A stretch of 26,200 bases of DNA, taken from the IMG/VR virus record IMGVR_UViG_3300047472_000080, positions 1 through 26,200 of that record; one strand, written 5' to 3'. Numbering within the stretch: position 1 is the stretch's first letter; every line of letters starts with the position of its first letter. The notes below the pieces were generated by a model that saw nothing but the letters and a program-made list of their open reading frames with translations, was not told the DNA's origin and ran no database searches. A program made the translations under genes and the position numbers. Source of the stretch: a virus. Shown here piece by piece: positions 1-26,200 of this stretch.

Positions 1-21
1 GAGCAACCCCAAGGATAACCT

Positions 22-192
22 ATGGCAACCGCCAAGAAGCCCGAGGTCACGGCCGACGAAGGCCTGACCGTTACCTCGAATGACGGCCTGCAGATCGTCG
101 ACAACACCGATGCGGTGGAAGTCGAAGTCGTCGCAGTTCAGACCGAAGTGGTCGAGCTGATGGACGGCATCACGCAGGTCAACTACCTGTAA
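22..192 (+). CDS. Small acidic protein upstream of scaffold
   Basis: This 56-residue protein begins MATAKKPEVTADEG and is rich in Val, Glu and Asp. It has no cysteine, no membrane segment and no recognisable domain. The start is supported by an AAGGA Shine-Dalgarno about six bases upstream. The stop shares a base with the next start (TAATG), so translation with the scaffold gene is probably coupled. In T7-like genomes this position lies between the portal gene and the scaffold gene, so the portal is probably just outside the left edge. A minor head or assembly role is inferred from position only. The acidic C-terminal half could be an extended or beta-rich peptide. Function is not recognised. 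Confidence 0.7.
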   Translation: MATAKKPEVTADEGLTVTSNDGLQIVDNTDAVEVEVVAVQTEVVELMDGITQVNYL

Positions 193-1097
193 TGACGACC
201 CCGGCTGAGGGCGCTGCCGCCGCTGCACCTGCAGAGGGCGCGGCTGTGACCCTCACTCCCGCTGAGCAGACCTCGGTTGAGGTCGGCCAGCGCGGCTTTA
301 CGGAGCCGACCGGCGTCAACACCCCGGCCCCGAGCGGCCCTCAGCGTCCCGACTACATCCCCGAGAAGTTCTGGAAGGATGGCAAGGCGGACCTCGAAGG
401 GCTGGCGAAGAGCTATTCCGAGCTGGAGCGCGCACGCAGTGCCGCCGCGCCGGAAGCCGCAGCTGCTCCTGCAGCCGCCGAAGCGCCTGCCGCGACGACC
501 GATGCCTCCGGCAAGATCACCCCACCCGCCAAGACCGAGCCCGTAGCGAACCCGCTCAACGACGCGATGGAGCTTGCGCGTACCGAGTGGACGAGCGGAC
601 AGACAGTGTCGGACGAGACGGTCGCCAAGCTGGAAGCCGCAGGCATCCCCAAGGAAGTCTTCGGGCTCTACCTCGAAGGCCTGAAAGCGCAGACGGCGCA
701 GCTCCTGTCGACGATCCACGGCTTCGTGGGCGGCGAGGATACCTACAACGAGATGGCGCAGTGGGCCGGGCAGAACCTTGGCGAAGCCGAGCTGAATGCC
801 TTCAACACCGCGCTCGACAATCCTGAGATGCGCGAGAACGCGGTGCGTGGTCTTCACGCTCGCTATGCCGCAGCTCGACCTTCGGAGGGCAACTTGCTCA
901 CACCTGCTGGCACCCCGTCGCAGGCGGGCGATGTCTATACGACCCGCGATCAGCTGGTCGCTGACCAGCGCAATCCGCTCTACGCCACCGATGCAGGCTT
1001 CCGCGACAACGTCGTGCAGAAGCTGATCCGGTCGCAGAAGAGCGGCTTCCAAGTGGTCGCCCGCCCGATGTTCGAGCGGGAAATCCACACCCGATAA
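192..1097 (+). CDS. Capsid assembly scaffolding protein (T7 gp9-like)
   Basis: This 301-residue protein matches the T7-type scaffolding family in size, composition and position immediately before the major capsid gene. The scaffold shapes the procapsid and leaves before DNA is packaged. Residues 1-50 are low-complexity Ala/Pro/Glu. A conserved-looking block around residues 53-75 (YIPEKFWKDGKADLEGLAKSY) is typical of phage scaffolds, followed by an Ala-rich linker (about 80-110). The C-terminal half is predominantly helical and ends in a basic segment, as expected for the capsid-binding tail. The start ATG overlaps the preceding stop. The antisense reading frame across this gene is also open, but only as a by-product of high-GC codon bias. 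Confidence 0.88.
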   Translation: MTTPAEGAAAAAPAEGAAVTLTPAEQTSVEVGQRGFTEPTGVNTPAPSGPQRPDYIPEKFWKDGKADLEGLAKSYSELERARSAAAPEAAAAPAAAEAPAATTDASGKITPPAKTEPVANPLNDAMELARTEWTSGQTVSDETVAKLEAAGIPKEVFGLYLEGLKAQTAQLLSTIHGFVGGEDTYNEMAQWAGQNLGEAELNAFNTALDNPEMRENAVRGLHARYAAARPSEGNLLTPAGTPSQAGDVYTTRDQLVADQRNPLYATDAGFRDNVVQKLIRSQKSGFQVVARPMFEREIHTR

Positions 1098-1354
1098 CGA
1101 TTGAGCCCGGCAAGCCTCTGACCCTGACGGGGGTCACGCGCAACTGCCGGTGATCCACGAGTGACGGCTCGGTTACGGATCACGTCCCGAGGGAGACGGC
1201 CTTCCTCCCTCACGGGGCTTCGGCCCCTAACCCGCTCTCCAAGAGATAACTGCCTCACGCCGGACCCCTGCGGGGACAATCCGGGGCAACGTGGGTGGCC
1301 TTGAGGCGACGGTTGCAACCCAACGTCCCATACCCCCAGATACGATAGGGAACA
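1098..1354 (+). promoter_or_regulatory. Structured leader of the major capsid gene
   Basis: This 257-base gap holds no gene but at least four inverted repeats readable by eye. GTGATCC/GGATCAC (1150-1183) encloses an inner CGAG/CTCG stem. GAGGGAG/CTCCCTC spans 1189-1211. GGGGC-TTCG-GCCCC spans 1214-1227 with a UUCG tetraloop. CCCC-TGC-GGGG (1265-1275) sits inside an outer CCGG/CCGG pair (1260-1284). None is followed by a T-run, so these are unlikely to be intrinsic terminators. A leader that stabilises or controls the abundant capsid mRNA, or sets RNA processing, is inferred. A late promoter may also lie here, but none is recognisable. Confidence 0.55.
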
Positions 1355-2314
1355 GTGACCACTTCCACTCCCAACCGCCCCGGCCAGAACCTTGGTACGG
1401 GCGACGTCCGCGCGCTCATGCTCGACCTCTTCGGGGGCGAGATTATCTCCGCGTTCGAGACGATGACCCTGATGCGCGACAAGCATCAGACGAAGACCCT
1501 CGCGAAGGGCAAGAGCTTCAAGTTCCCCGCCATCTGGCGTGCGAGCGGTGGCTACCACACGCCGGGCACCGAGATCACCGGCGACCAGATCCCGCACACC
1601 GAGATCACGGTCGATCCCGACGACAAGCTCGTCGCCTCGGTCTTCCTCGCGGACATCGACGAAATCCTCAACCACTTCGACGTGCGCCAGCCGTACACGA
1701 AGGAGCTGGGTGAGTTCCTCGCGCGCCACTACGACGCGAACGTCATCCGCACGATCATCCTCGCAGCTCGCGCGGGTGCGCTCTTCTCCGGCGATACGGG
1801 CGGCACGGGCCTGCAGAACGCAGCCTTCGCCACCGACGCCAACGCCCTGATCGACGGCTTCTCGGCCGGTAAGCAGGCGATGGACGAGAAGGACGTGCCG
1901 GTGAACAGCCAGCCGATCCACGGCCTGCTGAAGCCTGCTCAGTGGTATCTGATCGCTCGCAGCGACAAGAACCTGAACCGCGACCTGAACGGTGGCACGG
2001 CTTCGGTTCGCTCGATGACGCTCAACACCATCGACGACATCTCGGTCCACAAGTCGAACCTCGCGCCCTACGGCGCGGACGACAGCGCGAACGCGGCCAT
2101 CCCGGCCCCGTACCGCGCCAAGTTCGGCACGACCATCGGTGCCCTGTGGACGCCCATGGCGGCCTGCTCGGCCATCGTGCAGGACGTGGGCTTCCAGATC
2201 GTCGACCAGCCGGAGAAGCAGGGCACCCTGCTGATCTCGCGCATGATGGTCGGCACGCGGAAGCTGCGCTCCAAGTGCGCGGTCGAGCTGCGGACGGGCG
2301 CAGTCCCGGCGTAA
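1355..2314 (+). CDS. Major capsid protein (T7 gp10-like)
   Basis: This 319-residue HK97-fold-type capsid protein is of the T7 group. Near the N-terminus DLFGGEIISAFETMTLMRDK corresponds to the T7 region where the N-arm meets the fold. KGKSFKFPAIW, YHTPGTEI and HTEITVDPDDKLVASVFLADID follow in the same order as in T7 gp10A, then NHFDVRQPYTKELGEFLA. The start is GTG at 1355, preceded by AGGGA about five bases upstream; no in-frame ATG gives a better fit. A strong terminator follows the stop, matching the T7 layout where a terminator sits just after gene 10. No slippery site giving a 10B-like extension is visible before the stop. Confidence 0.95.
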   Translation: MTTSTPNRPGQNLGTGDVRALMLDLFGGEIISAFETMTLMRDKHQTKTLAKGKSFKFPAIWRASGGYHTPGTEITGDQIPHTEITVDPDDKLVASVFLADIDEILNHFDVRQPYTKELGEFLARHYDANVIRTIILAARAGALFSGDTGGTGLQNAAFATDANALIDGFSAGKQAMDEKDVPVNSQPIHGLLKPAQWYLIARSDKNLNRDLNGGTASVRSMTLNTIDDISVHKSNLAPYGADDSANAAIPAPYRAKFGTTIGALWTPMAACSAIVQDVGFQIVDQPEKQGTLLISRMMVGTRKLRSKCAVELRTGAVPA

Positions 2315-2326
2315 GCCAAACCAAAG

Positions 2327-2361
2327 GGGGATCGGAGCTTCGGCTTCGGTCCCCTTTTTTT
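2327..2361 (+). terminator. Intrinsic terminator after capsid gene
   Basis: A 12-bp stem (GGGGATCGGAGC with GCTTCGGTCCCC, two G-U pairs) is closed by a TTCG tetraloop and followed by seven T residues. It begins 12 bases after the capsid stop. This is the only textbook rho-independent terminator in the window. It occupies the same place as the T7 late terminator downstream of gene 10, so it probably makes capsid mRNA the most abundant late transcript, with partial read-through into the tail genes. Confidence 0.93.
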
Positions 2362-2380
2362 CATTTCAGAGACTTATCCC

Positions 2381-2974
2381 ATGCCCATGATCGAAGTAAT
2401 GACGGAACTCGAGGCCGTCAACGAGATGCTCATGAGCATCGGACAGGCCCCTGTCTCCACCCTCAATGTCTCCGGCATTCGCGACGTCAACGTCGCCCGC
2501 GCTGAGCTGGTGAAAGTGTCCAGGCGGGTTCAATCCCGAGGCTGGCACTTCAACACCGACGACACCTACACGCTCTATCCAGACGCCGATGGGATCGTCC
2601 TGATCCCCGCAGGTGCCCTGAAGGTGAAGGGCGCGACGGCCACGGACGTCTACACGACCCGGCGCCACGCCAAGGGCATGGCCCTCTACAACCGGACGGA
2701 CGCGACCTTCGTGTTCCCCGCCTCGGTGACCGTGGCGGTGGTCTGGGGGTTCACCTTCGAAGACCTTCCCGAAACCGCGCGCGCCTATGTGGCCACCTCT
2801 GCTGGCCGCAAGTTCCAGAGCCGCGTCGTCGGCTCCCCCATCCTCGACCGATACGAGGAGGAGGACGAGCTGAAGGCTTGGGTGCTGCTGGAGCGCGAAG
2901 AGCGCGCCGCTCGCAAGACGAACCTCTTCCGCAACAACGCGACCCTGTCTGGGTTCGGCTCACGGAGATACTGA
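2381..2974 (+). CDS. Tail tubular protein A (T7 gp11-like)
   Basis: This 197-residue protein matches T7 gp11 (about 196 residues) in length, order and its N-terminal signature: TELEAVNEMLMSIGQAPVS corresponds to the T7 family's SELEAVNRILRAIGEAPVS-like start. A conserved ring of aromatic residues follows (SRGWHFNTDDTYTLYPDADG), and the C-terminal helical part carries FEDLPETARAYVATSAGRKFQSRVVG. The protein forms the dodecameric gatekeeper ring between portal and nozzle. ATG at 2381 is taken as the start; a second in-frame ATG lies two codons later. The stop is immediately followed by the TTG of the next gene. Confidence 0.95.
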   Translation: MPMIEVMTELEAVNEMLMSIGQAPVSTLNVSGIRDVNVARAELVKVSRRVQSRGWHFNTDDTYTLYPDADGIVLIPAGALKVKGATATDVYTTRRHAKGMALYNRTDATFVFPASVTVAVVWGFTFEDLPETARAYVATSAGRKFQSRVVGSPILDRYEEEDELKAWVLLEREERAARKTNLFRNNATLSGFGSRRY

Positions 2975-5104
2975 TTGACCCTGATGTCGAGGGCTCTTCC
3001 GGCCCTCTACAACGGCGTCTCGCAACAGCCCCCGATCCTTCGCTCGCCTGACCAGAACGAGGCCGAAGAGAACACTTGGGCCGAGCTGGCGACCGGCGTG
3101 GGCAAGCGCCCGCCTTCTGAGATGGTCGCGCAGATCGCGATCAACATTCCCGACGACGTGTTCGTCCACCACATCAACCGTGACGCGACCGAGCGGTACG
3201 TCCTGCTCATCTCGAACGGGAACATCCGCCTCTTCGATCACGCCACCGCAACCCAGCGGATCGTCAACGCCCCTGCCGGGCTCGACTACATCAACACCTC
3301 GGGTGCCAACCTGCGGGCCGTCACGGTGGCCGACTTCACGTTCATCGTGAACACCTCCAAGACACCCTCGTTGCTCCCTGTGGGCGCCGACATCGTGGCC
3401 CAGCCGGACTATTACCGCTCCCTCGGGCGCGCTGATGGTGGTGGCTCGGTCTACCAGTACCCGACCAATCCGAACCCCGGTCAGTTCATGGGCGAGCTGG
3501 CGTCGATGGAGAAGCTCCCAGACGTCGCGTCCGATGGCGACACCTACCGGATCGTCGGCAGCTCCTCCGAGAGCTTCGCGAGCTACTATGTGCGCCGCTC
3601 AGGTGCCGTGTGGGATGAGACGATCAAGGCCGGGCTGCAAAACGCGCTCGACCCCCTGACGATGCCCCACTGCCTCGTTCGCGAGGCTGACGGCTCCTTC
3701 ACGTTCGTGCCCTTCTCGTGGGCTCCGCGCCGGGTCGGGGATGAAACCTCGAACCCCGCCGCGAGCTTCGTGGGCCGCGCGATCCGCGACGTCTTCTTCG
3801 ATCAGAACCGCCTCGCCTTTTTGGTCGACGAGAACACCGTGCTGAGCTGCGCGGGCGACTTCGGCAACTTCTGGCGGAACACCGTGCTGGACTACCTCGA
3901 CGACGACGTGATCGACGTGGCGGTGACCGGCAACAGCGTGTCCGTGCTGAACTATGCGCTGCCGTTCAACGACGGCGTGATGCTCTTTGCCGACCAGACC
4001 CAGTTCTCCATGACGAATGGCGAGAACGGCCTGACGCCCAGCTCCATCGCGATCCGGCCCGCGACATACTACGAGGTCAACACGCGGGTCCGCCCGGTGA
4101 CCATCGGGACCGAGGTCTACTTCTGCGGCGACCAAGGGGCCTCCTCGGTCGTCTGGGAATACACCCGCCTGTCCGATAACGACGCCACCTCGGCGGCCGA
4201 GATCACGGCGCACGTCCCCACCTACGTCCCCAAGGGGATCGCTCAGCTGGTCGCCGCGCCAAACCTCAAGGCCCTCTTCGCGCTCACCGGGGGCACCGAC
4301 ATCTACGTCTACCAGTTCTACTGGAGCGGAAATGAGAAGGTGCAATCCTCGTGGCGCCGCTGGCGGATGCCGATGCCGGTCATCTCGGCCGCGTATCTGG
4401 ACAACCACCTGTACCTCGTCACGCGGCGCGGGAACGGCGTGTTCCTCGAACGCATCGACCTGTCGAAGCAGCCGCTCCCTCGGGTTCTGCTGGATCGCCA
4501 GAAGGTGTCTGCGGGCGTCTATGACAGCGCGCGGGATCGCACCGGCTTCATCTTCAACGAGGTGCTGGATCAGGCGAACACCCAGATCGTCCGAGGCTGG
4601 AACCACCCGACCCGTCCTCACTCCCTGATCGATCCCACGGGATACAGCTGGGAGGCTGAGAACTTCGTCACGGTGCCCGGCAACGAGACGGGTGCGCCTG
4701 TGACGGCAGGTGAGCCCTATGTGATGCGCCTGACGTTCTCTCGCCAGTTCGCGCAGAACTACCGCTCGCAGCCGATCACGACCGGCCGCCTGCAGCTGCG
4801 GACCTTCACGGTCTACTTCGCTGACACGGCCTTCTTCCGCACCGAGGTGTCCCCTTACGGCGCCGCAGTGGCCCCCGGCGTCGAGCCTGTGGTTGCAGCG
4901 AAGCTGGCTGACTTCACCGGCAAGGTGGTTGGCGACGAGGAGCTGCGCCTGAACCGCCCCGTCTACACGACCGGAAGCTACAGCTTTCAGGTCTACGGCG
5001 AGGCATCGCAGGCGACCATCGCCATCTCGAACGACACCCACGTTCAGTCGACCTTCGTGTCGGCCGAGTGGGAGGGCTTCTACTTCAACCGGGCATCTGG
5101 ATGA
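2975..5104 (+). CDS. Tail tubular protein B, nozzle (T7 gp12-like)
   Basis: This 709-residue protein is the hexameric tail nozzle of T7-like phages. The N-terminus MTLMSRALPALYNGVSQQP, then LRSPDQNEAEENTWAEL and GKRPPSE, aligns with the T7 gp12 start (MALISQSIKNLKGGISQQP...KRPP). That alignment favours TTG at 2975 over ATG at 2984, and GGAGAT lies upstream at suitable spacing. The protein is beta-rich, with no signal peptide or membrane segment, and is somewhat shorter than T7 gp12 (794). Its stop TGA overlaps the start of the next gene (ATGA), indicating coupled translation. Confidence 0.94.
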   Translation: MTLMSRALPALYNGVSQQPPILRSPDQNEAEENTWAELATGVGKRPPSEMVAQIAINIPDDVFVHHINRDATERYVLLISNGNIRLFDHATATQRIVNAPAGLDYINTSGANLRAVTVADFTFIVNTSKTPSLLPVGADIVAQPDYYRSLGRADGGGSVYQYPTNPNPGQFMGELASMEKLPDVASDGDTYRIVGSSSESFASYYVRRSGAVWDETIKAGLQNALDPLTMPHCLVREADGSFTFVPFSWAPRRVGDETSNPAASFVGRAIRDVFFDQNRLAFLVDENTVLSCAGDFGNFWRNTVLDYLDDDVIDVAVTGNSVSVLNYALPFNDGVMLFADQTQFSMTNGENGLTPSSIAIRPATYYEVNTRVRPVTIGTEVYFCGDQGASSVVWEYTRLSDNDATSAAEITAHVPTYVPKGIAQLVAAPNLKALFALTGGTDIYVYQFYWSGNEKVQSSWRRWRMPMPVISAAYLDNHLYLVTRRGNGVFLERIDLSKQPLPRVLLDRQKVSAGVYDSARDRTGFIFNEVLDQANTQIVRGWNHPTRPHSLIDPTGYSWEAENFVTVPGNETGAPVTAGEPYVMRLTFSRQFAQNYRSQPITTGRLQLRTFTVYFADTAFFRTEVSPYGAAVAPGVEPVVAAKLADFTGKVVGDEELRLNRPVYTTGSYSFQVYGEASQATIAISNDTHVQSTFVSAEWEGFYFNRASG

Positions 5105-5586
5105 TAACAGTTCACGACCTCCATCACGTCGAACCCGGCGTGGTCGAGGCGTGGGCTGGAACCCTATCTGCAGGTCTACGGCGCTGCGACCTCGACGAGA
5201 TCGAGGCCATGGCGTCGGTTGCGCCGGAGCGAGCCCTAGGAGCTTCTCTGGCATTGTCCTCCCACGCCTATGCGGTGCTGGACAGGACCGGGGAGCCGGT
5301 TGCCATGTTTGGTGCCGCTCCCCACCCCCTCCCCGGCGTCGGCATTGTCTGGATGCTGGGGACTGATGGGATCGACCGCGAGGCCCATGCCATCGCGCGC
5401 AAGACCCGCCGCTATTTCACCGAGCTGACCGAGGCATACCCTGTGGCGCTCTGGAACTTCATCGACGCTCGAAACACCAAGTCCATGCGCTGGCTGCGCT
5501 GGGGTGGCTTTCGAATGATCGGGGAAACCGCCCTTGGCCCTGACGGCCATCCCTTCCACATATTCGCGAGGTCTGCCCTTGTGTGA
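5101..5586 (+). CDS. Internal virion protein A, GNAT-like (T7 gp13-like)
   Basis: This 161-residue protein occupies the position of T7 gp13, between the nozzle gene and the gp14-like gene. Its sequence has a GNAT acetyltransferase cast. VWMLGTDGIDREAHAIARKTRRYF (about 84-107) resembles the beta4/alpha3 acetyl-CoA-binding area, and NFIDARNTKSMRWLRWGGF (about 120-138) resembles the conserved N-x-x-A-x-x-x-Y-x-x-x-GF segment. Related GNAT-like proteins occur at this locus in many T7-like phages and are annotated as internal virion or acetyltransferase-like proteins. Whether it is catalytically active cannot be judged. The ATG at 5101 overlaps the previous stop. Confidence 0.8.
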   Translation: MITVHDLHHVEPGVVEAWAGTLSAGLRRCDLDEIEAMASVAPERALGASLALSSHAYAVLDRTGEPVAMFGAAPHPLPGVGIVWMLGTDGIDREAHAIARKTRRYFTELTEAYPVALWNFIDARNTKSMRWLRWGGFRMIGETALGPDGHPFHIFARSALV

Positions 5587-6088
5587 CCCCATTACCGCTG
5601 CGGTCGTCGCGGGTGTGACGATGGTGGCCTCTACCGGGGCCAGCATTGTCGCCCAAGCCAAGACGGCCAAGGCGCAGACAAAGGCCCTCGCCACGCAGGC
5701 GCAGGCCAACACCGTCGAGATCAAGCAGGCCGCCAGCGGCGAGCTGTTCGACGAGATGCGCGCTTCCCGGCGCGAGCAGGCGCGAGTTCGCGCCGCAGCC
5801 GGTGAGGCTGGCCTCTCCCTTGAGAGCGGCTCCATTGAAGGTCTGCTGTTCGACAGCGCGCAGCAGGGCAACCTGCAGGGCGGTCGCACGCTCGCCAACA
5901 TGGAGAGCCGCTTCGCCTCGAACGACGCCGCCACTGCCAGCGCCGCGTCCCAAATCCAGAAGCCGACCATCCTTGGCGCCGGTCTGCAACTCGCTGCGGC
6001 GGGCGCATCGGCATGGTCCGGTGTGCAGAGCGCCAAGATCGGTGTCGCCACCTCCAAGGCCACAGCGGCCAAGTCCGTAGGAGCCTAG
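5579..6088 (+). CDS. Internal virion protein B (T7 gp14-like)
   Basis: This 169-residue protein resembles T7 gp14 in length, Ala/Gln-rich helical composition and N-terminus. Translation from TTG at 5579 gives MCDPITAAVVAGVTMVAST, paralleling the MCW... start and hydrophobic first segment of T7 gp14. A GAGG motif lies eight bases upstream of this TTG; no ATG gives that N-terminus. Later, VRAAAGEAGLSLESGSIEGLLFD matches the gp14 pattern IRAAIGESMLEGSSMDRI. The protein is ejected with the DNA and forms the outer-membrane part of the ejection channel in T7. It overlaps the preceding gene by eight bases. Confidence 0.88.
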   Translation: MCDPITAAVVAGVTMVASTGASIVAQAKTAKAQTKALATQAQANTVEIKQAASGELFDEMRASRREQARVRAAAGEAGLSLESGSIEGLLFDSAQQGNLQGGRTLANMESRFASNDAATASAASQIQKPTILGAGLQLAAAGASAWSGVQSAKIGVATSKATAAKSVGA

Positions 6089-6089
6089 C

Positions 6090-7703
6090 ATGGCCGACCT
6101 TTCCCGCCTCGACGCGCGCACGTCGCAGCAGGATCGCATCACGAACAACCGTGACGGCGTCCTGCCCAGCCGCCGCAACACCGAGGCACCGAACCTCCAA
6201 GTCAACGGCGATCTCCGCAACGCCCGTCGTGGCGAAGGTGGAGCTGCCGAACTCCTGCGCGTCCTCGGTGGCGTGTCAAAAGCCGCCCAGGCGGTGGGCT
6301 CGGTCATGCAAGACCGGCAGGAGATCAAGGACAAGGAAGAGGCCCGCGCGGACGTTGACAACGCCTCGCAAGACACCCTCAACGGAACCTTCGACGCCGA
6401 GAAGATGGCCCACAGCACGGCCTATCGGACGTGGCGGATAAAGGGTGACGTAGAGGCCCGCGTGGCTGGCGTCACGACCTCTATCGAAGATGACATCGAG
6501 AAGTTCACCTCGTCCGATGAGGACGGCCTGTGGACCACCGAGGACATCGACGGGATCATCAAGGGTCACTTCAAGAACCTCGTGACGGACGAGAATGGCC
6601 AGCCCCGCGCTGACTATCTCGACAGCCCCGAGGCTCGGAAGATCATCACCGACAAGCTGAACGACCTTCGTCCGAAGTTCCTGCAGCAGGCCCATGACTT
6701 CATGGTCAAGCAGACCCGCGAGCGCGACACCAACTTGGCGGTCGCCGGACTGATCGGGAAGACGGAGCCCAAGGGCGCCTACGATCTCGATGGGTTCATG
6801 CAGGGCCTGCCGCCCCAGATCAACAAGGCCGACGCGCTCGAAGCTGCGATGACGGGCGTTCTCGCCCACGCCGAAGCCCACGAGAACGTCGAGGGCCTTC
6901 AGGCTCTGCTGGCGGGCACCAAGGCGGACGGCAAGACGCCTCTGCTCGGCTACCGGGACGCAGCGCGCCTGCAGTCTGCGATCCCCCAGATCGAGGCTCA
7001 GCGCGAGCGCCGGATCGATAAGGAGCAGAAGGATCGCTACGAGGCGAACGCCGACAACGTCTACAAGATGTTCGACGCGGGCAAGCCTCCCAGCATCGCC
7101 ACGATCCGGCAGCTGGTCGCGGAGGACAAGCTCGATCCGCGTACCGGCCGCACCTTCCAGAACTTCATCGAGAGCGATGCGCGCGAAGCGCGTTCGGAGG
7201 CCCGCGCAGACCGTGCGGAAGCCCGAGCGAACTATCGGGACACCGTCGAGATGAACGTGGCCCAGAAGGTGATCTCGTGGTCGTCCGGTATGGGTCCGAT
7301 GGACCCCAAGCAGTTCGGCGCAGAGATCGACAAGCTGCGGAAGTCCGGCTCGATTGGTGAAGGCGCGATGGGCGCGAGCAACATGCTCCAGCTCAACAAC
7401 GCTTGGAAGGCCGGGCGTCAGCTCGTCGCCTCCCAGCCGATGGTCAAGACCTTCGCCACTGCCATCGACAAGAGCTTCGCCGCTCCCAAGTCGGGCGTGG
7501 CAGCAGCCTACGGCAAAGGCGCCGACCCCTACGCCGCAGCGGCGGCCAAGCAGGATTACCTCGACCTCGTCACGACGGGGAAGATGAACCCGGCTCAGGC
7601 CTACGCGAAGGTCATGAAGGATCACGGCAAGGCCGTGGCGAACCAGACCCCCGACCTCAACGCAATGGAGGCACGCCTGAAGGCGCTCGCCGCGAAACGA
7701 TAA
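6090..7703 (+). CDS. Internal virion protein C (T7 gp15-like)
   Basis: This 537-residue, predominantly helical, highly charged protein lies in the T7 gene 15 position. TAGGAG precedes the ATG. No catalytic motif or membrane segment is visible. A KEQKDRYEANADNVYKMFDAG segment and the repeated Arg/Glu/Ala stretch around 365-385 suggest long helices, in keeping with the periplasmic tube formed by gp15 in T7. It is shorter than T7 gp15 (about 747). Assignment rests mainly on position and composition, because this family diverges fast. Confidence 0.75.
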   Translation: MADLSRLDARTSQQDRITNNRDGVLPSRRNTEAPNLQVNGDLRNARRGEGGAAELLRVLGGVSKAAQAVGSVMQDRQEIKDKEEARADVDNASQDTLNGTFDAEKMAHSTAYRTWRIKGDVEARVAGVTTSIEDDIEKFTSSDEDGLWTTEDIDGIIKGHFKNLVTDENGQPRADYLDSPEARKIITDKLNDLRPKFLQQAHDFMVKQTRERDTNLAVAGLIGKTEPKGAYDLDGFMQGLPPQINKADALEAAMTGVLAHAEAHENVEGLQALLAGTKADGKTPLLGYRDAARLQSAIPQIEAQRERRIDKEQKDRYEANADNVYKMFDAGKPPSIATIRQLVAEDKLDPRTGRTFQNFIESDAREARSEARADRAEARANYRDTVEMNVAQKVISWSSGMGPMDPKQFGAEIDKLRKSGSIGEGAMGASNMLQLNNAWKAGRQLVASQPMVKTFATAIDKSFAAPKSGVAAAYGKGADPYAAAAAKQDYLDLVTTGKMNPAQAYAKVMKDHGKAVANQTPDLNAMEARLKALAAKR

Positions 7704-7713
7704 GGAGACTGCG

Positions 7714-10700
7714 GTGGCTTTGACCGCTGACGAAGAACGCGAGTACCAGCAGCTTTCGAAGCAGCTCGCGCAGATGAAGGCCCAGCAGGACGGCGACCGT
7801 CGCCTTGCCGAAGCCCGCGCACAGCGTCCGGCCGCCGCAGCAGCCCCTACCTCCAGCTTCTCCATCTGGCGCGCTGGCCTCGGCGCAGTCCGAGAAGCCG
7901 CACAGGGCGCAATGGATACCGTCGATGATCTCGCGACCGCCGCAGGGCGCGCCACGGGCATCGGCGGCATTGCCTTCGGCTCCCACGCCAAGAACGGTGT
8001 GGTCGAGTACCAAGGCTACGACGAGTTCAACAAGCGCGGCGGTGACGCCGTGTTCGGTGCGAAGCCTGCCGGGGGAGCAAAGCCCAGCGAGCGCACCAAC
8101 TACCAGCTACCCAAGCCGAACGGCTACGATAGCGCAGGCACAGCCGAGAAGATCACCCGCGACATCGGCGCGTTCGTCGTCCCCTTCGTGGGATGGTCGA
8201 AGGCCGTGGGCGCGACCAAGGCGGCAACCCTGCTGGGCCGAGCATCGCGCTCGGTCATGGCGGGATCGCTCGTCAACTTCACCACCTCACATCCGGTCGA
8301 GAACAACCTCGCGACGATGCTCAAGACCTCCTTCGGGTTCGACAACGCCGCCCTCAACAGCGTGGCTGCGTCCGATGACGACGACCAGCTGACGGCCCGC
8401 GTGAAGAGCGTGGTGTCCAACCTGCCGCTCGACGTGGCCGGTGAGGCCGTGATGGAAGGTGCCACGCATGCTGCTCGCATGTACCGCGCCGTCCGCAACG
8501 GCTCGCAGGAAGCCAAGGATGCCGTGAAGGCCGTGCAGGACGACCTCGTCGTCAAGCGCACGGTCGACAAGACGCGCACCGAGATGGCTGGGAAGACCGG
8601 CGTCCGCGTGAACGGCGTCGACCCGCTCGCACCGAAGGGGCCTACCCCAAAGGCTGCGAATGACGTCGTGACGCCGGAAGGCGTCCTGTCTCCCGCGAAG
8701 CCCAAGCCGGAAGCCTCCAAGGCACCAGAGGAGGTTCCGGGTGGAGCCGCACCAGCTGCGCCTGCCGCGCCGACCGATCCCAAGATGGTGACCGTCCCGG
8801 CCGATCAGGTGAAGCCGAAGCGCATCGAGACGATGGACGATTTCACCCAGTTCATCTCCCAGACCCTGAAGGCGGTCCCTGCGGATCAGCCCGAGCGGCT
8901 CGACAAGCTGGCGAAGGCCATCATGGAGAACCCGCACAACGCGCTGGACGAGCTGGGGATCGACCCCCTCAAGCTGAACTACGAGCTGTTCGAAGACCCG
9001 GCGAAGATCGAAGCGATGCAGAACAGCCTCGCCTCGGTGGTCGACGAGATCGCCCAGAAGACCGGCCGCACTGGCATCCGCGTATCGAACGCAGAGACGG
9101 TCCAGACCGGGCGCATGCTCGGCGTTGCACCGGAGAACCTGCAGAAGGTCGTGCAGCAGACGAAGGGCCTCGCGGGTCGCCTGACCGGCGCTCGTGTCCT
9201 CGTCGGCCAGCACGCGCACAAGCTCGTTGCTGACGTCGATGCCGCTATCGCGGAGCTGGCGTCCGGCAAGGGCGCGGGCAAGGCCTACAACGAGTTCGTC
9301 CACACGCTCACCCGTCACGCCACCCTGCTCGGCACCCTCCGGGGCGCTGGGTCCGAGATCGGCCGTGCCCTGCAGTCCCTGCAGATCACGATGGAGATCA
9401 AGGGTGCAGGCAAGACGCTGCAGGAGCAGGCTGAGGCCGCACTGGAGAAGGCACGCGCCGCAGCTGCCAAGGATGCCCAGCGGGCCGCCGCGAAGACCGC
9501 CAAGGTCGACGAGAAGGCGGCAGCGAAGGAAGCCAAGGCCGCCGCACGCACGGTCGATCCGACCTCGCCGGAAGCGACGAAGTTCCTCTCGGAGCTGGCG
9601 AACGAGCGCATGGACGAAGCGTCCCTGCAGGCTCTCGTCGACAAGCATGGCATCTCTGCTGAGCGCGTCACGAAGCAGCTCGGTGTGGATTGGAAGTCGG
9701 TCAAGAAGCTGAACGACGCGAACGCCCGCTACGACGACCTGTTCAAGGACGTCTCGACGGATGCCGGGAAGCTGCGCCTGCTGAACCAGCTGAAGAATGC
9801 CAAGGGTGACCTTGAGCAGCTTCGCCGGATCACCCTGACGCGGAACCTCGGGTTCCTGAAGCGCGCCGACGCCATCGTGGGAGAGACGCGGGGCAACCTG
9901 TTCTCGCTCGGCACCGCCGCCATGAACGTCATGGGCGCTGGCGCGATCATGGGCATCAAGTCCATGTCGCATACGCTGGCCACCATCGGTCATGCCGCTG
10001 CGTCGCCCTTCAGCGCACGTCAGGCCGAGCTGGCCGGGCAACACGCCCTTCAGCTCTGGGCTTCCGTCCATGCCCCTGTGAGTGCCTTTGGCGATGCCAT
10101 GGCGAACACTTGGGCTGTCCTGAAGCACGACAGCCTGCAGGAAGCGTCTGTGCTGGCCGACACGGCCGGTTGGAAGACCGCCGCTACCAAGGCGCAGGCA
10201 GCTGCCATTCGTGCCCAGAGCGGCATTGAGCGGGGCCTGATCCGTGAGGAAGTGGACCGAGGCGCGGCGTGGATGGTTCATCCCGAGACGCTTCAGGCCA
10301 TGTCCGACCAGATCGAGAAGTTCCCCATCGGCAAGTTCGGCCACATGGGGCTGCAGTGGATGATGCGCGCAGGTGCAACCGGGGTGAACCTCGGGGGCTC
10401 CCTGACCCGCATGTCGACCTCGGCGCTCATCAACGCTCCCGACCAGTTCGCTGGGACGCTCGCGGCTCGCGCCGGGGCGCACTCGGCGGCGATCTCGCAG
10501 GCGGCCGAAGAGGCAGCGGAAGCTGGCCTCAAGGGCACCGACCTGTTCTCCTACGTCAAGCAGCGCGCGTTCGATCTCGCAGACGGCATCGACGGCATCA
10601 GTGATGAGCCGTTCGAAGACGGCATGCGGGAAGTCCTCTCGAAGGAGGGGCACGACTACGCCAAGACCACGCTGTTCCAAGACGAGTTCGACACTGAAGG

Positions 10701-11922
10701 CATGAAGCGGTTCTCGGGCGTCATGTCCTCGATCCCATTCATGTCGCTCTTCACGCCGTTCGTCCGCACTCCGCTCCGCATCTTGGAGCAGACCGCCCTC
10801 GACTACACGCCCTTTGGTCTTCTCAAGAAGTCCGTGCGGGATGCGTGGCTGGAGGCGGACCCTGTGAAGCAGGGCGAGATCGCGGCGCGCATGACGATGT
10901 CGATGTCGATGTTCTTCGGCGCCTACATGCTGGCGGACAGCCGCAACATCGTGGGCTTCGACGGCGGCAACCGCAGCTCGGCACGCCTCGACCGCGCCTC
11001 CTACTCCTTGCGGGTCGGTGGCGATGTCTGGGAGTACAACCGGCTCGATCCCTTCGGCACCGTTCTCGGCCTCGCGGCTGACCTTCGGCAAGCCCTCACG
11101 GCTGTCGAGGACAGCTCGGACGACGATCTCGTCTCGGGCGCCGGTCACCTGCTGGAAGCCAGCCTGTGGTCGGTCTTCCACAACGTCCTCAACAAGACGT
11201 GGATGACGGGCTTCAAGCAGATCAACGACGTCGTCAGCGACCCCACGGTCGAAGGCGGCATGCGTAAGATGGCTGGGATGTTCTCCTCTCTGGCGACCCG
11301 CGCGGTCCCGGCGTCGGGCATCCAGCGGCAGTTCGATAAGTGGGACACGGGCTACGTCCGTGAAGCACAAGGGTTCGCTGAGGGGCTCCTGAAGTCCTCT
11401 TGGGGTGCCTCGACGCTGCCGGTTAAGCGCGACACGCTGCTCGGCCGCCCGGTCGACATGACCACGGGCGAGCGCATGATCGGTGTGAAGGCGGGACCGG
11501 AAACGGTCGATCCGCTGGAGCGCGAGCTGGACACCCTGTCGTTCGACATCCCTGCTCCGAAGACGAAGCTGAAGGGCGTCTCCCTGAACTCCACGCAGAT
11601 CAGCCGCTGGCTGGAGCTGCGCGGTCAGGTGACGAAGGACAGCACCGGCATGACGCTGGACGAGAAGCTGAACGACCTCATCAAGCAACCCGGATACCTG
11701 GCCCTCGGGCACAATGGCCGGGTTGATGCCGTGAAGTCGGCCATGTCTGGCTACAACCAGCTGGCAACAAACCAGCTCCTGCGGGAAGACAAGAAGTTCG
11801 CCTACGCAGTCCTTCGGGCCGAGACGTGGGATGAATACAAGTCGCAGGACAAGTCGCGTGCGGAAGCGGACGCGGCTACTCTTAAACTCGCACAGGAGCT
11901 TGGCATCACGCCTTCTGAATGA
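7714..11922 (+). CDS. Internal virion protein D, giant core protein (T7 gp16-like)
   Basis: At 1402 residues this is the largest protein, matching T7 gp16 (about 1318) in size and position directly before the tail fibre. It starts with GTG at 7714 behind AAGGAG. T7 gp16 carries an N-terminal lytic transglycosylase; here the N-terminus (MALTADEEREYQQLSKQLAQ) is coiled-coil-like and no transglycosylase motif is visible. Residues about 275-360 are a Pro/Ala/Lys-rich linker, and about 575-620 an Ala/Lys-rich charged helix. Several hydrophobic helices in the second half (for example around 725-750) fit an inner-membrane channel role. How peptidoglycan is breached during entry is therefore open. 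Confidence 0.85.
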   Translation: MALTADEEREYQQLSKQLAQMKAQQDGDRRLAEARAQRPAAAAAPTSSFSIWRAGLGAVREAAQGAMDTVDDLATAAGRATGIGGIAFGSHAKNGVVEYQGYDEFNKRGGDAVFGAKPAGGAKPSERTNYQLPKPNGYDSAGTAEKITRDIGAFVVPFVGWSKAVGATKAATLLGRASRSVMAGSLVNFTTSHPVENNLATMLKTSFGFDNAALNSVAASDDDDQLTARVKSVVSNLPLDVAGEAVMEGATHAARMYRAVRNGSQEAKDAVKAVQDDLVVKRTVDKTRTEMAGKTGVRVNGVDPLAPKGPTPKAANDVVTPEGVLSPAKPKPEASKAPEEVPGGAAPAAPAAPTDPKMVTVPADQVKPKRIETMDDFTQFISQTLKAVPADQPERLDKLAKAIMENPHNALDELGIDPLKLNYELFEDPAKIEAMQNSLASVVDEIAQKTGRTGIRVSNAETVQTGRMLGVAPENLQKVVQQTKGLAGRLTGARVLVGQHAHKLVADVDAAIAELASGKGAGKAYNEFVHTLTRHATLLGTLRGAGSEIGRALQSLQITMEIKGAGKTLQEQAEAALEKARAAAAKDAQRAAAKTAKVDEKAAAKEAKAAARTVDPTSPEATKFLSELANERMDEASLQALVDKHGISAERVTKQLGVDWKSVKKLNDANARYDDLFKDVSTDAGKLRLLNQLKNAKGDLEQLRRITLTRNLGFLKRADAIVGETRGNLFSLGTAAMNVMGAGAIMGIKSMSHTLATIGHAAASPFSARQAELAGQHALQLWASVHAPVSAFGDAMANTWAVLKHDSLQEASVLADTAGWKTAATKAQAAAIRAQSGIERGLIREEVDRGAAWMVHPETLQAMSDQIEKFPIGKFGHMGLQWMMRAGATGVNLGGSLTRMSTSALINAPDQFAGTLAARAGAHSAAISQAAEEAAEAGLKGTDLFSYVKQRAFDLADGIDGISDEPFEDGMREVLSKEGHDYAKTTLFQDEFDTEGMKRFSGVMSSIPFMSLFTPFVRTPLRILEQTALDYTPFGLLKKSVRDAWLEADPVKQGEIAARMTMSMSMFFGAYMLADSRNIVGFDGGNRSSARLDRASYSLRVGGDVWEYNRLDPFGTVLGLAADLRQALTAVEDSSDDDLVSGAGHLLEASLWSVFHNVLNKTWMTGFKQINDVVSDPTVEGGMRKMAGMFSSLATRAVPASGIQRQFDKWDTGYVREAQGFAEGLLKSSWGASTLPVKRDTLLGRPVDMTTGERMIGVKAGPETVDPLERELDTLSFDIPAPKTKLKGVSLNSTQISRWLELRGQVTKDSTGMTLDEKLNDLIKQPGYLALGHNGRVDAVKSAMSGYNQLATNQLLREDKKFAYAVLRAETWDEYKSQDKSRAEADAATLKLAQELGITPSE

Positions 11923-13622
11923 CCCTCCCGATTGCCGAATACGTTGCTCAGGCCGGGCAGGTGGACTTCGACGTCCCCTTCCCGTTCCTGTCCAAGAGCG
12001 ACGTCGAGGTTCGGGCGAACGGCATCCGCTACTACCCCTCCGGGTGGGTGAACGACACGCGCTTGCGCTTGCAGTCACCCCCCGGAGCTGGGGCGTTCGT
12101 CACGATCACTCGCAACACCCCTATCGACGCCCAATCGGTCGTCTTCCAGAACGGCGCGGTCCTCACCAAGGAAGACCTCAACACCGCCGTTCAGCAAGTC
12201 TTCTTCAAGCAGCAGGAGCTGACCGCTCTCTACGAGGGCACCCTGCTCGCAGCGCGGGTCCGCATCGGGGAAGCTGGTGGCGTTGCCATCACCCCCGAGG
12301 ACGCCGCCAACCAGATCGCCAGCATGATCGCGGCCGATCAAATCCTCGACGACTTCCGCGCCCGCATCGCAGAGCTGGACGTCTCCGCTGAGACGATCAT
12401 CTCGCAGGCCGTGGGCAACGTCGCCCGGTTCGAGAAGAACGCGGCGGCCATCGTCGAAGAGCGCAAGACCCGCGCCACGGCGCTCGAGGTCGAAGCGACC
12501 GCCCGGCTGGACCTCGCAGTTGTCCTAGGTGACCTCGAAGGCGTCGTGCAGCAGCACGCCACGGCCCGCATCAATCAGGACGGGGTCTTCCTCGAACTGT
12601 TCGATCTGCTCGGCGCCAAGAGCCCTGACGGCCGAGCCTTCATCCTGCGCGACGATGTCATCAAGCTGTCCGATGGGCGCGCCCTCGCGACCCGTCTGGC
12701 GGGCATCGACGTCGCCCTCGGGAACGTGACGGGCGCGATCCTCACCCAAGAGCAGGTGGAGGCCATCGCCGGACAGGTGACGGCATCCGCTGTGAACGTC
12801 GTGAACACCTCGGTCGGCAATCTGTCGACCTCCGTCTCGACCATCTCGCAATCCGTGAACGGCATCGCCGGGCGCTGGGGTGTGCAGCTGGATGCCAACG
12901 GCTACATCTCTGGCATCGTCATGAACAATGACAGCGTGCGCTCGGACATGACAGTCGGCGTGGACGTCTTCCGCATCATCAACCGGGTCAGCGGGTACGC
13001 CATGTACCCCTTCCGAGTTGAGGACGGTGCGGTCTACATCAACGAAGCGTACATCAAAGACCTCCACGCGGATAAGATCACGGCCGGTACTATCATTGCC
13101 GACCGCCTTGCTTGGGGAACCCTGACGCCCGGCCAGTTCGCCTCGGGTGCTGTGGGTGAAGCCTCGGCCGTCTATGACAACTCGACGCTGACCATCAACA
13201 CCAGCAACTGGATCGACATCACGCGGATCGCGATCACGCCTGCTCAGGGCGCTCCGATCCAAGGCCTGTTCACTGCGACCCTCACCGACGTCAGCCATGA
13301 CAACGGACAGGGCTATGTCCGCGTCATTCGTGACGACGGCGTGGCTGTCTGGGGTGGCGCCTCCGGCTCCTACATGGGCTGGCGGGATGGTGGCTCGGTG
13401 ATGACGGTGACCTTCTTCGACGTCGTCCCTCAGTACCGCTCGACGGCCTACACGCTCCAGATCATGCGAACCGGCGATAACGACGTGACGCAAGTCCGGT
13501 CGCGCGTCGGCTGGCTGCAGGAGCTTTCGCGCCTGCACTTCCAGCAGTTCGACATCATCGCTGGTGGCGGCACGTCTGGCGAAGGCCCCGGTGGCGGCTT
13601 CGGCGGCAACCCCATCCCGTAA
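11919..13622 (+). CDS. Tail fibre: T7 gp17 N-terminus fused to lambda J-like C-terminus
   Basis: This 567-residue fibre begins with the T7 fibre attachment domain: TLPIAEYVAQAGQVDFDVPFPFLS, DVEVRANG, VTITRNTPIDAQSVVFQNGAVLTKEDLN (residues 1-100). A helical section follows (about 100-200). From about residue 310 it changes character: RWGVQLDANGYISGIVMNND, FRVEDGAVYINEAYIKDLHADKITAGTI and the following beta-rich part match the C-terminal region of siphophage host-specificity protein J (the DUF1983-type segment). It ends in a Gly-rich GGGTSGEGPGGGFGGNPIP tail. ATG overlaps the previous stop. A mosaic origin is inferred. Receptor binding is the likely role. Confidence 0.9.
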   Translation: MTLPIAEYVAQAGQVDFDVPFPFLSKSDVEVRANGIRYYPSGWVNDTRLRLQSPPGAGAFVTITRNTPIDAQSVVFQNGAVLTKEDLNTAVQQVFFKQQELTALYEGTLLAARVRIGEAGGVAITPEDAANQIASMIAADQILDDFRARIAELDVSAETIISQAVGNVARFEKNAAAIVEERKTRATALEVEATARLDLAVVLGDLEGVVQQHATARINQDGVFLELFDLLGAKSPDGRAFILRDDVIKLSDGRALATRLAGIDVALGNVTGAILTQEQVEAIAGQVTASAVNVVNTSVGNLSTSVSTISQSVNGIAGRWGVQLDANGYISGIVMNNDSVRSDMTVGVDVFRIINRVSGYAMYPFRVEDGAVYINEAYIKDLHADKITAGTIIADRLAWGTLTPGQFASGAVGEASAVYDNSTLTINTSNWIDITRIAITPAQGAPIQGLFTATLTDVSHDNGQGYVRVIRDDGVAVWGGASGSYMGWRDGGSVMTVTFFDVVPQYRSTAYTLQIMRTGDNDVTQVRSRVGWLQELSRLHFQQFDIIAGGGTSGEGPGGGFGGNPIP

Positions 13623-13635
13623 CCCAAGGACCACC

Positions 13636-13803
13636 ATGGAACACACTCAGCTCCTCCAGCAGCGCCTCGCGCTGTTGGCCCGAAAGGCGCAGCTCCGCGA
13701 CGAGATCGACGCCATTGACCGCAACCTGCAGGCCGTTGGCGGCGCCATCCAAGCCTTGGAGGCTGCTGCCGCGAAGACCGTAGAGCCGGAGAAGGCCGCC
13801 TAG
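13636..13803 (+). CDS. Coiled-coil mini-protein between fibre genes
   Basis: This 55-residue protein (MEHTQLLQQRLALLARKAQLRDE...) has regular heptad-like spacing of Leu and Ile through residues 5-45, predicting a single coiled coil or helical hairpin. The ATG at 13636 is preceded by AAGGA at suitable spacing. Its stop TAG shares its last base with the next GTG start. Position between two fibre genes suggests a fibre-assembly factor or structural clamp, but nothing in the sequence proves this. Confidence 0.7.
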   Translation: MEHTQLLQQRLALLARKAQLRDEIDAIDRNLQAVGGAIQALEAAAAKTVEPEKAA

Positions 13804-15215
13804 TGGCTGCCACCTACCTGTCGAACGCGGCCCTCGCGGCCAAGGTCGACAACCTGATCCAACGCTGGTCCGTCCGAGAGGATGAGTATCAAGCGTGGGT
13901 CGGCGGTGCCGCCAACGGTGGCCCGAATGCCGACGGCAAGTTCCCCGTCACGGACCCCGAGGGTACGGTCCACATGATCGAGAGCCCGGCCGCTCTGGCC
14001 GCCATGGTCACGGGACCGGCTGGCTCCGTCAACGCTGCGCTCGCCGCTGCCCTTGTGGCGCGTGACGCGGCGCAGGCGGCGGCCGGTGGCGTCGATGCTC
14101 AGGTGGCTGCGGCGGTGGCTGCGAAGGACGATGCGCGATCCGCGCGCGACCTCGCGCTCACCTACCGCGATCAGTCCGCCTCGAACGCCTCGAACGCAAA
14201 CTCCAGGGCGACTGCTGCCGAGACGGCGCGGGCCGCTGCGGAACTCGCGCGGAACGATGCGGAGGCCGCTAAGACCGACCTCGTCGAGGCGCGCGAAGCG
14301 GCTGAGGCTGCAGCCGGATCGGCAGGCACGTCCCGCGATCTCGCTCACGGATACATGGAGGCCGCTCAGGCGGCGGCAGGTAGCTCGGGCGGGATCAAGC
14401 AGGTGACCTCCCAGATGGTCACTGACGCCCTGACCTACACGCCGTACCCGAACACCAACCCGAGCGGCTACATCACCGGCATCAACGGTACTATGGTCGT
14501 GAACGCCTTGGGCTATCAGCCCCCAGCGCAGGGGTGGGCGGTGTCGTTCAACGACATCACCACGACGCGCGGCGATGGCACGGGTGTGATCTACCTCGGC
14601 CGAGGCGACCGCTACGTCTACTTCGACGGTGGCAATTACATCATGCCGGGCGGCCAGATTTTCGCGAATGGCGCGCAAGTCATGACGCACACCAACGACG
14701 GCTCCGGCAGCGCCTACGACGCGGACATGGTCGACGGCTATCACGCCGATGCCTTCCTGCAGCGCGGGACGGACGTCTGGCAGACGTCACAGGACGGTAA
14801 GCCTCGTCTCTACTTCGCAGGCAACGGCCCAACGTATGCGAAGGTCGTCGGCACCTACCGGTGGCAGAACCAAGGTAACGCTGACGTCACCACCATCGAC
14901 GAGGGTGGTAACTTCTACACCTCCGGCGACATCACCGCGTTCTCCGACGCCCGCCTGAAGAGCAACGTCCGTGTCATCGAAGGAGCCCTCGGGATCGTCG
15001 AAGGCATGCGGGGCGTGCGCTACGTCAAGGATGGTCGCGAGAGCATTGGCGTCATCGCTCAGGAGGTCCGAGAGGTTCTCCCTGAACTCGTCCACGAGGC
15101 CCACGACGACCGCAAGACACTCTCGGTGGCCTACGGGAACATCGTCGGTGTCCTGATCGAAGCCATCAAGGAACTGCGGGCCGAGGTCCGCGAACTCAAG
15201 GAACAGCTTGCATGA
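13803..15215 (+). CDS. Tail fibre/spike with C-terminal S74 chaperone domain
   Basis: This 470-residue fibre starts with GTG at 13803; a purine-rich GGAGAAGG lies upstream. Residues about 75-200 are Ala-rich with repeated A-A-x-x-A-R-D/N blocks, typical of a trimeric helical shaft. A beta-rich region follows (about 235-375), including VDGYHADAFLQRG. The C-terminal 90 residues form a peptidase S74 intramolecular chaperone: AFSDARLKSNVRVIEG, YVKDGRESIGVIAQEVREVLPELV and a final coiled coil. Family knowledge places the Ser-Lys dyad in SDARLK (S381 and K386 here), predicting autocleavage just before S381 after trimerisation. Confidence 0.93.
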   Translation: MAATYLSNAALAAKVDNLIQRWSVREDEYQAWVGGAANGGPNADGKFPVTDPEGTVHMIESPAALAAMVTGPAGSVNAALAAALVARDAAQAAAGGVDAQVAAAVAAKDDARSARDLALTYRDQSASNASNANSRATAAETARAAAELARNDAEAAKTDLVEAREAAEAAAGSAGTSRDLAHGYMEAAQAAAGSSGGIKQVTSQMVTDALTYTPYPNTNPSGYITGINGTMVVNALGYQPPAQGWAVSFNDITTTRGDGTGVIYLGRGDRYVYFDGGNYIMPGGQIFANGAQVMTHTNDGSGSAYDADMVDGYHADAFLQRGTDVWQTSQDGKPRLYFAGNGPTYAKVVGTYRWQNQGNADVTTIDEGGNFYTSGDITAFSDARLKSNVRVIEGALGIVEGMRGVRYVKDGRESIGVIAQEVREVLPELVHEAHDDRKTLSVAYGNIVGVLIEAIKELRAEVRELKEQLA

Positions 15216-15484
15216 GCGACTTTGCATTCGCCTTGGGCGAGCGGAACGAGACTACCAAGACCGTCAGCGTGACCTTCACGGTCGACGGCCTGAACTACAC
15301 GCGGGACGTCAACGCCTCCGCGACCGAGACTGCCTTCGACCTGATGGGGCGCGTTCTGGAGGTGGGCCGTGGGCTCCTCACCAAGGTCGCCCTCGGTGTG
15401 GTAAAGGACGACGCGACGGTCGCTGCGGAGCCGGTGCTGGAACCCACGCCGACCGAAGAGGCCCCTGCGGATGACGCTGCCTAG
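15212..15484 (+). CDS. Small protein following the S74 fibre
   Basis: This 90-residue protein (MSDFAFALGERNETTKTVSVTF...) has a beta-strand-rich first half (SVTFTVDGLNYTRDV), a helical middle (AFDLMGRVLEVGRGLLTKVAL) and an acidic Pro/Glu/Ala tail. No family is recognised. ATG overlaps the stop of the fibre gene (ATGA), with AAGGAA upstream. It overlaps the following gene by 14 bases. Position suggests a virion accessory or fibre cofactor. Confidence 0.75.
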   Translation: MSDFAFALGERNETTKTVSVTFTVDGLNYTRDVNASATETAFDLMGRVLEVGRGLLTKVALGVVKDDATVAAEPVLEPTPTEEAPADDAA

Positions 15485-15908
15485 CGGCACGACCATCGCG
15501 GTGTCTCAGGTGCGTGACGAGTTCGGCATGGGCAACCCTGTCTCCTTCTCCCAGCTTCGGGGGAAGGGGGCAGCGCCCGGCGCTGGACCCGTATCGCTCT
15601 CCAATCTCTGGGGCGCAGCGAGCGTCTCCTTCAGCCCGCCCGGCAACGACGTAGGCAACTCCGGCACGGGCCTCGCCCAGATCACACTGTCGTGCAACCG
15701 CGATGCTGTGTGGACGTGGAGCGCGAACGCCCCTGCCTCCTTCTCTGCGTCGCTGGGCTCTGGTGGCACCGCCTCCAGCATCACCTTCGCGGTGTCCTCG
15801 AACGTCAACGCAGACCGCGTGGCAACCATCGACGTCACCGCCACCGTCAACGGCATCTCCAAGTCGTGGCACGTCACCCTCACCGCATACGGGAACGGCA
15901 ACAATTAA
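15471..15908 (+). CDS. Virion decoration protein with BACON/Ig-like domain
   Basis: This 145-residue protein has two parts. Residues 1-35 (TTIAVSQVRDEFGMGNPVSFSQLRG) follow the 'I-x-x-S-Q-I-R-x-E-F-G-x-x-N-P-V-S-L' pattern seen at the N-termini of many phage tail and fibre proteins. Residues about 45-143 form a beta-sandwich with the feel of a BACON or bacterial Ig-like domain: a WTWSANAPASFSASLGSGG strand/loop, then VSSNVNADRVATIDVTATVNG and WHVTLTAY. BACON-like domains often bind glycans or mucins, so adhesion to host or environmental polysaccharide is plausible. Domain naming is from pattern memory, not a search. Confidence 0.7.
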   Translation: MTLPSGTTIAVSQVRDEFGMGNPVSFSQLRGKGAAPGAGPVSLSNLWGAASVSFSPPGNDVGNSGTGLAQITLSCNRDAVWTWSANAPASFSASLGSGGTASSITFAVSSNVNADRVATIDVTATVNGISKSWHVTLTAYGNGNN

Positions 15909-16127
15909 ATGGCCCTCGAAAACCTGAAGGACCACCTCATGAGCGCCGTAGCAACCGCTGCGGTCCTCGGGGGTGGCACCGCTATCTTCACCGATCACGT
16001 CGCCATCTCTCGCCAAGACGTCCGCATTGAGCGGATCGAGAAGCTGGACGAGCGCATGACCAAGCTCGACGAGCGCCTCGTCGCGACCCAGCTGGCGCTT
16101 GCCAAGGTGTCCGATGAGCCGCGCTAA
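15909..16127 (+). CDS. Putative holin (single membrane segment)
   Basis: This 72-residue protein has one hydrophobic segment (about residues 11-28, MSAVATAAVLGGGTAIF) followed by a charged heptad-patterned helix (IERIEKLDERMTKLDERLVATQLAL). It lies immediately before the small terminase, the position of the class II holin gene 17.5 in T7. Size and single membrane span fit a holin, but the long C-terminal coiled coil is not typical, so a spanin-like or other membrane role is possible. No endolysin is adjacent. ATG directly follows the preceding stop (TAAATG). Confidence 0.55.
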   Translation: MALENLKDHLMSAVATAAVLGGGTAIFTDHVAISRQDVRIERIEKLDERMTKLDERLVATQLALAKVSDEPR

Positions 16128-16383
16128 CAGCGACCTCCTCGATCTCATCCACGGGCTCGTCGCGAGTTCCCTGAAGGACGAGCTGGTCCGCGCCGCCGAG
16201 ATGGCGTCCCACAAAGACGCCGAGAAGCGCGTTCCGATTAACCCCCAGCTGATCGACAAGGCCATGAAGTTCCTGAAGGACAATGGCATCGACGCACCGA
16301 AGGCGAACCGCCCGGTCGACGATCTCGCTCAGACGCTGGGCGACCTCAACCTAGACGAAGAGGCCGCGAGCCTCCGTCACTGA
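16114..16383 (+). CDS. Small terminase subunit (T7 gp18-like)
   Basis: This 89-residue protein matches T7 gp18 (89 residues) in length and position. It is helical at the N-terminus (MSRANSDLLDLIHGLVASSL). It contains INPQLIDKAMKFLKDNGID, resembling the T7 'LYNAINKLLDRHKF' segment and other small-terminase DNA-recognition helices, and ends in an acidic tail. ATG at 16114 is chosen over an upstream in-frame ATG because AAGG lies seven bases before it and the N-terminus then fits the family. It overlaps the holin-like gene by 14 bases. It would recognise the packaging/end-formation region and regulate the large subunit. Confidence 0.82.
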   Translation: MSRANSDLLDLIHGLVASSLKDELVRAAEMASHKDAEKRVPINPQLIDKAMKFLKDNGIDAPKANRPVDDLAQTLGDLNLDEEAASLRH

Positions 16384-16393
16384 TAGGATATTC

Positions 16394-17791
16394 ATGCTCT
16401 CCACTGCTCCCTCGCGGACGGCCTTGGCTCCTGCCGGGTGGTTCGCCAAGTCGTCCATCGGCCTGAAGAACCGCCTCCTCGCCTCCGTCAAGATCACCGA
16501 AGGTCCGCGCTACAACATCGCGGATGTGGGCATCGACCCGCGCACGCTCTTCGGGCTCTACACGGACCTGCTGACCAACCCGACCGTCCAGCGCCTCTAC
16601 ATCATGAAGACGGGCAACGACGCGACCGGAGACGGTACGCTCGCCAAGCCGTACCTGACGGTGTCCACCGCGATCAACGTGGCGAACACCCGAGGGGTCC
16701 GCACGATCTTCGTGGTCAAGGAGGGCGTCTACACGCGCTTCGAGGGCTTCTCGCAGATCAACCTGACGGTCGAGCATGCCTTCTTGGCGGATGGTCGGCC
16801 GACGATCACCACGAGCGATGTCATCACTTGGGCGGCCGATGCCACCTACACGAACACCTCCTCCGCCGCTATCGGCAGCGTCGACCGCATCGTCGACCTC
16901 CTCGCTCGCAATCGCTTCGGTGATTACGCTGAGCCCGCCTTCGTCAGCACGGCTGCGATCTGCAACAAGACGCCGAACAGCTGGGCGTTCGAGGGCGGCA
17001 AGGCCTACATCAATCGTATCGACGGCGCGCTCGCGTCTGCGACGAATACGCGGCTCTACCGCCCGAACGTCTACAACGGCATCGTCTTGTCGCCTGTGAA
17101 CTCGTTCTTCGGCGGCCTGGCCGAAGGTGATGGCTTCGACTTCGAAGGCGGCTTGGGCGGCGGCTGCATGTATTTCCCCAGCTCCATGCCTGCGGTCCCG
17201 AAGGTATTCGTGGTCGACAACTGCTCGGCCAAGTACGCTGGCGGCTCGACCGGGGTGGGCAACGGTTTCGCGGTGGATAGCATCCACGGCGTCGCAGCCT
17301 TCTTCCGCTGCCATGCTTCGGCCAACTCGAACGACGCCTTCAACGGCCACCACACCGCGACCAACACCGGCGCGGCGGCTGCGAAGACGCATATGTTCAC
17401 CATCAATTGCACCGGCTACGACAATGGCCGGTTCAACAAGACGAGCTGCAACGGCTGGACGACCCATGAGGACGTCGTCGGTGCTGACTTCGGCGGCGTC
17501 TACGACAACAACCACGGTGGCACCCTCCGGTCCATCGGGGCGTCCATGTCTTGGTTCGTCGGCACTATCGTGCGGAACGATCTGGGCGATGGCATGCTCG
17601 GCGGGACCGGCGCCACGCTGATCCGCCCGAGCGCGGTCATGGCTGACGAAAGCGCCGTCTACTATCTCGACGGTGTCCAGATCGACATGCCTGCGGGCAC
17701 GATTGAGCTGCGTACCAGCGGCAGCGGCGCGATCCTCACCCGCAACATGCCGACGATCCGATCCGCCATCGGCAACGTCAAGGCGTACTAA
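16394..17791 (+). CDS. Right-handed beta-helix, tailspike-like protein
   Basis: This 465-residue protein has a pectate-lyase-like beta-helix signature. YIMKTGNDATGDGTLAKPYLTVSTAINVA (about 73-100) is the common 'G-N-D-x-x-D-G-T-x-x-x-P-F-x-T-I-x-x-A' entry motif, followed by repeated short strands rich in Gly, Asn, Asp and Thr to the end. Such folds are typical of podophage tailspikes and capsule depolymerases. The catalytic residues cannot be identified. It sits between the two terminase genes, an unusual place for a spike, and has its own Shine-Dalgarno (TAGGAT). The N-terminal 40 residues could be the virion-attachment part. A non-enzymatic adhesin is the main alternative. Confidence 0.78.
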   Translation: MLSTAPSRTALAPAGWFAKSSIGLKNRLLASVKITEGPRYNIADVGIDPRTLFGLYTDLLTNPTVQRLYIMKTGNDATGDGTLAKPYLTVSTAINVANTRGVRTIFVVKEGVYTRFEGFSQINLTVEHAFLADGRPTITTSDVITWAADATYTNTSSAAIGSVDRIVDLLARNRFGDYAEPAFVSTAAICNKTPNSWAFEGGKAYINRIDGALASATNTRLYRPNVYNGIVLSPVNSFFGGLAEGDGFDFEGGLGGGCMYFPSSMPAVPKVFVVDNCSAKYAGGSTGVGNGFAVDSIHGVAAFFRCHASANSNDAFNGHHTATNTGAAAAKTHMFTINCTGYDNGRFNKTSCNGWTTHEDVVGADFGGVYDNNHGGTLRSIGASMSWFVGTIVRNDLGDGMLGGTGATLIRPSAVMADESAVYYLDGVQIDMPAGTIELRTSGSGAILTRNMPTIRSAIGNVKAY

Positions 17792-17844
17792 GGCTTAGCC
17801 TTCCCGGCCCTTCAGGGTTCCACCGGGTCATCAACGGAACCCTG
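17790..17844. other. Two inverted repeats after the beta-helix gene
   Basis: AAGGCT-T-AGCCTT (17790-17802) overlaps the beta-helix stop codon, and CAGGGTTCC/GGAACCCTG (17813-17844; perfect 9-bp arms, 14-base loop) follows. The second also forms the 3' end of the opposite-strand gene. No T-run follows on either strand. A bidirectional terminator or RNA-stabilising hairpin between converging genes is the likely reading. Confidence 0.5.
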
Positions 17845-17982
17845 CCCGTTTCCCCGGCGCTCCCTGCGCGCGGCAGTGTCTCGCTCCAGCATCCTCGAAT
17901 GGATGAAGCCCACGCGCTTCGACAGCTGATGCAGCTCGTAGACCACCGCAAGCAGCCCCGCCGCGATCACCCAAGTCAACAT
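17812..17982 (-). CDS. Small single-span membrane protein on opposite strand
   Basis: Read leftward, this 56-residue protein begins MLTWVIAAGLLAVVYELHQL, one hydrophobic segment at the very N-terminus, and continues as a basic, charged helix (SKRVGFIHSRMLERDTAARRERR). The start at 17982 has GAGG eight bases upstream on the minus strand; the longer upstream reading frame lacks this and is low-complexity. It is the only credible minus-strand gene in the window. The size and N-terminal anchor would fit a spanin or holin partner, or a lysogeny-expressed membrane protein, but no family is recognised. Confidence 0.5.
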   Translation of the reverse strand: MLTWVIAAGLLAVVYELHQLSKRVGFIHSRMLERDTAARRERRGNGQGSVDDPVEP

Positions 17983-18056
17983 GCCCGCCACCTCACTGCA
18001 CCCGAGGGTGCCCTGTAGGCCGCGCGGGCTCACCCCATCAACCCCGAAAGGAGCCC

Positions 18057-19778
18057 TTGAACTCCCGAGACATTCTCCGGGGGGACTTCCTGAAGTTCCT
18101 CTGGTTCGTCTGGACCCGGCTGCTGCTGCTGCCTGCGCCCACACGGATACAGCTCGACATCGCCCGCTTCCTGCAGGGTGGTCCGAAGCGCCGCTTCATC
18201 CAAGCCTTCCGAGGGGTCGGCAAGACCTTCCTCACCGCCGCCTATGTGGTCTGGCGGCTCTGGAACAACCCCGACCTGAAGATCATGATCGTGTCGGCCA
18301 ACGAGGCCTTCGCGACCGAGATCGCCTCCTTCATCAAGCAGATCATCGACCACGAGGTTGGTGACGACCTCTGGGCCGAGCTGCGTGCCCGCACGGGCCA
18401 GCGACAGTCCGCCCTGATCTTCGACGTGGGACCGGCCAAGGCCGACAAGTCCCCTTCGGTGAAGGCGGTCGGCATCACCGGCCAGCTCACCGGCTCCCGC
18501 GCCGACCTCGTCATCTCTGACGACGTTGAGGTGCCTAAGAACTCCGAGACGGAAACCATGCGCGAGAAGCTCGTGCAGAAGACCGCTGAGTACGCGGCTA
18601 TCCTGAAGCCGGGCGGCGAGATCATCTACCTCGGCACCCCGCAGAGCGAGCAGTCCATCTACCGGGCTCTCCCTGAGAAGGGCTATCAGGTCCGCGTCTG
18701 GCCCGCCCGCTATCCCCTGAAGGAGAAGCTGGCGAACTATGGCGGGTTCCTCGCGCCCCTCCTCATGGCAGACATCGCCGCGAACGAGGCCCTGCAGAAG
18801 CCCGAGGGTTCCACCTTGGGTGGCGCCGTCACCGATCCCAACCGCTTCAACGACCTAGACCTGATCGAGCGTGAGACGGAGTATCGGGGCGCGGGCTTCC
18901 TCCTGCAGTACCAGCTCGACACGACCCTGTCGGACGCCGAGCGTTACCCGCTCAAGACCCGCGACCTCATCGTCATGGACGTCGACCGCAAGGTTGCCCC
19001 CGGCCGAGTGGTCTGGGGCAGCTCACCTGAGCTGGCGATCAAGGACATCGAGAACATTGGCTTCGACGGCGACCGGCTCTTCCGGCCCATGCACGTCTCC
19101 TCGGAGTTCCTGCCCTACACCGGGGCTGCGATGCACATCGATCCCTCCGGCCGTGGTCGGGACAAGACCACCTATGTGGTCACCAAGTTCATCGCCGGGT
19201 TCATCTATGTGACCCGCTGGGGTGGCTTTCAGGACGGCTATGGGAAGGAGACGCTCGCGGCTCTCGCCCAGATCGCTGCCGAGGAAGAGGTCAACATCAT
19301 CGTCCCCGAGGACAACTTCGGTGACGGCATGTTCGGCAAGCTGCTCGAGCCCTACGTCAACGCCATCCGACCATGTCGGGTAGAAGGCGTCAAATCGAAG
19401 GGCCAGAAGGAAGTCCGCATCATCGGCACCTTGGAGCCCGTCATCCGCCAGCATCGTCTGGTGGTGGACGCCAACGTCTGCCGAGCGGACCTCAAGCTCC
19501 CTGCAGTCCACTCAGGGCTGTACCAGCTGACCCACATGACCTCCGCGCGTGGTGCCCTCAAGCATGACGACATGGTCGACGTCCTGGCCCTCGGGGTCGG
19601 ACACTGGGTCGACTACCTCAACGCCGATGCCCTCAAGGCAGAGCAGGAGCGCAAGGCTCGGTTCGATGCCGACTTCGAGCGCAAGCTGTTCGCCTCAACG
19701 GTCTTCGGGGCTCACCTCAAGAAGCCCTCAAGTCTGTCCGCACGGAGAGGCCGAGGGAGAGCCGTGGGGAGGCGATAA
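18057..19778 (+). CDS. Large terminase subunit (T7 gp19-like)
   Basis: This 573-residue packaging ATPase/nuclease starts with TTG at 18057 behind AAAGGAG; the T7 family start and reading frame both support it. Walker A is FRGVGKT (about 51-57) and a Walker B-like strand is ADLVISDDVE (about 149-158), the T7-type arrangement. The C-terminal nuclease has an acidic metal site at HIDPSGRGRDKTTYVV (Asp about 362) and another at KHDDMVDVLALGVG (about 500-510). It translocates DNA into the procapsid and cuts the concatemer. In T7 this is the last major gene before the right genome end, which matters for reading what follows here. Confidence 0.95.
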   Translation: MNSRDILRGDFLKFLWFVWTRLLLLPAPTRIQLDIARFLQGGPKRRFIQAFRGVGKTFLTAAYVVWRLWNNPDLKIMIVSANEAFATEIASFIKQIIDHEVGDDLWAELRARTGQRQSALIFDVGPAKADKSPSVKAVGITGQLTGSRADLVISDDVEVPKNSETETMREKLVQKTAEYAAILKPGGEIIYLGTPQSEQSIYRALPEKGYQVRVWPARYPLKEKLANYGGFLAPLLMADIAANEALQKPEGSTLGGAVTDPNRFNDLDLIERETEYRGAGFLLQYQLDTTLSDAERYPLKTRDLIVMDVDRKVAPGRVVWGSSPELAIKDIENIGFDGDRLFRPMHVSSEFLPYTGAAMHIDPSGRGRDKTTYVVTKFIAGFIYVTRWGGFQDGYGKETLAALAQIAAEEEVNIIVPEDNFGDGMFGKLLEPYVNAIRPCRVEGVKSKGQKEVRIIGTLEPVIRQHRLVVDANVCRADLKLPAVHSGLYQLTHMTSARGALKHDDMVDVLALGVGHWVDYLNADALKAEQERKARFDADFERKLFASTVFGAHLKKPSSLSARRGRGRAVGRR

Positions 19779-19782
19779 GGAG

Positions 19783-19809
19783 AGGGGTGGGGACAAGTGC
19801 CCCACCTCT
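19783..19809 (+). terminator. Hairpin just after large terminase
   Basis: GGTGGGG/CCCCACC with a seven-base loop, extended by three further pairs (one G-U), begins five bases after the terminase stop. There is no T-run, so it is either a weak or factor-assisted terminator or a 3' mRNA-stabilising hairpin at the end of the late operon. Confidence 0.45.
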
Positions 19810-20288
19810 ACCCACCAAGCTCCTGTGGGCATCTGCGGGTGAACCTGAAGGGGCTCTGCGGGGCTCCCCTAAGTAACCTTATATAATCCCACCCTCCAAG
19901 GGTGCGGGCTAATTGAGGTCGGTCACTTTTTGCTCAAAAATCCGAAGGGCCAAGCGCACAGCGCGAGACGCCGGGTGCCCCCCATGCCACCCCCGGCACT
20001 GAGGAGGCCCGGCCGTGCCCTAGGGGGCTCCTGCCCTGTCACTAGCGGTGCGGAATGGGTCGAAATGCTGCTTTCATTGGCACGATACGGTGTCACGATC
20101 ATGCTAAGTGCTTGATATTGCATAGGCCCATTCCCTCTGCATAGGGGAAGGCATGAGGTAGTCATGCCCTGCCAGCCCTGAGGGTGACGCCTAGGGCCGA
20201 TGGGGTGGCACTGCGGGGCGCCTGTGGGGCTCGCCTGCCGTCGCTTTCCTCTTCCCTCCGCTCTGCCCTGCTTTTTTCGTTTTGGCTT
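19810..20288. other. Gene-poor region after terminase, probable left part of genome-end junction
   Basis: No reading frame here has a Shine-Dalgarno or protein-like composition. Visible items are a small ACCCT-CCA-AGGGT hairpin (19891-19903) just after an AT-rich TTATATAAT patch, and scattered CCTNNGG heptamers (CCTAGGG at 20019 and 20190, CCTGAGG at 20177, CCTGTGG at 20221). There is also a direct repeat TGCATAGG at 20119 and 20138 (19 bp apart), the second half lying in a near-palindrome TTCCC...GGGAA. A T-run at 20271-20276 lacks a matching stem. In T7 the terminal repeat and right-end signals would lie at this position. Confidence 0.5.
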
Positions 20289-20376
20289 CCTACGGGCCAT
20301 CCTAGGGCAATCCTGCGGCAATCCTGCGGTCCATCCTGCCGTGCCCTGCGGGCTTCCTGCGGGCGCGATCCTAAGG
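20289..20376 (+). repeat. Helically phased CCTNNGG heptamer array (T7 SRL/SRR-like)
   Basis: Eight heptamers start at 20289, 20301, 20312, 20323, 20335, 20345, 20356 and 20370 (CCTACGG, CCTAGGG, CCTGCGG, CCTGCGG, CCTGCCG, CCTGCGG, CCTGCGG, CCTAAGG). The spacing is 10-14 bp, mostly 11, close to one helical turn. In T7, arrays of imperfect CCTAAAG heptamers flank the terminal repeat. The match in unit length, CCT start and position after the large terminase makes this a strong candidate for the equivalent end-processing or packaging signal. No reading frame explains the periodicity, because 11 is not a multiple of three. Confidence 0.75.
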
Positions 20377-20423
20377 AGAACATGGGGAGACGCTGAGGGG
20401 GCCGATGGGGAAAAATGAATGAT

Positions 20424-20431
20424 AGTTCCAC
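20424..20431 (+). promoter_or_regulatory. Half copy of the AGTTCCAC site
   Basis: AGTTCCAC matches the first eight bases of the repeated operator-like site and begins 17 bp before the full copy at 20441-20460, so the two would present on nearly the same face of the helix. It lies just upstream of the early promoter. Confidence 0.4.
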
Positions 20432-20440
20432 AAACCGCAC

Positions 20441-20460
20441 AATTCCGTTTGACAGACTGT
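20441..20460 (+). promoter_or_regulatory. Operator-like site covering the early promoter -35 box
   Basis: This copy matches the 20-base consensus AGTTCCACTAGACAGACTGT at 16 of 20 positions. Its TTGACA core is at the same time the candidate -35 hexamer (20449-20454). A protein bound here would block RNA polymerase, which is the expected place for a lysogenic repressor operator. Confidence 0.6.
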
Positions 20461-20478
20461 TTTTGGTTCGGCTAAAAG
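20449..20478 (+). promoter_or_regulatory. Sigma70-type early promoter
   Basis: A perfect TTGACA (20449-20454) is followed 18 bases later by TAAAAG (20473-20478); a 17-base spacer gives CTAAAA instead. The surroundings are AT-richer than the region average. It points toward the block of small genes and would be the host-polymerase early promoter of the T7-like programme. Transcription would start near 20485, giving a leader of roughly 310 bases. Confidence 0.6.
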
Positions 20479-20484
20479 CTAAAT

Positions 20485-20751
20485 CACCGCAGCGGCCCAA
20501 CGGCGCCAAGCGGTACGGCCAACCAACCCCGGCCAAGCATAGAGGGGATGGCGGAAGACCGAGGCCGAGCCCGTAGTGAGGGTGGCGCAGTAGGGCTCCG
20601 TGATTGCCAGCAAGCGGCAGGCGCAGCGTCGGATGACGCGGTGCCCTGAAGCGAACGCCCTAGGGTGGACACTGGCCAAACACAGCGGACGGCAGGGGCA
20701 AGCCTGAGGGGCCGCAAAGGAAACTGCGGGAGCAATCCCGCCGGTTCCTAG
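20485..20751 (+). ncRNA. Hairpin-rich untranslated early leader or small RNA
   Basis: Between the promoter and the first early gene there is no convincing reading frame. Several complementary segments are present: GAGCCC (20567-20572) with GGGCTC (20593-20598), TGCC/GGCA (20605-20619), GCGTC-GGAT-GACGC (20626-20639) and GCGGGA-GCAA-TCCCGC (20726-20741), the last closed by a GNRA tetraloop. These suggest a structured leader or stand-alone RNA. No known RNA class is recognised. CCTAGGG (20659) and CCTGAGG (20703) heptamers also occur, so part of it may instead belong to the genome-end signal. Confidence 0.4.
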
Positions 20752-20790
20752 AGGGGCGCTGCGGTGCCCTTCCAGCAACCGCAAAGGGGA
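20752..20790 (+). repeat. Two-hairpin leader element, copy A
   Basis: AGGGGC (20752-20757) pairs with GCCCTT (20766-20771), followed by CCAGC and a degenerate CCGC-AAA-GGGG. It shares its layout with copies B and C and lies just before the Shine-Dalgarno of the gene at 20797. Confidence 0.5.
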
Positions 20791-20796
20791 CTTCAC

Positions 20797-20973
20797 ATGA
20801 TCCGTTCGATCCGCCTCGCTCTTGCATGGCGCCGCTTCAATGCCGCCGATGCCCGCTTCCGTGCCTATCAGGGGATGGCCGCTGGTGCGGGCTGGAGCCA
20901 TGCCGTTGCATGCGCCCTGCGGTCTGACTTGGTACGCCACGAGCGCGCCCTGTCTCACCTCATCAACGCCTAA
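20797..20973 (+). CDS. Early small protein, unknown function
   Basis: This 58-residue basic helical protein begins MIRSIRLALAWRRFNAADARF and contains HAVACALRSDLVRHERALSHL. AAAGGGGA precedes the ATG at 20797 by about six bases, which favours it over the upstream in-frame ATG. It is the first gene after the early promoter, the place where T7-like phages carry host-takeover peptides. No family is recognised. An operator-like site follows its stop by one base. Confidence 0.65.
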   Translation: MIRSIRLALAWRRFNAADARFRAYQGMAAGAGWSHAVACALRSDLVRHERALSHLINA

Positions 20974-20974
20974 C

Positions 20975-20994
20975 AGTTCCACTAGACAGACCGA
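20975..20994 (+). promoter_or_regulatory. Operator-like site in intergenic gap
   Basis: This copy matches the consensus AGTTCCACTAGACAGACTGT at 18 of 20 positions. It lies between the stop at 20973 and the Shine-Dalgarno of the next gene and is oriented with transcription. Such placement inside an operon favours a stoperator or roadblock role over an initiation operator. Confidence 0.6.
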
Positions 20995-21005
20995 GGGAGT
21001 TCCCG

Positions 21006-21776
21006 ATGTTCCAGATCAATCCTGCCCTAGAGCCCGCACCCGCCGACATCGGCAAGGCAAACGGCGTCATCCTGTATCGCGGCCCTTCCAAGCTTGACGG
21101 GGCGCCGATTGTGGTGGTGGCAACCGGGCTCGCAAGGGGGAGCCGCAACGCTAAGACCGGCGCAATGGTGCAAACGTATATCCTGCGGGATGACATGCAC
21201 CCTATCGACGCGGTGCGGAGCGGCGCCGACGTTTCCATCTGCGGGACGTGTCCGCATCGCGGTGACGGGACGGGCAAGGGCCGCAGCTGCTACGTCACCC
21301 TAGCGCACGGCCCGCGCTCCGTTTGGGAAGGGCTGAAGCGGGGCATCTACCCTCGCGTTGACGCCTTCACGGCCCGCGCTCTCTTCGCTGGCAAGATGGT
21401 GCGTCTCGGCACCTACGGTGATCCTGCGGCGGCACCTAGGGCGCTCTGGAAGGTAGCCCTGAAGGACGCTGCGGGCTGGACCGGCTACACTCACCAATGG
21501 CGCACGGTGGAGTCGGAATGGGCCGCCCTAGTCATGGCGTCGGCCGATAGCGTGGCGGATATGGATGCGGCGCACGCTGCGGGCTGGCGGACGTTTCGCG
21601 TCACTGCGGAGCCCTTGGCGAACCTGAAGGGCCGCGAAGTCGTCTGCCCTGCCAGCGAGGAAGCCGGGAAGCGCACGGATTGCGCCAGCTGCAAGGCGTG
21701 CATGGGCACGGCAGGCAAGGCCCGCGTTTCGATCCAGATCGCAGCGCACGGCGGCGGCAAGCGTCACGTTCAATAG
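21006..21776 (+). CDS. Cysteine-cluster phage protein of unknown function
   Basis: This 256-residue protein is the largest early gene. It has two cysteine groups: C79-x2-C82 with C95 (SICGTCPHR...SCYV), and C214 with C226-x2-C229-x2-C232 (VVCPASEE...CASCKAC), suggesting zinc or iron-sulphur binding. Other marked motifs are NAKTGAMVQTYILRDDMHPIDAV, VRLGTYGDPAA and GWTGYTHQWR. From memory, proteins with these motifs occur in diverse phages and plasmids as a family of unknown function; I cannot confirm the family name. GAGGGAG precedes the ATG by about six bases. An enzymatic role acting on nucleic acid or metabolites is possible but unproven. Confidence 0.85.
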   Translation: MFQINPALEPAPADIGKANGVILYRGPSKLDGAPIVVVATGLARGSRNAKTGAMVQTYILRDDMHPIDAVRSGADVSICGTCPHRGDGTGKGRSCYVTLAHGPRSVWEGLKRGIYPRVDAFTARALFAGKMVRLGTYGDPAAAPRALWKVALKDAAGWTGYTHQWRTVESEWAALVMASADSVADMDAAHAAGWRTFRVTAEPLANLKGREVVCPASEEAGKRTDCASCKACMGTAGKARVSIQIAAHGGGKRHVQ

Positions 21777-21794
21777 TTCCACTAGACAGACTGT
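21775..21794 (+). promoter_or_regulatory. Operator-like site overlapping stop codon
   Basis: This is the copy that defines the 20-base consensus AGTTCCACTAGACAGACTGT. Its first two bases are the last two of the TAG stop of the preceding gene. It is oriented with transcription and lies 10 bases before hairpin element B. Confidence 0.65.
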
Positions 21795-21796
21795 CA

Positions 21797-21845
21797 CGAC
21801 CCGAAGGGCGCTGCGGAGGCGGCGCCTTTCCAGCCGCGACAGCGG
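21797..21845 (+). repeat. Two-hairpin leader element, copy B
   Basis: AAGGGCGC (21804-21811) pairs with GCGCCTTT (21822-21829), and CCGC-GACA-GCGG forms a second stem (21834-21845). The order, and the TTCCAG joining segment, are the same in copy C. It lies 30 bases upstream of the gene at 21876. RNA processing, transcript protection or attenuation are possible roles. Confidence 0.6.
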
Positions 21846-21875
21846 ATCAATCAATCACCGCCAATGGAGGCCAAA

Positions 21876-22109
21876 ATGTCCATCTGTATCCCTGACCGTG
21901 GCACTCGCTTTGCCGACATGATGCCCGGCGAGCGCGCCCGGTGTCTCGAGTTCGCCCGCTCCCATGATTGGGGTGACGGCGCCCGGTTCGATTGCGATTG
22001 GCGGATGCACGGCCTGCGGGACGTCTCCCACAATGAGCGGGACGGCTGGCAGGATATGCCCGCCTTTGCCGACACCCTCGGCGGCCTGCGCGATTGGGCG
22101 GGCTACTGA
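21876..22109 (+). CDS. Early small protein, unknown function
   Basis: This 77-residue acidic protein begins MSICIPDRGTRFADMMPGERARCLEF and is rich in Trp, Asp and Arg (SHDWGDGARFDCDWRMHGL, RDGWQDMP). GGAGG six bases upstream selects ATG at 21876 rather than the upstream ATG. It overlaps the next gene by one base (TGATG). No family is recognised; composition suggests a compact soluble protein. Confidence 0.7.
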   Translation: MSICIPDRGTRFADMMPGERARCLEFARSHDWGDGARFDCDWRMHGLRDVSHNERDGWQDMPAFADTLGGLRDWAGY

Positions 22110-22318
22110 TGGCCGGGCTCACGTTCCGCGAGGCGTCCGCCCGCGCCCTAGAGGCCGGTGCGACCGAATTGGACATCGCCCGCGAAGTCTCGGCCGTGAA
22201 GCGGGGTTCCTACGGGCCGCGCCCGATGGTCCGCGCCATGCGCCTCGCGCTCCAGCTTCACCCTTGGCGAAACACGGCGGCCGAATGGTCGCGCCTCGCC
22301 GCCACCCTCGCACGCTGA
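22109..22318 (+). CDS. Early small basic protein, unknown function
   Basis: This 69-residue helical basic protein (MAGLTFREASARALEAGATELDIAREVSA...) is coupled to the preceding gene through TGATG. TELDIAREVSAVKRGSYGPRPMVRAM could form a helix-turn-helix-like unit, but the match is weak. No family is assigned. Confidence 0.65.
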   Translation: MAGLTFREASARALEAGATELDIAREVSAVKRGSYGPRPMVRAMRLALQLHPWRNTAAEWSRLAATLAR

Positions 22319-22330
22319 AGGATCGAACCC

Positions 22331-22600
22331 ATGATGAACGTCACGCAAGCCCGCCGCTGCATCGCTGCGATCCCCTACGTCGCCGCCAAGCGCACGGACG
22401 GTGAATGGCGGATCGCCCCGACGTTGGAGGTTCTGCTCGCCATCTATCCGCATCGGGATCGGAAGTGGGCGAAGGCGAAGCAGGAGCGCGCCGCCGCCTA
22501 TACGGAGGACAACTCCGACGCGCATTTCACCGCCGCCGCCACGCATGGCTGGTGCGTCGTCCAGCTGCAGAAGACTGCCGCGAAGGAGGCCCGCAAGTGA
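22331..22600 (+). CDS. Early small protein, unknown function
   Basis: This 89-residue protein begins MMNVTQARRCIAAIPYVAAKRTDGEW and contains a basic helix (HRDRKWAKAKQERAAAYTED). AAGGAT lies upstream. It overlaps the following GTG start (GTGA). No membrane segment or known motif is visible. Confidence 0.7.
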   Translation: MMNVTQARRCIAAIPYVAAKRTDGEWRIAPTLEVLLAIYPHRDRKWAKAKQERAAAYTEDNSDAHFTAAATHGWCVVQLQKTAAKEARK

Positions 22601-22791
22601 GCGCCGCGCCGACCATTCACCGCATGTTCGTCAATCAGCCCTCCACCTTGCAGCCGCATCATGCCCTGCACGGAACGCGAGTGCGGGCGCACCGTGAAAC
22701 CGAGGCGGTCTGTCGCGTCTACTTCCTCGCCGGGCCGATTATCTCGCAGCAGCTGCCGAGCCTGTCCCTGTCGATGGGGTGGCCGGAATGA
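22597..22791 (+). CDS. Early small protein, GTG start, unknown function
   Basis: This 64-residue protein is read from GTG at 22597 (MSAAPTIHRMFVNQPSTLQPH...). AAGGAGG lies seven bases upstream within the previous gene, and the start overlaps that gene's stop. It is His/Arg-rich in the middle and ends LSLSMGWPE. Its stop overlaps the next ATG (ATGA). The continuous chain of overlaps supports a real gene. Confidence 0.6.
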   Translation: MSAAPTIHRMFVNQPSTLQPHHALHGTRVRAHRETEAVCRVYFLAGPIISQQLPSLSLSMGWPE

Positions 22792-22871
22792 GGCGCCGCC
22801 TCCGCGCCATCGTCTGGGCCATCGCCGTGCCCGCCAGCGCCGCCTTCTGGTGGTTCGCCCTTCCCTTCTGA
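22788..22871 (+). CDS. 27-residue membrane mini-protein
   Basis: This very short gene encodes MRRRLRAIVWAIAVPASAAF followed by WWFALPF: a basic N-terminus then one hydrophobic span with a tryptophan pair, a classic positive-inside mini membrane protein. ATG overlaps the preceding stop (ATGA). Hairpin element C begins shortly after its stop. Small membrane peptides are common among phage early genes and may affect host envelope or superinfection. Function is unknown. Confidence 0.5.
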   Translation: MRRRLRAIVWAIAVPASAAFWWFALPF

Positions 22872-22922
22872 CGCGACCCGAGGGGCGTGGCTCACGCTGC
22901 GCCCTTCCAGCCGCACCAGCGG
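22872..22922 (+). repeat. Two-hairpin leader element, copy C
   Basis: AGGGGCG (22881-22887) pairs with CGCCCTT (22900-22906), followed by CCAG and CCGC-ACCA-GCGG (22911-22922). Stem partners and the CTTCCAGCCGC joining segment closely match copy B. It lies 22 bases upstream of the next gene. Confidence 0.6.
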
Positions 22923-22944
22923 AACCCCCCAAAGGAGAATGAGA

Positions 22945-23160
22945 ATGGACGTCGAAGCCCTGCGGCTGTCGCTGGCCTGTGCCCGCAACGCCGTCAACGC
23001 CGCCTTTTCGGACATCGAGCATGCCTACACGGACCAAGGCCCGGTCGAGCGTGTCGCGTTCATCCGCAAGCATCACGAGCAGACGCTGGCGTCCCTGCAC
23101 GCGGCGACCCGCCATTTCGTCATCGCCCGCGACATGGTGCTGGCAGGGGAGGAAGCCTGA
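22945..23160 (+). CDS. Early small helical protein, unknown function
   Basis: This 71-residue protein (MDVEALRLSLACARNAVNAAFSD...) is almost wholly helical, with amphipathic spacing. AAAGGAG is seven bases before ATG 22945 but only one base before the alternative ATG at 22939, so 22945 is chosen. It overlaps the next gene by one base (TGATG). No family is recognised. Confidence 0.7.
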   Translation: MDVEALRLSLACARNAVNAAFSDIEHAYTDQGPVERVAFIRKHHEQTLASLHAATRHFVIARDMVLAGEEA

Positions 23161-23348
23161 TGCGCTATCAGCCCGCTATCCGCACGACCGCGCCCGAAAC
23201 CGTCCGCGCCCAGCCGGGCCAATGGATCGCCTACGGGTCCGCTCGGGGACGCTACATGGGCCAGCGCAACGGCTGCGCGTGGATCGCTTGGGGTGACACC
23301 GCGCGGCGCCGCTTCCCGGCCTTCGCTGCCACCTTCCGGGCCGCCTGA
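23160..23348 (+). CDS. Early small protein, unknown function
   Basis: This 62-residue basic protein contains RAQPGQWIAYGSARGRYMGQRNGCAWIAW, a beta-rich stretch with an SH3-like or small-barrel look. GGGGAGG precedes the ATG, and both ends overlap neighbours by one base. No function is assigned. Confidence 0.65.
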   Translation: MRYQPAIRTTAPETVRAQPGQWIAYGSARGRYMGQRNGCAWIAWGDTARRRFPAFAATFRAA

Positions 23349-23485
23349 TGGCGCACGCCCTGTCCCTCCTGCCCTTCCTCGGCGCTGGCCTGCTGGCCGC
23401 GTCACAAATCGCCCTGGCCCTTTCCGATCCTGCCGTCTGGCAGGCGCTCGGCCTCACCCAAGGAGACACCCATGACCACCTGTGA
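23348..23485 (+). CDS. Small membrane protein, unknown function
   Basis: This 45-residue protein begins MAHALSLLPFLGAGLLAASQ and continues IALALSDPAVWQALGL, with one or two short hydrophobic segments. The start overlaps the previous stop (TGATG), and its 3' end overlaps the next gene by 14 bases in another frame. It could be a membrane peptide or a leader for the next gene. Confidence 0.5.
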   Translation: MAHALSLLPFLGAGLLAASQIALALSDPAVWQALGLTQGDTHDHL

Positions 23486-24005
23486 GCGCACCTATCCGAT
23501 GATGCAGCGCCTCCTGCTGCACCCTGAACTGTTCGACCGCGAGAGCCTGCGGGTGACCGGCGCTCAGCTGGTCGACGGGCATTGCATCCCGGTCGCCAAT
23601 GACTGCGCCGAGGGCGTCATCTGGTCGGTCGTCGCGACCACCTCCAGCGGCCACACGGTGACCGTCGCGGACTGCGACACGATGCCTGCTGCAGGTGCGT
23701 TGGTTCGGCGCCTGCGCCGGTTCACCTCAATGGTCACCGGGGCGGACCTGATCGACGCTGCGGCGTGCCTTTGGGAGGCTGCGCTTGAGCTGAAGGGCTC
23801 CCCGCTGATCGCCCCGGCCATCGAGCGTTTTGGCACGGCCGAGGTTCGCACCGCAGTCGTCCGCCACGCTGCCGTCTGCCACCTCCAGTGGGTCGAGGCG
23901 GTCGAGGAAAGCGGGTACGATGACGCCTTCGATTGGGAGTGGTGCCCGAAGTTCCTGACCGAGCGATTGGATTGGTCAGCGGGCCTACCCTTTCTTAAGG
24001 TTTAG
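23472..24005 (+). CDS. Early protein of unknown function
   Basis: This 177-residue protein (MTTCERTYPMMQRLLLHPELFDRE...) is the last gene of the small-gene block. AAGGAG precedes the ATG. The first half looks beta-rich (VIWSVVATTSSGHTVTVADCDTM). The second half is helical (TGADLIDAAACLWEAALELKG, VRTAVVRHAAVCHLQWVEAVEE) with an acidic Trp-rich end. Cysteines are scattered, without a metal-binding pattern. No family is recognised. Confidence 0.75.
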   Translation: MTTCERTYPMMQRLLLHPELFDRESLRVTGAQLVDGHCIPVANDCAEGVIWSVVATTSSGHTVTVADCDTMPAAGALVRRLRRFTSMVTGADLIDAAACLWEAALELKGSPLIAPAIERFGTAEVRTAVVRHAAVCHLQWVEAVEESGYDDAFDWEWCPKFLTERLDWSAGLPFLKV

Positions 24006-24185
24006 AACTCGTTAACGTTTGTAGTGGTAACGTAGCGTTGTGTTGCACGAATGTTACGACGCTACGGAGAGCGGGGGCTCTCAATCTCCGGGCTTGCAAT
24101 GTAGGATTTCGTTTGTTCTAGCATTGTTCGCTTCGGGGTCGTCCAACGCACACCGGGGGTATTAACGGATGGTTAGGCACTGGAC

Positions 24186-24204
24186 ACGGAACGATCAGTT
24201 CCGT
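24186..24204. promoter_or_regulatory. 19-bp palindromic operator candidate
   Basis: ACGGAAC-GATCA-GTTCCGT is a perfect inverted repeat with seven-base arms, about 100 bp upstream of the MarR-like gene. MarR-type dimers bind palindromes of this length, so autoregulation is a natural inference. Its right arm overlaps the asymmetric operator-like copy at 24197. Confidence 0.6.
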
Positions 24205-24216
24205 TAGAGGGACATT
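24197..24216 (+). promoter_or_regulatory. Degenerate operator-like site upstream of regulator
   Basis: AGTTCCGTTAGAGGGAC matches the 20-base consensus at 14 of 20 positions, strongest in AGTTCC and TAGA. It shares the right arm of the 19-bp palindrome. This is the weakest of the plus-strand copies. Confidence 0.4.
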
Positions 24217-24304
24217 GTGACTATGGGAAGTTTCGGTCGGTGGTCGGTGCAGGGCGCTTCGGCGAAGTGCAGCGTCGGCATGGCAACAAGCGTGGAGGTG
24301 GACT

Positions 24305-24766
24305 ATGCTCGCGATGGAAAACGCAAAAGCGAAGACAGGGGCGAAGCGAATGACAGGGGGAACGACGAGGTCGAAGAGCGACCCGCTTTTCAAGCACGTA
24401 GGCGCGTTGGCCGACTTTTCTTCGGCGCTGATCTCCCTTGCTCAAGCGGCGCCGGATCGGATGACGATGTCACAAGGCGTCTTCTTCCTTCTCGCGGCAG
24501 GTGCTGACCTCGCGGGCAGGCCAACCACATTCACGGAAATCCGTGAGACGGCCGGGCCGAGCATCAATCGCAGCATGCACACCACCTACAAGGTACTGCT
24601 GGACGAGCCGTTAGAGCGCGTTGATGCACCTCGGCAGAAGTGCCTCGGCTGGCTCCAGCGCCACACAAACCCACTGAACGGTCGGGAGAAGTTCCTGACG
24701 CTCACCCCGAAGGGCCGCGAGATCATCCGCGAAGTCCTCTCGGCAATCACCGGAGAAAACCTCTGA
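24305..24766 (+). CDS. MarR-like winged-helix regulator
   Basis: This 153-residue protein has a basic N-terminal arm (about 1-25), a helical segment (30-50) and a winged helix-turn-helix. The HTH is about 55-100 (MSQGVFFLLAAGADLAGRP, TFTEIRETAGPSINRSMHTTY). A wing about 118-133 (QRHTNPLNGREKFLTLTPKG) carries the MarR-style 'L-T-x-K-G-R' ending. GGAGG seven bases upstream supports ATG at 24305. Its stop overlaps the integrase start (TGATG), so the two are co-translated. It is the best candidate for the lysogeny repressor or an integration regulator in this window. No DNA-binding specificity can be read directly. Confidence 0.72.
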   Translation: MLAMENAKAKTGAKRMTGGTTRSKSDPLFKHVGALADFSSALISLAQAAPDRMTMSQGVFFLLAAGADLAGRPTTFTEIRETAGPSINRSMHTTYKVLLDEPLERVDAPRQKCLGWLQRHTNPLNGREKFLTLTPKGREIIREVLSAITGENL

Positions 24767-26052
24767 TGGCTGACATCAAGACCAAGCCGAACGGCATTCA
24801 TTATCTCGAGGTGCGCGTGCCGGGGCCGGACGGCGCCCTCAAGCGCCAGCGCATATCCTGCGACACCCGCGACATGGACGAGGCGAAGCAGCAGAAGGGC
24901 CTGTGGCTCGCTGGCCTGCACCCTCAGCACCCCGCGCAGGGCGGCGTCGTCGCACCCAAGAGGCGCGGCCATGTCGGCAACAGTTCCACTGGACAGATAG
25001 TGCGTCAAACGGAAGGCGGCCTCACGGTCGAGCAGCTGATGACGCGCTGCCTGACGGAACGGAAGGTCTGGGGCGCGTGCCGCGCGAAGCGCACCCATGA
25101 GAGCAACGTCCGCATCATCGCCCGCATGCTGCCGACCAAGCTGCCGCTGGCAGAGCTGTCGACCCAGCACGTCAAAGACCTGAGCGCCGCGATGGCCGAG
25201 GCGGGCTACGCTGACGCATCCCAGAGGAAGCTGCTGGGCTCCCTGTCGGCCGCCTGCCGGTTCGCTGAGGACGAGGGCCTGATCCTGAGCCGCCCGCGCT
25301 TCCCCTCGATCCGCGTGGAGAACGTGCAGGACCGCGTCGTGAGCCTCGACGAAGAGGACGCCATGCTGGCTTGCATCGACGCCCGCATCGACGCTGAGCC
25401 GCTCCGCGCTTGGTGGGCCTTCAAGCAGCTGGTCGTCCTGCTGCTCGACACGGGCTTCCGGCTGGGCGAGGGCCTGCAGTGCGGGCCGTCGAGCGTGAAG
25501 CGCAAGCGGTGGCTGGATCACCGTGGCCGGGCCAGCGAGGGGACGTGGCTGGGCCTCCAGCGCGGCACCACCAAGAACATGAAGCCGCGCGACGTGCCCT
25601 GCACCCAGCGTGTCCTTCAGCTACTCCCAAAGCTGAACGAGCGGGCCGCTGGCGGGCGCTGGTTTCCGTGGCCGCTGGGCTCGTCGGGTCCGCTCTATCT
25701 CCTGCAGTGCATCCGGCAGGATATGGCGGCCAAGGGCTTCGCGTTCGAGGACGTCAAGCTGCACACCTTCCGGCACACCTGCGCTACCCGGCTGGCCGAG
25801 GGCGGGATGGATTTGGTGTCCCTGCGGGATTGGCTGGGGCACTCGGACATCAAGATCACGGCGGCCCGCTACGTCCACCTGATGAACGGCCACATCTATC
25901 GCGGGGCTGCGATCCTAGATGTCTATGGACCCGGTCACTCAATTGGAGCAGATGCGGGAAATGAGGACGAGGAAGAGACTAACCACTCCACTGGAAATAC
26001 TCTGTCTAATGGAAGGGATCGTGGCGAGCCTGTCACGATGGGTGTCTGCTAA
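24766..26052 (+). CDS. Tyrosine recombinase integrase
   Basis: This 428-residue integrase has an N-terminal arm-binding-like beta domain (1-50: KPNGIHYLEVRVPG, KRQRISCDTRD), a variable linker (about 52-85), a core-binding SAM-like domain (about 86-175) and the catalytic domain. Catalytic residues fit the family: R232 (DTGFRLGEGL), K270 (TTKNMK), H333 and R336 (HTFRHTCATRL), H359 (WLGHSD) and nucleophile Y369 (ARYVHL). A 59-residue tail follows Y369; its last part is Asn/Glu/Gly-rich and AT-richer, and may not be conserved. The start overlaps the regulator stop. An operator-like site lies within the linker codons. It would integrate the circularised phage at a host attB. Confidence 0.93.
   Translation: MADIKTKPNGIHYLEVRVPGPDGALKRQRISCDTRDMDEAKQQKGLWLAGLHPQHPAQGGVVAPKRRGHVGNSSTGQIVRQTEGGLTVEQLMTRCLTERKVWGACRAKRTHESNVRIIARMLPTKLPLAELSTQHVKDLSAAMAEAGYADASQRKLLGSLSAACRFAEDEGLILSRPRFPSIRVENVQDRVVSLDEEDAMLACIDARIDAEPLRAWWAFKQLVVLLLDTGFRLGEGLQCGPSSVKRKRWLDHRGRASEGTWLGLQRGTTKNMKPRDVPCTQRVLQLLPKLNERAAGGRWFPWPLGSSGPLYLLQCIRQDMAAKGFAFEDVKLHTFRHTCATRLAEGGMDLVSLRDWLGHSDIKITAARYVHLMNGHIYRGAAILDVYGPGHSIGADAGNEDEEETNHSTGNTLSNGRDRGEPVTMGVC
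24982..25001 (+). promoter_or_regulatory. Operator-like site inside integrase gene
   Basis: This copy matches the 20-base consensus at 17 of 20 positions and encodes residues 72-78 (NSSTGQI) in the low-constraint linker of the integrase. Its occurrence where codons are free to vary supports selection for the DNA site. Confidence 0.55.
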
Positions 26053-26137
26053 GTGCCTGAAATCATTGGGGCACGTCCCCTCACCCGCTCCATTATCCGA
26101 CAAAATCCGGTGGCTGCGAGGGCGATCCTTGGGCTAG
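25919..26137 (+). CDS. Possible small gene overlapping the integrase 3' end
   Basis: In a second + frame this 72-residue reading frame (MSMDPVTQLEQMREMRTRKRL...) overlaps the last 134 bases of the integrase gene and extends 85 bases beyond. It looks protein-like: a helical start, a hydrophobic helix (LEILCLMEGIVASLSRWVSA) and a basic end. No Shine-Dalgarno is visible before either ATG (25919, 25925). It could be a real overlapping gene or chance. Confidence 0.3.
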   Translation: MSMDPVTQLEQMREMRTRKRLTTPLEILCLMEGIVASLSRWVSAKCLKSLGHVPSPAPLSDKIRWLRGRSLG

Positions 26138-26200
26138 GCTGCGGGGCCGTTGGCCCGGACTACGTCGGGCCGCTTCCCGTCGTAACCTAGCACTGGAAAT
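25989..26200 (+). repeat. Direct repeat CACTGGAAAT at 25989 and 26191
   Basis: The ten bases CACTGGAAAT occur at 25989-25998 and again at 26191-26200, where the window ends. The first copy runs straight into the inverted operator-like site, so the second may be a further copy cut by the window edge. A GGCCCG/CGGGCC hairpin (26152-26171) lies between. The attachment site is expected close to the integrase, so these repeats could also be att-associated. Confidence 0.4.
25997..26016 (-). promoter_or_regulatory. Inverted operator-like site at integrase 3' end
   Basis: Read on the minus strand, TTCCATTAGACAGAGT matches the core of the consensus (15 of 20 over the full length). A second partial copy (ATTTCCAGTGG on the minus strand) abuts it, 18 bp out of register. 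This is the only orientation change among the well-matched copies. Confidence 0.45.

Follow-up and report, generated by a model that had tools for sequence, protein, structure and literature searches.

The gap downstream of the large terminase gene in a linear viral record of 26,200 bp from IMG/VR (the window, meaning the whole stretch of DNA analysed) is very probably the concatemer junction of a T7-like phage that carries an integrase, and the row of GC-rich heptamers within it, at 20289–20376 on the plus strand, would be its left-end array, the equivalent of SRL in T7. This reading comes from the sequence and from comparison with phages whose ends are annotated, the yardstick being the T7 record V01146 with its 160-bp repeat. 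An earlier note on this DNA had proposed a T7-type end array, and the proposal holds up in part: the heptamers are the positional equivalent of the T7 end array, and the offsets of the neighboring boxes match annotated phage ends.

Why does such an array matter? To our knowledge, the function of the arrays that flank the terminal repeat is unsettled, and a whole family of phages with a row at the T7 end-repeat spot, but with changing letters, offers a way into the role of these unexplained repeats. Across about two dozen junctions, the letters of the array vary but its position and period do not, and the right-cut box often has a second copy that closes the array, making function testable by swaps and deletions. 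Chung et al. (1990, cited in PMC4925675) are said to have described a hairpin intermediate in the processing of T7 ends. Searches of the openly available literature found no phage paper on CCTAAAG and terminal repeats, none joining bacteriophage T7, SRL, SRR and terminal repeat, and, for CTATCTGT together with phage and terminal repeat, one unrelated paper. According to PMC3350473, completion of the left terminal repeat in T7-like phages is not fully understood.

Terminases, boxes and the predicted terminal repeat

Both genes of a T7-type terminase lie upstream of the gap. The small terminase gene (T7 gp18-type; 16114–16383, plus strand), scanned as the longer ORF 16099–16383, matches Pfam PF11123, DNA_Packaging_2, with an E value of 5.7e-11, exceeding the curated cut-off, and its product is presumably the partner of the junction. 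The large terminase gene (T7 gp19-type; 18057–19778, plus strand) matches PF22530, Terminase-T7 RNaseH-like (E 1.2e-32), and phrog_38, terminase (E 8.4e-110). It is followed by 1,019 bp with no convincing genes (19779–20797) and then by the early genes. Head assembly, major head, tail and internal virion proteins are also encoded in the window, as is a tyrosine integrase (24640–26052), 4.3 kb from the array; there was no Rfam match and no tRNA in it. The contig is probably incomplete, and it holds one copy of the junction.

Among named phages, those with the nearest terminases are "Mycobacterium phage jiawei" (OR464703; 67%) and Caulobacter phage S2B (MN857473; TerL 65% identical), and nearer terminases, up to 82%, come from IMG/VR contigs and one Novosphingobium contig. 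Despite its Mycobacterium label, jiawei has a Caulobacter phage and contigs of the window's clade as its terminase and end-region kin, and the host label may be wrong. The early protein encoded at 21006–21776 matches phrog_2554 and, weakly, DUF7227, and at least 475 viral contigs encode a relative of it; paired end boxes lie upstream in 11 of the 80 that were kept among these.

Where would the ends lie? The putative left-cut box, AAAAATCCGAAG (19936–19947, plus strand), is the one occurrence of AAAAATC[CT]GA in the window, counting both strands. In T7 (where the corresponding box reads AAAAATCTGA), T3, gh-1 and S2B, the annotated repeat begins 17 nt from the start of this box, and the 271-bp repeat predicted by PhageTerm in Rhizobium phage Pasto (MT708545) begins at the same distance from the start of AAAAATCCGA; the left edge in the window is predicted from this same offset. 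The offset deviates in 3MF5 (14 nt), LUZ100 (about 29 nt) and ProddE (about 25 nt). (Lo5R7ANS, RHEph01, CRP-114 and BB8, whose records hold no usable mapped ends, are outside this calibration.) A C6-AT block follows at 19978–19985 on the plus strand, 42 nt from the start of the left box, a spacing shared with the T7 junction, in which the similar CCCCCATAGGGGG (C5-ATA-G5) stands 42 nt from the box start, at repeat position 26.

On the other side, the putative right-cut box, CCCTGCTTTTTTCG (20266–20279, plus strand), is the sole CCTGC[N]TTTTTT in the window on both strands. The annotated 259-bp repeat of S2B, both edges of which fall on the boxes, ends at the base immediately preceding CCCTGCTTTTTTCG, and this is also where a metagenome contig (L020) stops, judged on the sequence of its sister L021. 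In 16 loci, the 1.5 kb downstream of the terminase contains 16 copies of the pattern (12 of the 16 loci having matches), and the other 314,586 strand-bases of these loci contain none. T7, T3 and Pasto, on the other hand, have CCCT/ATCTGTT at the annotated right edge (the slash marking the edge), and the window has CCCTGCTTTTTTCG in its place, with a different sequence after CCCT; the true cut in the window may therefore be four bases further right.

Since the left-box offset is 17 nt and the S2B repeat ends at the right box, one copy of a direct terminal repeat is predicted at 19953–20265 by the S2B annotation, or up to 20269 by homology to T7, T3 and Pasto, its edges being transferred from these phages and gh-1. 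The repeat that had been proposed at about 20240–20640 is thus moved wholly to the left of the array. Arrays stand on both sides of the predicted repeat (19822–19874 and 20289–20376), and the heptamer copies noted at 20019–20240 fall inside it. These scattered copies are present as described, at 20019, 20177, 20190 and 20221, with two more at 20659 and 20703. The array to the left of the predicted repeat, read from the sequence on the plus strand, is SRR-like and consists of about five imperfect heptamers (19822, 19832, 19844, 19855 and 19868, only the first being exact), and the top self-similarity lag of this stretch is 10.

The heptamer array

Seven of the heptamers, at 20289, 20301, 20312, 20323, 20345, 20356 and 20370, are exact CCTNNGG copies on the plus strand, and the one at 20335 is CCTGCCG, with one mismatch; the array described earlier as eight CCTNNGG units is therefore real, with one unit fewer in exact form. 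Among 5000 dinucleotide-preserving shuffles of 19779–20797, none reached seven copies in 88 bp (maximum 4), a same-strand chain of four at spacings of 10–12 (maximum 3) or the total of 14 copies in that interval (maximum 10). No other five-letter pattern of the form xyzNNvw has seven copies per 88 bp in the window, the runner-up having five, and Tandem Repeats Finder reports an 11-bp array at 20288–20339. (A trio at 21412, 21423 and 21435 was set aside as coding, since it lies inside the ORF at 21006–21776 as codons for TYGDPAAAPRA.)

The spacings are 12, 11, 11, 12, 10, 11 and 14, and with a mean of 11.57 the heptamers creep round the helix. The supposition that they are kept on one helix face finds no support: with 10.5 bp taken as one turn, their phases spread over 257 degrees, with a resultant of 0.495 (P = 0.22 when compared with random spacings of 9–15).

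The array starts about 20 nt past the predicted right cut (20269 or 20265), and the T7 array starts at 175, 15 nt past the end of its repeat at 160. In both phages, an array follows directly past the right cut, copies occur inside the repeat and the terminases are of the T7 type. Like an SRL-type array, these tandem repeats begin no more than about 20 nt past the predicted right cut, on the left side of the genome. However, the units are CCTGCGG-like with a period of about 11, in place of CCTAAAG with a period of 13, and the array is thus the same in position and kind without being a T7-sequence array. The window also differs from T7 in its right box (CCCTGCTTTTTTCG versus CCCT/ATCTGTT), in the length of the repeat (predicted at about 313 versus 160 bp) and in the presence of an integrase.

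The junction and its arrays in relatives

Relatives share one layout: an array, the left box AAAAATCCGAAG, a C-rich block, 230–315 nt, the right box CCCTGCTTTTTTCG and a second array. Of 36 stretches downstream of the terminase, the clade counts leave out redundant ones (L006, L010, L012, L013, L017, L019 and L020), L022 (157 bp only), the distant relatives L028–L031 and L033–L038 and two that end before the junction (L007 and L026); L015 is truncated within the repeat. L094, found by the left-box pattern, enters the lag, unit and second-box counts and is not among the 21 junctions counted for the left box and C block; L138, with a variant left box, was read by eye only. The left box has at most 3 mismatches of 12 in 20 of 21 non-redundant junctions, the window included (L025 has 5), and all 21 have a C5 run 41–43 nt from its start, as does T7. 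Eighteen of the 21 have the G arm of the C-block palindrome, the three without it being L021, L082 and the window. When 21 junctions (with L094, without L015) are aligned, four blocks are conserved: the left box and the T-rich lead to it, the C block, a central TGGCGCGATATGGTGGCACGAT and, on the right, CCCTGCTTTTTTCG; in the window, a conserved block, TGGCACGATACGGTGTCACGAT, lies at 20078–20099 on the plus strand inside the predicted repeat. Just before the left box, most relatives have a hairpin, CACCCTCCAAGGGTG, followed by CTAATTG (19890–19920 in the window), and in S2B, jiawei and L023 the hairpin area is replaced by TACGTAGAAA.

Close relatives with conserved terminases have an array at the equivalent spot, and the proposal thereby passes one of the refuting checks set out in the earlier note. 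L082, a contig of Novosphingobium lindaniclasticum LE124 with a TerL identity of 80%, resembles the window in its boxes, its CCTGCGG-type array and its C block without a G arm, and differs in its right box, CCCTGCTTTTATCG. S2B has an array with a period of 11–12 and an integrase next to the RNA polymerase, but its units are mostly of the CACCGGGGGC form, with hardly any CCTNNGG. In Pasto, the array has a period of 12, whereas TerL is only 48% identical and the right box, at which its repeat ends, is of the T7 kind. Among nine distant relatives with TerL identities of 59% or less (L028–L031, L033–L035, L037 and L038), none has the right box, and three (L030, L035 and L037) have the left box and C block.

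The period is kept across the clade. In a test of 24 lags, six of which formed the favored set (10, 11, 12, 20, 21 and 22), 18 of 20 junctions (all but L024 and L032) had their top lag in this set for the array stretch past the right box and 17 of 20 for the SRR-side stretch, which lies to the left of the repeat, compared with 10 of 20 for the repeat itself and 5 of 19 for a control stretch 600 nt downstream. (L014, whose variant box the pattern missed, was not part of the test, and L008 had no control stretch.) The same test gave 13 for T7 and T3 and 12 for 3MF5 and Pasto. The letters, on the other hand, change: the unit is CCTGCGG in the window, CCTGTGG in L005, CCTGAGG in L021 and L023, CCTAAGG in L016, CACCGGGGG in S2B and jiawei and GGGCACCATGCC in L136. 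Of 21 junctions, 5 (L002, L008, L011, L024 and L032) have other units in the array stretch and no strict CCTNNGG there.

What the arrays might do

If this is a concatemer junction, replication would yield head-to-tail concatemers sharing one terminal repeat, and the T7-type terminase would make one cut at the right box (20266–20279) and another 17 nt past the first base of AAAAATCCGAAG, which is the left edge; the repeat would be duplicated between the two cuts. Arrays next to the terminal repeat occur in T7-like phages of Yersinia as well, for which PMC5923468 describes 11 to 34 variable repeats in the interval from the left terminal repeat to the first promoter of the phage, in line with a left-end array. 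The arrays on both sides would then act as repeated weak docking sites at the two cuts. We infer that the array has a role in concatemer processing and is bound by a protein; most likely, the arrays load either the terminase or a protein that duplicates the repeat. The unit letters of the two arrays of one genome match no more closely than expected by chance (P = 0.45 for the 14 usable junctions out of 21), which argues against one sequence-specific protein reading both. The G arm missing from the window, the deviating offsets in 3MF5, LUZ100 and ProddE and the five junctions with other units also count against this reading. Because the arrays conserve position and period but not letters, docking led by spacing, or turnover by duplication with the period constrained, fits them better than a strict sequence code.

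Might the array instead be a neutral minisatellite, replication or repair near DNA ends breeding short tandem repeats that have no function? Units are alike within an array and differ between phages, as tandem duplication predicts (central-letter identity 0.60 within versus 0.32 between, reached in 0 of 5000 permutations over 11 junctions). Moreover, the number of repeats in the Yersinia phages differs widely among near-identical phages (PMC5923468). Slippage, however, predicts varied periods, and the 10–12 or 20–22 period recurs in those 18 junctions despite differing units, with the array keeping its place beside the right box. A minisatellite is thus unlikely, though it deserves to be weighed.

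An iteron origin or bent-DNA element, serving replication rather than packaging, would suit the helix-scale periods of the window's clade, but it is improbable: the T7 array has a period of 13 bp, off the helix repeat, the main T7 replication origin lies elsewhere and the array in the window drifts round the helix. Operators or stoperators for a lysogeny repressor would sensibly lie upstream of the early genes, as the array does, in a phage with an integrase; Pasto and LUZ100 also have integrases and are described as temperate T7-like phages in PMC10134795. T7, however, is obligately lytic and has an array at the equivalent spot. The units also vary between phages and are mostly non-palindromic, and no sigma-70 promoter matching 9 of 12 positions was found near the array, making this role very improbable. 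Arm-type sites at an attachment site are scarcely credible, since the integrase, though encoded in the window, is 4.3 kb off with no heptamer cluster nearby, and T7, which is not known to have an integrase, has such an array.

A docking role for the arrays might extend to a further element. In 13 of 24 junctions, another CCTGC-T-run, mostly CCCTGCATTTTTTTC, lies 157–420 nt after the first right box, on the far side of the array. The strict form occurs in L003, L005, L009, L011, L014, L016, L023, L027, L032, L136, L168 and jiawei, and S2B has only the loose form CCTCTTTTTT; the window has no second right box, and among the 11 junctions without one, L008 offers only 208 bp. We know of no description of a duplicated right box closing a left-end array. 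It is tempting, if rather speculative and on balance doubtful, to view the left-end array as a bracketed cassette in which the second box would be a nick site for re-copying the repeat and the array would load the nicking complex. If so, this cassette would be the missing cis signal for left-end completion in T7-like phages.

The 17-nt rule and the two boxes allow ends to be predicted in genomes that were assembled as circles. Four more contigs found by the left-box pattern and kept out of the counts (L095, L100, L104 and L107) lack the right box, yet they have AAAAATCCGAAG and a C6 block at the same spacing, and the left box may thus help to locate ends in other phage groups.

Follow-up and report, generated by a model that had tools for sequence, protein, structure and literature searches.

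Gene Organization of the Window

The stretch of DNA analyzed here (the window) covers 26.2 kb, positions 1 to 26,200 of the virus record IMGVR_UViG_3300047472_000080. Its structural genes and a cassette of a regulator gene and an integrase gene (int) are all encoded on the plus strand. The following features were recognized:

2975–5104, plus strand: nozzle gene, T7-type structural gene (Pfam)
18057–19778, plus strand: T7-type terminase large subunit gene, terL (Pfam, PHROG); last gene of the structural module, preceding the cassette in prophage order
21006–21776, plus strand: phrog_2554 gene (E 3.4e-84), conserved early-region gene of unassigned function
24186–24204: 19-bp palindrome (sequence); operator status unsupported
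24305–24766, plus strand: MarR-fold winged-helix regulator, 153 amino acids (sequence, profile, AlphaFold model)
24766–26052, plus strand: tyrosine integrase, 428 amino acids (Pfam, PHROG, alignment)
26076–26092, plus strand: att core TCCCCTCACCCGCTCCA, corresponding to the 3' end of a sphingomonad tRNA-Gly(CCC)
26093–26200: DNA past the putative prophage end (attR side), probably host DNA, with no arm sites of the type found in relatives

The terminase and nozzle genes agree with the assignment to a T7-type phage which had been made from the sequence alone. The phrog_2554 gene lies between terL and the cassette in phages of the S2B, jiawei and window types.

Properties of the Integrase and the Regulator

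Tyrosine recombinases possess the catalytic set R..K..HxxR..H..Y. In the integrase of the window R232, K270, H333, R336, H359 and Y369 are all in place, and these residues are invariant in an alignment of four integrase sequences. The core domain was recognized by the Pfam family Phage_integrase (E 1.1e-12) and by the PHROG integrase profile (E 2.9e-38). The protein thus combines the core domain with the full catalytic set that the sequence-only reading had claimed for it. The same reading had described a TGATG overlap and a MarR-type wing, and both were found. The stop codon TGA of the regulator gene (24764–24766) shares base 24766 with the ATG of int, and a Shine-Dalgarno sequence, GGAGGT, is located at 24294–24299 ahead of the regulator ATG.

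A Pfam scan of the regulator yielded no family above the cut-off (HTH_27, 12.6 bits versus 22.2 required); in its family 4 of 7 members gave Pfam matches at E ≤ 0.1, the best at 6.5e-4. The profile phrog_9665 ("transcriptional regulator") matched 17 of 19 family members. When the family profile was compared with the PDB, MarR-family chains ranked first (2a61, E 1.5e-6). The AlphaFold model of the monomer, calculated from 19 sequences, had a pLDDT of 86.6. It contains helices at residues 27–48, 55–69, 76–86 and 91–98, strands at 117–121 and 129–133 and a last helix at 135–149, where the helices of the monomer model end. This is the order α1-α2-α3-α4-wing-α5 of the MarR core. MarR proteins form dimers by way of their N- and C-terminal helices. 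The best structural alignment was obtained with 2a61 (Z 10.9, rmsd 2.6, 108 residues aligned), followed by MepR and E. coli MarR. Foldseek returned no match of the model in the PDB at E ≤ 0.001, with MarR-type proteins in the first rows, and five matches at E ≤ 0.001 among viral structures, the first three of them named MarR-type or MarR. As judged from the model, the regulator has a MarR-type fold. A shared MarR fold is no proof of repression, and the protein may be a repressor, a role that we call putative. A search for the regulator in 385 alphaproteobacterial genomes gave matches in 38 of them, a strong one in G002 only; most of the others look like matches to the common MarR wing.

Conservation of the Gene Pair among Viral Loci

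The 25 viral loci examined were the best of 80 obtained out of 152 confirmed ones. Because several of the 25 seem to be near-copies of each other (L059/L060/L061; L064/L065/L066/L070; L058, which equals L002), all counts refer to loci and not to independent phages. Two further loci, L073 and L071, look like the prophages of Caulobacter sp. D5 and of G1144, respectively. In 22 of the 25 best loci int is immediately preceded by the regulator gene; L068 and L070 start too near int to show it, and L078 gave no regulator hit. Conservation of the pair in other T7-like phages and prophages, a point raised by the sequence-only reading, was thereby observed, and the pair also occurs in integrated prophages. 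The stop/start overlap of the two genes recurs in at least eight relatives (L007, L008, L056, L057, L062, L063, L074 and L076). The next gene after int is that of the phage RNA polymerase (RNAP) in 16 of the 25 loci; in the other nine the end of the locus, a tRNA or non-RNAP DNA comes soon after int. The window itself ends 148 nt past int.

In four of 14 listed upstream regions (1.5 kb each; L067 and L183 partial) a second winged-helix protein of 96–108 amino acids is encoded one gene upstream of the regulator, namely in L007 (9044–9361), L063 (5001–5324), L056 (4707–5030) and L075 (5171–5458). The last three copies are 29–33% identical to that of L007. Such a gene was not seen in the visible part of the window. 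In Caulobacter phage S2B one other weak helix-turn-helix match was found among 32 non-structural proteins scanned.

As a separate observation, int in L055 is followed by DNA (7284–8673) whose opposite strand, judged by eye, resembles a urocanase-like gene of bacteria, so that L055, an IMG/VR contig, probably represents an integrated prophage as well.

Integration Site and Related Prophages

Nine alphaproteobacterial genomes carry an integrase or RNAP of this type (G001, G002, G003, G004, G005, G470, G909, G1144 and G1145). Five of the nine resolve an att pair:

Caulobacter sp. D5: 19 nt, tRNA-Ser(CGA)
Novosphingobium lindaniclasticum: 13 nt, tRNA-Pro(GGG), on two contigs
Sphingomonadaceae remnant: 14 nt, tRNA-Ser(CGA)
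G470: 14 nt, tRNA-Gly(CCC)
G1144: 15 nt, tRNA-Ser(CGA)

In all five RNAP adjoins one att site and int the other, and attP consequently lies between int and RNAP. Among the unresolved genomes G003 and G005 gave no RNAP, G909 no repeat of at least 12 nt, and G1145 neither int nor terL nor a repeat. Partial RNAP-like hits (34–38%) were obtained in G808 and G873.

The duplicated core of G470, TCACCCGCTCCAGA, holds 12 nt that are identical to window positions 26081–26092 and was placed in a tRNA-Gly by ARAGORN. The pattern TTCRANYCCCYTCACCCGCTCCA occurs in 41 of 59 genomes of the family of G470. ARAGORN was applied to 10 of the 12 returned loci with this pattern and identified nine tRNA-Gly(CCC) and one tRNA-Gly(TCC). 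G450 carries TTCGATTCCCCTCACCCGCTCCA, which matches window positions 26076–26092 with 17/17 identity and belongs to a tRNA-Gly(CCC), and L056 shares the 18-mer 26075–26092 with the window at the same position. Judged by these sequence matches, the att core at 26076–26092 is identical to the 3' end of a sphingomonad tRNA-Gly(CCC) and marks the predicted integration site. The host of the phage is probably a sphingomonad bacterium. A search with the window tail (26079–26200) against 199 genomes gave no match.

Other candidates for the target were rejected. A first guess for the acceptor stem, GTCCCCYYACCCGCTCCA, was in the wrong register (0 of 60 hits), and TTCRANYCNNNNCCGCTCCA was present in 4 of 142 genomes with a tRNA at none of the four loci according to ARAGORN. 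A looser tRNA pattern matched 54 of 298; the tRNA-Gly was then seen in the G470 prophage.

Two of the prophages show irregularities. The RNAP gene of G470 (L181, 1724–4243) contains one in-frame TGA, and this prophage, the closest one in a tRNA-Gly, may be defective. In L009 (7931–10516) a prophage remnant lies between duplicated tRNA-Ser ends. Here a single open reading frame encodes RNAP up to about residue 723 joined to a C-terminal portion of int. An internal deletion between both prophage ends would give such a fusion.

Putative Arm Sites and the End of the Window

The hexamer TGGCRC (either strand) is concentrated around the att core and in the DNA that follows it, as far as the RNAP leader. 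Of 12 loci tested, eight have no other 300-bp segment as rich in the motif; the concentration is weaker in L002 (19 of 2018 segments reach it), S2B (40 of 4460) and L068 (34 of 616), and L076 shows no such concentration. The motif was chosen after viewing the same regions, and these counts are descriptive. Upstream of the regulator TGGCRC is rare, except in phage jiawei. On the RNAP side of all five resolved prophages, one to four such sites lie no more than 250 bp from the core.

TGGCRC is shared by the relatives of the window type and by S2B and jiawei although the predicted recognition helix of the regulator differs. Since the motif is common to phages with divergent regulator recognition helices, this pattern suggests integrase arm sites, which we prefer over regulator operators.

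All seven close relatives which continue into RNAP have two to four TGGCRC sites at about +70 to +149 after int. The window and L056 have none at +70 to +149, and a single site, at +140, is present on the int side of G470. Because arm sites are absent where the seven relatives have two to four, the last 108 bases of the window probably belong to the host, and the window is probably a prophage fragment that includes the end next to int.

Palindrome and Operator Search

The sequence-only reading had proposed a 19-bp palindrome upstream of the regulator as a site of operator type. The palindrome exists at 24186–24204 (ACGGAAC-5-GTTCCGT). Its reading as an operator was not supported, as such repeats occur at chance level and this one is not conserved in relatives, with half-sites in L055 only. 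In a test for inverted repeats with perfect 7-bp arms and a spacing of 0–8, the window contained 19 such repeats versus an average of 24 in 10 first-order Markov shuffles. For the 299-bp region upstream of the regulator at least one such repeat appeared in 6% of 500 shuffles. MarR proteins typically bind a palindromic operator near their own promoter; for the regulator of the window such binding may still occur, but this palindrome gives no support for it.

An unbiased scan for 7–9-mers in 12 upstream regions detected nothing above 200 random draws. A half-site picked by eye, TGTAGGAAA, was dropped because only four of 15 loci had it in their upstream region, either exactly or with one mismatch. 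A sigma70 scan of positions 23900–26200 yielded no promoter. A phage-type promoter was also considered for a AATTAACCCTCACCCTCGGGGG-like stretch before RNAP in several relatives and is not put forward, as related patterns did not recur ahead of other S2B and jiawei genes.

Between int and RNAP a short hairpin with paired changes was noticed by eye at one and the same position in L002 (about 11469–11484), L059, L063 and L075 (GGGTGTG/CACACCC, GGGATG/CATCCC, GGCTG/CAGCC). The RNAP mRNA may carry it at its 5' end.

Proposed Lysogeny Switch and Alternatives

T7-type phages have long been taken as strictly lytic. On balance we regard it as probable that the regulator and the integrase together constitute a lysogeny cassette, carried by a temperate phage that is T7-like (Autographiviridae-type) and has a sphingomonad-like host. 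This cassette would keep RNAP silent by repression combined with disconnection. In the phage form of these viruses regulator, int, att and RNAP are arranged one after the other in a single direction. Starting from the observed order of regulator and int, the att sites, the MarR fold and the integrase, the transcription and repression steps that we infer would be the following. Early in infection the host RNA polymerase would transcribe the early genes, the regulator, int and, through att, RNAP. The MarR-type protein would act as lysogeny repressor near early or RNAP promoters. Int would then integrate the phage and thereby move RNAP to the far prophage end, which would interrupt the read-through in cis and leave RNAP remote from the early promoters. 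Repression and disconnection together would keep RNAP off in the prophage. Excision would rejoin RNAP with the early operon. The separation is suggested by the position of attP between int and RNAP in five of five resolvable prophages. If integration indeed removes RNAP from the early promoters, lysogeny of T7-like phages would need much less repressor machinery than that of lambda. The regulator is a putative repressor, and the searches for an operator identified none. One argument against this role is that the regulator, as a member of the int operon, would silence its own synthesis by repressing the operon's promoter.

In a more specific version, which we put forward only tentatively, integration itself is part of the switch: with attP inside the rightward early operon, insertion would at the same time cut off from its early promoters the one gene that T7-type lytic growth requires, RNAP. 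The MarR-type protein would then guard only those promoters that remain in the short leader between attL and RNAP, and these may also be dampened by Int occupying the TGGCRC arm. In mycobacteriophage BPs attP reportedly lies inside the repressor gene, while in the present clade the site follows int and precedes RNAP. Integration-dependent immunity, in which the location of attP ties integration to the switch, is described for BPs (PMC4557955). The accessible literature on T7-like lysogeny yielded no statement that integration separates RNAP from the early promoters; Boeckman 2022 may state it.

We consider it rather unlikely that the main task of the regulator is to assist Int in recombination, as a directionality or accessory factor, perhaps with an additional transcriptional role like Apl of phage 186. 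Translational coupling would then set the ratio of Int to its partner, and regulator and int are indeed tightly coupled in most loci. No excisionase family appeared among the Pfam hits of the 32 non-structural S2B proteins, regulator included, and the TGGCRC array in the attP arm would suit such a partner. Precedents are Apl and the winged-helix directionality factor RdfS. The T7-like Desulfovibrio phage ProddE (MZ666938; L208), like relatives of the window, has its integrase gene upstream of RNAP. It differs in that a CI-type repressor gene (4867–5637) lies exactly between int and RNAP, no MarR gene is annotated beside int and a separate excisionase is annotated. This comparison also fits the main proposal above. 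Against a pure recombination partner, the MarR fold and phrog_9665 point to transcription, and the occurrence of TGGCRC in phages with divergent regulator helices suggests binding by the integrase.

Integration without true lysogeny, the regulator tuning early transcription only, appears unlikely to an even greater degree. T7-like cyanophages are described with an att site after int, integration without stable lysogeny, as for S-TIP37, and no recognized repressor (PMC8776855), and stable lysogens of phage LUZ100 were likewise not obtained (PMC10134795). However, the cyanophages have no repressor homologue, whereas the phages studied here carry the MarR-type gene. Moreover, integration is heritable, since prophages with att duplications are present in cultured or assembled alphaproteobacteria. 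That the true repressor is another gene, such as the second winged-helix protein of L007, L063, L056 and L075, is the least probable explanation, as this gene was found in only four of 14 upstream regions and the int-linked regulator is the conserved one.

The clade offers a compact, conserved cassette, a tRNA-Gly gene of a common kind as its defined att site, and prophages in genomes of Caulobacter and Novosphingobium, and the repressor, directionality factor and disconnection hypotheses are separable in it by simple genetics.

Comparison with Known Systems

The MarR-int-RNAP cassette and the idea of its repressor are already in print for LUZ100 (PMC10134795; OP329100). There, MarR and int are co-transcribed from the host promoter P3, with the terminator T4 after int; MarR is proposed as repressor, and read-through into RNAP together with a phage promoter is proposed to start lytic growth. 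LUZ100 resembles the window phage in being T7-like, with a MarR-type gene upstream of a tyrosine integrase gene; in LUZ100 the two are co-transcribed and RNAP comes next, an order also seen in relatives of the window. LUZ100 differs in its short MarR gene (330 bp), in the mapped elements P3, T4 and phage promoter phi1, and in a tRNA-Leu between MarR and int, and because of the latter the att position is not uniform among these phages. A tblastn search with the window regulator against LUZ100 gave no hit at E ≤ 1. The cassette of the window is a new, divergent member of those already published for LUZ100 and others. New here are the tRNA-Gly att core, the location of att between int and RNAP in all five resolvable prophages and the TGGCRC arm array.

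More distant arrangements were found in other phages. In Rhizobium phage Pasto (MT708545) a helix-turn-helix gene overlaps int, and in both Pasto and Mesorhizobium phage Lo5R7ANS a tRNA-Leu lies between int and RNAP. In contrast to the window type, several genes separate int from RNAP in these two, and the integrase match covers 57–65% of the query at 27–29% identity. Pelagiphage HTVC019P and roseophage CRP-361 have the annotated order (MarR) regulator-integrase-RNAP, but their regulators are short and 18–26% identical, and their hosts are marine.

Among named phages, Caulobacter phage S2B (MN857473) and "Mycobacterium phage jiawei" (OR464703) come nearest to the window, with TerL identities of 65–67%. 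Their integrases are 30–37% and their regulators 22–28% identical to those of the window, and the order is again regulator-int-RNAP. Unlike here, the regulator is annotated as hypothetical, and the records do not show these phages to be temperate. Phage jiawei (L004, OR464703.1) is labelled with M. smegmatis as host, while it is most closely related to phages of Caulobacter and sphingomonads and its TerL is 67% identical to that of the window. From these sequence relationships, the host label of jiawei looks doubtful.
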